A stretch of DNA of 29,703 bases, taken from the IMG/VR virus record IMGVR_UViG_3300042539_001312, positions 1 to 29,703 of that record; one strand, written 5' to 3'. Origin of the DNA: a virus. The position numbers were made by a program, and so were the translations under genes. Shown one piece after another: positions 1-29,703 of the stretch. The notes below the pieces were generated by a model, which was given only the letters and a program-made list of their open reading frames with translations, ran no database searches and was not told the DNA's origin. Each line of letters begins with the position of its first letter. The first letter of the stretch is position 1.

Positions 1-110
1 ATCTCATCCTTTACACCCTTTACAGGGCGAGTAAAAGAAAGAGAATACTTTCCGTTCTTGACGAATGTATTGATTTTGCGGCCATTCTTTGTCTTGGTTG
101 TCTTAGTCAT
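1..110 (-). CDS. Small basic protein, C-terminus cut by window edge
   Basis: An ATG at 110 opens a frame that runs to the window edge without a stop, giving 36 residues that start MTKTTKTKNGRKINTFVKNG. The visible part is rich in Lys and Thr and has no motif I recognise. It is the last gene before the window edge and lies downstream of the UV endonuclease gene on the same strand. It is clearly partial, so no function is offered. Confidence 0.55.
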   Translation of the reverse strand, partial: MTKTTKTKNGRKINTFVKNGKYSLSFTRPVKGVKDE

Positions 111-171
111 ATGCGTATATTTTTTGTGTTTTATTATTCTTATATTGAATAAGATAAATACAGTATGTAGA

Positions 172-1131
172 TTACTCGCAGATTGTCAATAAACTTTCGC
201 GTGAAATCTTATTTATAGCAAGTTCTTTCATCTTGAACTCGAAGTCAAGATGTAGATTGCCTTTGTAGTTAGCATAAATAGACGGCATCATAGTAGGAAA
301 GTCGGCGTGAGCACGCGGATTTTTGCCAGGCAATGACTCGCTGAAATGAAACAACGGAATAACTCCAGTTGGCCAAGTTGATAGTGCTGTATCAAACGCA
401 AACTCTTCGCTGGTTGAGTCTGAATTACACATATGGTGCAGATTATCAAATGTAATTGGAATACCCAGTCGCTTGTATGTGTTTTCATATAATGCCATTA
501 CACTCCAACTCTTTAGTTTGTCTTCGTTCTCCAACACTAAACGACTACGCACACCGTCGCTCATATTATGATATACTTTCTGGAATCTATCTGTTGTTTC
601 GGCATAGTTACCATTGTTATAACAGTTCATATGAATATTAATCGGTGCTTCGTATGAACGAGGTAAATTAAGCATATCCATAATCATGGCGTGTTGATCC
701 AAGTCTCGTATAGAGTTTTCAACAACTTTTGGATTTGGACTGGCAGGTACAACAAACTGGTCAGGATGCATGCTACAACGAATGTTATTGTCCTGTATGA
801 TCTTAGCGGCTGCTCTGAATTCCGAGTATATTTCTTCGGCGTTATAAAAATCATCCACAGTAAACTCCAGATCTGGGTGCGTCATCAATGGAAAAACATT
901 ACTACCAATGCGGTAATTCCAGTTATTAACCTCACACTCTCCAAGAATAGCACGAATAGTCTTAATATTATTCAATGAACGATCAGCAAGCACTTTCATA
1001 GCAACCTTGCTACCCAACTTCTTATATTGGGCATATGTCATTACATTGAACTTGATTTTATGCTCTTGTAGTCCTGTATGGATACAGCATAGCGATGGAG
1101 TAATATTAGATGGTAAAATCATAGCATACAT
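172..1131 (-). CDS. uvsE: UV-damage endonuclease (UvdE/UvsE family)
   Basis: This 319-residue TIM-barrel endonuclease should nick DNA 5' of UV photoproducts and some other lesions, starting light-independent repair without a glycosylase. Family motifs are plain and in order: NYRIGSNVFPLMTHPDLEF near residue 70, MHPDQFVVPASP near 120, INIHMNCYNNG near 165, LVLENEDK near 200, TFDNLHHMC near 230, HFSESLPGKNPRAHADF near 262, and a final DFEFKMKELAI. The His, Glu and Asp residues in these motifs are the metal ligands of the family, and the length matches bacterial members. Met4 at 1122 is an alternative start. A phage copy would mend its own UV-damaged genome. A terminator lies on its 5' side, so it is transcribed apart from the next gene. 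Confidence 0.93.
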   Translation of the reverse strand: MYAMILPSNITPSLCCIHTGLQEHKIKFNVMTYAQYKKLGSKVAMKVLADRSLNNIKTIRAILGECEVNNWNYRIGSNVFPLMTHPDLEFTVDDFYNAEEIYSEFRAAAKIIQDNNIRCSMHPDQFVVPASPNPKVVENSIRDLDQHAMIMDMLNLPRSYEAPINIHMNCYNNGNYAETTDRFQKVYHNMSDGVRSRLVLENEDKLKSWSVMALYENTYKRLGIPITFDNLHHMCNSDSTSEEFAFDTALSTWPTGVIPLFHFSESLPGKNPRAHADFPTMMPSIYANYKGNLHLDFEFKMKELAINKISRESLLTICE

Positions 1132-1167
1132 ATTATACGGTAAAATGCTGTTGTCAAATCAATAAAA

Positions 1168-1189
1168 AAGAGCCTCGTGTGAGGCTCTT
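1168..1189 (-). terminator. Rho-independent terminator
   Basis: A perfect 9-bp stem AAGAGCCTC/GAGGCTCTT closes on a 4-base loop. Read on the minus strand it is followed by a TTTTTTATT tract, so it ends transcripts of the outer-membrane-like gene that stops at 1216. Confidence 0.85.
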
Positions 1190-1215
1190 GATTATAACCA
1201 GTTTATGATATGTTA

Positions 1216-1932
1216 TTAAAACTTGACGGTAACAAATCCACCAAGCCAACTATTGTTGGTTGTGACAGAGTTGTTGAGGTAGTTATGGCGATAGCCAGCA
1301 CCAACAACAACATTCTTGGCTTCATACACCAAGTCCAGTTTACCAGTTAGGTAATAATACGAATCCTTGACTGGGCCACCACGGCGCTCTGGTAGAGCAT
1401 CCTTGGCACCAACCCATCCAAGAGTAGCAGCAGGAACCAGCTTGAATCCCTTGGCGAGCAGGAAGAGGTTGATTGGCTGGCTGAGAGAGCCTTCAGCAAA
1501 CACCTGACGCAGATTCAGGTCATATCCTGCTGCTACGGTTGGGCTCAAAAAAGCATCGTAAGCCAGAGATCCGAACACTTCAACACTATAATTTGTTTCG
1601 CCCTTTGCTGGTGCAGCCTTGGGGTAAAAATATCCCACGCCACCAACCTTGAGTGTAGTTGCCTTGTCAATAGTATATCCTTGAGTCAAGGCCACATCAA
1701 GTTCACGAACGGTTGTATTTAGATTATCAAAATCCCATAGACCGACGACACTCAAGCTGGTCTTAGATGGTAGATTGACGGTGACTTCGGAAGTACCTAC
1801 ATTGGTTCCTCCAGCTACACCACGAAATACATAGTCACTCTCAAATCCAGCAGTAGCCGATACTGTCTGGGAGAAAGAAACTGATGTGATCGCAATCAAT
1901 CCTACGATTAGTTTAGTAATATATTTCTTCAT
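1216..1932 (-). CDS. Secreted outer-membrane beta-barrel-like protein
   Basis: The 238-residue product begins with a classic Sec signal (MKK, hydrophobic core LIVGLIAITSVSFS, cut near TVSA-TA). The mature start ESDYVFRGV, alternating polar/hydrophobic strands throughout (for example VEVFGSLAYDAF) and the closing aromatic VTVKF are typical of an outer-membrane barrel. The opening resembles the family of small proteobacterial proteins known as TIGR02001, whose function is unknown. It stands alone between a terminator and the tmRNA gene. In a phage it may alter the host surface, for example to block superinfection; that is inference. Whether it inserts in the outer membrane cannot be seen from sequence alone. 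Confidence 0.72.
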   Translation of the reverse strand: MKKYITKLIVGLIAITSVSFSQTVSATAGFESDYVFRGVAGGTNVGTSEVTVNLPSKTSLSVVGLWDFDNLNTTVRELDVALTQGYTIDKATTLKVGGVGYFYPKAAPAKGETNYSVEVFGSLAYDAFLSPTVAAGYDLNLRQVFAEGSLSQPINLFLLAKGFKLVPAATLGWVGAKDALPERRGGPVKDSYYYLTGKLDLVYEAKNVVVGAGYRHNYLNNSVTTNNSWLGGFVTVKF

Positions 1933-2022
1933 ATTTATTTTATATTTAGTTATTATTCTTCACGGTTTTCGCAAAGTACCGATAACTATATGATATAAAA
2001 TCTTTTATGTCAATATATAAAA

Positions 2023-2403
2023 TGGTGGACGTGAGGGGAGTTGAACCCCTGTGCTGTATAATATAACTACAACCATATACATGCTTATCTCTTATAATCC
2101 GACTAAGTTTGGTAGAGCACCACTTAGAAGTTGAGGACTCGTGTTTCTCGCTGTTGTTACGACCCTCGTCCTTACAACAGCAAGCAGATGGTCGAGCGTT
2201 TTATTCTATATATCTGCGTCAATAGATAAAACGGGTAGCAACTTAGGCTACAGCAACTTCGCTCTTACGGCTTACGCTTAGGAACGATGTCTTAGCAAGA
2301 TTTCTCTTAGCATTTATTTTTTCCAACGGGTATTATACAGAGGCATTAGACTCTGTGCATGCGGACTGCATCTACACTATATAGTAGAATCCAGAACACG
2401 CCC
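2023..2403 (-). ncRNA. ssrA: tmRNA (SsrA) with long tag reading frame
   Basis: This RNA rescues stalled ribosomes and tags the unfinished protein. The 5' end GGGCGTGTTCTGGATTC matches the tmRNA consensus, and GGGCGTG pairs over 7 bp with CACGTCC next to the encoded ACCA at 2023-2026. The T arm reads AGGGGTTCAACTCCCCT. The tag frame is at 2243-2311. Its resume codon GCT at 2309-2311 is preceded by AAAAAATAAAT, closely like the AAAAAATAGTC before the E. coli resume codon, including A at -4. The frame gives 22 residues including the first Ala, starting AKRNLAKT and ending SRKSEVAVA, then TAA. A second GCT AAG in frame at 2294 would give a 17-residue tag but has poorer context. At 381 nt its size is normal. 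Confidence 0.95.
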
Positions 2404-2420
2404 ATAATAAAGATAGAAAA

Positions 2421-2591
2421 CGTGTAGGGGCTAGGTGTTTGGGCACCGGCACCGGAAATACATTCGGGTATTTCATCCTATCCCAACAACTTCGGCTATT
2501 TAGACAAGAATAAAACTTGATGCCTACTATGATGTTATGTGAGAATAGTCGCAAGTTTTACAAACAACGACTCTTTTAACTACCCTACACG
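2421..2591. ncRNA. Candidate structured RNA next to tmRNA
   Basis: Between the tmRNA 5' end and the plus-strand operon lie about 325 bases without a credible gene. A 9-bp helix (2421-2429 with 2583-2591) closes the stretch. Inside it are a perfect 7-bp hairpin GAAATAC/GTATTTC around 2454-2473 and a 5-bp AGTCG/CGACT pairing. The pattern is that of a folded RNA of about 170 nt, perhaps made with the tmRNA. I do not recognise the class: it lacks the 6S, SRP and RNase P signature sequences. The strand is not settled. Confidence 0.4.
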
Positions 2592-2692
2592 CTTCTAAAA
2601 GTGATTCAAAGAACGACAACTATAATTATCTAGATATATCGTCTTGTCAATACTTTTTATTTGAGGAAATTTTTATAAAAATTATATTCTGG

Positions 2693-2720
2693 TTGACATA
2701 TACAATACTTAGAATAATAT
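2693..2720 (+). promoter_or_regulatory. Sigma70-like promoter for the cREC operon
   Basis: A perfect TTGACA at 2693-2698 is followed after 16 bases by TAATAT (four of six matches to the -10 consensus). The start codon at 2730 is only about 10 bases past the -10 box, so the message would have almost no leader. No Shine-Dalgarno sequence is seen. Confidence 0.55.
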
Positions 2721-2729
2721 TTTATTTTT

Positions 2730-3083
2730 ATGTATAAACTATTTCTTGATGATGTAAGAGAACCGGAGCAAGTGACTTGGGTAAAACTACCAGATGGTCC
2801 TTGGGAAATTGTGCGTAATTATGATCAATTCGTTGAGCATATCTCAAAGAATGGCATTCCATCGTTTGTTGCCTTTGATCACGACCTCGCAGAAGAGCAT
2901 TATGGTGCTAACCCAAGAAGTGAATTCAAAGAGAGAACGGGATATCATTGTGCTAAATGGCTGATTGAAAAGTGTATGGATGAAGACACGAACTTTCCGC
3001 ACTATGTTGTGCATAGCATGAACCCAGTAGGAAAGATGAATATCACCAGCTTGGTCGAAAACTTCAAGAGCACCATCAAGTGA
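2730..3083 (+). CDS. Cyclic-phosphate-processing receiver (cREC) domain protein
   Basis: The 117-residue protein is a single receiver-like domain of the cREC type: start YKLFLDDVREP with paired Asp, W-EIVRNYDQFVEHI, then FVAFDHDLAEEHYG with a DHD metal site, a helix TGYHCAKWLIEKC, and HYVVHSMNPVGKMNI. The family was linked by comparative genomics to processing of cyclic phosphate ends in RNA repair; I know of no firm biochemistry. It heads a tight plus-strand operon and its stop overlaps the GTG start of the phosphoesterase (GTGA). The macro-domain gene follows. This context supports work on 2',3'-cyclic or ADP-ribose cyclic phosphates made during RNA ligation. Confidence 0.8.
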   Translation: MYKLFLDDVREPEQVTWVKLPDGPWEIVRNYDQFVEHISKNGIPSFVAFDHDLAEEHYGANPRSEFKERTGYHCAKWLIEKCMDEDTNFPHYVVHSMNPVGKMNITSLVENFKSTIK

Positions 3084-3745
3084 AGAAGTTATCATTCAAG
3101 AGTTCTGAACAAAAGATATGGTTTGTGTCCGACTTGCACGTTGGACACAACAAGCCATTTATATTAAATCCTCGCTTTTACAACAATGTAAATGAGGCAG
3201 TTCAGCATACTTTTGATATGATGTATAGTCATATTGGTCCAGATGATATACTATTCAATCTTGGCGATATGGTATGCGGTGCTGGAGCAAACTCGGAAGA
3301 ATATGCGAAGCGAGTAATAACCATACCTTGTAAACAACATTACTATATTTGGGGCAATCATAGTGCTGGTATCAAGGGACTATATGACAAAGTAAGAAAT
3401 GATATTGGTTTGCTTGCAGATGATATTGATATGTATCCTCTTCCATATCCAAATAGTCCATTTATTTTTCTTGGTCATTATGCGGAAGTGTTTATTGATA
3501 GCACGCCAGTTGTATTGACTCATTATCCTATTGCTTCGTGGAATCATATGGGGGATGGTGGGTATAATATCCACGGTCATTGTCATAGAAGCATGAAAGA
3601 GGATAATAGTCTTAAGCGTCTTGATGTAGGATGGGATTGGAAAAAGCGACCTGTTGAATGGAATGAGATTGTGCGAGAACTTAAATCAAACAAGTTTAGC
3701 CCAGTGGATCATCATGGTGCAGACACCAGTTCTTTTTTTGAATAA
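3080..3745 (+). CDS. Calcineurin-like metallophosphoesterase
   Basis: The 221-residue enzyme has the full dinuclear-metal motif set: SDLHVGH at 17-23, GDM at 62-64, GNH at 92-94, THYP at 147-150 and HGHCH at 165-169. Such enzymes hydrolyse phosphomonoesters or phosphodiesters; the substrate cannot be read from sequence. It starts with GTG inside the stop of the upstream cREC gene, so translation is probably coupled, and the macro-domain gene begins five bases after its stop. In this setting a role in trimming RNA 3' ends or 2'-phosphates is likely, but a general phage phosphatase is possible. Confidence 0.88.
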   Translation: MKKLSFKSSEQKIWFVSDLHVGHNKPFILNPRFYNNVNEAVQHTFDMMYSHIGPDDILFNLGDMVCGAGANSEEYAKRVITIPCKQHYYIWGNHSAGIKGLYDKVRNDIGLLADDIDMYPLPYPNSPFIFLGHYAEVFIDSTPVVLTHYPIASWNHMGDGGYNIHGHCHRSMKEDNSLKRLDVGWDWKKRPVEWNEIVRELKSNKFSPVDHHGADTSSFFE

Positions 3746-3750
3746 AATTT

Positions 3751-4233
3751 ATGAAAAAACTAATACACAAAGATGGTAATCTGCTTACAGCAACGGACGT
3801 TGAAGTAATTGCTCATCAAGCCAACTGCCAAAACATATTTGGAGCAGGTATTGCCAAAAGCATAAAAGAAATGTATCCCAAGGCATATCACGCAGATACT
3901 ATGGCATACAAGGATGGTAAGGCAGTGCTTGGAAGTTATAGTTTTTGTCATATGGATGGAAATCCTTTCAAGAAGATTTTTAACCTTTATGGTCAAAACT
4001 TGTATGGCTCAAAAACCAGAATGACAAACTACAATGCGTTGTATGATGCTCTTGAAGGAATGAAAAACTATCTTGTAGAGAATGATGAAGATTTACCAGT
4101 TCCAAATATTGGATTTCCATATCTTATGGGATGTGGATTAGGTGGCGGAGATTGGCGAATCGTGGAAAGGTTAATTGAAGTCGCCTTTCACAATTATGAA
4201 GGTGATATAATAATCTATAAATTTAAAGGATAA
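3751..4233 (+). CDS. Macro domain protein (ADP-ribose phosphatase/hydrolase type)
   Basis: A single macro domain of 160 residues. AHQANCQNIFGAGIAKSI at 21-38 is the ADP-ribose-binding loop with the catalytic Asn and the Gly-rich turn; the second loop is FPYLMGCGLGGGDW near 123. These enzymes remove phosphate from ADP-ribose-1''-phosphate, the by-product of Tpt1-type RNA repair, or ADP-ribose from modified targets. The operon with cREC and a phosphoesterase favours the RNA by-product role. The ADP-ribosyltransferase-like gene at 18974 leaves the second role open. A strong terminator follows directly. Confidence 0.88.
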   Translation: MKKLIHKDGNLLTATDVEVIAHQANCQNIFGAGIAKSIKEMYPKAYHADTMAYKDGKAVLGSYSFCHMDGNPFKKIFNLYGQNLYGSKTRMTNYNALYDALEGMKNYLVENDEDLPVPNIGFPYLMGCGLGGGDWRIVERLIEVAFHNYEGDIIIYKFKG

Positions 4234-4237
4234 TAAA

Positions 4238-4261
4238 AAAGCCCCGAGAAATCGGGGCTTT
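4238..4261 (+). terminator. Bidirectional terminator
   Basis: Stem AAGCCCCGA/TCGGGGCTT on a GAAA tetraloop, followed on the plus strand by TTTGTTTTTT and preceded by an A tract that serves the minus strand. It sits between two converging genes and can end both transcripts. Confidence 0.92.
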
Positions 4262-4279
4262 TGTTTTTTACTGGATAAG

Positions 4280-4615
4280 TTATGGCGTTGGCGTTGCCGT
4301 TGGCGTTGCCGTTGGCGTTGCCGTTGGCGTTGCCGTTGGTGTTGCCGTTGGTGCCGGTGTAGCGGATTGAGTCGGCGTCGGAGTAGGCGTTGCCGTTGGT
4401 GCTGGGGTTGCCGTTGGTGCTGGGGTTGCCGTTGGGGTTGGGGTTGGTCCCGTTCCGTCTTCTCCCCCAGCGCCTGCGCCAGGTGCAGCGTTTGCTTGTC
4501 TTGCCGCCATTTCTTCGTTGAAATCACGCACGATGCGAGCATATTGCTCCATCAGCTTATTCAACGGCATTCTGTTTTTGTTTATTTGATAGTAGGTTTG
4601 CCAAGGTATTAACAT
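4280..4615 (-). CDS. Short helical protein with Pro-Thr-Ala repeat tail
   Basis: The 111-residue product has an N-terminal helical part ([24 protein letters not shown]) and a Gly/Ala linker, then about 55 residues of repeating TPTA/TPAP units. Such Pro-Thr tails are extended spacers, often on surface or virion proteins, and can be glycosylated. There is no signal peptide. I chose the first ATG because the ATATTTATA motif lies six bases before it; Met16 at 4570 starts the more conserved-looking part and cannot be excluded. The repeat is long open in other frames too, but those give Gln/Arg- or Trp/Cys-rich nonsense. Function is unknown. Confidence 0.6.
4281..4440 (-). repeat. Tandem 12-bp GC-rich repeat
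   Basis: Copies of a 12-base unit (plus strand GTTGGCGTTGCC, with variants) encode the Pro-Thr-Ala tail. The left copies are nearly identical and the right ones have diverged. GC content is far above the surrounding sequence. Copy number may vary between relatives through slippage. Confidence 0.85.
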
Positions 4616-4621
4616 AATATG

Positions 4622-4630
4622 TATAAATAT
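4622..4630 (-). promoter_or_regulatory. ATATTTATA start-proximal motif
   Basis: Coding-strand ATATTTATA ends six bases before the ATG of the Pro-Thr repeat gene. The same motif recurs before many genes here and supports the start at 4615. Confidence 0.45.
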
Positions 4631-4642
4631 ATGAATATTGTA

Positions 4643-5497
4643 CTAAAACTTCATGTTTCTGAAGCGTTTTGCTGCTTTTCCCTGAAACTTTCTTATGTCT
4701 GTTCCTGCGTTTGTTTTTAGGAACTCTATGATCTTTTTCAATACTTGCATAAGCATTTTGACATCTTCTTTGGCGTCGTGCCATCCATCAATCTTTACTC
4801 CAAGTGCTTGACCTAACTTACCAAGACTTGAGCTATAGCTTTTGTATTTTGTTTTAGCGAGCAAGCCGTCCAGAACTTGTTTGGCTTCTGGATTTGTTTC
4901 TAATGCTTGTAATGCTGGGATGAAGAAGAATCTGGATATATTCACTGTATCTAATACAGGATATGTCTTCATTGGCGGCAAGCCGTGTAGTTTTCTTCTC
5001 GCCGCAATAACTTTCATATCAAATGTGGCATTATGTGCTAATATCACAACATTCTGATATCTATCCAAAAACTTCTCAAACTCAATCAGTGCTTCTTTTT
5101 CATCAAGCTTTTCTGCGTTTGGCACATCATAACCAGTCATCTTGAGTGCGTCTCTTGGATGAAGGTCTGGCTTACCATACTTCTTTTGTCTGCGTGCCAT
5201 TTCTTTACCAAGATGTTTTGCTTCAGCACTATTTGGATCATTTAATGCGTTGTTTAGTGCAGGTCCAATATTTATCTTTTTGCTAAACTCGCCGATTTCA
5301 TTGAATGTTGAACCATCATATACCATAGCAGCAATATGTGTTACTTGAATATATGATGTGTTTGGTTCTAAGCCAACGGTTTCTGTGTCAAACAATACTA
5401 TTGTTTTACCGTCAAACTGCAAAAACTTTTCTAATACTTCACTTATATTGAAGGAATATAGCTTGGCTTCTTTTAGTATGTCTTTGAGTTTGATCAT
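4643..5497 (-). CDS. DEDDh 3'-5' exonuclease (DnaQ/epsilon-like)
   Basis: A 284-residue exonuclease of the DnaQ fold. Catalytic motifs are FDTET (Asp37, Glu39), HNATFD (Asp160) and WHDAKEDV (His240, Asp245), so it is the DEDDh subtype acting on single-stranded DNA or RNA ends. The start at 5497 is taken because ATATTTATA lies three bases upstream; the longer frame runs through a terminator. The first residues MIKLKDILKEA resemble the capsid-targeting peptide of T4 internal proteins (cleavage after LKE). That would suit an enzyme carried in the virion, but this is inference. A basic tail follows the catalytic domain. Confidence 0.87.
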   Translation of the reverse strand: MIKLKDILKEAKLYSFNISEVLEKFLQFDGKTIVLFDTETVGLEPNTSYIQVTHIAAMVYDGSTFNEIGEFSKKINIGPALNNALNDPNSAEAKHLGKEMARRQKKYGKPDLHPRDALKMTGYDVPNAEKLDEKEALIEFEKFLDRYQNVVILAHNATFDMKVIAARRKLHGLPPMKTYPVLDTVNISRFFFIPALQALETNPEAKQVLDGLLAKTKYKSYSSSLGKLGQALGVKIDGWHDAKEDVKMLMQVLKKIIEFLKTNAGTDIRKFQGKAAKRFRNMKF

Positions 5498-5500
5498 ATC

Positions 5501-5509
5501 TATAAATAT
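5501..5509 (-). promoter_or_regulatory. ATATTTATA start-proximal motif
   Basis: The motif lies three bases before the exonuclease ATG. It would give a nearly leaderless message if it is a -10 element. Confidence 0.45.
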
Positions 5510-5523
5510 AAAGATATAAAAAA

Positions 5524-5547
5524 AGAGGGTGGAGAAATCCACCCTCT
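5524..5547 (-). terminator. Rho-independent terminator
   Basis: A 10-bp stem AGAGGGTGGA/TCCACCCTCT with a GAAA loop and, on the minus strand, a following T tract. It ends the unit containing the 23-residue peptide gene and probably the tyrosinase gene. Confidence 0.9.
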
Positions 5548-5569
5548 ACTGGTTTTCTTTTTTATTGGC

Positions 5570-5641
5570 TTATTTTGAGTAATCTTGGTCGAAAATAATG
5601 ACCAAGCCCAAAACTGCCCAACATACAACGGCTGCTACCAT
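5570..5641 (-). CDS. 23-residue membrane peptide
   Basis: A very short frame, MVAAVVCWAVLGLVIIFDQD then YSK, is almost entirely one hydrophobic helix with a charged end. It has an unusually good ribosome site for this genome (AGGAG about nine bases before the ATG) and is followed by a strong terminator. These two signals are the reason to call it despite its size. It would insert in the inner membrane. Function is unknown. Confidence 0.55.
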   Translation of the reverse strand: MVAAVVCWAVLGLVIIFDQDYSK

Positions 5642-5768
5642 GATATGTTTCTCCTATCTTAGAGCCACAGACCCATAGGTTTGGTGGCTGTTATAACTGA
5701 GCATATAACTATATACCCGATGTTATAATAAATCGCTAAAATAGCAAGTATATTTTACTTTTTATAAA

Positions 5769-7268
5769 CTAACCTATGACTGAAAGCTTGAGGTTTCGTA
5801 TCAACACATCATTCTTGAAGTTTACAAGTTTGAGTTGAAGTTCGAACTTATCGCCGTTTGGTATAACTTCTTTCATCTTTCCAAGATGTCCAACAGTCAT
5901 AGTAAATGAGTGTGTAATGGTTTTGTTTGTTGTACTCGGATCTCCATCCATTATCTTTACTCGACCAATATACTTTCCATTTACATATGCTTTGATGGCA
6001 CATTTTCCAACGTGAAATACTGGTCCTGTTTCTATTTCCAATAATGATGTTCCGCCGTCTATTGCCTTACTAATCAAATCTTTTAACGTATTTTGCGGGC
6101 GAACATACAAAGATAACCCTTCACGTACTGTAGCATATTGATTTATTGGAGCAGATACACTGGCGTAGTTTGTTGATACGCTTGTGGGAACAGTCAAATT
6201 ATTATCGGATGGTACAGCATATGATACTGTGTTCATCTTTGTCATAATATCTTTGATTGTTACAGTAACAGGAGAACCATCAATGTCTGGGAATGTATAT
6301 ACTTGTTGACCCCACGGACCATCAAGATCTGGCATTGGATTTCTGTATAGTGAGAATATGCGATCTATATTTCCGTGATGCATAAAGAATATAGGATCAT
6401 TTGCCGCATATCTTAGAGTTCCCATATTACGATTCTTACCATAACGAGTACCTACCCAATCGTGGCCATCATTGTGTGGTCCAGATTCCACCAACCCTTG
6501 GCCAGTTGCTCTATCTGTAACAGGCTTCCCGCCAAATTGTTCCCAAGGGGTTGTAAGAACAAGATTGATATATTCTGGACTCATATAGTTTTTGCACTCT
6601 TGAACGTGAGCTTTTGAATCTTGTGAAACTTCGTTGTTTGGATCCATTTTGCTCTTTTGTATTGTTGGTCCACGATTTCCGTCAAACAATGCAATGTTGT
6701 CAAATCCAAGATTATCGGCGTTTACCATATTCTCTTGAGTAAGATCATATCCAAACAGCGGACTCGCCAAACCTCTTGCTTCACGTTCTTTTGTGTTTGG
6801 TATTTCTTGATGTGCACACCAATCCCAGAATGGATATGCAAAGGGTACACCGTTGTATCCCAACTTATCCAAACAGTTTGCGAGTATTCTTTCTAAGAAG
6901 AAAATATAGCCACGATGCCAAGGTAGAAAATGCCAACCCCAATGTACTTGAGGGTTTGCTGCATCCGAAGCTGTGCAGTGTTTCATATGAATATTTGCAT
7001 ATGATTCCCATTGGGTAGGTGTTCCCATAGGAAGAGTATTTCGCATATAGTCAACTGCTTTACACAGCGTTCTTACTTCTTCGTCGGTAAGATCATAAAA
7101 GCTTTTGCGAACTCTGTTTGGTTCTTTTCCAAATACAAAAGGTTTTGCGTTTGGATCACACAGTTCAACGGGCTTATTTATTCCACCCGGTTGAGCCGAA
7201 TTCAATGTAGCTACACTGGTCAATCCGATGGCACCAGTACCAATAAATTTTCTTCTTGATATTTTCAT
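5769..7268 (-). CDS. Tat-exported tyrosinase/polyphenol oxidase
   Basis: The 499-residue type-3 copper enzyme should oxidise phenols to quinones. The N-terminus SRRKFIGTGAIGLTSVATLN is a Tat signal, which fits export of a folded copper protein. The CuA site is HC (His97), QVH (His109) and PWHRGYIFFLERIL (His118). The CuB site is GPHNDGHDWV (His265, His269) and DPIFFMHHGNIDRIF (near His297). Spacing resembles plant and bacterial polyphenol oxidases. Residues 375-499 form a beta-rich C-terminal domain like the one that caps the active site in such enzymes. It lies with secreted Ig-like genes. A tyrosinase in a phage is unusual; transfer from a host is likely. Confidence 0.93.
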   Translation of the reverse strand: MKISRRKFIGTGAIGLTSVATLNSAQPGGINKPVELCDPNAKPFVFGKEPNRVRKSFYDLTDEEVRTLCKAVDYMRNTLPMGTPTQWESYANIHMKHCTASDAANPQVHWGWHFLPWHRGYIFFLERILANCLDKLGYNGVPFAYPFWDWCAHQEIPNTKEREARGLASPLFGYDLTQENMVNADNLGFDNIALFDGNRGPTIQKSKMDPNNEVSQDSKAHVQECKNYMSPEYINLVLTTPWEQFGGKPVTDRATGQGLVESGPHNDGHDWVGTRYGKNRNMGTLRYAANDPIFFMHHGNIDRIFSLYRNPMPDLDGPWGQQVYTFPDIDGSPVTVTIKDIMTKMNTVSYAVPSDNNLTVPTSVSTNYASVSAPINQYATVREGLSLYVRPQNTLKDLISKAIDGGTSLLEIETGPVFHVGKCAIKAYVNGKYIGRVKIMDGDPSTTNKTITHSFTMTVGHLGKMKEVIPNGDKFELQLKLVNFKNDVLIRNLKLSVIG

Positions 7269-7305
7269 AACCTATATAACTATAACTATAAAAAATAACA
7301 AAATA

Positions 7306-7914
7306 TCATCTGACTACTAAACTTGTAGTTTCACTTTTTACAAGTCCAGCAGTATTGCGTGCTTCTACTTTATAGTTTCCTGAATCAGCAGTTGTAATAT
7401 TGGCTAGTTTTAGGCTTGCATTTGTTTTGCCCGCTAAAACTACATTATTTTTATACCATACAAATCTTAAAGGTCCAGTTGCAGCAGCATCAACATTTGC
7501 TTTTATAGTAATATCATCGCCAACATATGCATCTGCTTGTAGACTATATAAATCACCTTCAAGCAACCAAAAGTTTCTGCTTATTCTGGTTAGTTTCCAT
7601 TGCGAACCCATTTTTCGCGTTCTAAAAGCATCATCTGATTGTAGTATAACTACGCCATTTTCACCAACAATATTTATTGTACCATCTGATAATGCTGTGC
7701 CATATATTTCTGTACCCGTGCCAAATACGTTGGTTCTTTCAAATGGCACAACAAATCTAACCGTTGAGTTATTTGGCGTCTGCATCGCAATCAAATAACC
7801 AGAATCTCTGTTTGTTATTTTATATTCGGTGCTTGTGCTTATGGTTTTTACATCCAAAGCATATGATGTAAGAGCAACTGTCAAGAATGTCAGTAGTAGA
7901 AATATCTTTTTCAT
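7306..7914 (-). CDS. Secreted protein with C-terminal Ig-like domain
   Basis: The 202-residue protein has a Sec signal (MKKIFLLLTFLTVALTSYA, cut after YA). About 95 beta-rich residues of no known family follow, then an Ig-like domain from residue 105: ITIKANVDAAATGPLRFVWYKN, the paired Trp, and the hallmark TTADSGNYKVEARN before the last strand. Ig-like domains on phage proteins commonly bind carbohydrate or cell surfaces. This one is exported, so it would be free or periplasmic. It lies 37 bases upstream of the tyrosinase and may share its transcript. Confidence 0.75.
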   Translation of the reverse strand: MKKIFLLLTFLTVALTSYALDVKTISTSTEYKITNRDSGYLIAMQTPNNSTVRFVVPFERTNVFGTGTEIYGTALSDGTINIVGENGVVILQSDDAFRTRKMGSQWKLTRISRNFWLLEGDLYSLQADAYVGDDITIKANVDAAATGPLRFVWYKNNVVLAGKTNASLKLANITTADSGNYKVEARNTAGLVKSETTSLVVR

Positions 7915-7920
7915 ATACCG

Positions 7921-7929
7921 TATAAATAT
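7921..7929 (-). promoter_or_regulatory. ATATTTATA start-proximal motif
   Basis: The motif lies six bases before the ATG of the Ig-like gene at 7914, inside an AT-rich inverted repeat (CGTATA...TATACGG). Confidence 0.45.
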
Positions 7930-8031
7930 AATATATACGGTATGAAAATATTATAAACCGTTGATTAGTTTCTAATCATACTGATTTTCACGCCACTAAT
8001 ATATGGCGTGAATAATCAAACTTCAAGAATT

Positions 8032-8367
8032 TTATCCGCGAATAATTTGGATTCTAACCTGATTAGGAGCAACTGGCGTAACAACAACAATAGCAAGAGG
8101 ATCGCTATCAGCAGTGCCCCAGTTATTGGTTGCACGAAGCTTGTATGTGCCAGCATCTGTTAGAGCAATGGCATTGAATACAAGATTAGCACCAGTAGCA
8201 ACTTGTACATCATTCTTGAACCACGCAAATGTGATTGGAGTTGTGCCCTGTGCTTCACCAGCAAGTGTGATTTTTGTGCCAGTATATTCTGTTGATTGTG
8301 TTTGAGCAAACAAACTCGTAGCTGAAACTAACAACGCTAAAATGCCTGAGACTAGTAGTTTTTTCAT
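8032..8367 (-). CDS. Secreted single Ig-like domain protein
   Basis: The 111-residue product has a Sec signal (MKKLLVSGILALLVSATSLFA) and then one Ig-like domain: TKITLAGEAQGTTPITFAWFKN and ALTDAGTYKLRATNNWG. The short C-terminal strand ends in IIRG. It shares domain type and signal with the gene at 7306 and is probably a duplicate that lost the middle region. A related ATATTTATG motif is at 8392-8400. It may bind the host envelope or glycans. Function is not known. Confidence 0.75.
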   Translation of the reverse strand: MKKLLVSGILALLVSATSLFAQTQSTEYTGTKITLAGEAQGTTPITFAWFKNDVQVATGANLVFNAIALTDAGTYKLRATNNWGTADSDPLAIVVVTPVAPNQVRIQIIRG

Positions 8368-8446
8368 AATTTATGGATTTTATCTTTCAACCATAAATAT
8401 CTTCGTATATATGAAAAACGTATATATAAAAACTCATTGGAAAATT

Positions 8447-8608
8447 TTACCAACGATGTATTACGCCAGCAATAATAAACATATTGGTGATGATGTAAAA
8501 AAGTACAATGAGCGTGCGAACAAATGCAACTTTATCTGCTTCACAATTATCTTCACTTGCTTTTTCACCAAGTGATTTTGCCCATATTCTCCAAAATGAT
8601 TTTAGCAT
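8447..8608 (-). CDS. Small single-pass membrane protein
   Basis: A 53-residue product starting MLKSFWRIWAKSLGEKASED and ending with a transmembrane helix (TLIVLFYIITNMFIIAGVI) and HRW. The start is placed just after the tRNA-Leu 3' end, because the longer frame runs inside that tRNA gene. The amphipathic Trp-rich start plus one membrane helix recalls small phage membrane proteins of unknown role. The gene is probably read from the tRNA transcript. Confidence 0.55.
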   Translation of the reverse strand: MLKSFWRIWAKSLGEKASEDNCEADKVAFVRTLIVLFYIITNMFIIAGVIHRW

Positions 8609-8613
8609 AAAAT

Positions 8614-8699
8614 TGGTAGCCGCAGTGGGATTTGAACCCACAATCCCGAAGGCAATTGATTTTAAGTCAATTATGTATATCCAGTTCCATCATACGGCC
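8614..8699 (-). tRNA. tRNA-Leu(UAA)
   Basis: Class II tRNA with long variable arm. The acceptor GGCCGTA pairs with TGCGGCT, and A73 and CCA are encoded. Anticodon loop CTTAAAA gives UAA. Confidence 0.95.
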
Positions 8700-8706
8700 A
8701 TAAAAA

Positions 8707-8783
8707 TGGTAGTCGCGAAGGGACTCGAACCCCTGACCCTCTCGGTGTAAACGAGATGCTCTAACCAACTGAGCTACACGACC
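8707..8783 (-). tRNA. tRNA-Val(UAC)
   Basis: The acceptor GGTCGTG pairs with CGCGACT and CCA is encoded. Anticodon loop TTTACAC gives UAC, closed by TCTCG/CGAGA. Confidence 0.95.
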
Positions 8784-8789
8784 ATACAT

Positions 8790-8873
8790 TGGTAGCCGAG
8801 GTGGGAATCGAACCCACAATGCTTTCGCGCTTGATTTTGAGTCAAGTGGATATACCAGTTCTCCTACACGGCC
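8790..8873 (-). tRNA. tRNA-Leu(CAA)
   Basis: Class II tRNA. Anticodon loop CTCAAAA gives CAA and CCA is encoded. One T-T mismatch lies in the acceptor stem (GGCCGTG with CTCGGCT). Confidence 0.93.
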
Positions 8874-8874
8874 A

Positions 8875-9297
8875 TTATTTTTTTCTTTTCCAAGAATCTG
8901 TCAAAGCGTGACAATTACAGCATAATAACTGAAGATTGTCAATATTGTTATTAGTCCTATCGCCATCAATATGATGGACCTCAAGAGGTATTTTATTTTC
9001 CATCCACGTTGTTTGCTTACACGATTCGCATTTGTGGGTTCTTTCACCTATTAAGTGAGGTTTTAAGTAGGCTGCTCTTGTATAATCCGTCCAATCTTTT
9101 AATCTTTGTCCACTATTCCATCCCTGCCCCGTCCAGTGCGACGTATCAACATTTAATCTTTGTAGATTTCTTTTCATATTATTGAAACTCCCACCAGCCG
9201 GTCGAAGTCCCAAGGATTTGAGTAATCCAGCAAGACTTTTTACGTTTGCTGCATTGGCGATTATGTCTTTATCAGTATAATTTTTGTATTGTCTCAT
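8875..9297 (-). CDS. HNH homing endonuclease between tRNA genes
   Basis: A 140-residue endonuclease. Residues 1-60 look like a DNA-reading helical part (IIANAANVKSLAGLLKSLGL). The C-terminal HNH zinc finger is complete: CESC, then IPLEVHHIDGDRTNNNIDNLQLLCCNCHALT with paired Cys ligands and the catalytic His-His. The start is taken at 9297, where an AATATTTATT motif directly precedes it. The gene lies flush between tRNA-Leu genes (stop two bases from one) and has no host function in view. Such free-standing enzymes spread themselves by cutting alleles that lack them; the target is probably this tRNA region. Confidence 0.9.
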   Translation of the reverse strand: MRQYKNYTDKDIIANAANVKSLAGLLKSLGLRPAGGSFNNMKRNLQRLNVDTSHWTGQGWNSGQRLKDWTDYTRAAYLKPHLIGERTHKCESCKQTTWMENKIPLEVHHIDGDRTNNNIDNLQLLCCNCHALTDSWKRKK

Positions 9298-9300
9298 ACT

Positions 9301-9310
9301 AATAAATATT
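9301..9310 (-). promoter_or_regulatory. AATATTTATT start-proximal motif
   Basis: A variant of the common ATATTTATA motif, three bases before the HNH endonuclease ATG. Confidence 0.4.
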
Positions 9311-9377
9311 AGATTGGAAAACAAAACAACAAATATTTTTTCGTCTTCCATTTACCACGCTCTAACAACTAAAAATT

Positions 9378-9461
9378 TGGTGGTCGAGAAGGGACTTGAA
9401 CCCATACGCCTTGCGGCAAAAGCTTCTAAAACTTTCATGTCTGCCATTCCATCACTCGACC
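9378..9461 (-). tRNA. tRNA-Leu(UAG)
   Basis: Class II tRNA with a perfect acceptor (GGTCGAG/CTCGACC) and encoded ACCA. Anticodon loop TTTAGAA gives UAG. It is the third leucine acceptor in the cluster. Confidence 0.94.
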
Positions 9462-9496
9462 ATAATCAAAGAACACCTATACTCTACACACTTTAT

Positions 9497-9841
9497 TTAT
9501 TTCGTCAAGAACTTTCTGCGATAAACTGCATATCCCAATCCAATCATTCCTGCAAACAATGCATATGTAGATGGTTCAGGTACCGCAGGGCCACAATAAT
9601 CTTTATCATAACCACCTCCGCCGCCATAATATGGACGCTTGTATTTATCGTCATCATCGTCATCATCTTCATCGTCATCATCCCAATCATAACTGCTGCT
9701 CATACTAATCATCTGCACAGGGTCTGTATATGACGGCTGAAATGTGCTCATAATATCATAATTACCAAAATCTACAACAGAGTCATTGGCAAAAATGCCG
9801 CTAACAAACATAGTAAAGATAAACAATAGTTTCTTATTCAT
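9497..9841 (-). CDS. Secreted PEP-CTERM protein with acidic Asp tract
   Basis: The 114-residue protein has a Sec signal (MNKKLLFIFTMFVSGIFA), a short polar middle, and then DWDDDDEDDDDDDDKYKRPYY, a run almost wholly of Asp. A Gly-rich stretch follows. It ends with a textbook PEP-CTERM sorting signal: VPEPSTYALFAGMIGLGYAV followed by YRRKF. PEP-CTERM proteins are processed by a host exosortase in exopolysaccharide-making Gram-negative bacteria, so this gene points strongly to such a host. The Asp tract may bind calcium or cations. Its presence on a phage is notable. Confidence 0.88.
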   Translation of the reverse strand: MNKKLLFIFTMFVSGIFANDSVVDFGNYDIMSTFQPSYTDPVQMISMSSSYDWDDDDEDDDDDDDKYKRPYYGGGGGYDKDYCGPAVPEPSTYALFAGMIGLGYAVYRRKFLTK

Positions 9842-9907
9842 ATGCTATAACTATACAGATTTTTATGCTATACTCAAGCATAAAATCTATAATAAGTAAT
9901 AATACGG

Positions 9908-10354
9908 TTATATCTTATAATCTTCGTGCTCTATGCTTTTTAGACTATTGTATATGTAATGTACCCAATAATCAAGTTCGTGCGATTCATCTACTTTCAA
10001 ATGATATTCATTTGGTTGCGTAAACAACTTTGTTGTATCAGTAAAATCTCTAACTGGTTTTCTTGCCATTAATATTACATAAGCATCTTTGGCGCCAAAT
10101 GCCTCTCGTGCTGCTGCCGTAGGGCATACAAAATCTGCTATGGCATATACACCTGTTCTATTTACTATATCACATAATACTCCCATTCTTCTGGCGTGTT
10201 CTATTCTATCAGCTACATCAAACGTAAGGTCTTTATTTATTTTAGTTCTTATTTCGTCGGCGTTGAAATGAACAGCGTTCATTGCTTTTGCTAAAGCAGT
10301 AGATAATGTTGTTTTACCCGAACCAGGCAATCCCATGACAAGTATCTTTTTCAT
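9908..10354 (-). CDS. P-loop kinase (adenylylsulfate kinase-like)
   Basis: A 148-residue P-loop kinase. The Walker A motif GLPGSGKTTLS is at residues 8-18. FNADEIRTKINKDL (near 34) and RIEHARRMGVLCDIVNRTGVYAIADFVCPTAAARE (near 50-85) follow the APS-kinase/polynucleotide-kinase pattern of a DxxR substrate site and a hydrophobic Walker B. It may phosphorylate a nucleotide or a nucleic-acid 5' end. A repair role together with the RNA ligase is attractive but not shown. It is shorter than typical APS kinase (about 200 residues) and lacks a phosphatase domain. Confidence 0.78.
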   Translation of the reverse strand: MKKILVMGLPGSGKTTLSTALAKAMNAVHFNADEIRTKINKDLTFDVADRIEHARRMGVLCDIVNRTGVYAIADFVCPTAAAREAFGAKDAYVILMARKPVRDFTDTTKLFTQPNEYHLKVDESHELDYWVHYIYNSLKSIEHEDYKI

Positions 10355-10410
10355 AACTACGGTTAGTGTTAATATTTATGTAAATTTTTACAGATTAAAA
10401 AACCAGTTCA

Positions 10411-10923
10411 TCAAACTTTACAATTTGTAAACAATTTTTTTTCTTTTACGTGCTCAACTGGGCATTCGTAAAAATATCTTATTCTGTTTTTAAATCTATC
10501 TCTTTTTGAAACTTTTTTCCAATATTCGGAAGAGCTTGTAGTTACTATAAGAGCCGTAGTCATAGTGTCATTTAATATAACATATGCATACGGTTTTGGA
10601 TCAGCATTATCGAATGTATGACATACGTCAACTATGATTGTTTTATAAGGAAAATCTTTTAGACCAGAAAATTTTAAAGATTTTCTATGTTTTACTTCTA
10701 TTCTTTTATTTCCATTCAATTCATCAACAATTTCGAGATCTCCGTCGTCTGCATATTCTGCCATTTTCTCTACGCTTGGCCTTTCCTTGACTTCGAATAT
10801 ATTTACTTTTTTTCCTAATGAACGAAGCCAATCGGCGACGACTTCTACGGATTTTTTGCTTTCTCTCAAATCGGAGATAAAATTGGGATCTTCCTTTTCA
10901 TACTTGGAAAAACTATATTTCAT
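10411..10923 (-). CDS. PD-(D/E)XK nuclease-like protein
   Basis: A 170-residue protein starting MKYSFSKYEKEDP. The middle reads GDLEIVDELNGNKRIEVKHR, where an acidic residue followed by E-V-K about ten residues later fits the core of a PD-(D/E)XK nuclease fold. TIIVDVCHTFDN and a hydrophobic strand PYAYVILND come next. Such enzymes cut DNA or resolve structures, but many members have lost activity. The start at 10923 is chosen because a longer frame would run through the tRNA-Met gene. It is the only protein between the kinase and two tRNA genes. Confidence 0.55.
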   Translation of the reverse strand: MKYSFSKYEKEDPNFISDLRESKKSVEVVADWLRSLGKKVNIFEVKERPSVEKMAEYADDGDLEIVDELNGNKRIEVKHRKSLKFSGLKDFPYKTIIVDVCHTFDNADPKPYAYVILNDTMTTALIVTTSSSEYWKKVSKRDRFKNRIRYFYECPVEHVKEKKLFTNCKV

Positions 10924-10927
10924 ATAA

Positions 10928-11002
10928 TGGTAGTGGGTGCGGCGTTTGAATCCGCTATCTTGGCTTATGAGACCAGCATTATACCACATTAATTAACCCA
11001 CC
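10928..11002 (-). tRNA. tRNA-Met/Ile(CAU)
   Basis: The acceptor GGTGGGT pairs with ACCCACT and ACCA is encoded. Anticodon loop CTCATAA gives CAU. A paired first base pair argues against an initiator. CAU could be elongator Met, or Ile if the C is lysidine-modified. A mismatch lies in the anticodon stem and another in the T stem. Confidence 0.85.
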
Positions 11003-11011
11003 CTAACAATT

Positions 11012-11105
11012 TGGTAGTCCCAGAGGGAATCGAACCCCCGCTCGGCACTAATCAGGTGCGCACAGTTTATAAGGCTGTCGGTGCTTCCAGTTACACTATG
11101 GGACC
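11012..11105 (-). tRNA. Class II tRNA with UAU anticodon, Leu-like body
   Basis: A 94-nt tRNA with a long variable arm (GCAC/GTGC stem), acceptor GGTCCCA/TGGGACT, A73 and encoded CCA. The anticodon arm ACAG/CTGT encloses CCTTATAAA. The centre gives UAU (Ile codon AUA), with a C-A mismatch closing the loop; a shifted reading would be AUA (Tyr). No normal Ile tRNA is class II, so its charging is uncertain. Confidence 0.8.
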
Positions 11106-11155
11106 AAATCAACTAACAGTGACTAGTATGGATGTTATTTATCCAAAGTCAATAA

Positions 11156-12148
11156 CTATTTTTCAATTAAGTTTTGTTTGAATATTTTCCAGCAATTTTC
11201 CCAAGTCCAATATGAACCATTCATCGCGACTATATCACGATTTAGTTTTAGCGACTTGTTGATACAATCTTCAAGATTATCTCCCATATATCCTGTCAAC
11301 CCATCTTGAACAATATCTATTGGACCAGAAACGGGATATGCGGCTATTGGCGTGCCTAAACTCATTGCTTCTATCAAAACTATACCAAATGTGTCTGTTT
11401 TGCTGGGAAAACAAAATACATCTGCGTTTATATATTCATTTGCTAAATCTTTTCCGGTTTTGTATCCAAGGAACTTTACATTTTTATATTTTTTCTCTAA
11501 ATGTTTTCTATATGGACCATCACCAACCAAGCGAACTTCATATTTGTCTTGTAGAACACACAAGTCATCCAGATTTTTTTCAAGGGATATTCTGCCAACA
11601 TATAACACAACAGGAACTTCATTCTTTTTTCTTTGAGTTGTTGGCGTCAGCAGATTCTTATCAACTCCTCTTGTCCATATAACCATCTCAACGTCAAAAT
11701 TGTTTTTACTCAGTTCATTCATCATTGACTTGGTAGTAACCAATACTCTACCAGAATGTTTATGAAACCATCTTACATAAGAATATGTGATACACTTTGG
11801 TATTTTATACATTTCATTCACATACTCTGGAAACTTTGTATGATATGAAGTGTTGTATTTGTATTTCTTACTATCACAATATAGTTTGGCAAAAAGTCCA
11901 AGCGGGCCTTCTGTAGAAATATGAATATAATCTGGATTGTATTCTTCTATCTTTTTTCCTAATCCAAATGGCAGGCTCATTTTTACTTCCGGATATCTTG
12001 GCATACTAAAATGCTTATACATTTCCGGTGAAATAAAGCATACCGTATGTCCATCATTTTCCGCCTGTATCTTTATATTCTTGTATGTAGTTACAACGCC
12101 ATTTATTTGCGTGAAAAGATTATCCGTTACTATTAGTATCTTTTTCAT
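11156..12148 (-). CDS. GT4-family glycosyltransferase
   Basis: The 330-residue GT-B glycosyltransferase has an N-terminal Rossmann half (KKILIVTDNLFTQINGVVTTYKN, then TSYHTKFPEYV). The C-terminal donor half has VLYVGRISLEKNLDDL, RLVGDGPYRKHLE and the EX7E-type DTFGIVLIEAMSLGTPIAAYPVSGP. It resembles group-1 enzymes that transfer mannose, glucose or sulfoquinovose to lipids. Its start overlaps the end of the LpxH-like gene by 29 bases, so the two are co-translated. Together they may modify a host glycolipid or lipid A part. The sugar and acceptor cannot be told. Confidence 0.9.
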   Translation of the reverse strand: MKKILIVTDNLFTQINGVVTTYKNIKIQAENDGHTVCFISPEMYKHFSMPRYPEVKMSLPFGLGKKIEEYNPDYIHISTEGPLGLFAKLYCDSKKYKYNTSYHTKFPEYVNEMYKIPKCITYSYVRWFHKHSGRVLVTTKSMMNELSKNNFDVEMVIWTRGVDKNLLTPTTQRKKNEVPVVLYVGRISLEKNLDDLCVLQDKYEVRLVGDGPYRKHLEKKYKNVKFLGYKTGKDLANEYINADVFCFPSKTDTFGIVLIEAMSLGTPIAAYPVSGPIDIVQDGLTGYMGDNLEDCINKSLKLNRDIVAMNGSYWTWENCWKIFKQNLIEK

Positions 12149-12887
12149 TGTAGTGTATCAACTCAAATGTTCCATTGTGATGCTCTACTATGGCGGTCAA
12201 TGATTCTACCCAATCGCCGCAGTTCATATAATGAACATCATTTATATGTTTCATTTCTGGATGATGTATATGACCGCATATTACGCCAACATATCCTTTT
12301 CTTTTACAATGATTAGATATATTAGTCTCAAACTTGAATATAAAATCAACGGCCTTTTTGACGCGATGCTTCAAAAACTTGCTGAAACTCCAATAACCAA
12401 ATCCAAGTTTATGTCTTATCCAGTTATATTTTGTATTTAGGGCAAGAATAAAATCATAACTTTTGTCTCCAAGAAAACTAAGCCACGGAGCCAATCTTGT
12501 TATACCATCAAATAAATCTCCGTGAACAACAAGATATTTTTCACCATATACACTAATATGTTCTATTTCATTACATAACTTGATGTTTCCTACTTCAAGT
12601 TCATATGGCAGCATCAATCTGAAAAACTCATCGTGATTGCCAATAACATATACTATTTTGGTATCATTACGATGTAGTTTCAACAATCTTCTGATTACTT
12701 CAGAATGGCTGTTTTTCCATTTTGACCTGTTTTGTTGAAACTTCCAACCATCTATGACATCACCGACGAGATAAAGAGTCTCGCAACTGTTACATTTTAG
12801 AAAATTTTCTACCTCTTTCGCCTTGCTATTTTTAGAACCGAGATGTAGGTCGGATATAAAAATAGAGCGATATTTAGGTAGTTTCAT
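12120..12887 (-). CDS. LpxH-like UDP-diacylglucosamine diphosphatase/metallophosphoesterase
   Basis: The 255-residue metallophosphoesterase carries SDLHLGS at 13-19, GDVIDGW at 42-48, GNHDEF near 82, VVHGDLFD near 121 and CGHIHHPEM near 204. The WKFQQNRSKWK insert and the overall pattern fit the UDP-2,3-diacylglucosamine diphosphatase group (COG2908), which acts in lipid A synthesis at the membrane. It is followed by an overlapping glycosyltransferase and preceded by a small gene that ends one base before its ATG. Similar phosphatase-glycosyltransferase pairs exist in bacteria. Lipid remodelling by the phage is the simplest idea, but other phosphatase roles are possible. Confidence 0.8.
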   Translation of the reverse strand: MKLPKYRSIFISDLHLGSKNSKAKEVENFLKCNSCETLYLVGDVIDGWKFQQNRSKWKNSHSEVIRRLLKLHRNDTKIVYVIGNHDEFFRLMLPYELEVGNIKLCNEIEHISVYGEKYLVVHGDLFDGITRLAPWLSFLGDKSYDFILALNTKYNWIRHKLGFGYWSFSKFLKHRVKKAVDFIFKFETNISNHCKRKGYVGVICGHIHHPEMKHINDVHYMNCGDWVESLTAIVEHHNGTFELIHYNEKDTNSNG

Positions 12888-13139
12888 TTAGTCCGCTTTA
12901 TCTCCAAACATGAACTTGTTGGCAATAACATCTATGTTATGAAATGCTATGCTAACCTTATCTATAATCCAAGGATCTAACTTTACAGTTTCACTTGCCA
13001 TAATCTCTTTTATACGCTTACACTTTTCTTCTATGGCAGTTAGTTGATATTCAATCATATCCTGCTGGCGTTCTGGATTTAATGTTACCATTTCATCCAT
13101 TACTTCTTTGATAAGGTCTTTGAGTTCTGATTTTTTCAT
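12888..13139 (-). CDS. Small helical phage protein
   Basis: An 83-residue, highly charged helical protein: MKKSELKDLIKEVMDEM, a heptad-like middle (QYQ-type polar residues, IEEKCKRIKEIM) and LDPWIIDKVSIAFHNIDVIANKFMF. I recall similar WIxDKI...NID endings in small proteins of marine T4-like phages, with no known role. The N-terminus with LIKE followed by V matches the putative capsid-targeting pattern. The start at 13139 is supported by the ATATTTAT motif just upstream. It heads the LpxH-like/glycosyltransferase unit. Confidence 0.7.
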   Translation of the reverse strand: MKKSELKDLIKEVMDEMVTLNPERQQDMIEYQLTAIEEKCKRIKEIMASETVKLDPWIIDKVSIAFHNIDVIANKFMFGDKAD

Positions 13140-13145
13140 ATAATA

Positions 13146-13154
13146 ATAAATATA
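13146..13154 (-). promoter_or_regulatory. TATATTTAT start-proximal motif
   Basis: The motif lies six bases before the ATG at 13139 and just past the haemagglutinin-gene terminator, so it is placed where a promoter for the three-gene unit is expected. Confidence 0.45.
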
Positions 13155-13167
13155 TACACATAAACAA

Positions 13168-13191
13168 AAACCCAGCATTTACGCTGGGTTT
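13168..13191 (-). terminator. Rho-independent terminator
   Basis: Stem AAACCCAGC/GCTGGGTTT with a six-base loop. On the minus strand it is followed by TTTTTGTTT. It ends the haemagglutinin-like transcript. Confidence 0.9.
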
Positions 13192-13217
13192 TCGTGAGTT
13201 GATATATATTAACTATA

Positions 13218-15182
13218 TCAAGGCTTTGGAGGCAGGAATGTGCCTGTACCAGCATTGACTGGATATACTCCACTCAAGTTGGCAGCAAAACTCAATGCAC
13301 TCAAGTCTGTTACTCCCTTGGCATTGAATGTAAGTGCCGAGGTCTTTAACAGATTGGACAGCGTGATACTGCCACCCGCAGTCAGGGTCAAGGGGCCGAC
13401 CACAGAGTTGGTCGCCTGTGCAGATGTATTGAAGATATCCGCACCGCTGGTAACGCTAGTAACGCCGCCGTTCAATAGACCAATGTTAGCAGAAGCAAGT
13501 TCAACAACATTGATTGCACCGGTACCAGTAGTGATAGAGATCAAGCCAAAGTTGTTATTTGGCTGAGTCAGTGCCACTTCAGCATTGTTGGTGTTTACAG
13601 TAACATTGCCACGAACATCGGCGGATGTAGCAGGTACTTGAGTAACTGTGGAGCCCTCAAGACCAACTGTAGATACAGTCAAGTTACCACCAACAACGGT
13701 AGTACCAAGAACTGTGCTGCGAGCCTGTGTGATATTAGCATCAGCAGTAGCAGTCAGCGTAACATTACCGAGGTTGTTTAGACCAGCAGGGTTGTTAAGA
13801 GTAACATTGCCACCAGACAGATTGCTAGTAGCAGCAGTCACGCGGCTAGTAGCCAGCAACTGTACGATGTCGTTCTTGCTAGCAGCAACCAGATTGCCAG
13901 TAACAGCAACACGGTTCAAGTTCAGCGTAGCGTCTTCAAGGATAGTAGCATTACCACCAACGGTCAGACTTACAGGACCAAAACTGTGCTTGGCGCGTGT
14001 AATATTAGTGTCACCAGTTGTAACAAAGGCTGTTGGACCATATACGAACAGTCCTTCAGCACCATCAACGACGCTAGGAGCGGTGAATGTAGTGTTACCT
14101 GTGCTAGCAATAGCAACCTTATTCAGCGAGACGCGGGAGTTGGCAGATACATTAGTATCACCAGTTCCGCTGCTGGCAACATCAGTAAGATTTACCATGT
14201 TACCAGACAATGTCAGGTTACCAGCAGCAAGTGCGGTATAGTTAGTAGTAGCAGCAGTGCTGGCTACAACAATATTGTTACCAGACACAGTCACATTTGT
14301 GCTAGAAACTCTGGGTAAAGAAATGTCCTTACCAGACACAGCCAGATTGGCAACATTGAGTGTACCAGTTCCCTGCGTAACTGCACCAGCAGCAATAGTA
14401 CCGGTGGCATTGATAGTGATGTTACCCGTGGATGTAATAAATCCATTCGGAGCAATCACGACGCTTCCGCCAGATGTAGACACATCAGTCTTGCCGTTGA
14501 GCACCATGGGAGCAGATGCAGACGAACCAATCGTGACTGTGCCACCATAGGTATTGACAACAAGGTTACCAGTTACTACAGCACCACCGATATTAGCAGC
14601 ACGCGAAGCAATTGTGATACTATCACCAACAGACTGAATGATGGCACCATCATTTACGGTGACACCGTTAACCAGAACGCTGGTGGGTAGATTGTCTTGG
14701 CTGGGCAACTTACCATTGGTATTCCAGTATCCAAGAGATACAGTGGGATCATCCACAGTGCTAACATATAGTCCAGCAACATTGATGGTGCTGGTGCCGC
14801 CGATCAAAACGCCACCCGGATTAAGGATAAACACTTTGCCATTGGACTCAATAGCACCGTTGATTGTAGATGCTGCTCCACCAGTAACAATGTTTAGAAC
14901 AGATGAACCGGCAGACGGCAGTGTATATTCAATGCGTTCACCCGTATTGAATGTGCTTGTGCCGCTACCAAATGCCTGCCAAGACAACACGGCCTTGTTT
15001 GGTGCAGAAACATTCAGCGTGGTCGCTGTTCCTGTTACATTTACACCCGTTGTGGTTTGTAGATTGCTGACATCAATGCTAGGAATAGCAAAGACATAAC
15101 CAGCGAATACAAACGCCATGAACAAAGAAAAAGTCTTTGTCCAAAACGAGTTATTTCGTGTATTAGTATTATTGTATTTCAT
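13218..15182 (-). CDS. Filamentous-haemagglutinin-type secreted protein
   Basis: The 654-residue product has an extended signal (FWTKTFSLFMAFVFAGYVFA), then a TPS-type secretion domain with the diagnostic SNGKVFILNPGGVLIGGTST and INVAGLYVSTVDD near residue 125. After this come roughly 20-residue repeats of the form NVTVSGNNIVV / GNLTVST, predicted to stack as a beta-helix rich in Ala, Thr, Val and Asn. It ends without an anchor at TFLPPKP. The start is the ATG at 15182; the longer frame is low complexity. No TpsB transporter is seen here. GC content is higher than in neighbours, which suggests transfer from a host. Confidence 0.85.
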   Translation of the reverse strand: MKYNNTNTRNNSFWTKTFSLFMAFVFAGYVFAIPSIDVSNLQTTTGVNVTGTATTLNVSAPNKAVLSWQAFGSGTSTFNTGERIEYTLPSAGSSVLNIVTGGAASTINGAIESNGKVFILNPGGVLIGGTSTINVAGLYVSTVDDPTVSLGYWNTNGKLPSQDNLPTSVLVNGVTVNDGAIIQSVGDSITIASRAANIGGAVVTGNLVVNTYGGTVTIGSSASAPMVLNGKTDVSTSGGSVVIAPNGFITSTGNITINATGTIAAGAVTQGTGTLNVANLAVSGKDISLPRVSSTNVTVSGNNIVVASTAATTNYTALAAGNLTLSGNMVNLTDVASSGTGDTNVSANSRVSLNKVAIASTGNTTFTAPSVVDGAEGLFVYGPTAFVTTGDTNITRAKHSFGPVSLTVGGNATILEDATLNLNRVAVTGNLVAASKNDIVQLLATSRVTAATSNLSGGNVTLNNPAGLNNLGNVTLTATADANITQARSTVLGTTVVGGNLTVSTVGLEGSTVTQVPATSADVRGNVTVNTNNAEVALTQPNNNFGLISITTGTGAINVVELASANIGLLNGGVTSVTSGADIFNTSAQATNSVVGPLTLTAGGSITLSNLLKTSALTFNAKGVTDLSALSFAANLSGVYPVNAGTGTFLPPKP

Positions 15183-15306
15183 ATTTATTTTATGTATTTG
15201 TCTTTTACGACTTTGAACCGATAAATATACACGTATATACGACAGCGTCAAGTAAAAACTTCTTATATATATTTTTATATATACGATTTGATATATATTA
15301 TCACTT

Positions 15307-15732
15307 ATGTACACATATAAATGCCGCATCAACAAAGTTTTAGACGGTGACACCGTTGAAATAGATTTGGACTTGGGTTTCAATACAACCCTAGCTAACC
15401 AAAAAGTAAGATTGCTTGGTATAGACGCACCAGAATCTCGTACAACAAACAAAGAAGAAAAAGTGCGTGGTGCTCTTTCTAAAAAGAAACTACAAGAAAA
15501 ACTACCTGTAGGTTGTTCTGTAAAGATTATTACTCACAAGAATGATAATAACGACGACAAGTTTGGCCGCATACTTGGCGAGTTTATTCTTGATGATGGC
15601 ACCAATCTAAACAAGTGGATGATAGAGAATAACTATGCTGTTCCTTATCTTGGCGAAAATAAGGAACTGGTGCAAGAAGCACATCAAATCAATAAGAAGA
15701 AACTTATTGAGCGTGGCGAGTTGACTGCTTAA
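15307..15732 (+). CDS. Thermonuclease (SNase-like nuclease)
   Basis: A 141-residue staphylococcal-nuclease fold: INKVLDGDTVEIDLDLGF (Asp13, Asp15), VRLLGIDAPESRT (Arg35, Asp40, Glu43) and KFGRILGEF (Arg88). These match the calcium site, general base and the two catalytic Arg, so it should be active on DNA and RNA. There is no signal peptide, so it works in the cytoplasm or is carried in the virion. It is a lone plus-strand gene whose stop overlaps by four bases the stop of the converging beta-helix gene. Confidence 0.92.
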   Translation: MYTYKCRINKVLDGDTVEIDLDLGFNTTLANQKVRLLGIDAPESRTTNKEEKVRGALSKKKLQEKLPVGCSVKIITHKNDNNDDKFGRILGEFILDDGTNLNKWMIENNYAVPYLGENKELVQEAHQINKKKLIERGELTA

Positions 15733-16409
15733 TTGTCCAACTCTCTTGGGTCAAATACATTCCAGCCATCTGGCTTTCTTGTATCGCCAAACTTACGATT
15801 ATACATCCAATATAGTTTGGTGACTATTTCTGGCCATACAAACACTTTTGCGTTTGTGCCAATCAAATTTAGTGTATTCTTATCAAAATATCTGCCGCGA
15901 ATAATGATTGGACCGCCATCTTTGTTTTTACAGTTGATAAAAGTAAATCTGCGTGTCTTTGGACGATCTTGTTGGTCATAGATGCTATAATCACCAAGTA
16001 GTATGTCGTTAAATACACAACTACTGAAAGTAACATCGTGTACGCCGCCTTTTATACCAATATCACACACTTCATTTAGAGCATATGGCGATTTGATTGT
16101 TTGACGCACGCCATCATTTATAAATGTGCAATCTGTAAAAGCAACATTGCCGCCACGAACCATATCAAATGCTCGTGCGGTTCCATTTTTGAATATACAG
16201 TTCTTATATTCAAGACCAAAAGTCAGTGATGCTTTACCACCCCATCTAGTGTCTTGACCGTCTATAGTGCAGTTGTTTACAGCACTATCATCATTTTGAC
16301 TAAAGCAGAAAACAGATAATCCGTCGGTTCTGTTGTCTGATGTGTTTGGATTAAACGTATTTGATTTATCAAACGTTTGATTTTCTATTACGATATTTGT
16401 TATAGCCAT
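15729..16409 (-). CDS. Parallel beta-helix (pectate-lyase-like) protein
   Basis: The 226-residue protein is built of short coils typical of a right-handed beta-helix: VNNCTIDGQDTRW, LEYKNCIFKNGTAR, VAFTDCTFINDG, HDVTFSSCVFNDI and RFTFINCKNKDGG, with stacked Asn and Cys at equal positions. Such folds in phages are tail spikes or depolymerases that bind or cut polysaccharide. It has no signal peptide and no clear catalytic set, so a tail-spike fragment or adhesin is likely. An ATATTTATA motif lies six bases before the ATG. Confidence 0.75.
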   Translation of the reverse strand: MAITNIVIENQTFDKSNTFNPNTSDNRTDGLSVFCFSQNDDSAVNNCTIDGQDTRWGGKASLTFGLEYKNCIFKNGTARAFDMVRGGNVAFTDCTFINDGVRQTIKSPYALNEVCDIGIKGGVHDVTFSSCVFNDILLGDYSIYDQQDRPKTRRFTFINCKNKDGGPIIIRGRYFDKNTLNLIGTNAKVFVWPEIVTKLYWMYNRKFGDTRKPDGWNVFDPRELDN

Positions 16410-16415
16410 AATAGC

Positions 16416-16424
16416 TATAAATAT
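16416..16424 (-). promoter_or_regulatory. ATATTTATA start-proximal motif
   Basis: Exact copy of the recurring motif, six bases before the beta-helix protein ATG. Confidence 0.45.
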
Positions 16425-16455
16425 CGTTTATAAAAAATATTATATTATAACAAAC

Positions 16456-16545
16456 TGGCGGAAGAGGTGAGATTCGAACTCACGGTGACATTACTGCCAC
16501 GACGGTTTTCAAGACCGTTGCCTTAAACCACTCAGCCACTCTTCC
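16456..16545 (-). tRNA. tRNA-Ser(UGA)
   Basis: Class II tRNA. The acceptor GGAAGAG pairs with CTCTTCC, with G73 and encoded CCA. Anticodon loop CTTGAAA gives UGA. Confidence 0.95.
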
Positions 16546-16558
16546 ATAAAAATAACTA

Positions 16559-17200
16559 CTAAACTCTTCCTTTTTTCCAACCAAGCGGAATACTATCATT
16601 CCTCATTATCTTCTTATTGTCAACACCATTCGTTATCCACATCGTACCATACGCAGGGTTATTTTTCCCGTTATATTTTCCCGTTTTGGCTTTTTTCATT
16701 TTTTCTCTAGTTTCCAATGAATGTTTTCTGTTTGAAAATGTACCCCGATTGACCAAATAATGAAGTTTCAATCCATTAGAAATTTTCTGTCCAAATTCTT
16801 TTTTGTATTCTTGATTTTCTAGCATCTTTTCAAATTTTGAATGCATCTCTCGTAATTCGTTCTTGTCTCTCACGCCCGATGCCCGTCCTGTCAAATTGCC
16901 CATTTTATTCCGATTGATGAAATCAAATCCACCACATCCTCCCAATTTTATATTGTATGTGTCATCTCTTGCTATAAATTCTTCATCCACAATATCGGCT
17001 TCTTTTTGCCACATTTCTTCTTCACTCGAACATTCAAACAAAATTTCTTTTTCAAAATTTTCTTTTCCGTGTTTAGCAACAGATCTTTCCAATATAAGAC
17101 CGGATCCAAAATAAGCATCGTCTTTGTTGCCAGTTTTATGAGCACCAACATAAAACTTGTTGTTCAACTTATTGGTAATCTTATAAATCAAATAGTGCAT
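16559..17200 (-). CDS. GIY-YIG homing endonuclease with NUMOD3 motif
   Basis: A 213-residue homing endonuclease. The N-terminal GIY-YIG nuclease core reads HYLIYKITNKLNNKFYVGAHK, followed by the family's AYFGSGLILERSVAKHGKENFEKEIL. Then come a helical linker and a NUMOD3-type DNA-binding repeat (KHSLETREKMKKAKTGKYNGKNNPAYGTMW). It sits between the two tRNA-Ser genes, 13 bases from one. Such enzymes act only on their own spread, by cutting unoccupied sites. A TATATTTATT motif precedes the ATG by three bases. Confidence 0.92.
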   Translation of the reverse strand: MHYLIYKITNKLNNKFYVGAHKTGNKDDAYFGSGLILERSVAKHGKENFEKEILFECSSEEEMWQKEADIVDEEFIARDDTYNIKLGGCGGFDFINRNKMGNLTGRASGVRDKNELREMHSKFEKMLENQEYKKEFGQKISNGLKLHYLVNRGTFSNRKHSLETREKMKKAKTGKYNGKNNPAYGTMWITNGVDNKKIMRNDSIPLGWKKGRV

Positions 17201-17203
17201 ACC

Positions 17204-17213
17204 AATAAATATA
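17204..17213 (-). promoter_or_regulatory. TATATTTATT start-proximal motif
   Basis: The motif lies three bases before the GIY-YIG gene ATG and shows that even a mobile gene has acquired it. Confidence 0.4.
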
Positions 17214-17253
17214 GTTCAAAATGCTAATTTGAACTATTTTGAACTTATTATAA

Positions 17254-17347
17254 TGGCGGAAAAAGAGGGATTCGAACCCTCGGTAGGGATTTAAACCCCT
17301 ACAACGGTTTAGCAAACCGTCTCTTTAGACCACTCAGACATTTTTCC
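17254..17347 (-). tRNA. tRNA-Ser(GCU)
   Basis: Class II tRNA. The acceptor GGAAAAA pairs with TTTTTCC, with G73 and encoded CCA. Anticodon loop TTGCTAA gives GCU. Confidence 0.94.
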
Positions 17348-17407
17348 AAGACAAAAGAACCCTACGATATAAGTAGGGTTCTGTCAAGATTATAACTTTA
17401 TTATATT

Positions 17408-17794
17408 TTATTTAGAAGTGCTTACTTCTGGAGCATCTAGTGGCGTAGGTGCTGTTGTATAACCCGGCTTTTTTGTTTCTCTTGCCTTACAGCAATCAGC
17501 ACATTTGCAGGTAGTTGAACTGCCGCCGCCAACAAAAAATCCATATTCATGTTTTTCTGTGTTGGCGAAGATACCAACTTCTTTTCTGCCTCCAACAACA
17601 AGCAATCCGCATAGCAGAATAACAAGTAATAGCACGACAATGGGAGTAATCTTTGTTTTGCATTTGCCTGTGCAACAATCTGGCTCAGACACAAACAACG
17701 ATACAATAAATGCCCATATTGCCAAAATAGCATTACGAATCGCACGAACAACACTACCAATCAATCCTAATATATAGTTTATTATAGTTTTCAT
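17408..17794 (-). CDS. Two-helix membrane protein with Cys clusters
   Basis: The 128-residue protein has a long N-terminal hydrophobic segment (about residues 4-35) and a second helix (PIVVLLLVILLCGLLVVGG, about 51-69). Between them is PDCCTGKCKTK; after them is TCKCADCCKARE. The paired CxC/CC motifs could bind metal or form disulphides. The C-terminus is Pro/Thr rich. I do not recognise the family. It could be an envelope-associated phage protein or a lysis accessory. Confidence 0.65.
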   Translation of the reverse strand: MKTIINYILGLIGSVVRAIRNAILAIWAFIVSLFVSEPDCCTGKCKTKITPIVVLLLVILLCGLLVVGGRKEVGIFANTEKHEYGFFVGGGSSTTCKCADCCKARETKKPGYTTAPTPLDAPEVSTSK

Positions 17795-17837
17795 ATGTTT
17801 AAAAAAGTTATGTAATATATAAATATGGATATGAAAA

Positions 17838-18005
17838 CTATTTATCTAGCCTTGTGTATCTAGAATATACAGACTCTAGTACAGAGTTCTGTTTCAAGAA
17901 CTTATCTGCCATCTTGGAAATTTTTTTATGACATACTCCGTCATAAAATGCGTCAGATATTTCTTTCGCAGTTACTGGTTTGATAGATTTTTTCTTTTTT
18001 GGCAT
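17838..18005 (-). CDS. Small basic protein (55 aa)
   Basis: The frame starts MPKKKKSIKPVTAKEISDAF and ends YTRLDK, with stop TAG at 17838. It contains two short helices (AKEISDAFYDGVCHKKISKMADKFLKQ) and a Lys-rich N-terminus, and could bind nucleic acid. It fills the only space between the membrane-protein gene and tRNA-Pro on the same strand. No family is recognised. It is supported mainly by its coding-like composition and position. Confidence 0.5.
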   Translation of the reverse strand: MPKKKKSIKPVTAKEISDAFYDGVCHKKISKMADKFLKQNSVLESVYSRYTRLDK

Positions 18006-18055
18006 ATGTTTACTTGTATATATTACACATCGCAGATATTATGCCAATTATAAAA

Positions 18056-18133
18056 TGGTACAGGTGGTGAGATTTGAACTCACAATCTTTCCGCCCCAAA
18101 CGGAACGCGATAACCAGATTACGCTACACCTGT
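18056..18133 (-). tRNA. tRNA-Pro(UGG)
   Basis: The acceptor ACAGGTG pairs perfectly with CACCTGT and ACCA is encoded. Anticodon loop TTTGGGG gives UGG. Confidence 0.95.
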
Positions 18134-18187
18134 ATAAGTGGTGTAATCAAATACACTAGTTATATCTATTACACCACGATATAACTA

Positions 18188-18412
18188 TTACTTACCTTCC
18201 ACAAATCGATAGAGTTTTGTAGCAATTTCCATTGCTTCCTCTACGCGATTATCTTTTGGCAATTCCCATGTTCCTTTATCACCAGCAACATGGCGACGGC
18301 GTTCGAGTTCGTTGAAATAAGCAGAATCTGCTTGACCTATTGCTAGACCAAGAATTTCCAATCTAATTTCATAACCATTCTTACCCGTCTTTTGTGTATT
18401 TGTGTCTTTCAT
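18188..18412 (-). CDS. Small phage protein, GYEIRLEIL family
   Basis: A 74-residue soluble helical protein: GYEIRLEILGLAIGQADSAYFNELERRRH, then WELPKDNRVEEAMEIATKLYRFVEGK. Proteins with a (G/A)YEIRLE(I/V)L start and a C-terminal KLY-F helix recur in T4-like phages of water samples, to my memory without known function. Next on the plus side is a candidate structured RNA, and tRNA-Pro is downstream. Confidence 0.7.
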   Translation of the reverse strand: MKDTNTQKTGKNGYEIRLEILGLAIGQADSAYFNELERRRHVAGDKGTWELPKDNRVEEAMEIATKLYRFVEGK

Positions 18413-18494
18413 TGTGTGTGTATGAAATGATTTGCGTTATTGCATCTCATTTCGCACATCATAATGAAGTAAAAATCTATTTTGTCAAGTATAT

Positions 18495-18802
18495 AAAAAA
18501 GACTTGTCGTTAGTATCGTATGCGACGCCACGAAGGGACTGCCCTAGTTATGTGTGAAAATATTGGGAGGAATAATGATTACCTCCATTCCAACTCCGAT
18601 ATTTCAGTTATTCAGTCAGATGATACCGTCGCATCATAATGGTTCGCAATGTCATATGTTATTCTACATACAAACCATACCTCTGGTAGCTTCGGTTGGC
18701 CAACCTAGGCTTCAGCATAGTACCTTACTTACTACTCGGAGCAGAAACTTACCTATACTCTTCGTATAGATAATGCGTTAGTCCCATTTGATAAGACTTT
18801 TT
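18495..18802. ncRNA. Candidate structured RNA of about 300 nt
   Basis: No convincing gene lies in 18413-18814, but the stretch is closed end to end by a 12-bp helix with one mismatch (18496-18507 with 18790-18801). An 8-bp perfect helix ATGCGACG/CGTCGCAT (18520-18527, 18627-18634) forms a subdomain. Local hairpins include GGAGG/CCTCC (18566-18586), AGGG/CCCT at 18534, CTATAC/GTATAG near 18753 and the palindrome GGTTGGCCAACC at 18694-18705. Such nested pairing is typical of a folded RNA within a phage tRNA array. It lacks RNase P, tmRNA and group I intron signatures. The strand is unknown; neighbours are minus. Confidence 0.5.
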
Positions 18803-18814
18803 CCGCCACAAAAA

Positions 18815-18890
18815 TGGTGGACCCAACAGGGTTCGAACCTGCGACCTTCTGCTTGCAAAGCAGCTTCTCTACCAACTGAGATATGAGCCC
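18815..18890 (-). tRNA. tRNA-Ala(UGC)
   Basis: The acceptor GGGCTCA pairs with TGGGTCC through wobble pairs and ACCA is encoded. Anticodon loop TTTGCAA gives UGC. The usual alanine G3-U70 pair is present (third base G with U). Confidence 0.94.
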
Positions 18891-18960
18891 ATTATTTGAA
18901 AGAACGAGAATAACTATGTACTAGTTTAATAGAAAGTCAACAACATTCTATCATTTTATA

Positions 18961-18970
18961 TATATTTATA
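18961..18970 (+). promoter_or_regulatory. TATATTTATA start-proximal motif
   Basis: A plus-strand copy of the motif, three bases before the GTG start of the ADP-ribosyltransferase-like gene. It keeps the same orientation relative to the gene as the minus-strand copies. Confidence 0.45.
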
Positions 18971-18973
18971 ATT

Positions 18974-19405
18974 GTGAAACTATATCTACTAGCTAAAAAA
19001 ATATTAGAAAATGATTATAAAGGAACGCATAAAGCTCCAAGTAAATCAAACGGCTCTCCTTTACACGACCTTACGCAGATATATCCAGATGACATATACT
19101 CAAATAAAGCAGTAGCATATTATGGCGATAGAGCAACAGATTATAGTGACCAGTTGTCTATTAGCATAATGCATAATACCAAAGATAAACCAGACGCTAA
19201 AGTAAAGATATATCGTGCAGTTCCTTCAAATATACAAGGAGATATAAATGCGAGTGATTGGGTGACTATCAATAAGCAATATGCAGTTACTCACGGCGAA
19301 AGAACACTTGGTGGAGATTATAAAATAATAACCAAAGTTGTGCCAGCAAAGCATCTATATACAGACGCTAATAGTATTCACGAGTTTGGATATGACCCAA
19401 GTTAA
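18974..19405 (+). CDS. Predicted ADP-ribosyltransferase, possibly virion-carried
   Basis: The 143-residue product starts with GTG. Its C-terminal half reads AKVKIYRAVPSNI (Arg81), INASDWVTINKQYAVTHG (Thr98) and KVVPAKHLYTDANSIHEFGYDPS (Glu137). This order of Arg, Ser/Thr and Glu fits the R-S-E class of ADP-ribosyltransferases, and I have seen YRAVP...HEWGYDP proteins in phages. The first 12 residues, MKLYLLAKKILE then N, resemble a T4 capsid-targeting peptide with cleavage after ILE, as in T4 Alt, which is injected and modifies host RNA polymerase. The call is by motif only. It is one of few plus-strand genes in the array. Confidence 0.65.
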   Translation: MKLYLLAKKILENDYKGTHKAPSKSNGSPLHDLTQIYPDDIYSNKAVAYYGDRATDYSDQLSISIMHNTKDKPDAKVKIYRAVPSNIQGDINASDWVTINKQYAVTHGERTLGGDYKIITKVVPAKHLYTDANSIHEFGYDPS

Positions 19406-19406
19406 A

Positions 19407-19481
19407 TGGTGGTAGAGGTGGATCCTGACACCACAACCTGTCCGTTATCAACAGACTGCTCTTCCTTTGAGCTACTCTACC
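19407..19481 (-). tRNA. tRNA-Ile(GAU)
   Basis: The acceptor GGTAGAG pairs perfectly with CTCTACC and ACCA is encoded. Anticodon loop TTGATAA gives GAU. The T loop is GTCAGGA instead of TTCRANN. Confidence 0.9.
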
Positions 19482-19514
19482 ATAAAAACTATTTATAATT
19501 CATATATATGAAAT

Positions 19515-20273
19515 ATGAATAAAGAAAATGTTATAGTACACGCGGTGTGGGTTGGTGACAGTTTAAGCTTAATGGAACAACTCACAATAAAATTATTGCA
19601 GCTACACGGTCACGAAGTACATCTTTGGTGTTATGACAAAATAAAAAATGTACCAGACAAAACAATCTTACGAGACGCGGCGGATATAATGCCCAAAAGT
19701 TCAATTTTCTCATTTCAAGGAGAATATTTACCATATATTCCAAACGGGGGTATAGGTTCATTAAGTCATTGGTCTGATCAGTTTCAATGTAAGCTTCTTG
19801 CTATGGAAGGTGGAATATATTCCCAATTGGATGTAGCTTATTTGGCACCAATTAATTATAACCCAGAATATCTATTTGTTGATATTTTGGATGCAAGAAA
19901 AACATTAAGCACTTTCTTGATGAAATGTCCAAAAGGTTCTTCATTTGCGATTGAAGCATACAAAGAATTATCCATGAAAATAAATTATTTAACAATGCCA
20001 TATCTACATTGGGATTGTTCTATGAATTTGTGTATGGACATACTGGTAAACAGAACAAATATAACCACAAAGAAATGTCGAGAATGTTTTTTGCATCAAA
20101 AACATTATTTGGACCTTGGATGTAAAAAAACTGGCCCATTTTTTGGACCTTTCGAATTTCCGAAGGATTTATTGGCAATACACTGGTCGAATGCGACATT
20201 GAATGTATATAAAAATCATCCTATACCAAATTCATTTTACGAATCACTATTGAGATTCGTTGGACTAGTTTAG
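19515..20273 (+). CDS. GT32-like glycosyltransferase
   Basis: The 252-residue protein opens VIVHAVWVGDSLSLMEQLTI, the start seen in sugar-transferases of the DXD-containing GT32/capsular type. Later come IGSLSHWSDQFQCKLLAMEGGIYSQLDVAYL, where a DXD-like site would lie in GGIYSQLD with the first Asp replaced by Gln, and LAIHWSNATLNVYKNHP near the end. It may decorate a phage or host polysaccharide. The missing Asp lowers confidence in activity. TATTTATA lies 18 bases before the ATG. The gene converges with a small minus-strand gene, overlapping by nine bases. Confidence 0.7.
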   Translation: MNKENVIVHAVWVGDSLSLMEQLTIKLLQLHGHEVHLWCYDKIKNVPDKTILRDAADIMPKSSIFSFQGEYLPYIPNGGIGSLSHWSDQFQCKLLAMEGGIYSQLDVAYLAPINYNPEYLFVDILDARKTLSTFLMKCPKGSSFAIEAYKELSMKINYLTMPYLHWDCSMNLCMDILVNRTNITTKKCRECFLHQKHYLDLGCKKTGPFFGPFEFPKDLLAIHWSNATLNVYKNHPIPNSFYESLLRFVGLV

Positions 20274-20447
20274 ATCAAGATCAGTAAAATCATTGAGTAT
20301 ACCTTCATATCGCTTATCTTGCTTGTATATTTCAAGTATACGTTGATGCTCATAATCACTGGTTGGTATCCATTTAGGCGGTTCACCTTTTAGGAATATA
20401 ACCGTGTATGCTCTATGTTTATCTACTGCTCTGCGTATTATTATCAT
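20265..20447 (-). CDS. Small protein of unknown function (60 aa)
   Basis: Sixty residues, MIIIRRAVDKHRAYTVIFLK then GEPPKWIPTSDYEHQRILEIYKQDKRYEGILNDFTDLDLN. It looks like a beta-rich start followed by a helix, with an acidic end. The stop overlaps that of the converging glycosyltransferase gene, and tRNA-Gln lies just upstream. No family is recognised. Confidence 0.55.
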   Translation of the reverse strand: MIIIRRAVDKHRAYTVIFLKGEPPKWIPTSDYEHQRILEIYKQDKRYEGILNDFTDLDLN

Positions 20448-20461
20448 ATGAATATATATAG

Positions 20462-20535
20462 TGGCTGTTCCTCATGGATTCGAACCATGACAAAGCGAGT
20501 CAAAGTCGCTTGTGCTACCATTACACCAAGGAACA
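20462..20535 (-). tRNA. tRNA-Gln(UUG)
   Basis: The acceptor TGTTCCT pairs with AGGAACA, with G73 and encoded CCA; a U1-A72 start is usual for Gln. Anticodon loop CTTTGAC gives UUG. Confidence 0.95.
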
Positions 20536-20543
20536 AAATAAAC

Positions 20544-20619
20544 TGGTAGCCCCAGTGGGTCACGATCCCACCTCTCCTGCTTGAAAGGCAGGCGAACTCA
20601 ACCATTATTCTATGGGGCC
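20544..20619 (-). tRNA. tRNA-Glu(UUC)
   Basis: The acceptor GGCCCCA pairs with TGGGGCT. Anticodon loop CTTTCAA gives UUC and ACCA is encoded. The T loop is ATCGTGA, not TTCRANN. Confidence 0.93.
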
Positions 20620-20623
20620 AAAT

Positions 20624-20698
20624 TGGTAGGAGTACTAGGAATTTAACCTAGATTACAACGTCCGTAGCGTTGCGTGTTATACATTACACTATACTCCC
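20624..20698 (-). tRNA. tRNA-Arg(ACG)
   Basis: The acceptor GGGAGTA pairs with TACTCCT. Anticodon loop CTACGGA gives ACG, which needs host TadA to make inosine. ACCA is encoded. Confidence 0.93.
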
Positions 20699-20781
20699 AT
20701 AAATTGGTCCCTTCACTACCATAGGGGATCGCCACGGTTGGTAGGACAGCGGATCAGGCTGGTGGCTTCTTCATATGAAGT
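20699..20781. other. Spacer of tRNA length without a clear tRNA
   Basis: Between tRNA-Arg and tRNA-Tyr lie 83 bases. On the minus strand they end GGGACCA like a tRNA 3' end. They hold CAGC/GCTG around a 7-base loop and a perfect palindrome CTTCATATGAAG at 20769-20780, yet no acceptor or D arm forms. It may be a decayed tRNA gene or an RNA-processing hairpin. Confidence 0.3.
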
Positions 20782-20868
20782 TGGTGGTGCCGATTGGACT
20801 CGAACCAATGTAGACCGTTAGGTCGGGAAATTTACAGTCTCCTGCAATTGCCACTATGCGACGACACC
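20782..20868 (-). tRNA. tRNA-Tyr(GUA)
   Basis: Class II tRNA. The acceptor GGTGTCG pairs with CGGCACC and ACCA is encoded. Anticodon loop CTGTAAA gives GUA. Confidence 0.95.
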
Positions 20869-20878
20869 ATTAAAATTT

Positions 20879-20955
20879 TGGCGGGGTGCATCGGATTTGC
20901 ACCGACTATCTATAGATTGACAATCTATCGCTTGTGCTTCATAAGCTCCCACCCC
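20879..20955 (-). tRNA. tRNA-Asp(GUC)
   Basis: Anticodon loop TTGTCAA gives GUC, closed by ATAGA/TCTAT. The acceptor GGGGTGG pairs with GCACCCC except the last pair. G73 and CCA are encoded. The T loop is TGCAAAT, with G at position 55. Confidence 0.9.
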
Positions 20956-20965
20956 CATAAATGAA

Positions 20966-21195
20966 TTACCAGTGTGGGGCTCTCACCCACCATACACTAT
21001 TTTTCTCCGTTATGGCCCGAACATATCGTGCACTCTGTTCTTGGAACATTACCCGCTTCTTTTGCCTTGGCTCACGTTTAGCGAATAATGTCCGGCTTAT
21101 CGGGCGTCGTACCTGTCACTTGGTCTTGCAGAAACGACCCACAAGATTGCTGATGTGTATGCTACGACCGCTAAGACTCTGCGTCTTACTGGTAA
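20966..21195. ncRNA. Candidate structured RNA of 230 nt
   Basis: A perfect 8-bp helix TTACCAGT/ACTGGTAA joins the two ends (20966-20973, 21188-21195). Within are GTGGG/CCCAC-type pairing at 20974-20992, a GGAACATTA/TAATGTCC helix (about 21041-21095), AAGAC/GTCTT at 21173-21187 and a CCGG..CGG hairpin near 21090. No credible coding frame fits. It lies inside the tRNA array after tRNA-Asp, where phages often keep ornate RNAs. I do not recognise the class. The strand is unknown, though neighbours are minus. Confidence 0.5.
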
Positions 21196-21204
21196 AGTAA
21201 AAAT

Positions 21205-21813
21205 TTAGCTTGCGTTTACTGGACATCCTTGACCAACGTTTGGTGGTCTTACCTCAATATACTGATCTACATGGTCGCCGTGGGTATTTTTGTCCAAATG
21301 ATACGCAATAAAAAATGGTAATACATCTGCGACAAAATGAAATGGAGAATTTAGTTTGCTTGCTGGAGATTCTTTGTCGGCGGTTCCTGCACCTGGGCCA
21401 CTCGTTAATAAGTTTCCGTCTGCATCATAACAGCACTGCTGTCCTTCTTTTGACCGCAATTCCCACTTTGCACCTGGATGTAAAAACTGCTTTAAAATGG
21501 TGCTTGGTCCAGAAAATTCTTTGCTTGGACTTTTTGGTTCTCCGCCAGACATATCCAACTTGCACGGGCAATCAGGTAAATCGTTCACCCAACCCATATC
21601 TTTTTTTTCTTTATTAAACCAGCGATTGAACCAAGCTTCTACTTTTTCCGTGCCATTTTTTTTAATAATTTCCATCGCTTTATCTATCGCATAGCCAACA
21701 TCATCCGAAAACCTTTCATTCAACAGACTTTCGACGTATAATCTATTACGCTCAAGTTCTTGCTTTGTTTCAAGTAATAGACTGTCGTTATTATAAAAAT
21801 CTTTGTATTTCAT
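21205..21813 (-). CDS. AMOP-like domain protein
   Basis: The 202-residue protein starts at 21813, where ATATTTATA lies five bases upstream; the longer frame enters a tRNA gene. Residues 1-75 are helical, with SLLLE near 11-15 as in capsid-targeting peptides. From residue 80 it follows the AMOP pattern known from animal adhesion proteins: DCPCKLD (82-84), FLHPGAKWEL (112-115), GQQCCYDADGNLLTSGPGAG (124-143), a late ADVLPFFIAYHL and YIEVRPPNVGQGC. The CC after DVLPF in animal AMOP is replaced by IAY. It could be a virion or adhesive protein. No signal peptide is seen. Confidence 0.6.
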   Translation of the reverse strand: MKYKDFYNNDSLLLETKQELERNRLYVESLLNERFSDDVGYAIDKAMEIIKKNGTEKVEAWFNRWFNKEKKDMGWVNDLPDCPCKLDMSGGEPKSPSKEFSGPSTILKQFLHPGAKWELRSKEGQQCCYDADGNLLTSGPGAGTADKESPASKLNSPFHFVADVLPFFIAYHLDKNTHGDHVDQYIEVRPPNVGQGCPVNAS

Positions 21814-21818
21814 ACTAC

Positions 21819-21827
21819 TATAAATAT
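21819..21827 (-). promoter_or_regulatory. ATATTTATA start-proximal motif
   Basis: Exact motif five bases before the ATG of the AMOP-like gene, between it and tRNA-Trp. Confidence 0.45.
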
Positions 21828-21846
21828 AATAAAATTCGACAAAAAA

Positions 21847-21920
21847 TGGCACGGACGGAGAGAATCGCACTCTCGTCATCGGTTTTGGAGACCGAGGCAC
21901 TACTAATATACCACGTCCGT
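21847..21920 (-). tRNA. tRNA-Trp(CCA)
   Basis: The acceptor ACGGACG pairs with CGTCCGT, with G73 and encoded CCA. Anticodon loop CTCCAAA gives CCA. The T loop is TGCGATT with G55. Confidence 0.94.
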
Positions 21921-21926
21921 ATTAAA

Positions 21927-22001
21927 TGGTGGATCATCACGGTACTGCCCCGTGTTCTCAAGGTTAAGAGCCTAGAGCATCACTTCTTATGCTTATGATC
22001 C
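21927..22001 (-). tRNA. tRNA-Lys(CUU)
   Basis: The acceptor GGATCAT pairs perfectly with ATGATCC and ACCA is encoded. Anticodon loop CTCTTAA gives CUU. The T loop GGCAGTA is atypical. Confidence 0.9.
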
Positions 22002-22007
22002 ATAAAA

Positions 22008-22083
22008 TGGTGGGAATGGACGGGTATGCTCCGTCTCACACAGATTCACAATCTGTTATGCTTCTGATTACATCACAATCCCC
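22008..22083 (-). tRNA. tRNA-His(GUG)
   Basis: Anticodon loop TTGTGAA gives GUG. The acceptor GGGATTG pairs with CATTCCC apart from one T-T, and an extra 5' G (G-1) precedes it. The discriminator is A, not the C usual in bacteria. The T loop is AGCATAC. Confidence 0.9.
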
Positions 22084-22088
22084 GTAAA

Positions 22089-22164
22089 TGGCTGTCCCAG
22101 CACGGTTCGAACGTGCGACCTTGAAATTAACAATTTCTTGCTCTGCCAACTGAGCTATGGGACA
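22089..22164 (-). tRNA. tRNA-Asn(GUU)
   Basis: The acceptor TGTCCCA pairs with TGGGACA, with G73 and encoded CCA. Anticodon loop TTGTTAA gives GUU. Confidence 0.95.
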
Positions 22165-22199
22165 ATAAATTGTAAAAAGTGTTTGGTCAAGAAACTTAC

Positions 22200-22334
22200 T
22201 CATTTAAGATACTTTTTGGCCAATGGGGTCAATTCCATTCCAGCATCTTGAAGTTGTTTGACTGCTTCTTTTCTGGTTCTTATCTTGTTTTTTAATCTAC
22301 CTTCTAGCGTTGGCAATTTGATTTTATTTTTCAT
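22200..22334 (-). CDS. Small basic helical protein (44 aa)
   Basis: The frame from the ATG at 22334 gives MKNKIKLPTLEGRLKNKIRT then RKEAVKQLQDAGMELTPLAKKYLK. The start is set two bases past the tRNA-Cys CCA, because the longer frame is inside that tRNA. It is strongly basic and helical, with a possible DNA- or RNA-binding role. The short ORF is flanked by tRNAs on the same strand. Function is unknown. Confidence 0.5.
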   Translation of the reverse strand: MKNKIKLPTLEGRLKNKIRTRKEAVKQLQDAGMELTPLAKKYLK

Positions 22335-22336
22335 AT

Positions 22337-22414
22337 TGGAGTATGTGACTGGACTTGCACCAGCATAAATGTCTTTTGCAGAGACCGCCCTATCTATTTC
22401 GGGCACACACATAC
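22337..22414 (-). tRNA. tRNA-Cys(GCA)
   Basis: The acceptor GTATGTG pairs perfectly with CACATAC, with U73 (a Cys identity base) and encoded CCA. Anticodon loop CTGCAAA gives GCA. The T loop TGCAAGT has G55. Confidence 0.93.
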
Positions 22415-22421
22415 ATAAATT

Positions 22422-22497
22422 TGGTGCGGTAGACAGGGCTCGAACCTGCGACATCAAGCTTGGAAGGATTGCGCTCTACCAACTGAGCTACTACCGC
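22422..22497 (-). tRNA. tRNA-Gly(UCC)
   Basis: The acceptor GCGGTAG pairs perfectly with CTACCGC and ACCA is encoded. Anticodon loop CTTCCAA gives UCC. One mismatch lies in the anticodon stem. Confidence 0.94.
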
Positions 22498-22504
22498 AAA
22501 AATT

Positions 22505-23167
22505 TTAGTATCTGTTTTTTATACGTTTGGTTGATCTACGCGGCTTTTTCTTTGCCACACAGTCCCCCTTACACCTGAATAATGCCACACCCAGTATAAT
22601 TGTCAAGGCAGCAGTGAAATATACTACTTTTTCATATGCTACTAATTCATCCAACGCAATTTTTCTTGAATTTTCCGCCGCATCAAACTTATTATCCAGT
22701 ATCTTGTTTATGATTTCCGTTACGGGATCTATTAGACGATATAACTCTCCATTATACAATTGTGCGTGTATTTCTTTTACATCTCCACGCACACTCAATA
22801 CTTGTATCTTTTTGATATATTCTGTTACTCGCTGTGTGCGTATAAACAACTCTTTGTCGTCTATTGTTTCTTTTCCTTCTACATTTTTCTTGTATGACGT
22901 AAGTAAAGTTTGTTGCTGTTGTAGCGTTTTTGTTAGCGTGTTTCTAAACTGATCTAGTGTTATAAGATCGTGCGATACTTTGACTTGACTATCTACAAGC
23001 GTAAGACCATATGAGTCAAACAACGGACTAAGTGTATTTGTTACAACCTCAAATTCTTTATACGAATGATCAATCTTTGAACGCAGCATTGAACTTGTGT
23101 ATAGCCCCTTTGATACAAAAATGGACACAATAAAAAGCATTACAATAATGGCGTGTTTTGATTTCAT
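22505..23167 (-). CDS. Two-TM membrane protein with periplasmic helical bundle
   Basis: The 220-residue protein has an N-terminal membrane helix (AIIVMLFIVSIFVSKGLY), about 150 residues of long helices (FRNTLTKTLQQQQTLLTSYKKN, RTQRVTEYIKKIQVLS), a second helix (VVYFTAALTIILGVALF) and a short basic tail (KKKPRRSTKRIKNRY). The layout is that of the periplasmic sensor part of a chemoreceptor without its signalling domain. Its ATG overlaps the stop of the holin gene (ATGA), so it may be a lysis partner such as an anti-holin or an envelope anchor. Both are inference. Confidence 0.7.
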   Translation of the reverse strand: MKSKHAIIVMLFIVSIFVSKGLYTSSMLRSKIDHSYKEFEVVTNTLSPLFDSYGLTLVDSQVKVSHDLITLDQFRNTLTKTLQQQQTLLTSYKKNVEGKETIDDKELFIRTQRVTEYIKKIQVLSVRGDVKEIHAQLYNGELYRLIDPVTEIINKILDNKFDAAENSRKIALDELVAYEKVVYFTAALTIILGVALFRCKGDCVAKKKPRRSTKRIKNRY

Positions 23168-23484
23168 TTTTTATTGATAAACTTTGCTGGGTTTTTGGAT
23201 ACTTGCTTTGCTAATCTTGCCAATCCTTGTAATAACTCAGGTGATATTACACCAACAACACCATATATTATTGCTTTGGTTAGGCTGGATATGTCAGTTT
23301 GTTCCAACATAAACCACGCTATTATAGAGCATATAGATGCAGCAAATATCTTTTTGAGTTGTTCTACCCACGGCATTTTACTGTCGTCTGTAAGTAATCT
23401 TGCGACCATTCCTGCCGCACCTACCAGTGCTACAAGCCATCCGCCAGTCAAAAACTCTCTTATCAGGTCTTTATCATCTGCCAT
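23164..23484 (-). CDS. Putative holin (LydA-like)
   Basis: The 106-residue protein has a short charged start, then three likely membrane helices: GGWLVALVGAAGMVARLL (14-31), FAASICSIIAWFML (47-60) and AIIYGVVGVISPELL (71-85), and a basic tail KNPAKFINKK. Size, GAAGMVAR first helix and tail match the LydA-type holins of tailed phages, which form holes in the inner membrane at lysis. No endolysin is visible in the window. The next gene overlaps by four bases. Confidence 0.78.
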   Translation of the reverse strand: MADDKDLIREFLTGGWLVALVGAAGMVARLLTDDSKMPWVEQLKKIFAASICSIIAWFMLEQTDISSLTKAIIYGVVGVISPELLQGLARLAKQVSKNPAKFINKK

Positions 23485-23549
23485 ATATTTGTATATCTAT
23501 AGATATAATATATATGTCAAAAAACTATATAAAATTATTTACAATTAGC

Positions 23550-23860
23550 AAATACGTAATACTACGTATTTCCCATTCCGAACCGCGTGGAGGTTTGTAA
23601 AACTCGGAACACTAAAAGAATATATCTCAACGGGATTGATTACCCATCTTATTAATATATTCTTTCATTTATAAGAACAATATATTCACTTCGTGCTCAC
23701 AACAAGTTATCTCTGTCACTATCCTAACCTAAACTTGTTGATTTGCTTCCCACAAAACGGTCCTCTCTATTATGAGTCCGGTGGCTATTTTAACGCTTAA
23801 ATAGGTGCGTTTTTACCTCTATCCCTAACAAAATTGATTTTTCTAAAGAACAACTAACAC
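23550..23860. ncRNA. Candidate structured RNA, multi-hairpin region
   Basis: The gene-free stretch 23485-23971 carries strong pairings in a row: AAATACGTA/TACGTATTT (23550-23571), TTCCGA/TCGGAA (23576-23609), AAGAATATAT/ATATATTCTT (23616-23664), CAACAAGTT/AACTTGTTG (23700-23740) and CTATTT/AAATAG near 23785-23805. Four helices of six to ten perfect pairs in about 300 bases is well beyond ordinary spacer. No coding frame or known RNA signature is found. The first palindrome could also be a regulator site. The strand is not settled. Confidence 0.45.
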
Positions 23861-23913
23861 TCTACACACTTTTTATACTTTGTCAAATACTATTTTGATT
23901 TTTCTCCAAATAA

Positions 23914-23943
23914 AAACCCCACCTTTTTTACGGGTGGGGCTTT
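23914..23943 (-). terminator. Rho-independent terminator
   Basis: Stem CCCCACC/GGTGGGG with a 9-base loop. On the minus strand it is followed by TTTTTATTT. It ends the small transcript of the 38-residue frame upstream. Confidence 0.85.
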
Positions 23944-23971
23944 ATAGGTTGGAAAATTTACTTTTCTCCTC

Positions 23972-24088
23972 TTAAGCCACACCCTCCTTTGTATCGCCTT
24001 CAGCGGCTCCAATGGATGGTTGTGCAATGAAGCAGATACCCCAATTGGAGCTTGTATTGCTATACTGTAGATGTGATGTGCTATTCAT
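23972..24088 (-). CDS. 38-residue peptide in its own transcription unit
   Basis: The frame gives MNSTSHLQYSNTSSNWGICF, then IAQPSIGAAEGDTKEGVA and stop. ATATTTATA lies seven bases before the ATG and a terminator 30 bases after the stop, so the unit has its own start and end signals. The product has no signal or membrane helix and no family I know. Alternatively the unit is a small RNA. Confidence 0.45.
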   Translation of the reverse strand: MNSTSHLQYSNTSSNWGICFIAQPSIGAAEGDTKEGVA

Positions 24089-24095
24089 TTCTTAC

Positions 24096-24104
24096 TATAA
24101 ATAT
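24096..24104 (-). promoter_or_regulatory. ATATTTATA start-proximal motif
   Basis: Exact motif seven bases before the ATG of the 38-residue frame. With the terminator at 23914 it frames a 175-base unit. Confidence 0.45.
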
Positions 24105-24130
24105 GACTATGATACGAAAAAAGTGAGAAG

Positions 24131-24346
24131 TCAAACACTTTTTTCATTATTGTATAACCGCCTAAACCTTTCAGTTATCTCATACGGATGATAAAAGAAA
24201 GTTTGGCCGTCATCAAACTTGATAAAGTCAAACTGTATGCCTTTTACTTGTTTCCTTGTACCTGTATATGTTGCCATTTTTCCCGTAGGAATATGAACAA
24301 GTCGTTCATTTTCAGCGAAATGATGTTCTGCGTATGCGTTTTTCAT
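24131..24346 (-). CDS. Small protein coupled to RNA ligase (71 aa)
   Basis: The 71-residue product MKNAYAEHHFAENERLVHIP continues with TGKMATYTGTRKQVKGIQFDFIKFDDGQTFFYHPYEITERFRRLY. It looks like a small beta-barrel (KOW/SH3-like pattern of short strands with a closing helix), which would suit nucleic-acid binding. Its ATG overlaps the ligase stop (TCAT, ATGA on the coding strand), so it is made with the ligase. Function is unknown. Confidence 0.7.
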   Translation of the reverse strand: MKNAYAEHHFAENERLVHIPTGKMATYTGTRKQVKGIQFDFIKFDDGQTFFYHPYEITERFRRLYNNEKSV

Positions 24347-25365
24347 TCTTTGTATTTCTCCAAGAAGCGGTTTGATATTGTCTTGAAACTCAAGCGACCT
24401 TTTAGCACATCGCTGTATGTCTCAACGCTTGGACGCCAAACAATACCTTCGGCTGGTGTACCGTTAGAATAGTTCAGTTCATTGGCAATGCTCAAAAAAT
24501 AATCAACACTCTTGGGCACAACATCATTACCAAGTTGAATAATATGTACAGTATCTACAATCTTGATGTTATGTTTCTTACCAAAGCCAATCAAATCTTC
24601 TCTGTTGAGATATTTGCCACTATCAATGTCATATAGATTGAAAAGATATAATTCAATCTCTTTGAACCCAAGACGATTTGCTTGTATGCCCGGTCCAACC
24701 ATTTCACCTTGAATACACAGGTTGCGATGTTCACTGCGAAGAATCTCTTCAAGTTTGAGTTTGCGAGCCATCTTCCAATGAGCATTATCTTCTGTTTCTT
24801 TCAGGTTGAGATTGCGAGAGCATACACCAAACTCATCATCGCGACGATATGCCGTAAAACTTGTGCCGTCCATCTTTAGTGTGCCAATGAGCACCAATCC
24901 TTTATTGCTTGCTTCAACAAGCACATTTGGTTCAGATTGCAGACGAACTTCATCTGTCTTATGTAAGAAAGATGGAAAGTTTCCTTTGACCATTCCGCTC
25001 AAATGAGCAGGTACAACAGGTTCATATTTTTCAACACCAACAAGCGATGTAACATCCTGACCAACTTCATATTCACCTTGGGGTAGAATAGAAAGCGGCA
25101 ATGCCAATCCTTGCGAAAGTTGGCCGCGAAGACGAATAGTTTTTACACGCAGTTTCTTATCTGCTTCCTTACGAAGATGATCATTCCAACTTGCGATAGG
25201 AAGTACAGAGTCAATCTCAAAATATACACACTTGTCATTTGGTTGAAACTCATTCTTTTTTACAACACATTCCCACCCAAGAACTTTAGCACAAAGAATA
25301 GCATCTGCTCCATTTATAGGGTTCAGTTCTTTGATAAGTTGAATAGATGCCAGTTTTCGGTCCAT
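24343..25365 (-). CDS. RNA ligase, DRB0094/Rnl5 type
   Basis: The 340-residue ligase has an N-terminal OB-like domain (MDRKLASIQLIKEL, VYFEIDSVLP) as in Deinococcus Rnl, then a nucleotidyltransferase core: motif I GTLKMDGTSF with AMP-accepting Lys164, Ia VCSRNLNLKE, III CIQGEMVGPGI, IV AEGIVWRP and V LSFKTISNRF. It should seal 5'-phosphate to 3'-hydroxyl ends, probably in nicked RNA. A GTG six codons upstream is an alternative start, but ATG at 25365 fits homologues. It is the joining step of the repair set found in this window. Confidence 0.92.
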   Translation of the reverse strand: MDRKLASIQLIKELNPINGADAILCAKVLGWECVVKKNEFQPNDKCVYFEIDSVLPIASWNDHLRKEADKKLRVKTIRLRGQLSQGLALPLSILPQGEYEVGQDVTSLVGVEKYEPVVPAHLSGMVKGNFPSFLHKTDEVRLQSEPNVLVEASNKGLVLIGTLKMDGTSFTAYRRDDEFGVCSRNLNLKETEDNAHWKMARKLKLEEILRSEHRNLCIQGEMVGPGIQANRLGFKEIELYLFNLYDIDSGKYLNREDLIGFGKKHNIKIVDTVHIIQLGNDVVPKSVDYFLSIANELNYSNGTPAEGIVWRPSVETYSDVLKGRLSFKTISNRFLEKYKE

Positions 25366-25446
25366 AATGCTATTACCATACACTATAATAACCTTTTGTC
25401 AATATGTTTTTAGCCCTTGATATATATTTATTATAATCAAGCATAT

Positions 25447-27024
25447 ATGATTTCACTACTTTCTCTATTACAAGAAGCACTTAGCGGCAAAGGATTTTAT
25501 GACCAGCTTGTAAGTCCTTCGTTCAGAACACAGGATACATTCCCAGTAAAGATAGACTTTATTGTTGATAATAAGAAAGTAGAAGTAAGTATTCCTGTAA
25601 AGATTACCATGAATAATCTAAAGCGAGAAGTTGACCAATACTTGCGTGCGCCTGGTGAAATGAAAACCAAGCTTGATACATATGCCTACTGGTATGACAA
25701 CTTCAATAAGCTTGTGTTTCAAAGTATGGGAGAAAGTGATGGTTGTTTGTTCTTGGCGGCTTGCGGTTATTGTTCTGCCAACACCGCACTTGACCAAAAC
25801 ATTCTTGAAGCCGCTAAACTATACACCGCAGTAAAAAAAGATTTTGGTAGTGAAGAAGGTAAGCAGGCACTTTCAGATATTGCCGCTAATGTAAAGAGTA
25901 ATCTAAAAGATAAAGATCTGGCGTTCTTGGCAAAATATCCAAACAGTGCATATGCCAATCTACTTCTTCCAAAGAAAGACTATACTGGAAAGAAGATTGA
26001 AAAGGGGCCAAAGAAAGGTCAAGATGACATCTTTAGTGAAGTTACCGTGTCAAACGCCAAGATTCCAAACTTCAATACATATGTAAAGTATTACCTTCAG
26101 CATAATGGAAATGTATCAAAAGAAGAACTATACAAAGATCTTGAATCTGGTGTATTTACCATCAGCGGTACAAAAATCAACTCGTTCCTTATCAATCTTA
26201 TATTTCCTGGCAAAAAATGGGCAGGCAAGATTGACCCTGCGACCATTGACCGCTGGATGATACGTGTATTCTTTGATGAACCATTGAAGAACATGGTTGA
26301 AAATGACATCACAGATTGGATTGCTCATATCCCAGACGATGAAGATGAAGAAGAAAAGGTCGATGAAGCAAAGCCAAAGAAACCAAAAAAGCCAAAGCTT
26401 TCGCCGGAAGAAGAAATGCTTGCCAAGAAAAAGAAATCATTGGAAAAAAAGAAAAATGCCATCGTAAACAAAATAGTAATGAAGCTGTTTGGCGATGATT
26501 ATATACGTCAGAACCTGGTAAAGATACTACACGAAGAAGCACAAAAGATTGGTCTTACATCATATCAACTACAGGCACTTGCTTGGGTAAATATACGTGA
26601 AAGATATGATGAACCTGCTGCCAAGTTCGCCAAGTTTGAAGATGTTATGGAATATGCCAGAGATGCTGCCAGCACAGTTATGGCAATAGATCCAAACATC
26701 AACTCGGTGATGAACACGATCAAGATACTTTCATCTGGACCAAGATTCAAGTTCACCAATCCACAACAGGTTGTTGATACAATAGAAAACGCAGAAAGAT
26801 ATGAAAAGGTATATTTTCTGCCACCAAAAATCGCCAAAGCAAAGAAAGACAAGGGCTCTACGATTGATTATACCAAAATCAAAGTTGGTATGGTAAGCGA
26901 CAATAAGGCGGATATATACAATCTGAAAATATCCAAAAAGAAGCCGATACAATCAATAGATGGAGCAAACAGAGCAGAAACACTCAAGAAAGTTCTTGAT
27001 TGGATTTTAAACTATAAAACATAA
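25447..27024 (+). CDS. Large phage protein, possible DUF7178-like
   Basis: The 525-residue protein starts MISLLSLLQEALSGKGFYDQ, with LQE followed by A as in a capsid-targeting peptide. Notable parts are TKINSFLINLIFPGKKWAGK with IDPATIDRWMIRVFF near residues 250-285, a Lys/Glu-rich linker (KPKKPKKPKLSPEEEMLAKKKK), and IGLTSYQLQALAWVNIRER near 380. Proteins with xINSF...TIDRWM and a later TxxQLQAxxW helix occur widely in T4-like phages as an uncharacterised family I recall as DUF7178; this is from memory. A packaged virion protein is possible. ATATATTTATTA lies about 15 bases before the ATG. Confidence 0.75.
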   Translation: MISLLSLLQEALSGKGFYDQLVSPSFRTQDTFPVKIDFIVDNKKVEVSIPVKITMNNLKREVDQYLRAPGEMKTKLDTYAYWYDNFNKLVFQSMGESDGCLFLAACGYCSANTALDQNILEAAKLYTAVKKDFGSEEGKQALSDIAANVKSNLKDKDLAFLAKYPNSAYANLLLPKKDYTGKKIEKGPKKGQDDIFSEVTVSNAKIPNFNTYVKYYLQHNGNVSKEELYKDLESGVFTISGTKINSFLINLIFPGKKWAGKIDPATIDRWMIRVFFDEPLKNMVENDITDWIAHIPDDEDEEEKVDEAKPKKPKKPKLSPEEEMLAKKKKSLEKKKNAIVNKIVMKLFGDDYIRQNLVKILHEEAQKIGLTSYQLQALAWVNIRERYDEPAAKFAKFEDVMEYARDAASTVMAIDPNINSVMNTIKILSSGPRFKFTNPQQVVDTIENAERYEKVYFLPPKIAKAKKDKGSTIDYTKIKVGMVSDNKADIYNLKISKKKPIQSIDGANRAETLKKVLDWILNYKT

Positions 27025-27032
27025 CCAAACAT

Positions 27033-27479
27033 ATGCCAGCACCAATCATACCAGGACCAAACAATCAACTGATTACAGGATCTTTACCCACTCAGTATGG
27101 ATTTACTTCAAACTATGTACAATCGGATACAGGAAGTGTAACAATAGCAAGTGGTTCAACTACTCCTGCGTCCGTTGTTAATGTTTCAATAACTACCACG
27201 GGAAATCCCGTATTTATTTCTTGTACCGGAGATGCAAACCCATCAACGGGTGGAGGGTGGTGTGTATTTCAACTATATAGAGACAGCACCGCAATTGGAA
27301 AGAAAATTCAAGCAGAAAGTTCCGATAGCAACGAGAATGTTCCATATGGAATTACATGTATTGATAATCTGCCCGCCGGTACATATACATATTCTCTCAA
27401 AGTTACATCAATTGCTGGTAGTAATTTTACATTCGGTGAGCCAGATGGCCCCAACTTAACAGTGTTTGAAATAAGATGA
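27033..27479 (+). CDS. Virion fibre-like beta-sandwich protein
   Basis: The 148-residue, all-beta protein opens MPAPIIPGPNNQLITGSLPT and ends with YSLKVTSIAGSNFTFGEP then LTVFEIR. The pattern of short strands, GTYTYSLKV and a final TVFEIR resembles jelly-roll tips of tail fibres. It has no signal peptide and follows the large protein gene by eight bases on the plus strand, so the two are co-transcribed. A terminator follows. Role in host binding is likely but unproven. Confidence 0.65.
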   Translation: MPAPIIPGPNNQLITGSLPTQYGFTSNYVQSDTGSVTIASGSTTPASVVNVSITTTGNPVFISCTGDANPSTGGGWCVFQLYRDSTAIGKKIQAESSDSNENVPYGITCIDNLPAGTYTYSLKVTSIAGSNFTFGEPDGPNLTVFEIR

Positions 27480-27486
27480 TACAAAA

Positions 27487-27509
27487 AAGCCCGCCAAATA
27501 GGCGGGCTT
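27487..27509 (+). terminator. Bidirectional terminator
   Basis: Stem AAGCCCGCC/GGCGGGCTT with an AAATA loop, A tract before and T-rich sequence after. It lies between converging genes ending at 27479 and 27530. Confidence 0.92.
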
Positions 27510-27529
27510 CTTGTTTATACATTATCGTA

Positions 27530-28513
27530 TTATTTGGTATATAGATTTTTGAACTTGTTGAAGGTAGATTCAAATAAAGTTTCAGTCATTGGGTCCACAT
27601 TGATATTTCCGGATTTCATTGTATTGATAAATGTATCAAGTTTTCCGTCGCCACCTTTTTCTGTTTGAGGCATTATTGCTCTTTCATATTCACCGGGACG
27701 CTGCTTTATAAGTAGAACATTTTTCCAAAGATATGGTATTATTACATTACTAACAAATTGTACGTTGTTTCCAGCGGCGGCATCATCGGCCTCTTGCAAT
27801 TTGGATTTCATCTCAGCTTCAACTATTTTAAATGATTTTAATGCAGCTTCATTGTTATCTAAGTTTGCGTGAATCCACTTGGCAAATCCATCCTGCGCTA
27901 CTTTGAACAGGTCTGTGTCCGTTGATTGTCCACCCGTAGTTGGTAGTTCTTTTCTAGTGGCTGCTATTCCGAGGTGAATCTTTTTCAAAATTGTAGTTGG
28001 ATCTGATTTTCCTTCGAAGGTAATATTATATACTGGGATGACTCCTTTTGGATTTAAACAAAAAATTTGAGACCAACGATGGTGTCCGTCGATAACATAG
28101 TTTCCAGAAACAATTATGGGTAGCATACTTCCTTTGGCATCTCTTATATAAGATACAATATTTTCGGGCTGCTTATTGAACGGCCAATTGAGAGATTTTT
28201 CCAAAAATACTTCATTTTGCGTCGGTATCAGCGACAAAACTGGCACCTCATTTTGTTGTATCCGTATAACATCATCGTCAGTTGCCCCATCTTCTTTAGC
28301 CGCCATCAAAAATGCTTGTACCTTTGGGTCAGTAATTGCACTCTGCAATTCTTTGACGAAAGAGCCCAAATCTTTTTTCAGCATTTGTCCAAATTTTATT
28401 TTGTATTGCTTTATTTCGGCGGGAGTGAGCGACGCCTCCTCACCAATCAATCCATTTCGGCTTTCTAATACCAATTTCTTATGCTTCTCAAAGGTAGATT
28501 CAAATATATTCAT
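27530..28513 (-). CDS. ParB/Srx-like domain protein
   Basis: The 327-residue protein has a ParB-type core at LPIIVSGNYVIDGHHRWSQI (Asp142 to Trp147), the CTP/ATP-site motif of this superfamily. In phages the motif occurs in nucleases, kinases and regulators. The ends are odd: MNIFESTFEKHKKL at the start and LFESTFNKFKNLYTK at the end are near copies. The start VLE followed by S fits a processing site. Helical linkers surround the core. The exact reaction cannot be told. Confidence 0.7.
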   Translation of the reverse strand: MNIFESTFEKHKKLVLESRNGLIGEEASLTPAEIKQYKIKFGQMLKKDLGSFVKELQSAITDPKVQAFLMAAKEDGATDDDVIRIQQNEVPVLSLIPTQNEVFLEKSLNWPFNKQPENIVSYIRDAKGSMLPIIVSGNYVIDGHHRWSQIFCLNPKGVIPVYNITFEGKSDPTTILKKIHLGIAATRKELPTTGGQSTDTDLFKVAQDGFAKWIHANLDNNEAALKSFKIVEAEMKSKLQEADDAAAGNNVQFVSNVIIPYLWKNVLLIKQRPGEYERAIMPQTEKGGDGKLDTFINTMKSGNINVDPMTETLFESTFNKFKNLYTK

Positions 28514-28537
28514 ACTGGTCTATAATAAGGTTATGTG

Positions 28538-28546
28538 TATAAATAT
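28538..28546 (-). promoter_or_regulatory. ATATTTATA motif upstream of ParB-like gene
   Basis: Exact motif, here 24 bases before the ATG at 28513, next to the terminator of the upstream unit. The longer gap shows spacing varies. Confidence 0.4.
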
Positions 28547-28557
28547 ATATAAAAAAC

Positions 28558-28584
28558 AAAACCCACCGTTTTTTGGTGGGTTTT
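28558..28584 (-). terminator. Rho-independent terminator
   Basis: Stem AAAACCCACC/GGTGGGTTTT with a 7-base loop. On the minus strand it is followed by GTTTTTT. It ends the unit of genes from 29703 to 28589. Confidence 0.9.
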
Positions 28585-28588
28585 TATA

Positions 28589-28807
28589 TTACAACCACTT
28601 CTTTACTTCACTATCGTTGTTATATCCACCCTGCTTGGCAAGTGCTTTGATTTTCTTCATTTCATCGCCTTTGATTTCTTCTGCCATCACATTTACAGGG
28701 TGCATATCGTATATCTTACCATTGTCGGTAAGATAATACTTTTTTTCGCCTGCTTCTAATCTAACAACCTTATTGTCTGTAAAAAATACAGCGTCTGTTA
28801 TTTTCAT
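28589..28807 (-). CDS. Small protein following the 2H phosphoesterase (72 aa)
   Basis: MKITDAVFFTDNKVVRLEAG and on to KKYYLTDNGKIYDMHPVNVMAEEIKGDEMKKIKALAKQGGYN. A beta-hairpin start and helical end suggest a small fold. Its ATG overlaps the 2H gene stop by four bases and a terminator follows, so it is the last gene of that operon. No family is recognised. Confidence 0.65.
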   Translation of the reverse strand: MKITDAVFFTDNKVVRLEAGEKKYYLTDNGKIYDMHPVNVMAEEIKGDEMKKIKALAKQGGYNNDSEVKKWL

Positions 28808-29205
28808 GACACTTCTTTTACTTCGCCACTTAGTGTAACTAACCCATCAACTGGCGTCCAGTTTGTTATTTTGTTGCTATCTACTGGCTTGCCACCAATT
28901 CGTCTATTTACTGCTACCGTGATATGCGGTATAGTATTCTTGCTATAAAAACCAACTACTCTTACGGCAATAGCCTTGTCGCTGATACCATAATGAGTAA
29001 TATCCAGTTTTTGCTTGGTGCCAAGATATTGTTTTATAAACTCGGGAGCATTGCCCATACTTATGGTCATATGATGGCAGATCATTTCCCAGCCATTATC
29101 ACGCACAAGAATAGGCAATCTAACGCCATTTAGCTTAATATTGTCATCTGCCCATTTGGTGAGCTTTAGATGTGACTTTTCGTCTAATACAACAGCGGTA
29201 TACAT
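28804..29205 (-). CDS. 2H phosphoesterase (RNA-repair type)
   Basis: The 133-residue protein starts MYTAVVLDEKSHLKL and carries the two H-x-T motifs of the 2H superfamily: HHMTISMG (His45, Thr47) and PHITVAVN (His94, Thr96), followed by GGKPVDSNKITNW. This pattern is that of small enzymes related to the phosphodiesterase part of fungal tRNA ligase and to LigT, which open 2',3'-cyclic phosphates. It is co-translated with the gene at 28589 and starts one base after the stop of the gene at 29207. It would prepare RNA ends for the ligase at 24343. Confidence 0.82.
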   Translation of the reverse strand: MYTAVVLDEKSHLKLTKWADDNIKLNGVRLPILVRDNGWEMICHHMTISMGNAPEFIKQYLGTKQKLDITHYGISDKAIAVRVVGFYSKNTIPHITVAVNRRIGGKPVDSNKITNWTPVDGLVTLSGEVKEVS

Positions 29206-29206
29206 A

Positions 29207-29380
29207 TTATTCTGGTAGTTTATAGTTGTCTGGAACTTCGTTCTTTATAACGAGCAAAGCATATTCTTCGAGCGACAACCCCAAAGATTCATGCAAGTCT
29301 TCGCCCTGTGGTGTATTTTTCCACACTTTGATGCGTGACTGGATCCTTGCTTCAAGTTTAGGATTGTCGGCTAACTTCAT
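29207..29380 (-). CDS. Small protein (57 aa) before 2H phosphoesterase
   Basis: The frame starts MKLADNPKLEARIQSRIKVW and ends VPDNYKLPE, with stop TAA at 29207. Mostly helical and charged, with GLSLEEYALLVIKNEVP as a compact end. It fits exactly between the clamp-loader gene and the 2H gene: it starts two bases after the one stops and stops one base before the other starts. This tight tiling is the main support. Function is unknown. Confidence 0.65.
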   Translation of the reverse strand: MKLADNPKLEARIQSRIKVWKNTPQGEDLHESLGLSLEEYALLVIKNEVPDNYKLPE

Positions 29381-29381
29381 A

Positions 29382-29703
29382 TTATTTGGTGATTGTTAGT
29401 ACCTTATAAATAGTTGCCATAAAGCATATTTCTCTGTCTGCCACAGATGCTTCTTGATATTGACCTTCTGCAAGAGCAAGAATAACTTCACCTTGAACAT
29501 TGCTGGCATATACATCAACCTTTTCATACATCTCTGTATAAAGATCGCTGAAGTTCTTTAGACTGTTATCTGCCACAAGTTGGCGAATGTCTGTGAATGC
29601 CTGCTTCTTGTTTGTATTCTTGAGCATATCAATCAGTTTGGACTTGATATCACCCTGTAATACATCTTCTTTGGCAAGTTTGAGTTCAGCATTGATTACT
29701 CCA
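29382..29703 (-). CDS. Sliding-clamp loader subunit, C-terminus (gp44-like), partial
   Basis: The frame is open to the window edge, leaving 106 codons of C-terminus. It reads VINAELKLAKEDVLQGDIKS, then NFSDLYTEMYEKVDVYASN, VILALAEGQYQEASVADREI and CFMATIYKVLTITK. The AExQYQ...VADxEI collar pattern is that of the T4 gp44 and RFC small-subunit C-terminal domain, which builds the ring that opens the sliding clamp. The ATPase part lies outside. It is the best evidence for T4-like replication. It is upstream of the 2H operon. Confidence 0.78.
   Translation of the reverse strand, partial: GVINAELKLAKEDVLQGDIKSKLIDMLKNTNKKQAFTDIRQLVADNSLKNFSDLYTEMYEKVDVYASNVQGEVILALAEGQYQEASVADREICFMATIYKVLTITK

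Follow-up and report, generated by a model that had tools for sequence, protein, structure and literature searches.

Identity and predicted structure of the phage tyrosinase

Contractile-tailed jumbo phages carry, as a recurrent auxiliary gene, a predicted Tat-exported tyrosinase that resembles the latent two-domain polyphenol oxidases (PPOs) of plants. We have little doubt about its identity as a tyrosinase, its phage location and its export taken together, and both catalysis and export are well-supported predictions. The window, that is, the whole stretch of DNA analysed (G000, an IMG/VR record of 29,703 bp), encodes the enzyme in the following features:

5769..7268, minus strand: tyrosinase/polyphenol oxidase gene (499 aa; Tat signal, catalytic domain and C-terminal lid domain; PF00264)
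7188..7268, minus strand: twin-arginine signal region, residues 1-27 (MKISRRKFIG...), with the RR-x-F motif
6915..6989, minus strand: CuA site with H94, C98 (thioether-type cysteine), H109 and H118, from alignment to 2P3X and 5CE9
6375..6488, minus strand: CuB site with E261, H265, N266, H269, D270, L285 and H298, from alignments
5772..6191, minus strand: predicted beta-sandwich domain at the C-terminus (residues 360-499), comparable to the lid of latent PPOs, from the model and its full-length Foldseek matches

The ORF starts with ATG, has no internal stops, and its product matched the Pfam Tyrosinase family with an E-value of 2.7e-34 (119.9 bits vs. a cut-off of 22.6). The tyrosinase check was positive in none of 14 control genomes, and no PHROG family matched the protein at the threshold applied. 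The Pfam match and the presence of all six copper-ligand histidines bore out the sequence-only reading of the gene as a tyrosinase, and, judged from its residues, the product is an intact type-3 copper tyrosinase/polyphenol oxidase. The N-terminus (MKISRRKFIGTGAIG) has a Tat-type RR-x-F motif (S-R-R-K-F-I, residues 4-9) ahead of a moderately hydrophobic stretch. On the NCBIfam Tat model the protein scored 12.0 bits, below the cut-off of 16.7, so the case for the Tat signal claimed earlier rests on the RR-x-F motif, which every complete homologue has kept and which supports that claim.

H94, C98, H109 and H118 lined up with the CuA sites of grape PPO (2P3X) and walnut tyrosinase (5CE9), and the spacing is the plant-type HxxxC. 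The CuB ligands are H265, H269 and H298. By our own assignment from the alignment, E261 would be the waterkeeper, N266 the first activity-controller and L285 the gate position, as such positions have been described for the Verrucomicrobium spinosum tyrosinase (PMC10526336). The six ligands, C98, E261, N266, D270 and L285 were identical in 14 of 14 aligned proteins (13 from phages and one from Verrucomicrobia), and the predicted active site resembles that of enzymes with monophenolase activity.

An earlier AlphaFold model built with 15 close homologues only had a mean pLDDT of 48.8; when sequences of a second phage group (see below) were added, the model from 25 sequences reached 78.5 with a pTM of 0.83, and the C-terminal domain of roughly 140 residues was mostly at pLDDT 80-93. 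The best full-length PDB matches of the model by Foldseek were the latent two-domain PPOs 4z13, 6hqj and 6els, indicating that the C-terminus is probably a beta-sandwich domain like their lid. Aurone synthase (TM about 0.6) ranked first, followed by tomato and apple PPO and then by the Ralstonia and Hahella tyrosinases, with the V. spinosum core lower. By sequence and predicted structure, the phage tyrosinase thus belongs to the two-domain latent PPO kind. A library of predicted viral protein structures gave only partial matches (TMq <=0.18), and no tyrosinase fold was seen there.

The latent plant PPOs (aurone synthase 4z13/4z14, tomato 6hqj, apple 6els) share the two-domain architecture and the CuA spacing with the phage enzyme and were its top fold matches (TM about 0.55-0.62, about 20% identity). 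However, they have plastid targeting instead of a Tat signal and Phe instead of Leu at the gate. The V. spinosum tyrosinase (vsTyr, PDB 8BBQ) is a Tat-exported two-domain bacterial tyrosinase which shares with the phage enzyme the Asn after HisB1, the Leu gate position, the waterkeeper Glu and the Cys-His thioether (PMC10526336). It differs in that its cysteine lies in C-x-H rather than in the plant-type HxxxC and HisB2 is followed by Asn rather than by the Asp of the virus-encoded enzyme, and its structural match was weaker than that of the latent plant PPOs. The bacterial tyrosinases of Ralstonia (7xio) and Hahella (8b74) matched the model over the full length of their structures, though with 18-19% identity in the structural alignment, and they are cellular genes.

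Phage location of the gene

Over its whole length, the window matched a section of a 64.9-kb viral contig at 99.997% identity; the two possibly come from the same population or dataset. Matches to the window were seen in G001 and G003. Besides the 64.9-kb contig, two more contigs had the tyrosinase gene with one nucleotide difference, and their flanking blocks were 91-98% identical. Between the window and G003 the gene had one mismatch in 1,500. Positions 1001-2250 and 5500-7300 of the window are near-identical blocks in this comparison amid stretches of much lower identity, and this mosaic suggests recombination among related jumbo phages. A sweep specific to the tyrosinase was considered for this pair and rejected, as the near-identity of the gene belongs to the mosaic together with the other identical blocks.

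A 297-kb contig (G013) was syntenic with the window and had PHROG matches to major head, portal, tail sheath, DNA polymerase, rIIA/rIIB, UvsX and ribonucleotide reductase, besides a terminase, about 36 tRNAs and a tmRNA. A 109-kb contig (G016; GC 51%) with a tyrosinase 53-55% identical carried terminase, portal, major head, sheath and baseplate genes, and a 59-kb contig (G008) carried DNA polymerase, rIIA/rIIB and UvsX. Besides G013 and G016, six more contigs with a tyrosinase had terminase and/or sheath. It is hardly credible, in our view, that the tyrosinase contig is an assembly chimera or bacterial DNA taken for virus. Such an origin could appeal to the few structural phage genes in the window alone and to a related tyrosinase fragment, itself chimeric, in one MAG contig. 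However, the gene and its neighbours are repeated across separate IMG/VR records, the contigs bearing it also bear phage hallmarks, and a tmRNA and many tRNAs accompany it. Because of this recurrence and these hallmarks, neither a chimera nor a host fragment explains the gene, and the phage location proposed at the outset stands, extending to a contractile-tailed jumbo phage.

The MAG fragment just mentioned (L016:533-829, Candidatus Fonsibacter) was rejected as a homologue: it joins the N-terminal 72 aa of a phage-type tyrosinase to unrelated sequence, an artefact that is probably a misassembly in the public MAG.

Distribution and evolution

Scans of IMG/VR for the Tat-type subfamily levelled off at 18 contigs beyond the window, 42-100% identical, giving 19 viral contigs in all; the complete copies (n=17) were all intact. 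Scanning genome contigs with subfamily-specific motif patterns yielded one real cellular relative, a protein of the Verrucomicrobia MAG K_DeepCast_0m_m1_144 (L015). It belongs to the subfamily, with 47-48% identity, the Tat motif and the active-site residues, but its C-terminus is longer and it sits among cellular-looking genes on a GC-rich contig. No further strong match came from profile searches in genomes around this MAG, 384 at class level and 320 at order level (overlapping samples).

A general CuB DNA pattern retrieved 31 viral contigs, 17 with the Tat-type family and 14 with a second group (L115-L128, on contigs G650-G663 of 20 to 476 kb). The second-group proteins have 454-513 aa and are 21-24% identical to the window protein, and 11 of their 12 distinct sequences formed one fully supported clade in the tree, with L118 apart on a long branch. 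Residue reading showed a lipobox-like motif in 10 of the 14 and other N-terminal hydrophobic or uncertain signals in the rest. Terminase and tail sheath were both present on G650, G652, G655 and G661, and terminase on G659. Two distinct groups on jumbo phages indicate that tyrosinase carriage probably has more than one origin, or else is very ancient, and the export signals in both suggest that the enzymes act at the envelope or beyond it. The sequence-only reading had called phage-borne exported copper oxidases rare. That holds for catalogued phages, as none of 50,697 phage records matched either tyrosinase group, but it understates the environmental jumbo phages, where the two groups together add 32 viral contigs to the window.

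Pairs of phage tyrosinases had dN/dS of 0.10-0.22 (several pairs being near synonymous saturation), and the GC of the gene tracked that of the contig from 31% to 52%, indicating long residence under purifying selection. In the tree, the Verrucomicrobia copy was nested within the phage diversity with weak support. The single cellular relative found, which is in a Verrucomicrobia MAG, would be in keeping with a passenger or decayed host gene that has no role in infection, a reading we consider improbable in view of the 17 complete intact copies, the invariant ligands, the low dN/dS and the retention of the gene by phages differing in gene content and GC. Auxiliary metabolic genes such as psbA are host-type enzymes that lytic phages retain under purifying selection. 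The phage tyrosinase differs from these in being an exported copper phenol oxidase.

Proposed role during infection

Three genes on the strand of the tyrosinase lie close to it:

4643..5542, minus strand: phage exonuclease gene, downstream of the tyrosinase (PHROG DNA polymerase exonuclease subunit, E 2.6e-16)
7306..7914, minus strand: signal-peptide protein with Ig domain (Pfam Ig; PHROG Hoc-like; signal by reading)
8032..8367, minus strand: second small exported Ig-domain protein (Pfam Ig_2, E 1.4e-9)

In the 297-kb phage, too, the exonuclease gene lies close to the tyrosinase. The gene at 7306..7914 is directly upstream of the tyrosinase with a gap of 37 bases and is a possible operon partner. 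The exported neighbour genes were not conserved alongside the tyrosinase in other phages.

In the explanation we favour, contractile-tailed jumbo phages would have kept the tyrosinase over a long time as an auxiliary gene, and it would encode a two-domain pro-tyrosinase. By analogy with its family, the protein would fold and take up its two copper ions while still in the host cytoplasm and leave in the folded state through the host Tat system. Its C-terminal domain is predicted to shield the catalytic centre until cleavage or displacement beyond the inner membrane, where the enzyme, with O2, would hydroxylate phenols or tyrosyl residues and oxidise them to o-quinones; mono- plus diphenolase activity is predicted from the family, with N266 and E261 present and the aliphatic L285 at the gate. 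The phage may benefit in that quinones formed locally in the envelope cross-link the surface proteins of the infected cell or otherwise modify them, and the most plausible outcome would be that the entry of competing phages is limited or the envelope is stabilised until lysis. The ligands, the two-domain fold, the RR motif, the phage hallmarks, dN/dS, GC and the export-type N-termini of the second group are consistent with this explanation, as are the exported Ig-domain genes upstream on the same strand. As a whole, including the role in the envelope, we put it forward tentatively and somewhat short of probable, with oxidation of small phenols following close behind; both are roles that we infer. 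The sequence-only reading had proposed crosslinking of host surface proteins, the making of quinones or melanin, and hardening of the envelope, all of which are possible.

In the latter case, the targets of the exported enzyme would be phenolics dissolved outside the infected cell, which it would oxidise either to detoxify them or to form a melanin-like pigment as a shield for the cell or the virions. The chemistry and export would be identical to those of envelope cross-linking, V. spinosum and plant PPOs use small phenols (PMC10526336), and auxiliary genes of such type are usually read as metabolic. However, within the window we recognised no genes for phenol catabolism or for a melanin pathway in the vicinity of the tyrosinase, and it is hard to see the gain within one lytic cycle. 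We regard this reading as a serious though somewhat unlikely one. It is quite unlikely that the enzyme is packaged or late-acting and cross-links virion or lysis-related proteins. The upstream Ig-domain gene is indeed akin to Hoc-like head decoration, and further exported and beta-rich phage proteins are encoded close by, but head assembly takes place in the cytoplasm, from which a Tat signal removes the protein, and the tyrosinase is not fused to a structural protein.

Extending envelope cross-linking to both groups, jumbo phage lineages may have acquired distinct tyrosinases (Tat-exported in one group, mostly lipoprotein-type in the other) for cross-linking or quinone tanning of the infected cell's envelope, resulting in superinfection exclusion or reinforcement. 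We consider this rather unlikely as a general account; if true, it would be a copper-enzyme strategy not previously described in phages. An earlier phage tyrosinase was not found in the literature searched, which covered few subscription papers, nor in PMC9402790, PMC12147045, PMC12724203 and PMC10454208. As a phage gene, the tyrosinase is thus new in every source searched, although the enzyme class is known. A conserved exported enzyme dependent on O2 and copper that recurs in jumbo phages would suggest that infection involves chemistry in the periplasm or at the surface, and Tat-dependent export, envelope cross-links and altered phage adsorption are direct predictions. The phage-enriched subfamily of two-domain tyrosinases defined here may also be of use as enzymes.

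Other phage genes and probable host

Two further proteins encoded in the window are of note. A PEP-CTERM protein (9497-9841, minus strand) is rich in Asp (15.8%) and Tyr (9.6%, with YKRPYYGGGGGYDKDY) and is a conceivable tyrosinase substrate; its PEP-CTERM motif was confined to the window and two near-identical contigs. The other (13218-15452, minus strand) is an exported protein that has a TPS secretion domain of the filamentous-haemagglutinin type, with matches in 53 of 141 Verrucomicrobia-class genomes. The hosts are probably Gram-negative, and the MAG relative, the PEP-CTERM protein and the TPS-protein matches suggest Verrucomicrobiota. Host assignment from the TPS-domain protein is weak because the domain is widespread.

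At six phage loci, small signal-peptide beta-barrel-like proteins with a C-terminal Phe were encoded within about 5 kb of the tyrosinase:

1216-1932 of the window: barrel-like protein, matching Gcw_chp/TorF
L008:5066-5776: barrel-like protein
L010:9757-10515: barrel-like protein
L018:3129-3878: barrel-like protein
L043:8295-9008: barrel-like protein
L071:6462-7175: barrel-like protein

A conserved outer-membrane-like barrel near the tyrosinase was rejected: these proteins look alike (signal, about 240 aa) but hhalign did not show homology between phage groups, and we therefore claim no link between barrel and tyrosinase.

Full tmRNA genes (Rfam, 91.1 bits) were present at 2023-2403 (minus strand) of the window, beside about 16-19 tRNAs, and at L043:7795-8185. 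A UV-damage endonuclease, UvdE, is encoded at 172-1131 of the window (minus strand, E 2e-44) and is conserved in related phages. About 1.2 kb from the tyrosinase of another phage, a protein that appeared rubrerythrin-like by reading only (L019:8234-8695) may provide a link to oxidative stress.

What the first reader, a model, noticed from the sequence alone, without database searches (positions are those of the whole stretch)
11012..11105. Class II tRNA with UAU anticodon
A long variable arm belongs to Leu, Ser or Tyr tRNAs, yet the centred anticodon is UAU (Ile AUA). Body features (A73, G1-U72, AACTGGA D loop) resemble the Leu tRNAs here. It could misread AUA as Leu, act as a decoy, or read UAU as Tyr if the loop shifts.
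Basis: partly seen in the sequence, partly recalled or inferred. Interest (0 to 1): 0.7.

Follow-up and report, generated by a model that had tools for sequence, protein, structure and literature searches.

The report
Phage AUA-reading tRNA with extra hairpin
Many unrelated bacterial viruses carry the same unusual transfer RNA, built with an extra hairpin and always bearing the anticodon for the isoleucine codon AUA; it looks like a genuine, conserved AUA decoder of a new shape rather than a mutated leucine tRNA.

Summary
In detail: window 11012-11105(-) is a 94-nt tRNA with a long variable arm and a centred UAU anticodon. It is not a mutated Leu, Ser or Tyr tRNA and not a pseudogene.

Scans of IMG/VR found the same molecule in 88 viral contigs, and two cultured phages carry it (Stenotrophomonas DLP6, Synechococcus S-CRM01). 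Sixty-two distinct sequences all have U33-UAU-A37, including those from two scans that left the anticodon free. Every helix covaries. A further 2-bp helix (CG:CG, GA:UU, UG:CA) appears to enclose the anticodon arm and the hairpin together, which canonical class II tRNAs lack.

AUA is 42% of the window's Ile codons, and AUA positions in its proteins align mainly with Ile in solved homologues. The best reading is therefore a phage AUA-decoding tRNA-Ile, charged by host IleRS without lysidine (inferred). Leu charging, a decoy role and Tyr decoding are not supported. Charging was not tested.

Divergent relatives, also UAU, sit in dense tRNA arrays of 3 of 188 sampled bacterial genomes; one array lies near Tn7-like genes and an RNA-repair gene. 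The hairpin may therefore protect against host tRNA nucleases, which is speculative. I found no description of this family in the searchable literature.

The parts
11012..11105 (-). whole tRNA gene, 94 nt with encoded CCA (position 1 = 11105)
   Evidence: ARAGORN; Rfam 41.9 bits; family model R1 98.8 bits
11099..11105 (-). acceptor stem 5' strand (GGTCCCA), pairs with 11016-11022; G1-U72
   Evidence: all 7 pairs show two-sided changes across the family
11081..11096 (-). D arm, 4-bp stem GTGT/GCAC, loop AACTGGAA
11079..11080 (-). two-base connector CG (26 and 26a), proposed to pair with 11043-11044
   Evidence: CG:CG 54, GA:UU 7, UG:CA 1; 62/62 paired; both pairs change on both sides. RNAalifold did not predict it
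11062..11078 (-). anticodon arm ACAGC-CTTATAA-ACTGT with C31.A39 mismatch
11069..11071 (-). anticodon UAU
   Evidence: ARAGORN; invariant in 62 members
11045..11059 (-). inserted hairpin (variable arm): GCAC-CTGATTA-GTGC
   Evidence: 4/4 stem pairs covary; loop core GAT also kept in scan 1, which did not require it
11043..11044 (-). CG just 3' of the hairpin, partner of the 26/26a connector
11023..11039 (-). T arm GGGGG-TTCGATT-CCCTC
   Evidence: 4 of 5 pairs covary
11012..11015 (-). discriminator A73 and encoded CCA
   Evidence: A73 in 58 of 62, U73 in 4
10928..11002 (-). neighbouring class I tRNA with CAU anticodon (Met or Ile2, undecided)
   Evidence: Rfam 42.2 bits; scores 32 vs Ile2 and 30 vs Met of E. 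coli

Best explanation
This is a translation-competent, phage-borne tRNA-Ile(UAU) that decodes AUA as isoleucine. It belongs to a conserved family with its own architecture: an inserted hairpin plus a 2-bp helix that closes the anticodon arm and the hairpin together. Shown here: conserved UAU, covarying fold, spread over many phages, heavy AUA use in the window, and AUA behaving as Ile. Inferred: charging by host IleRS through the anticodon loop, AUA reading by U34 without lysidine, and a role for the hairpin in protecting the tRNA or tuning decoding.
For: UAU in 62/62 distinct members, including anticodon-free scans. 98.1% of pair cells form standard pairs vs 64.6% in shuffles (0/500), and 24/27 pairs change on both sides. 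U33 and A37 are invariant; A38 in 53/62. AUA is 203 of 482 Ile codons in the window. AUA codons exchange with Ile 33%, Leu 24%, Val 16%, while Leu codons exchange with Leu 47-59%. By-eye tally of 19 AUA positions in five window proteins against solved homologues: 12 Ile, 2 Val, 3 Leu, 2 other. Large tRNA-rich phage contigs carry one member each beside initiator-like/Met CAU and often Ile(GAU) tRNAs. The contigs searched carry no IleRS and no convincing TilS, so host enzymes would be needed. DLP6 submitters annotated their copy tRNA-Ile-TAT.
Against: Charging is untested. E. coli IleRS body elements, as I recall them, are not conserved: U12-A23 0/62, C29-G41 7/62, C4-G69 23/62. Four members have U73. 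AUA is rare in DLP6 (5.8% of Ile), so codon demand does not explain every carrier. Some contigs also hold an Ile2-like CAU tRNA. AUA exchanges with Leu slightly more than AUU/AUC do. AUA meaning Ile does not prove this tRNA carries Ile.
Confidence: 0.68

Rival explanations
1. It is charged with leucine (or serine) because of its long arm and puts Leu at AUA, as nematode nev-tRNA-Ile(UAU) does in vitro.
For: Long variable arm, A73 in 58/62, A14 and mostly GG in the D loop. Nematode precedent of Leu charging in vitro (PMC4300185). AUA-Leu exchange slightly raised.
Against: AUA is 42% of Ile codons in the window and aligns mainly with Ile. 14/62 lack D-loop GG and 4/62 have U73; none has G73, excluding the usual Ser mark. 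Even the nematode tRNAs gave no detectable mistranslation in vivo.
Confidence: 0.13
2. It decodes AUA, but its odd body is mainly an anti-defence adaptation: part of a replacement tRNA set that host anticodon nucleases cannot recognise or cut.
For: Carriers hold large tRNA sets (11-46). Divergent relatives sit in bacterial tRNA arrays; one lies near TniQ/TniB/Mu-type transposase genes and an RNA-repair RlaP gene. The window encodes an RNA ligase and a macro-domain-like phosphatase. Published hypotheses of phage tRNA evasion (PMC10264068, PMC11555353) and of tRNA arrays as anti-defence (PMC12803027).
Against: No nuclease target or protection was tested; the anticodon loop is an ordinary one, not mutated as in the published cases.
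Confidence: 0.35
3. It is a non-decoding decoy or regulatory RNA.
For: Unusual hairpin with a conserved GAU loop; some copies lack encoded CCA.
Against: Intact 7/5 cloverleaf, U33, A37 and anticodon under strict conservation; compensatory changes in every arm; most copies encode CCA.
Confidence: 0.08
4. Recent mutation of a Leu/Ser/Tyr tRNA, or a pseudogene.
For: C31.A39 mismatch.
Against: Same body and anticodon in 88 other viral contigs and two cultured phages; 31-39 is A-U, U-A or G-C in others.
Confidence: 0.01

Closest known systems
tRNA-Ile(UAU) of a few bacteria (e.g. Lactobacillus plantarum redundant CAU/UAU tRNA-Iles, cited in PMC10688831)
   Same: UAU anticodon read as AUA-Ile without a CAU/lysidine step
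   Different: As far as I know those are ordinary class I tRNAs; this one has an inserted hairpin and a two-base 26/26a connector
bacterial tRNA-Ile2 (CAU, lysidine by TilS)
   Same: serves AUA
   Different: U34 instead of C34; not a TilS substrate type
nematode nev-tRNA-Ile(UAU) (PMC4300185)
   Same: long variable arm with UAU anticodon
   Different: eukaryotic, Leu-charged in vitro; no sequence comparison was made here; AUA behaves as Ile in these phages
allo-tRNA(UAU) of soil bacteria (Mukai 2017, reviewed in PMC7609411)
   Same: long variable arm, UAU common, some linked to mobile elements, odd junctions
   Different: allo-tRNAs are 8/4 or 9/3; this family is 7/5 throughout.
tRNA-Ile-TAT of phage DLP6 (KU682439.2, 104738-104829)
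   Same: same family, model score 89.9 bits
   Different: annotated as plain tRNA-Ile; its unusual structure is not mentioned in the main text of the paper

Membership tests
tRNA (RF00005) | cloverleaf with score above the gathering cut-off | tested here: met
   41.9 vs 29 bits
canonical class II tRNA (Leu/Ser/Tyr) | long variable arm | tested here: met
   4-bp stem, 7-nt loop
canonical class II tRNA (Leu/Ser/Tyr) | single base 26 and variable arm joined directly to the core | tested here: not met
   two-base connector that covaries with two bases 3' of the hairpin
tRNA-Leu | A73 and D-loop GG throughout | tested here: not met
   U73 in 4/62; GG missing in 14/62
tRNA-Ser | G73 | tested here: not met
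   0/62
tRNA-Tyr | U35 and A36 in the anticodon | tested here: not met
   A35 U36 in 62/62
AUA-decoding tRNA-Ile(UAU) | UAU anticodon with U33 and A37 | tested here: met
   62/62
AUA-decoding tRNA-Ile(UAU) | AUA means Ile in the carrier | tested here: met
   S-CRM01 consistent with few sites, DLP6 too few sites to judge
AUA-decoding tRNA-Ile(UAU) | E. coli IleRS body determinants (U12-A23, C29-G41, C4-G69; from memory) | tested here: not met
   0, 7 and 23 of 62
AUA-decoding tRNA-Ile(UAU) | aminoacylation with Ile | not testable with these tools
   needs biochemistry
tRNA-Ile2 (lysidine type) | C34 | tested here: not met
   U34 in 62/62
allo-tRNA | 8/4 or 9/3 acceptor/T stems | tested here: not met
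   7/5 in all members; definition from PMC7609411
nev-tRNA | Leu charging in nematodes | not testable with these tools
   definition from PMC4300185

The most novel reading that the evidence does not exclude
A new structural class of tRNA: a hairpin is set inside the anticodon domain and closed by a 2-bp helix between 26/26a and the bases after the hairpin. Phages and tRNA-array elements use it as a lysidine-independent AUA decoder that host tRNA surveillance does not recognise.
Probability: 0.4. Interest if true: 0.75.

Novelty: new variant of a known kind. Interest (0 to 1): 0.58.

Why it matters
Bacteria nearly always read AUA with a lysidine-modified CAU tRNA, because an unmodified UAU anticodon risks reading AUG as Ile. 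Here a whole virus-centred family uses UAU, always together with one unusual fold. That gives a direct test of whether tRNA architecture outside the anticodon can secure AUA/AUG discrimination, or shield a tRNA from host nucleases. It also shows that existing annotation (plain tRNA-Ile, or nothing at all in S-CRM01) hides a distinct tRNA type.

Tried and rejected
Leu/Tyr mutation and pseudogene: rejected by the family survey. Alternative genetic code in the window: ordinary open frames and Ile-like AUA sites. Replacement of tRNA-Ile2: undecided, since some contigs carry an Ile2-like CAU tRNA. TilS-less hosts as the reason: the three array-bearing bacterial genomes all have TilS. In those the inner added pair can form but the outer one is mismatched in two, which weakens the 2-bp helix as a universal trait. 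Plasmids: no match. AUA test on DLP6 core genes: only 2 usable AUA sites. RNAalifold did not predict the 2-bp helix. Search patterns fixed parts of the sequence, so conservation of fixed bases (CGACAG, GAT, 5' CG) is not counted except where a scan left them free.

Full report
The observation. The window is a 29,703-base viral fragment. ARAGORN reports tRNA-Ile(tat) at 11012-11105 on the minus strand among 17 genes, one of them a tmRNA. Rfam's tRNA model matches it at 41.9 bits. The fold has 7-bp acceptor, 4-bp D and 5-bp T stems, a long variable arm, an encoded CCA, and a C31.A39 mismatch in the anticodon stem.

A conserved family. Seventeen bases of its anticodon arm were found in other viral contigs, and in most of these the matching place is the same tRNA. 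Further scans were made with the anticodon free, the anticodon stem free, and the connector bases free. In all, 88 IMG/VR contigs carry a member (count of loci that pass the tRNA check; some may be the same virus). Sixty-two distinct sequences all have the anticodon UAU preceded by U and followed by A. Neither anticodon-free scan returned a family body with another anticodon. In the fetched loci the covariance model separates members (73.8-107 bits) from every other tRNA (at most 48.1 bits).

Structure. In 35 diverse members 98.1% of pair cells form standard pairs, against 64.6% in shuffles, and 24 of 27 pairs change on both sides. The hairpin stem covaries at all four pairs. Between the D and anticodon stems there are two bases rather than one; they match two bases just after the hairpin as CG:CG (54), GA:UU (7) or UG:CA (1), paired in 62 of 62. 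This suggests a 2-bp helix enclosing both the anticodon arm and the hairpin. The support rests on few independent changes. RNAalifold did not predict it, and two of three distant bacterial relatives break the outer pair.

Where it occurs. Cultured carriers are Stenotrophomonas phage DLP6, annotated tRNA-Ile-TAT, and Synechococcus phage S-CRM01, where no gene is annotated at the place. No T4, S-PM2 or phiM12 hit reaches the family score range. Plasmid records gave none. Exact patterns found none in 84,980 bacterial and archaeal genomes. The model found three divergent members, all UAU, in 188 genomes of one class around a Verrucomicrobia bin, and none in 185 genomes around a Pseudomonas. These three lie in dense tRNA arrays. 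One is in a 5.96-Mb chromosome with TniQ, TniB-like and Mu-type transposase genes about 10 kb away on one side and an RlaP RNA-repair gene on the other.

What AUA means. AUA makes up 203 of 482 Ile codons in the window. In aligned genes of carrier contigs AUA positions exchange with Ile 33%, Leu 24% and Val 16%, close to AUU and AUC; Leu codons exchange with Leu 47-59%. Against solved homologues, AUA sites in the window's RNA ligase (3 of 3), UV endonuclease (3 of 3), tyrosinase, LpxH-like and glycosyltransferase proteins line up as 12 Ile, 2 Val, 3 Leu and 2 other of 19 that I judged by eye. AUA is therefore Ile here. A tRNA delivering Leu or Ser to AUA at strength would be harmful.

Mechanism. 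I commit to an AUA-decoding tRNA-Ile charged by the host enzyme: no IleRS and no convincing TilS were found in the contigs searched. The anticodon loop fits Ile; the body does not carry E. coli IleRS marks (marks from memory). What the hairpin does is open. Protection from host nucleases fits the company it keeps: large tRNA sets, RNA ligase and phosphatase genes in the window, bacterial tRNA arrays beside mobile and repair genes, and published proposals (PMC10264068, PMC11555353, PMC12803027). It was not tested. Keeping an unmodified UAU from reading AUG is another possibility.

Compared with the known. Nematode nev-tRNA-Ile(UAU) pairs a long arm with UAU and takes Leu in vitro, yet caused no detectable mistranslation (PMC4300185). 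Allo-tRNAs with UAU exist in soil bacteria but have 8/4 or 9/3 stems (PMC7609411); ours is 7/5. Bacterial UAU tRNA-Iles are known (cited in PMC10688831). I found no paper describing this phage family, but the library is partial, the main allo-tRNA paper was not held, and supplements could not be read.

Noticed in passing
L005:7143-7228; L029, L048, L098, L101: Long-variable-arm tRNAs with CAU anticodon in family-bearing contigs, some with an unpaired 1:72 end like initiators; also long-arm Asn, Thr, Lys, Gln, Trp and His tRNAs, and 35 Leu tRNAs of class I length. Variable-arm gain and loss seems common in these phages.
   Followed up: partly
L317/L318/L319 (G113:C1 about 1,288,000-1,326,000): Dense tRNA array in a 5.96-Mb bacterial chromosome near TniQ/TniB/Mu-type transposase genes, NAD-synthesis genes, RlaP RNA-repair nucleotidyltransferase and a phosphoesterase.
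   Followed up: partly
window 24343-25383(-): RNA ligase close to the Naegleria-type ligase with solved structure (E 3e-70); with phosphatase-like genes nearby it may form an RNA repair set.
   Followed up: partly
window 2023-2403(-): Complete phage tmRNA (91 bits) with tag AKRNLAKTSFLSVSRKSEVAVA, rare in phages as far as I know.
   Followed up: no
window 5769-7268(-): Tyrosinase/hemocyanin-like copper protein with an apparent twin-arginine-like start (MKISRRKF) in a phage contig; no PHROG match.
   Followed up: no
window 9497-9841(-) and 13218-15452(-): A protein ending in a PEP-CTERM-like motif and a filamentous-haemagglutinin-like protein, unusual cargo that points to a PEP-CTERM host (read from the translations).
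   Followed up: no
L026 about 1560-1610 (S-CRM01): A second hairpin resembling the family variable arm (CCGCCAGATTAGCGG) directly follows the unannotated UAU tRNA.
   Followed up: no
L304:55-837 (phage phiM12): Annotated tRNA-His guanylyltransferase (Thg1) gene in a phage.
   Followed up: no
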